From the NCBI GenBank assembly GCA_934643435.1, contig CAKUCJ010000013.1, positions 1-12,553 on the forward strand: a stretch of DNA of 12,553 nucleotides, written 5' to 3'. The position numbers were made by a program, and so were the translations under genes. The DNA is from an uncultured Collinsella sp. (lineage in GTDB: Bacteria > Actinomycetota > Coriobacteriia > Coriobacteriales > Coriobacteriaceae). Positions 1 through 12,553 of the stretch are shown here, one piece after another. Positions within the stretch are counted from its first letter, which is position 1. Each line of letters begins with the position of its first letter. A model generated the notes under the pieces. The model did not search any database. It was not told the origin of the DNA and saw nothing but the letters and a program-made list of their open reading frames with translations.

Positions 1-1029
1 GGCATAAAAACCAAGCTCACGTCTAAACCGATCCATCAGCTCATCCGGCAGCACCATATACGCCAAACGCAGGGCCGATGACAGGCTCTTAGAAAAGGTA
101 TTGGTGTAGATGACCGATTGGGCAGCATCGATCGATGCGAGCGCTGGGATCGGCTTGCCAGCAAGGCGAAAATCGCAATCAAAGTCATCTTCGATGAGGT
201 ATCGACCCGACCGATCGGCAGCCCAGCTCAGCAGTGCGTAGCGACGCGCGATGCTCGTCACCAGGCCAGTCGGATATTGATGAGACGGCATTAGGTGAAG
301 AACATCCGCCCCGGCATCGAGCAGCTCGCCCAAGTTAACGCCCTCACCATCCAGCGGAATATGCCGCACCTTGCAGCCCATGGCCTGATAGATGCGCGTC
401 AGACGCAAGTAGCCCGGATCCTCAACGGCGTAAATCTTGTCCGTGCCAAGCAGCTGAACCAGCATCGTGTCAAGCAGCTGAGCGCCCGCGCCGATGACGA
501 TGTTGTCGGGATTGACGTTCATGCCCCTCGTCCCGCGAAGATGATGCGCAATTGCGCACCGCAGCCGAGCGGTACCCTGTGCAGGTGCGGGAGAGAAGAT
601 TTCGCGCTCATCTTCGGACGTCAGCGTTGCCCGCAGAGCACTTTGCCAGAGGCGCGCGGCTTCCAAGGCAGATGGAGAAAGCAGAGCGAATTGCTCAGAC
701 TGTCCACCAGCATCATGTGTGTTAAGGCCCGCAGGAGCGGAATCTCGATCGGCATCCTCCGCAGCCGAAGCCAGAACCGGGGCTTCGGGAAGCTCGCACG
801 CATAGTAGCCACGGCGAGGCTTTGAGCAAATATAGCCCTCGGCAAGCAACTGACTATATGCATTCTCGATAGTAATAACGCTAATTCCCAGATGACTGGC
901 AAAGGCACGCTTGGAGGGCAGGTGCTCCCCCGCGGCAATGCGGCCGGCGACGATATCGTCTCGAATTTGCTGGTAAACATACTCATAGAGCGATGCTTCA
1001 CCGCGTTTATCCAAGTTATAGTCAAGCAT
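1..1029 (-). CDS. pdxR: PdxR-type MocR regulator (GntR wHTH + aminotransferase fold), 3' end cut by window edge
   Basis: An open frame runs from ATG at 1029 to the left edge, giving 343 residues of a family that is usually about 460-490 long. The N-terminus (residues about 12-78) is a GntR-type winged helix, with the motifs YVYQQIRDDIVAGRIAAGEHLPS and SHLGISVITIENAYSQL shortened here to YVYQQIRDDI and ISVITIENAY. After a linker comes a fold-type I aminotransferase-like domain: NPDNIVIGAGAQ near residue 200, the pyridine-nitrogen Asp in IEDDFD (Asp281), and the PLP lysine in TNTFSKS (Lys314). The 33-residue spacing of these two matches GabR-type proteins. Known MocR/PdxR members bind PLP and activate pdxST when PLP is low. 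Divergent placement next to pdxS supports PdxR over GabR or another MocR. The function is inferred from family and neighbourhood; the partial end is simply the window limit. Confidence 0.9.
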   Translation of the reverse strand, partial: MLDYNLDKRGEASLYEYVYQQIRDDIVAGRIAAGEHLPSKRAFASHLGISVITIENAYSQLLAEGYICSKPRRGYYACELPEAPVLASAAEDADRDSAPAGLNTHDAGGQSEQFALLSPSALEAARLWQSALRATLTSEDEREIFSPAPAQGTARLRCAIAHHLRGTRGMNVNPDNIVIGAGAQLLDTMLVQLLGTDKIYAVEDPGYLRLTRIYQAMGCKVRHIPLDGEGVNLGELLDAGADVLHLMPSHQYPTGLVTSIARRYALLSWAADRSGRYLIEDDFDCDFRLAGKPIPALASIDAAQSVIYTNTFSKSLSSALRLAYMVLPDELMDRFRRELGFYA

Positions 1030-1040
1030 GAGTTCGGCAC

Positions 1041-1084
1041 CTGGCCTTATCGTGTCATTCAATCTGGTATTAGTCTGACCTTGT
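1041..1084. promoter_or_regulatory. Candidate PdxR operator (CTGG-like direct repeats)
   Basis: The pdxR-pdxS intergenic region carries three similar decamers in the same orientation: CTGGCCTTAT (1041), CTGGTATTAG (1064) and CTGACCTTGT (1075). The last two are spaced 11 bases apart, one helical turn. MocR regulators typically bind direct repeats in such divergent regions. The repeats are visible, but the assignment to PdxR is inference. Confidence 0.35.
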
Positions 1085-1109
1085 TATTATCTCGAAAACT
1101 GAGTATTCC
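1081..1109 (+). promoter_or_regulatory. Candidate pdxS promoter
   Basis: TTGTTA (1081-1086) and TATTCC (1104-1109) are separated by 17 bases, with the CTGG-like repeats directly upstream, as expected for an activator site. On the other strand GATAAT (1091-1086) could be the pdxR -10, so the two promoters may overlap and compete. The -10 for pdxS is weak, which fits an activated promoter. Confidence 0.35.
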
Positions 1110-1162
1110 GCCATACCCAGCTCCCCTATAGGATGTTCCGTCAAGCAATGCACATGCCAACC

Positions 1163-1169
1163 AAGGGAG
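1163..1169 (+). promoter_or_regulatory. Ribosome binding site deciding the pdxS start
   Basis: AAGGGAG lies five bases before the ATG at 1175. The earlier in-frame ATG at 1133 has no such site, so 1175 is preferred. Confidence 0.75.
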
Positions 1170-1174
1170 CAACC

Positions 1175-2065
1175 ATGGCAGAACAGACCAGCAAGGCCGA
1201 TCGCGTCAAACTCAACCGCGAGCTCGCGCAGATGCTCAAGGGCGGCGTCATTATGGACGTCACCACGCCCGAGCAGGCACGCATCGCCGAGGAGGCGGGC
1301 GCCTGCGCCGTCATGGCACTCGAGCGCATTCCGGCAGACATCCGTGCCGCGGGCGGCGTGTCGCGCATGAGTGACCCCAAGATGATCAAGGGCATTCAGG
1401 AGGCCGTCTCCATCCCCGTTATGGCCAAATGCCGCATCGGCCACATCGTCGAGGCGCAGGTCCTGCAGGCCATCGAGATCGACTACATCGATGAGTCCGA
1501 GGTCCTCTCCCCTGCCGATGATGTCTATCACATCGACAAAACCCAGTTTGACGTCCCGTTTGTCTGCGGTGCTCGCGACCTGGGAGAGGCGCTGCGCCGC
1601 GTTGCCGAGGGCGCCACGATGATCCGCACAAAGGGCGAGCCGGGCACGGGCGACGTTGTCCAGGCCGTGCGCCACATGCGCAAGATCCAAAAGCAGATCC
1701 GCGACGTTGTTGCCCTGCGCGACGACGAGCTCTTTGAAGCAGCCAAGCAGCTGCAGGTTCCGGTCGAGCTGGTGCGCGAGGTCCATGCCACGGGCAAGCT
1801 CCCCGTCGTAAACTTTGCTGCTGGCGGCGTGGCAACCCCTGCCGACGCTGCGCTGATGATGCAGCTGGGTGCCGAGGGCGTCTTTGTGGGCTCGGGCATC
1901 TTCAAGAGCGGCGACCCCGCCAAGCGCGCCGCCGCCATCGTCAAGGCCGTCGCCAACTTCACCGATGCCAAGCTCATCGCCGAGCTTTCGGAAGACCTGG
2001 GTGAGGCCATGGTCGGCATCAACGCCGACGAAATCGAGATCATCATGGAGGAGCGCGGGCGCTAG
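1175..2065 (+). CDS. pdxS: Pyridoxal 5'-phosphate synthase subunit PdxS
   Basis: The 296-residue product is the synthase subunit of the DXP-independent vitamin B6 pathway. It condenses ribose 5-phosphate, glyceraldehyde 3-phosphate and ammonia into PLP in the cytoplasm, and forms a dodecameric core decorated with PdxT. It is a (beta/alpha)8 barrel with the family signatures in order: GGVIMDVT (Asp28), the Schiff-base lysine in [10 protein letters not shown] (Lys85, equivalent to B. subtilis Lys81), and the second lysine in [10 protein letters not shown] (Lys153). The C-terminal half has [14 protein letters not shown] and GVFVGSGIF, which form the phosphate site. Length and residues are normal, so activity is expected. 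It is followed after 20 bases by pdxT in one operon and is divergent from pdxR. Confidence 0.98.
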
Positions 2066-2085
2066 TCCGGCAGAAAGGATCGCAC

Positions 2086-2673
2086 ATGAGCGATTACGCA
2101 GACCAGACGGTCGCCGTGCTGGCGGTCCAAGGCGCTTTTGCCGAGCACGAGGCAAGGCTGTCCGAGCTAGGCGCACATTGTATTGAGCTGAGGCAGGCAG
2201 CCGATTTGAAGCAGAACTTTGATCGCCTGGTACTTCCCGGCGGCGAGTCGACGGTACAGGGCAAGCTTCTCGACGAGCTGGGAATGCTTGATGAGCTCAG
2301 GACACGCATCGGCAACGGCATGCCCGTATTGGGAACCTGCGCCGGGCTCATCCTGCTGGCACGCGAACTGGCCGCACACGACGACAAGGGAACGCCGCGT
2401 CTGGCAACCATGGACGTGCTCGTGGAGCGCAACGCTTACGGCCGCCAACTCGGCAGCTTTCGCACCACAGGGCATGTCGACGGCATCGACGGTAAGGTGC
2501 CGCTGACGTTTATCCGCGCCCCGCGCATTGTGGAGGTCCATGGAGACGCGAAAGCCCTGGCCGAAGTCGACCGCCGCATCGTCGCCGCCCGTCAGGGCAA
2601 CCAGCTCGGCGTAACCTTCCACCCCGAACTCGACGAAGACACCCGCCTGCACGAACTATTCCTGCAGATGTAG
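2086..2673 (+). CDS. pdxT: Pyridoxal 5'-phosphate synthase glutaminase subunit PdxT
   Basis: This 195-residue class I glutamine amidotransferase hydrolyses glutamine and channels ammonia into PdxS. The visible motifs are PGGEST (51-56, oxyanion region), the nucleophile Cys85 in LGTCAGLILL, and the catalytic His179 and Glu181 in TFHPEL. The arginine-containing segment RNAYGRQLGSF (115-125) is also typical. AGAAAGGA sits seven bases ahead of the ATG. Only 20 bases separate it from the pdxS stop, so the two are almost certainly co-transcribed. All catalytic residues are present. Confidence 0.98.
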   Translation: MSDYADQTVAVLAVQGAFAEHEARLSELGAHCIELRQAADLKQNFDRLVLPGGESTVQGKLLDELGMLDELRTRIGNGMPVLGTCAGLILLARELAAHDDKGTPRLATMDVLVERNAYGRQLGSFRTTGHVDGIDGKVPLTFIRAPRIVEVHGDAKALAEVDRRIVAARQGNQLGVTFHPELDEDTRLHELFLQM

Positions 2674-2712
2674 GCAGATAAAACGAAAGTGGATTATCGG
2701 ACACTTACAAAT

Positions 2713-2778
2713 TGAGAGTGGATAATCTCCCACTTTGAGCCAACATTCAAGCCAAAACCGGGAGATTATCCACTCTCA
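2713..2778. repeat. 19-bp perfect inverted repeat with a 28-base loop
   Basis: The left arm at 2713-2731 begins TGAGAGTGGATAATC, and the right arm at 2760-2778 is its exact reverse complement. A third, shorter relative, AAGTGGATTATC, starts at 2687. Each long arm contains TTATCCACT on one strand, one base from the DnaA-box consensus TTATCCACA. It could fold as a long hairpin in the pdxST transcript or be a mobile palindromic repeat. Confidence 0.75.
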
Positions 2779-2785
2779 TTCTGAC

Positions 2786-2814
2786 TAGTCATTAAAGAAC
2801 GTCCCCAATGACTA
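2786..2814. repeat. 8-bp inverted repeat, REP-like
   Basis: TAGTCATT (2786-2793) and AATGACTA (2807-2814) flank a 13-base loop, aaagaacgtcccc. The layout (short stem, fixed-looking loop, intergenic position beside other dyads) resembles REP-type elements. Whether it recurs in the genome cannot be seen here. Confidence 0.45.
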
Positions 2815-2886
2815 CCTTGGACCGTGACAACGCCGCAGGTAGAGGACGGACAGCGAGCGCCCGCCAGAGCGAACAAATTGGCATGA

Positions 2887-2927
2887 AAAGAGGACGGCAT
2901 AGACCTTCTGGTCATGCCGTCCTCTTT
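2887..2927. terminator. Bidirectional terminator between pdxT and the wHTH-RGG gene
   Basis: AAAGAGGACGGCAT (2887-2900) pairs perfectly with ATGCCGTCCTCTTT (2914-2927). An inner GACC/GGTC stem closes a TTCT loop. The A-tract on the left and T-tract on the right make it usable from both convergent operons. It sits inside a larger imperfect dyad (about 2848-2966). Confidence 0.8.
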
Positions 2928-2969
2928 GAATGACAAGTTGTCGCTCTGGTGGGCGCGCAGCGTCAACTG

Positions 2970-2997
2970 GTTACGCGGTTTGGTAAAACCGCGTAAC
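2970..2997 (-). terminator. Hairpin directly after the wHTH-RGG stop codon
   Basis: GTTACGCGGTTT (2970-2981) and AAACCGCGTAAC (2986-2997) form a perfect 12-bp stem with a four-base loop. It begins three bases after the stop codon of the minus-strand gene at 3001. There is no U-tract on the minus side, so it may protect the 3' end or work together with the terminator at 2887-2927 rather than terminate on its own. Confidence 0.55.
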
Positions 2998-3000
2998 TAA

Positions 3001-3912
3001 TTAGAAGCGGTTGCCGCGGAAGCCGCCGCCGTTACGGCCGCCACGGTCGCCACCGCGGCCGCCACGGTCGTTGCCGCGGTTGCCGCCAAAGCCACCACGG
3101 TTGCCACCGCGGTCACCATAGCCACCACGGTTGCCGCCGAAGCCGCCACGACCGCCACGGTCGCCGCCACGGTCACCAAAGCCGCCACGGCCGCCACGAT
3201 CGCCACCGCGACCACCGCGGTCGCCACCACGGCCACCGCGATCGCCAAAGCCGCCACGACCGCCACGGTCGCCGCCACGGCCACCGCGATCGTCACGACC
3301 GCCGCGAGGACCGCGGTCCTCGTCCAGGCCCATGGCGACGAGCGGGGCGATAACCTTATCGAGGGCAGCCATCAGCTCGGTGGCCTCCTCGTAAGAAAGC
3401 TCGGGCAGGAGCTTCTCCTTCTTGTTGGCAAGCTCGGTCAGGCCCTCGGCAGCATCCTCAGCAGCGAAGACGACGATCTTGCGCATATCGCCCTCGGCGT
3501 CGTCGATGCGACCGACCAGATCGGCAGCCTCGGCCTCGGCCATCAGGCCATCGAGCTCACGAAGGCGCATGCCCAGCAGATCGGACATCTCCTTCTGCTC
3601 CATCTTGGGCTTGAGGTCAAGGAGCTTAATGGCGCGCTCGATGTTCGCCATGCGCTCGGCCTTGGCCTCCTCCTCCTTGGAAATAGCAAAGCGACGGCTA
3701 CGCAGCAGGCGGGCGGCCTTCTGCATCTTGTCCATCAGCTCTTCGTCATCGTAGTCAGCGGCGGCCTCGACAACCTCGGCCTCCTCCTCGGCGGAAACCT
3801 CGTCAGCAGCCTCAACCTCGGCAGCTTCGGTCTCCACGGTCTCGACTGCCTCAACCTCGGCAGCCATGGTCTCGTTCTCGGTCTCGTTCATGATCTCTTC
3901 GTTCTCAGACAT
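3001..3912 (-). CDS. MarR-like winged-helix protein with acidic N-terminus and RGG-rich C-terminal tail
   Basis: This 303-residue protein has three parts. Residues 1-60 are strongly acidic (Glu/Ala/Val) and probably disordered. Residues about 60-195 look like a MarR-type winged helix: a basic helix RLLRSRRFAISKEEEAK, then IERAIKLLDLKP, KMEQKEMSDLLGM, the candidate recognition helix RLRELDGLMAEAEAADLV, and a wing with DDAEGDMRKIVVFAAEDA that parallels the MarR wing. Residues about 200-303 are low complexity (Arg, Gly, Asp, Asn, Phe) with about 20 RGG motifs, some as FGDRGG and FGGNRGG units. RGG tails in other proteins bind RNA or DNA and promote condensation. The start is fixed by AAGGAG five bases ahead of ATG at 3912. 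It might be a nucleoid, transcription or RNA-associated factor; the exact role is unknown. Confidence 0.85.
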   Translation of the reverse strand: MSENEEIMNETENETMAAEVEAVETVETEAAEVEAADEVSAEEEAEVVEAAADYDDEELMDKMQKAARLLRSRRFAISKEEEAKAERMANIERAIKLLDLKPKMEQKEMSDLLGMRLRELDGLMAEAEAADLVGRIDDAEGDMRKIVVFAAEDAAEGLTELANKKEKLLPELSYEEATELMAALDKVIAPLVAMGLDEDRGPRGGRDDRGGRGGDRGGRGGFGDRGGRGGDRGGRGGDRGGRGGFGDRGGDRGGRGGFGGNRGGYGDRGGNRGGFGGNRGNDRGGRGGDRGGRNGGGFRGNRF

Positions 3913-3926
3913 GAGACTCCTTCTTG

Positions 3927-3981
3927 GCCCTCTCGGGCATCATCGCCCCATTCGCGGGGCCCGTCGCGCACTCTTTTGCGC
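3927..3981 (-). promoter_or_regulatory. Hairpin cluster in the leader of the wHTH-RGG gene
   Basis: Three short stems follow each other just upstream of the Shine-Dalgarno site (3917-3922): GCCC-TCTC-GGGC (3927-3938), GCCCC-N6-GGGGC (3945-3960) and GCGC-N8-GCGC (3966-3981), read on the plus strand. A weak -10, TATAAG, lies at 3986-3981 on the minus strand, so the outermost stem may be only partly transcribed. These could modulate translation; a role is inferred only from position. Confidence 0.4.
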
Positions 3982-4068
3982 TTATAAATCATGCCTCTCG
4001 GCAAAACGTCCATTAGTTTATGGTGTCGTCCGCCAATCTAGCTGCAGAATCTATGTGCACACATTAAT

Positions 4069-4097
4069 GCGACATGTCGCGGTATCATGACTAAAAT
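4069..4097 (+). promoter_or_regulatory. Candidate promoter and palindromic operator of the deformylase gene
   Basis: GCGACA (4069-4074) and TAAAAT (4092-4097) are 17 bases apart, matching the -35 and -10 consensus at four and five of six positions. The -35 is part of a perfect 12-bp palindrome, GCGACATGTCGC (4069-4080), a plausible repressor site. TGTGCACA, another palindrome, lies at 4054-4061. Confidence 0.45.
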
Positions 4098-4123
4098 CAA
4101 ACGCCCACCATAAGGAGCCCGCC

Positions 4124-4534
4124 ATGATCAAACCCATCATGAAGTCCGAGTTCTTTTTACGCCTGCCCTCCGAGAATGCCAGCCCCGAAGATGCCGCGAC
4201 CGGGCAGGATCTTCTGGACACGCTGCACGAGCATGAGCACGAGTGTGTGGGGCTTGCCGCCAACATGATCGGCGTACGCAAGCGCATCATCTGCGTAAAA
4301 GACGGCAGCAAGTCGTTGCTCATGTACAACCCGCAGATTCTTGAGCAGGTCAACGCCTACCAGACGAGCGAAGGTTGCCTCTCGCTCGTCGGCGAGCGCC
4401 CCTGCACACGTTATCGCCGCATTAAAGTGGAGTATCTGGACGAAAACTTCGTGCACCGCATCAAGAACTTCTCGGACTACACCGCCGAGATCATCCAACA
4501 CGAAATCGACCACTGCCAGGGCACCGTTATATAA
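4124..4534 (+). CDS. def: Short peptide deformylase
   Basis: The 136-residue product should remove the formyl group from nascent N-terminal fMet in the cytoplasm, using a metal held by one Cys and two His. Motif I reads VGLAANMIG (42-50), motif II EGCLS (83-87, metal ligand Cys85) and motif III HEIDH (126-130, ligands His126 and His130, catalytic Glu127). The protein ends six residues after motif III, so it lacks the C-terminal helix of E. coli-type enzymes (about 168 residues). The usual Gln of GLAAxQ is Met48, as I recall from a short Firmicutes/Actinobacteria subfamily. TAAGGAG precedes the ATG at a normal distance. The metal and proton-transfer residues are intact, but the Gln change leaves true deformylase activity uncertain. 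A paralogue lies at 11972-12394. Confidence 0.88.
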   Translation: MIKPIMKSEFFLRLPSENASPEDAATGQDLLDTLHEHEHECVGLAANMIGVRKRIICVKDGSKSLLMYNPQILEQVNAYQTSEGCLSLVGERPCTRYRRIKVEYLDENFVHRIKNFSDYTAEIIQHEIDHCQGTVI

Positions 4535-4579
4535 GTTCCGCCGGTCAAGCATTTCCCACGCCCCGCAGGTCCACAAAAT

Positions 4580-4614
4580 AGCTCCCCGCAGCCAAGCAAC
4601 TGCAGGGAGCTTTT
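4580..4614. terminator. Bidirectional terminator between def and the XRE-aminotransferase gene
   Basis: AGCTCCC (4580-4586) pairs with GGGAGCT (4605-4611), and GCAG (4588-4591) with CTGC (4600-4603), with one internal C/A mismatch and an eight-base loop. TTTT follows on the plus strand and ATTTT on the minus strand, so it can end both convergent transcripts. Confidence 0.8.
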
Positions 4615-4638
4615 CATAGTGCGGAGCTTCTATCCCAA

Positions 4639-6159
4639 TTAGCTCTGACGGTAGTGATCAAAGAAGTCGGCAAGGTCTTCGAGGGACTCTTTGAGCACTT
4701 CCATGCGCGGCAGGTACACGATGCGGAAGTGGTCGGGCTCGGCCCAGTTAAAGCCGCCGCCGCGCGTGATCAGGATCTTCTTCTCGTGCAGCAGGTCAAG
4801 GGCAAACTGCTCGTCATCGGTGATGTTGAACTTCTTCACATCCATCTTGGGGAAGATGTAGAACGCCGCGCGCGGCTTGACCACCGAGATGCCGTCGATC
4901 TTGCTGAGCGCCTCGTACACAAAGTTGCGCTGCTCGTAGACACGGCCGCCGGGGCGGATGTAGTCGTTAACGGACTGATGACCGCCGAGCGCCGTCTGAA
5001 CGATCGACTGAGCCGGGACGTTAGAGCACAGGCGCATGTTCGAAAGCATGTTGATGCCCATAATAAAGTCGCTCATGCAGCGCTGGTTGCCCGAAAGCAC
5101 CATCCAGCCAATACGGTAGCCCGCGATCATGTGTGACTTGGAAAGGCCGCTAAAGGTGACGCAGGGCAGGTCGGGCGCGAGCGAAGCAATCGAGACGTGC
5201 TCGTAGCCGTCCATGCACAGACGGTCATAGATCTCGTCGGCAAAGATCATCAACTGGTGCCTGCGCGCGATCTCGACGATGCCTTCGAGCACCTCGCGCG
5301 GATAGACCGAGCCCGTGGGGTTGTTGGGGTTGATGATGACGAGGGCCTTGGTCGCGCTCGTGATCTTGGACTCCATATCCTCCAGGTCGGGATACCAATC
5401 GGCCTGTTCGTCGCACAGATAATGCACGGGATGACCGCCGGCAAGGGTTGCGCACGCCGTCCACAGCGGATAGTCGGGGCTGGGGATCAGGATCTCGTCG
5501 CCATTGTCGAGCAGCGCGTTCATCGAAAGCTGAATGAGCTCGGACACGCCGTTGCCCGTGTAGATGTGCTCCATCTGAACGTTGGGCAGACCCTTGATCT
5601 GCGAGTACTGCATGATCGCCTTGCGAGCGGAGAACAGGCCGCGCGAGTTGGAATAGCCCTCGCAGTCGGGCAGCTGCTGACGCATGTCCTTGATGACCTC
5701 ATCGGGCGTGCGGAAACCAAAAGGCGCCGGGTTACCAATATTGAGCTTGAGGATGCGCTCGCCCTCGTCCTCCATACGGGCGGCCTCGTCGACAACGGGG
5801 CCGCGCACGTCATACAGGACGTTATCGAGCTTGGTGGATTTAGAGAAAGTGCGCATGGTAGTGCTCCTTGCAATTTGAGCCGTGGGACTAGGTTCGGATT
5901 TGGAAACGTTATGGGACGAGGGCGCCTCGCCTTGGTCGGCGTCACTGGCGAGCAGCCAGGTAACATCGACCTCCAAAATACGGGCGAGCAGCTCTGCCAC
6001 ATCGCGCCGCGGGATCGTCTTGCCGCTCACATATTGGCTCATCTGACTCTTGCCGAGTTTTTTGCCGAGCATCTCCGATGCGCGAATCACGTCCGACTGG
6101 CGAACGTCGCGATCGGACATAGCCTGTCGCAGGCGATCGCTAAACGTCTCTTGGGCCAC
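4639..6159 (-). CDS. XRE-type HTH fused to AlaA-like alanine aminotransferase
   Basis: From the GTG at 6159 (AAGGAGG five bases ahead) the protein has 506 residues. Residues about 5-70 form an XRE/Cro-type helix-turn-helix with KSQMSQYVSGKTIPRRDVAE as the core. A polar linker (about 72-105) leads into a complete fold-type I aminotransferase that closely resembles E. coli AlaA: LKLNIGNPAPFGF, YTGNGVSELIQ, NPNNPTG (277-283), ADEIYD (Asp308, Tyr311), the PLP lysine in SGLSKSH (Lys341), Arg349, and the carboxylate-binding Arg479 in DHFRIVYLPR. The likely reaction is glutamate + pyruvate to alanine + 2-oxoglutarate. Unlike MocR proteins, the HTH is XRE rather than GntR and the enzyme part is intact. 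An internal SD and ATG at 5856 would give a 405-residue enzyme without the HTH. GTTCAATT boxes upstream suggest autoregulation. The in-frame ATG at 6198 is less likely because it overlaps an operator box and lacks an SD. Confidence 0.9.
   Translation of the reverse strand: MAQETFSDRLRQAMSDRDVRQSDVIRASEMLGKKLGKSQMSQYVSGKTIPRRDVAELLARILEVDVTWLLASDADQGEAPSSHNVSKSEPSPTAQIARSTTMRTFSKSTKLDNVLYDVRGPVVDEAARMEDEGERILKLNIGNPAPFGFRTPDEVIKDMRQQLPDCEGYSNSRGLFSARKAIMQYSQIKGLPNVQMEHIYTGNGVSELIQLSMNALLDNGDEILIPSPDYPLWTACATLAGGHPVHYLCDEQADWYPDLEDMESKITSATKALVIINPNNPTGSVYPREVLEGIVEIARRHQLMIFADEIYDRLCMDGYEHVSIASLAPDLPCVTFSGLSKSHMIAGYRIGWMVLSGNQRCMSDFIMGINMLSNMRLCSNVPAQSIVQTALGGHQSVNDYIRPGGRVYEQRNFVYEALSKIDGISVVKPRAAFYIFPKMDVKKFNITDDEQFALDLLHEKKILITRGGGFNWAEPDHFRIVYLPRMEVLKESLEDLADFFDHYRQS
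5854..5869 (-). promoter_or_regulatory. Internal Shine-Dalgarno and ATG at the HTH-aminotransferase junction
   Basis: On the minus strand AAGGAG (5869-5864) lies seven bases before an in-frame ATG (5856-5854). Starting there gives MRTFSKSTKLDNVLYDVRGP and so on, 405 residues, the length and start I expect for a stand-alone AlaA. It is either a live second start or a relic of the gene before fusion. Confidence 0.6.
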
Positions 6160-6164
6160 TAGAA

Positions 6165-6171
6165 CCTCCTT
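6165..6171 (-). promoter_or_regulatory. Ribosome binding site deciding the GTG start of the XRE-aminotransferase gene
   Basis: AAGGAGG on the minus strand is five bases before GTG at 6159. It is a near-perfect anti-SD match and excludes the upstream ATG at 6198. Confidence 0.8.
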
Positions 6172-6177
6172 GCTGGC

Positions 6178-6263
6178 AAAGTTCAATTTATAGAACACGA
6201 ATTGAACCTTAGTTCAATTTAGGCAGCAGTATAGCGCGGCACATAGTACGAAAGTTCAATTTC
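6178..6263. promoter_or_regulatory. Array of four GTTCAATT operator-like boxes
   Basis: AAAGTTCAATTTA (6178-6190), the dyad AATTGAAC-CTTA-GTTCAATT (6200-6219) and AAAGTTCAATTTC (6251-6263) place four copies of one octamer within 86 bases directly upstream of the XRE-aminotransferase gene. A minus-strand -10, TATACT, is at 6233-6228, between the boxes, and the distal box overlaps the -35 region. The obvious candidate ligand is the XRE domain encoded by the gene itself, giving autoregulation. Binding is inferred. Confidence 0.65.
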
Positions 6264-6320
6264 ACAAAGAAATGCGCCAAGTTCCAAGATTTGCTCCAGA
6301 GCAGATAACAGTGTGCACCA

Positions 6321-7178
6321 TTAGAGATATTCGAGAAATCGAGTCGCCGCAAGCGAAACGTCGGCCGTGCGGTGTATGGCATTGATTTGCCGATGAGGAT
6401 GCCCCTCCAGCGGCCGGATAGCGACATCAAACTGACAGCGGCGCAAGATGAGTGCCGGAAGAACACTCACGCCCAATCCGTCCTCAACCATAGCCATGAT
6501 CGCATAGTCATCCCAGGTCGACAGCTTAGAGCGCACCGTCAATCCCGCCCGACGGAACAGCGGCGTAATCTCATCGTCGCTACCCCGTTCCAGCAGAATA
6601 AACTGCTCGTTGGCCAAATCGGCAAGAGAAACGGCCTTTGCGGCGGCAAGAGGAGAGCTTGCCGGCACCACGGCCATCAGCTCGTCTTGCACCAACTGCC
6701 GCGACGCCATGCCGGCGCCGCGGGGCTCGCGCGGGATAAAGCCCAGGTCGCAGCGGCCTTCCGCCACCCATTGCTCAATCTCGGAGTAATCACCCATCAG
6801 CAGCTCGTAATCGACATCCGGGTGATCGGTGCGAAACCGCGCGATGACCGGCGGCAGCACATGGGTCGCCACGCTCGAAAACGTACCGATGCAGACCTTG
6901 CCGCGCATGAGCCCGCGCATCTCGTCCACGCGTCGCTGCAGGCGGCCAAACTCCTCGCATAACGCCTCGACCGCCGGCATGATCTGCCGCCCGTCGGCAG
7001 AAAGCACCACGCCCTCGCGGCTGCGGTCGAGCACCTTAAAACCCCAGTCGGCCTCAAGGTCGCCCACCATACGGCTCACGCCCGACTGCGAATAGCTCAG
7101 GCGCTCAGCGGCGCGCGTAAAGCTACCGGCACGTACCGTCTCGAGCAGCACTTGCATCTTTTGGATATTGGTCTCCAC
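6321..7178 (-). CDS. LysR-family transcriptional regulator
   Basis: The 285-residue protein is a standard LysR-type regulator. Residues about 3-62 form the winged helix with the typical SFTRAAERLSYSQSGVSRMV, followed by the linker helix LCEEFGRLQRRVDEMRGLM. From about residue 90 comes the periplasmic-binding-like effector domain (VCIGTFSSVATHVLPPVI, CDLGFIPRE, GLGVSVLP). I prefer the GTG at 7178 because GGGGA lies six bases ahead and the HTH then begins at the usual distance from the start; an ATG at 7199 would add seven residues but has no SD. It is divergent from an EamA permease, which it probably controls. The effector is unknown. It lies 161 bases upstream of the XRE-aminotransferase gene on the same strand, with no clear terminator between. 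Confidence 0.92.
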   Translation of the reverse strand: METNIQKMQVLLETVRAGSFTRAAERLSYSQSGVSRMVGDLEADWGFKVLDRSREGVVLSADGRQIMPAVEALCEEFGRLQRRVDEMRGLMRGKVCIGTFSSVATHVLPPVIARFRTDHPDVDYELLMGDYSEIEQWVAEGRCDLGFIPREPRGAGMASRQLVQDELMAVVPASSPLAAAKAVSLADLANEQFILLERGSDDEITPLFRRAGLTVRSKLSTWDDYAIMAMVEDGLGVSVLPALILRRCQFDVAIRPLEGHPHRQINAIHRTADVSLAATRFLEYL

Positions 7179-7194
7179 GGCACGTCCCCGCCTT

Positions 7195-7231
7195 TGCATG
7201 AGTATTTGTCATGTCATCCATGCATTATATT
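7195..7231. promoter_or_regulatory. LysR-eamA divergent promoter and candidate LysR site
   Basis: A perfect -10, TATAAT, lies on the minus strand (7229-7224) for the LysR gene. TGCAT (7195-7199) and ATGCA (7220-7224) form an inverted repeat with a 20-base spacer overlapping it, with TTGTCA at 7206-7211 between the arms. On the plus strand TATAGC (7243-7248) could be the eamA -10, placing the dyad at an activator position. The motifs are visible, but the LysR assignment is inference. Confidence 0.45.
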
Positions 7232-7296
7232 CGCTTTTCTTCTATAGCCCGCTACCCCATAGTGAACATGCACGGATATAGAGGGGACGGCAGCGC

Positions 7297-8208
7297 ATGA
7301 ACAACGGATTGATTACATACCTGGCAGCATTACTGTTGTTTGGCTCTAACGGCATCATCGCCGCGGCCATCGCACTGCCAAGCTCCGATATCGTGCTCCT
7401 GCGCACGTTTTTGGGTGCGCTCTCGCTTGTTGTCATCCTTGTCATCACCCAGCGCCATAACTTGCAGGCGCCGTCTCGTCCCCGCGAAGCTGCGGCCCTT
7501 ATCCTCTCGGGAGCCGCGCTGGGTGCCAGCTGGATTTTCCTGTTCCGCGCCTACCAGACCATTGGCGTCGGCATCTCCTCGCTGCTGTATTACTGCGGCC
7601 CCATCATCGTTATGGCGCTCTCCCCGTTCATCTTTGGAGAAAAACTGACTGGCGGTAAAATCGCCGGCTTTGTCGCCGTTGCCTGCGGCGCTTTCCTCAT
7701 CGCAGCACAAGGCCTGGGCGGCAACATGCCCATCTCGGGCATCGTCTGCGGCATCGCCTCGGCCTTCTGCTACGCGCTGATGGTCATCGCCAGCAAGGGG
7801 GCGCCGCACATCGAGGGCCTCGAGAACTCCACGCTCCAGGTGAGCGCCGCCTTTGCGACCGCACTGATCCTCACGCTCATCACGCAAGGCGCCCCCTCGT
7901 TTTTCTCCTCCAGTATTGCCACCGACATCGACTGGCGCGCTGTCGCCATGCTCGGCGTCGTCAACACCGGGCTCGGCTGCCTGCTGTACTTTAGCGCTGT
8001 CGCCAAACTGCCCGTGCAGACCGTCGCCGTCGTCGGCTACCTCGAGCCGCTTTCGGCCGTCGTCTTCTCCGTCGTCCTTTTGGGCGAGGCCATGACGCCC
8101 ATCCGCCTGATGGGAGCCGCGCTGATCATCGGCGGCGCGATCTTCTGCGAGCTCGCCGGCAAACGCGCAAGTACCAAAGCCGGTATTGCCCAGGCAGCAC
8201 GCGCCTAA
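7297..8208 (+). CDS. EamA/DMT-superfamily permease
   Basis: This 303-residue inner-membrane protein has about ten hydrophobic helices in two repeats of five, the layout of the drug/metabolite transporter (EamA) family. The first repeat starts at LITYLAALLLFGSNGIIAAA and includes LLRTFLGALSLVVILVI and FLFRAYQTIGVGISSLLYY. The second starts near GIVCGIASAFCYALMVIASKG and ends with PLSAVVFSVVLLGEAMTP and LIIGGAIFCELAG. The last two motifs are typical of this family. GAGGGG lies ten bases before the ATG. Members export amino acids, metabolites or drugs; the substrate cannot be told from the sequence. The divergent LysR gene is the likely regulator. Confidence 0.92.
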   Translation: MNNGLITYLAALLLFGSNGIIAAAIALPSSDIVLLRTFLGALSLVVILVITQRHNLQAPSRPREAAALILSGAALGASWIFLFRAYQTIGVGISSLLYYCGPIIVMALSPFIFGEKLTGGKIAGFVAVACGAFLIAAQGLGGNMPISGIVCGIASAFCYALMVIASKGAPHIEGLENSTLQVSAAFATALILTLITQGAPSFFSSSIATDIDWRAVAMLGVVNTGLGCLLYFSAVAKLPVQTVAVVGYLEPLSAVVFSVVLLGEAMTPIRLMGAALIIGGAIFCELAGKRASTKAGIAQAARA

Positions 8209-8210
8209 CA

Positions 8211-8332
8211 GCCCCTCTTCATGTTTCAAAACAGGGGCGTGCCCGCGGTTATTACGTTGCAGCAAACCACACAGCGAATTCGCCCCTGTTTTGAAATGTC
8301 ACCCGCGCAGGCAGCTACTCCCCAGCTGGGGA
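8211..8332 (+). promoter_or_regulatory. Competing hairpins between eamA and kup
   Basis: GCCCCT (8211-8216) can pair with AGGGGC (8233-8238), but the latter also belongs to a 16-bp perfect inverted repeat, TTTCAAAACAGGGGCG (8224-8239) with CGCCCCTGTTTTGAAA (8281-8296). The two pairings exclude each other. A 14-bp palindrome, TCCCCAGCTGGGGA (8319-8332), followed by TTATTG comes next. It may end the eamA transcript, be an attenuator-like switch, or be a palindromic element. I see no known riboswitch consensus. Confidence 0.5.
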
Positions 8333-8369
8333 TTATTGTCTAAAGCATCCCGATGTGCCAAACTGCTCT

Positions 8370-8379
8370 TATATATAAA
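8370..8379 (+). promoter_or_regulatory. Candidate -10 region of kup
   Basis: TATATATAAA is a strong -10-like AT stretch about 55 bases ahead of the GTG start. No good -35 is found at 17 bases. This suggests that kup has its own promoter downstream of the hairpins. Confidence 0.4.
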
Positions 8380-8421
8380 GACGGCATAAAAGATTTCTGT
8401 CCTGCCAGAAATTAGATGTCT

Positions 8422-8428
8422 AAGGGAG
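8422..8428 (+). promoter_or_regulatory. Ribosome binding site deciding the kup GTG start
   Basis: AAGGGAG is five bases before GTG at 8434. The upstream in-frame ATG at 8416 has no SD and itself borders this site. Confidence 0.7.
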
Positions 8429-8433
8429 TCCAC

Positions 8434-10665
8434 GTGGCACACAACAAACTGGAGGCAAGCCTCCAAGACCAGCACAGTCAGGGCGGGCACGGAGCTATCC
8501 CGCTCTCCGCTGGTATGCTGCTCGTTACGCTCGGCGTCGTCTACGGCGACATCGGCACGAGTCCCATGTACACCATGAAATCAATCGTCGCCAATAACGG
8601 CGGCATCGGCACCGTCAGCGAGGACATGATCCTGGGCGCGCTTTCGCTCGTCATCTGGACCATGACGCTCGTGACCACGGTCAAGTACGTGCTGATCGCC
8701 ATGAAGGCCGACAACCACAACGAAGGCGGTATCTTCGCCCTGTTCAGCCTGGTGCGCAAGGTGGCGCCGTGGCTGATTCTGCCCGCCATGATCGGCGGCG
8801 CGGCATTGCTCGCCGACGGCATCCTCACCCCCGCCGTCACCGTTACTACGGCTATCGAGGGCCTGCGCACCATTGAGTGGGGCCATGCGCTGCTGGGCGA
8901 TGGTCAGACCAATGTGATTATCATCACCATCATCATTATCTGCGGCCTGTTTGCCATGCAGCGCGCCGGCACCTCGTCGATCGGCAAGCTGTTCGGCCCG
9001 CTCATGACGCTCTGGTTCCTGTTCCTGGCGGGCGCCGGCCTGTTCAACATGCTCGGCAACCTGTCCATCCTGCGCGCGCTCAACCCCATCCGCGGCATCA
9101 TGTTCCTGTTCTCGCCCATCAACCACTCGGGCATCATGGTGCTCGGCTTCGTCTTTCTGTCGACGACCGGCGCCGAGGCGCTCTATTCGGACATGGGCCA
9201 CGTGGGCAAGGCCAACATCTACGCATCCTGGCCGTTCGTAAAGGCAGCACTCATCCTCAACTATCTGGGCCAGGGCGCTTGGCTGCTCGCCAACAACTCC
9301 AACCCCCAGATGCTCGCGATGGATATCGTCAACCCGTTCTACATGATGCTTCCCGAGCCCCTGCGCCCCTTTGCCATCGTGCTTTCGGCCGTCGCAGCCA
9401 TCATCGCCTCGCAGGCACTCATCACTGGATCGTTCTCGCTGGTATCCGAAGCAACGCGCCTCAACCTTATGCCGCATCTGCGCATCCACTACCCCAGCGA
9501 CACCAAGGGCCAGCTCTATATTCCGCTCGTCAACAACATCATGTGGATCGGCTGCATCTTCATCGTGTTGCTGTTCCAAAACTCCGAGCGCATGGAGAGC
9601 GCCTACGGCCTCGCCATTACCGTGACCATGCTCATGACCACGACGCTTTTGACGAGCTACATCGCCGGCATCATGAAGCACAAGCTGGGCGCCTGCGTCT
9701 TCGCCCTGCTCTTTGGCGCCATCGAGCTTTGCTTCTTTGCTTCGTGCCTCACCATGTTCTTTGACGGCGGCTACGTCATGATCTTCCTGGCCGCGCTGCT
9801 GTTCGGCCTCATGTACGTGTGGCGCCGCGGCACCGCCATCGAGCGCACGCAGACGATCCTGCTGCCCGTCTCCAAGTACATCGACCAGCTCAACCGCCTG
9901 CGCAACGACGAGACGTATCCCGTGCTCGCCGACAACCTGGTGTTCCTCACCAACAGCCCCGACCCGCTCACGCTCGACCGCGATGTGCTCTATTCCATCT
10001 TGGACAAGCACCCCAAGCGCGCCAAGGCATATTGGTTCATCAACGTGCACGTTACCGACGAGCCCTATACGCACGAGTATTCCGTCGAGACCTTTGGCAC
10101 GGACTTCCTGTTCCGCGTGCGCCTGGACCTGGGCTTTAAGGTCAACCAGCGCGTCAACGCCTATCTGCGCCAGATCGTCGGCGACCTGATGGCTTCGGGT
10201 GAGCTGCCGCCGCAGCACCACACCTACTCTATCTACGAGACGCGCGGCAACGTGGGCGACTTCCGTTTTTGCATGCTGCGCAAGATGCTCGCCCCCGAGA
10301 CGGACATCAACCGCAACGACCACCGCGTCATGGCCATCAAGTACGCCGTCCGTCGCGCCTGCGGAAGCCCAGCACGTTGGTATGGCCTTGAGAACTCGGC
10401 CATCATCATCGAGTACGTGCCGCTGTTTGCCCGCATGCGTCCGGCCGTCAAGCTGGTGCGCACCCAGGTGCCGCTCGAGGTTCAGGTCGAGGAGGCCGAG
10501 GAAATGGAAGTCGACATCTTCTCGGACGACCTGGTCAACGGCAACGAAGCCGGCAAGAACATGAACGTCGACCCCACCGAGCAGCTCGAAAGCGTCGCCG
10601 ATACGCCCGAGCAGCAACAACTCGACGGCCTCGAGAGCGCCCAGCTCAACGACGCCAACTTCTAG
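8434..10665 (+). CDS. kup: Kup-family potassium uptake permease
   Basis: The 743-residue integral membrane protein is a KUP/HAK/KT potassium transporter, importing K+ with protons. The family signature GVVYGDIGTSPMYTMKSI (residues 34-51) contains Asp39, equivalent to the coupling Asp23 of E. coli Kup. Helices follow through KADNHNEGGIFALFSLVRK, IGGAALLADGILTPAVTV and FVFLSTTGAEALYSDMGHVG to about residue 465. A cytoplasmic domain then runs from about 467 to 675, with VFLTNSPDPL and YWFINVHVTDEPYTHEY. The last 65 residues are an acidic, Gln-rich tail (VEEAEEMEVDIFSDDL onward). E. coli Kup is 622 residues, so the extra length comes from the N-terminal 25 residues and this tail. A terminator lies at 10686-10724. 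Confidence 0.96.
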   Translation: MAHNKLEASLQDQHSQGGHGAIPLSAGMLLVTLGVVYGDIGTSPMYTMKSIVANNGGIGTVSEDMILGALSLVIWTMTLVTTVKYVLIAMKADNHNEGGIFALFSLVRKVAPWLILPAMIGGAALLADGILTPAVTVTTAIEGLRTIEWGHALLGDGQTNVIIITIIIICGLFAMQRAGTSSIGKLFGPLMTLWFLFLAGAGLFNMLGNLSILRALNPIRGIMFLFSPINHSGIMVLGFVFLSTTGAEALYSDMGHVGKANIYASWPFVKAALILNYLGQGAWLLANNSNPQMLAMDIVNPFYMMLPEPLRPFAIVLSAVAAIIASQALITGSFSLVSEATRLNLMPHLRIHYPSDTKGQLYIPLVNNIMWIGCIFIVLLFQNSERMESAYGLAITVTMLMTTTLLTSYIAGIMKHKLGACVFALLFGAIELCFFASCLTMFFDGGYVMIFLAALLFGLMYVWRRGTAIERTQTILLPVSKYIDQLNRLRNDETYPVLADNLVFLTNSPDPLTLDRDVLYSILDKHPKRAKAYWFINVHVTDEPYTHEYSVETFGTDFLFRVRLDLGFKVNQRVNAYLRQIVGDLMASGELPPQHHTYSIYETRGNVGDFRFCMLRKMLAPETDINRNDHRVMAIKYAVRRACGSPARWYGLENSAIIIEYVPLFARMRPAVKLVRTQVPLEVQVEEAEEMEVDIFSDDLVNGNEAGKNMNVDPTEQLESVADTPEQQQLDGLESAQLNDANF

Positions 10666-10685
10666 CGCCGTCACGCATCGACGAC

Positions 10686-10724
10686 AGCGGCCCTGTACCT
10701 CGCGAGAGATGCAGGGCCGCTTTG
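10686..10724 (+). terminator. Terminator of kup
   Basis: AGCGGCCCTG (10686-10695) pairs perfectly with CAGGGCCGCT (10712-10721), with a 16-base loop containing the palindrome CTCGCGAG. TTTGTATT follows. The minus side is not U-rich, so it mainly serves kup. Confidence 0.85.
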
Positions 10725-10744
10725 TATTGCAGTAAAGCTATCGG

Positions 10745-11710
10745 CTACGAACGACGCGGTTCGGGAACCACGAGCCTATCGGGGCTCGCGCCTTCGGCAT
10801 CCATTAGGCTCACGTAGCGAATCGACGGGTCCTCGTACGTTGAGTAATAGTAATTGCCCGTTCGCGCGCTAAAGCAGCCGGTGTAAATGGTCTTCTCGAA
10901 CTTGCCGTCACCCATCTTGGACGCGCCCTCGATCATCGCCACGCCCTCGAGCGAGCGGAACATGCGGAGGACGTTTTCGGCCTCGCTCTCCTTTTGCGGG
11001 TAATTGGCGTTAAGATATGCCGCCTTTACAAAGCGACTCGGTGAATAGCAGTCGCCCGGAATGCCACGCATGCCGGCGCCGGCGCCATAGGGCTTGAGCT
11101 CGGCGGCGCGCCATGTCGCCGTCTGCGGAAAATCACTTGTGGCGGTGATATAGGTGCGCAGATTTTCCATGTGCCACGGGAAGGTCGGCTGGTTGGCAAG
11201 GGTATCGACCGGATCGTCATACACATGCAGGCCGTCAGCCAACATCTCGACCACAATGCTGCGCTGGTCGTCGCCGATAATCCAGTGGAGCAGCGATACG
11301 CCCAGCCCCTCGCCTGCGGACTTAGCGACGATCGCTGTGTTGCGCAGCGCGGCCTCGACCTCATCGACCGTCGAGAACGTCGATGCCACCCATAGGGGAA
11401 ACTCGTAGGCCGCGATATTGGTCTTGCCCTCGACAGGGGCCTCGGCATACTCGGCGTAGCCGGGAAAGTTAAGGCCCGCCACGGCCAGTCCCGCATCGTT
11501 ACCGCAGTCGAAATACATGGGGTAGTTCTTGTAGTCGATGCACATGCCAATCACCGCATGCGCAGCCGTCGCATCGTCGATAAACGAATACGGAATATGG
11601 AACCCGCGCGGCATAACGCGGACCTGCTGGCCATAGCCAAAGCTCCAGTCGAGGTTGCGACCCAAATACATATGGCCGGAATTATCGGTAAATCGAATGC
11701 TCGTGCACAT
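10745..11710 (-). CDS. bsh: Choloylglycine (bile salt) hydrolase
   Basis: The 321-residue Ntn hydrolase cleaves the amide bond of glycine- or taurine-conjugated bile salts in the cytoplasm. After Met removal Cys2 is the nucleophile, and the other expected active-site residues are all present: Arg18 and Asp21 in LGRNLDWS, Asn81 in GLNFPG, Asn173 in ANQPTF, and Arg226 in SPSRFVKA. Asn81 rather than the Tyr of penicillin V acylases favours bile salt hydrolase. Length is normal for the family. There is no signal peptide, as expected. AGGAGG precedes the ATG by four bases. It is convergent with kup and shows no partner gene. The presence of this enzyme points to a gut habitat. Substrate preference cannot be read from the sequence. 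Confidence 0.95.
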   Translation of the reverse strand: MCTSIRFTDNSGHMYLGRNLDWSFGYGQQVRVMPRGFHIPYSFIDDATAAHAVIGMCIDYKNYPMYFDCGNDAGLAVAGLNFPGYAEYAEAPVEGKTNIAAYEFPLWVASTFSTVDEVEAALRNTAIVAKSAGEGLGVSLLHWIIGDDQRSIVVEMLADGLHVYDDPVDTLANQPTFPWHMENLRTYITATSDFPQTATWRAAELKPYGAGAGMRGIPGDCYSPSRFVKAAYLNANYPQKESEAENVLRMFRSLEGVAMIEGASKMGDGKFEKTIYTGCFSARTGNYYYSTYEDPSIRYVSLMDAEGASPDRLVVPEPRRS

Positions 11711-11777
11711 AGCGCCTCCTAGCTAAACGTTCTTGCTAGGTTCATTGTCACCAAACAAAGAGGCGCTAAACAACAAA

Positions 11778-11809
11778 GCCCGGACATGACAACAATGTCA
11801 TGTCCGGGC
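11778..11809 (-). terminator. Terminator downstream of the second deformylase-like gene
   Basis: GCCCGGACATGACA (11778-11791) and its exact complement (11796-11809) form a 14-bp stem with an ACAA loop (TTGT on the minus strand). On the minus strand TTTGTTGTTT follows. It separates the deformylase-like gene from bsh, so the two are probably not one operon. Confidence 0.85.
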
Positions 11810-11855
11810 CAAAAGGCACCGGTTTGATCCCCGACCGGATCGCTCGACCAGAAAT

Positions 11856-11872
11856 AACCGAACAGGTCGGTT
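11856..11872. repeat. Short inverted repeat
   Basis: AACCGA-ACAGG-TCGGTT is a 6-bp perfect dyad immediately left of, and touching, the large palindrome that starts at 11869. It could be a hairpin or a protein site; nothing more can be said. Confidence 0.4.
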
Positions 11873-11978
11873 TAAAGTGTCGAGGTGCCGCAGATTGACG
11901 TGAAAGAGGAGCGCAGCGTACTAATAGTACGTAAGCGACGATTGAACGCCAAGGTGCGGTGCATCGGCGCTTTAAACC
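11869..11978. repeat. Imperfect palindrome of about 110 bases overlapping the deformylase-like stop codon
   Basis: The outer arms are GGTTTAAAG (11869-11877) and CTTTAAACC (11970-11978). Inner matching blocks include GTGCCGCA against TGCGGTGC, TTGACGT against ACGCCAA, and the centre CGTACTA-A-TAGTACG (11917-11931). The arms differ by about one base in length and at scattered positions, some G-U compatible. The right arm contains the stop of the minus-strand gene at 11972. It may be an extended 3' RNA hairpin or a palindromic mobile element. Confidence 0.65.
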
Positions 11979-12394
11979 AACTTTCCAAGACAGTGGTCGA
12001 TCATGTGTTGGATGATCTCGGCCGTCCAGTCGGTGAACTCGCGGTTCTTCGTGACGAGCTTGTCGCCTGCAAGTTCCTGGTAGCTAATCTTCGCCTTGGC
12101 ATAGCGCGTGACCTTGGACTCTTCCTCGCGGGACAGGCAATCTTCCGTGGTCTTGAAAGCGCCGAGCGCGCGGATCATCTTCGCGTTGAACATGACGTGC
12201 GGCTTGTCGTCGGCATCGAGGTAGACGAAGGCGGCCTTTGTCACGCCGAGCTGGTTGGCGTGTAGGCAGGCGACGTTCTCGAGCGACTCGAGCGTGTCGG
12301 TGAGGTCGGCGGCGAGCGCTGCGGCTTCTTCGGTGGTGACGGCATCGCAAGGCTGCGACAAGACGGCTTCGTCTTTCACCAGGTCTTTGATCAT
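11972..12394 (-). CDS. Peptide deformylase-like protein with altered catalytic motif
   Basis: This 140-residue protein is a paralogue of the deformylase at 4124-4534, with the same early end after motif III and a shared TAEIIQH-IDHC block. Motif I is CLHANQLG (43-50; the Gln is kept but GLAA is changed to CLHA). Motif II is EDCLS (84-88) with ligand Cys86 kept and Gly changed to Asp. Motif III is HMIDH (130-134): both His ligands remain, but the catalytic Glu is Met131. Metal binding may persist, but hydrolysis by the usual mechanism is unlikely. The start is set by GGAGGA seven bases before ATG at 12394; an upstream in-frame ATG at 12436 lacks support. A -10, TACAAT, lies at 12462-12457. Confidence 0.85.
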   Translation of the reverse strand: MIKDLVKDEAVLSQPCDAVTTEEAAALAADLTDTLESLENVACLHANQLGVTKAAFVYLDADDKPHVMFNAKMIRALGAFKTTEDCLSREEESKVTRYAKAKISYQELAGDKLVTKNREFTDWTAEIIQHMIDHCLGKLV

Positions 12395-12401
12395 GAGGGT
12401 A

Positions 12402-12407
12402 TCCTCC
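12402..12407 (-). promoter_or_regulatory. Ribosome binding site deciding the start of the deformylase-like gene
   Basis: GGAGGA on the minus strand precedes ATG (12394) by seven bases and rules in favour of the shorter 140-residue product. Confidence 0.75.
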
Positions 12408-12456
12408 CATAGGTTGCGAACAAAGCACGCCCGCAAGTTGGGCGCTCATATTTGAA

Positions 12457-12462
12457 ATTGTA
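12457..12462 (-). promoter_or_regulatory. Candidate -10 of the deformylase-like gene
   Basis: TACAAT on the minus strand matches five of six -10 positions, about 60 bases upstream of the start. No clear -35 is seen. A GCCC-N8-GGGC stem lies in the leader (12429-12444). Confidence 0.4.
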
Positions 12463-12553
12463 CCACGGAAGGAAAGACTCGCCCTCGCTGTGCCCCGCGC
12501 AGAGCCAGGACAACGGCTTCGACGGGTGACTCATGTTCGGGGAGCCGCTATTC

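Follow-up and report, generated by a model that had tools for sequence, protein, structure and literature searches.

Internal in-frame starts give rise to pairs of N-terminal proteoforms; CheA-L/S, CcmM-L/S, and IF2 alpha/beta are such pairs in the excerpted text of PMC11005335. Proteins of the MocR/GabR type join an N-terminal DNA-binding domain to a fold-type I aminotransferase domain, and in EnuR the latter mediates dimerisation (excerpts of PMC8739950, PMC6677901, and PMC4944035). The DNA-binding domain of MocR proteins is a winged helix-turn-helix (HTH) of the GntR type, and their aminotransferase domain is described, in the same partial text, as being without enzymatic activity (PMC8739950). 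AlaA of E. coli is a dimer whose interface includes the first ten residues and in which Met1 is ordered; a plug that follows this N-terminal arm seems to reach full order only when substrate or an analogue is bound, according to the available sections of the structure paper (PMC4094517).

The window analysed here, the whole 12,553-nt stretch of a contig from an uncultured Collinsella sp., carries on its minus strand an open reading frame for a fusion of a predicted HTH domain, a linker, and AlaA (Table 1). At the junction, the original prediction had placed an AAGGAG seven bases ahead of an in-frame ATG, and a direct reading of the strand confirms this, with CACTACC as the spacer. Like the proteoform pairs, the gene thus has another start in frame, preceded by a ribosome-binding sequence of its own. 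The frame that opens there was said to begin and end where a free-standing AlaA should, and it does so at both ends: its 405 codons align over residues 3–404 of 405 with E. coli AlaA (4cvq, E 5e-165), the match from which we take the name AlaA. For the fusion itself, the most likely start is the GTG behind AAGGAGG given in Table 1 rather than the GTG at 6198 of the ORF list, which sits amid upstream repeats. We propose, with a probability of about 0.85, that the conserved internal Shine-Dalgarno (SD)-ATG would let one HTH-AlaA mRNA also give enzyme-only AlaA, and that selection has kept this start.

Table 1. Features of the HTH-AlaA locus, with positions in the window
Feature	Position	Strand	Basis or remark
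Long product, HTH-linker-AlaA fusion, 506 aa	4639..6159	-	Likely start GTG 6159-6157
SD of the long form, AAGGAGG	6165..6171	-	Duplex energy -12.4 (upstream stretch)
Predicted XRE-type helix-turn-helix domain, residues 6-70 of 506	5950..6144	-	Pfam matches in homologues and structure model
Linker, residues 71-101	5857..5949	-	pLDDT <50 over 74-99; length and sequence vary among relatives
Internal Shine-Dalgarno, AAGGAG	5864..5869	-	Duplex energy -7.5; conserved
Internal start codon ATG (M-R-T-F-S-K)	5854..5856	-	In frame with the fusion ORF
Predicted short product, stand-alone AlaA, 405 aa	4639..5856	-	ORF, 4cvq alignment, and active-site residues
AAAGTTCAATTT-type site cluster and AATTGAAC-N4-GTTCAATT inverted repeat at 6200-6219, predicted HTH operators	6178..6262	.	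Motif association

To place the junction in a family context, we used 241 records, made up of the window and 240 loci from relatives of genome G001. One partial locus with no anchor (L096) was left out, and merging identical ORFs gave 185 distinct ones: 154 fused, with the HTH in frame, 30 stand-alone, and one unclassified (L083) that has a run of N across the HTH. Counts are based on the 132 fused rows, from Coriobacteriia and Clostridia-labelled genomes, that are distinct over 39 nt at the junction; the window stands among them as L001, which has the identical 39 bases. These rows share descent, and genus counts are therefore given alongside. Eleven further family genomes with strong matches were added after the first counts, and the per-genome tally covers 139 loci (130 fused, eight stand-alone, and one with N). 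An SD was scored as present at a duplex energy of -5 or better.

An ATG or GTG is found at the aligned Met or 1–4 codons upstream in 128/132 distinct junctions (110 aligned ATG, four aligned GTG, and 14 displaced ATG). The SD reaches the cut-off in 122/132, being weaker than -5 in the other ten genes, and start and SD occur together in 121/132. This is more than chance would give, because, among 1926 further in-frame ATGs within these ORFs (127 rows), only 22% have an SD match. ATGs in the linker number 22 in 3858 codons, and 5/22 have an SD at the cut-off. The 11 genomes added later are all fused and contribute six new junctions, with start and SD in 11/11. Among the 130 fused Coriobacteriia loci, 119 have start and SD, eight have a start with a weak SD (one of these has only a downstream GTG), and three have no start; outright loss of the start amounts to 3/141 Coriobacteriia fusion loci. 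By genus, start and SD are present in at least one member of 33/37 fusion genera and in all members read of 28. They are also present in 14/14 Clostridia-labelled fusions, which come from 80 of 410 encoding stretches; several of the 14 are metagenome bins that may be mislabelled. The starts that we infer for the stand-alone relatives, in some of which the frame stays open farther upstream, are ATG at the homologous position in 30/30, with an SD of -5 or better in 29/30.

The original prediction had named conservation of the SD and ATG against the flanking linker as a check, and the site does stand out: 121/132 rows keep both elements, while the linker just before them retains an identity of about 10%. 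In random pairs, identity is 10% over linker residues -25 to -6 and 70% over AlaA residues 6–25. Loss of the SD or ATG in close relatives that keep the fusion had been named as evidence against a working start; within genus g1, 40/41 fused loci have start and SD, and the 41st has the ATG with a weak SD. The 24 distinct C. aerofaciens-type ORFs show zero variation at -14 to -7 and in the ATG, and 25/61 positions vary across -75 to -15; this close comparison proves little by itself because -24 to -16 are invariant too. That SD and start stay across dozens of genera while the linker changed argues that one gene likely makes two proteins. The start is lost in L065/L198 (CGG), L207 (ATA), and L227 (CTG), and the sole start of L237 is a GTG two codons downstream without an SD, suggesting that the short form is dispensable somewhere.

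The SD behaves as an element conserved as nucleotides and not as peptide. A protein constraint on the last residues of the linker, R-S-x-x-M, might account for the conserved bases, and this peptide is common in the Collinsella family. We consider such a constraint barely credible because the SD core is spread over all three frames (71, 30, and 27 of the 128 rows with a GG core) while the encoded peptides differ (e.g. RSTT, SGGT, and REVHP). Moreover, 21/132 rows have R, V, I, T, Q, L, or S in place of the aligned Met; of these, 13 have an ATG 1–4 codons upstream, four have GTG, and four have lost the start. Arg at codon -4 is encoded by the rare AGG in 64/65 cases, whereas at 21 conserved Arg columns of AlaA its share is 0–4% per column. 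When synonymous codons were resampled by each gene's own usage, the mean duplex energy was -3.85, compared with -7.77 observed (sd of the simulated means 0.16; lowest of 300, -4.39). Compared with their own resampled means, 107/132 genes are better, 72 at p≤0.05, and 25 are not better; the same resampling of ATGs inside AlaA (n=1830) gave no shift (-2.65 versus -2.80). This test treats the rows as independent though they are related by descent; AGG is nonetheless not kept at conserved Arg sites of AlaA.

These data also bear on whether the site is an active start or a fossil, which the original prediction had left open. As a fossil, the SD-ATG would be a start inherited from ancestral AlaA, trapped inside the gene by fusion of the HTH and now without use; stand-alone AlaA has the identical SD-ATG placement, the fusion clade is nested among stand-alone genes, and a few lineages lost the start. 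Age and codon choice make this very unlikely, as the site was kept in 33/37 genera while the linker fell to 10% amino acid identity and AGG is all but absent from the enzyme's conserved Arg sites; the same two observations support an active start. Relocated starts are likewise hard to square with inertia: of the 14 displaced starts, 13 have an SD at the cut-off, and Met has been replaced at the aligned position in 13 (L183 keeps it). A purine stretch could instead slow elongating ribosomes and aid folding, the ATG being incidental, and the site does lie exactly at the domain boundary, between the HTH with its disordered linker and the enzyme. Such slowing seems an improbable explanation, since the start codon is kept with the SD at a fixed spacing (GG at a median of -11, IQR -11 to -11, in 117 aligned rows, three of them without a start codon; median -11 in displaced rows) and structure around the start is low. 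Local folding is -8.7 at the internal start, -8.2 at stand-alone starts, -16.2 at random AlaA codons, and -12.4 at the long start; the weak folding at the internal start comes in part from a lower G+C content (52% versus 60%), and compared with its own shuffles the stretch is slightly less folded (mean z 0.69). Finally, an internal transcript of its own, and not the long mRNA, might be the template for the short form; the same ribosome-binding site would be used, so conservation is compatible with it, and promoter-like sites occur in 8/132 HTH-plus-linker stretches versus 2/132 equal lengths of AlaA. We judge this source unlikely too, because the 8/132 are close to the 7/132 in shuffled HTH-plus-linker stretches, compared with 28/132 for the 160 nt that precede the long start, and a consensus scan, itself weak evidence, found no sigma-70-like site at 5700-6400 of the window.

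The N-terminus of the fusion is predicted to be an XRE-like DNA-binding domain, from matches in homologues and a structure model. At E≤0.001, Pfam HTH_3 is matched by 35/42 homologues and HTH_31 by 34/42, with a best E of 1.1e-09, and the HTH models matched among the 42 members are HTH_3, HTH_31, HTH_19, and HTH_26. The window protein itself matches Pfam Aminotran_1_2; its HTH matches stay below the Pfam curated cut-offs (HTH_31, 23.8 versus 27; HTH_3, 21.2 versus 23). An AlphaFold model of the HTH has five helices with pLDDT block means of 82–97. The model of the whole fusion (mean pLDDT 77, pTM 0.57) has a good HTH and bad packing of AlaA, and a Foldseek comparison with 4cvq gave a query TM of 0.42 and an rmsd of 19; conclusions on AlaA are therefore drawn from sequence.

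Candidate operators lie ahead of the fusion, where three AAAGTTCAATTT-like direct repeats are accompanied by the AATTGAAC/GTTCAATT inverted repeat. ATTGAAC occurs within 160 nt before the assigned long start in 129/132 fusions, compared with a shuffled expectation of about 3/132 and with 2/30 stand-alone genes; the 160-nt stretches are approximate because long starts were assigned by SD strength. Upstream sites of this type are also found in 13/14 Clostridia-labelled fusions. The palindrome AATTGAAC-N4-GTTCAAT is present at the fusion locus in 3/3 Collinsella genomes, two of which have one looser match elsewhere, and has no occurrence in G057, a family member without a strong fusion match. The 12-mer AAATTGAACTTW is likewise at the fusion locus in 3/3 Collinsella genomes, with one other site in G001. 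Repeated and palindromic sites at the gene's own promoter, as looked for in an autoregulator, are thus found. The distribution of these motifs indicates that HTH-AlaA would be a largely self-directed regulator, with operator binding and repression predicted from motif association.

The enzyme part is probably active because nine active-site residues, taken from the available sections of the E. coli AlaA structure paper (PMC4094517), are invariant: Tyr15, Arg18, Gly41, Tyr68, Tyr129, Asn179, Tyr210, Lys240, and Arg378 are identical in 132/132 rows. The NCBIfam equivalog cut-off for alanine aminotransferase is missed (NF006230, 340.6 versus 534, the best among the models listed), none of the best 25 of 66 models reaches its NCBIfam cut-off, and the NCBIfam and Pfam matches name no family for the whole fusion.

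Elsewhere in the window, the PLP synthase genes pdxS and pdxT lie at 1133-2673, about 2 kb from the PLP enzyme AlaA. Two ORFs of the peptide deformylase family, at 4124-4534 (plus strand) and 11972-12436 (minus strand), have PRK09218 as their best NCBIfam model, and only the first of them reaches the cut-off. Positions 10745-11710 (minus strand) encode a choloylglycine (bile salt) hydrolase, with a score exceeding the NCBIfam cut-off. The minus-strand ORF at 3001-3912 encodes a protein of 303 aa whose long tail is RGG-rich and for which neither Pfam nor NCBIfam gave a match at the thresholds applied.

Trees built on the enzyme part place the fusions in one clade nested among stand-alone AlaA genes (FastTree, 162 rows, support 0.87; quick IQ-TREE run, 83 of the 162 rows, SH-aLRT 95). 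We infer the root of the tree and the direction of change, and we favour a single fusion event on the basis of shared HTH residues and shared TTGAAC sites. The IQ-TREE clade holds 53 fused and six stand-alone rows, and its deep order is without resolution. The six stand-alone genes (L087, L088, L208, L215, L232, and L234) are HTH-free, and all of them keep what was the internal ATG, each with an SD that reaches the -5 cut-off. One TTGAAC stands in the 400 nt upstream of three of them and none upstream of the other three, and upstream of stand-alone genes the search for HTH remnants gave weak matches at most (best E 0.03), none convincing. Our preferred reading of the six is that the HTH was lost about five times; L087 and L088 have starred placements, the other four have weaker ones, and starred branches force only 3/6 label changes.

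Together, these observations suggest a model in which the HTH is an added sensor-regulator arm. Ribosomes would initiate a second time at the junction SD-ATG of the same mRNA and yield AlaA alone; the ancestral ribosome-binding site would have been retained to leave much of the enzyme free of the HTH. The long form would bind the TTGAAC sites and regulate its own promoter. Given that E. coli AlaA dimerises through an interface that includes its first ten residues, long and short subunits may pair. As the HTH is tied to this N-terminal arm, which is followed by the plug that apparently orders fully only with substrate, we further propose mixed dimers and substrate sensing. A tentative extension, which we hold possible though doubtful, is a self-tuning switch: the two ribosome-binding sites would set the ratio of HTH-bearing to plain subunits, mixed dimers with one HTH would bind the palindrome poorly, making the short form an anti-repressor, and the substrate-ordered arm would report alanine/pyruvate supply to the promoter.

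Gene calling gives one long protein at this locus; by comparison we predict two, and we do so for the Coriobacteriales genera read as well as for some genomes labelled Clostridia. The locus suggests how a fusion can add regulation through a kept ancestral start, sparing every enzyme molecule a DNA-binding domain. Lineages in which the start is kept, moved, weakened, or lost, together with the HTH-free ones, form a natural series for the use of a short proteoform, and L065/L198, L207, L227, and L237 are four lineages that serve as natural experiments on it. Transformation tools for Coriobacteriia are available (PMC9734109).

Among the literature matches listed, judged by title and start of abstract, no paper deals with an HTH-AlaA fusion, and nothing relevant on Collinsella ribosome profiling is among them. 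The architecture may already be catalogued, presumably as CDD PRK13355, which we take to be a bifunctional HTH-domain/aminotransferase entry. Two proteoforms from one gene are of a known kind; among the literature matches listed, none describes the present case, in which a fusion of regulator and enzyme would also yield the enzyme alone, with conservation across an order. Like the CheA, CcmM, and IF2 pairs, HTH-AlaA has one gene and two in-frame starts, and its predicted short form lacks the N-terminal module. Unlike in those pairs, the short form here would be an entire metabolic enzyme, and what it lacks is a predicted DNA-binding domain; the HTH-AlaA pair is predicted from comparison. HTH-AlaA resembles MocR/GabR in that it, too, combines a DNA-binding domain with an aminotransferase. 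It differs from them, as far as the excerpted sources describe these proteins, in having an XRE-like HTH and nine invariant AlaA active-site residues; no GntR model is among the eight Pfam families matched by the 42 members. E. coli AlaA (4cvq) is a full-length homologue of the short product and is itself without an HTH; compared with it, and going by the available sections of its structure paper, the fusion hangs the HTH on a working arm, the one that contributes to the dimer interface.
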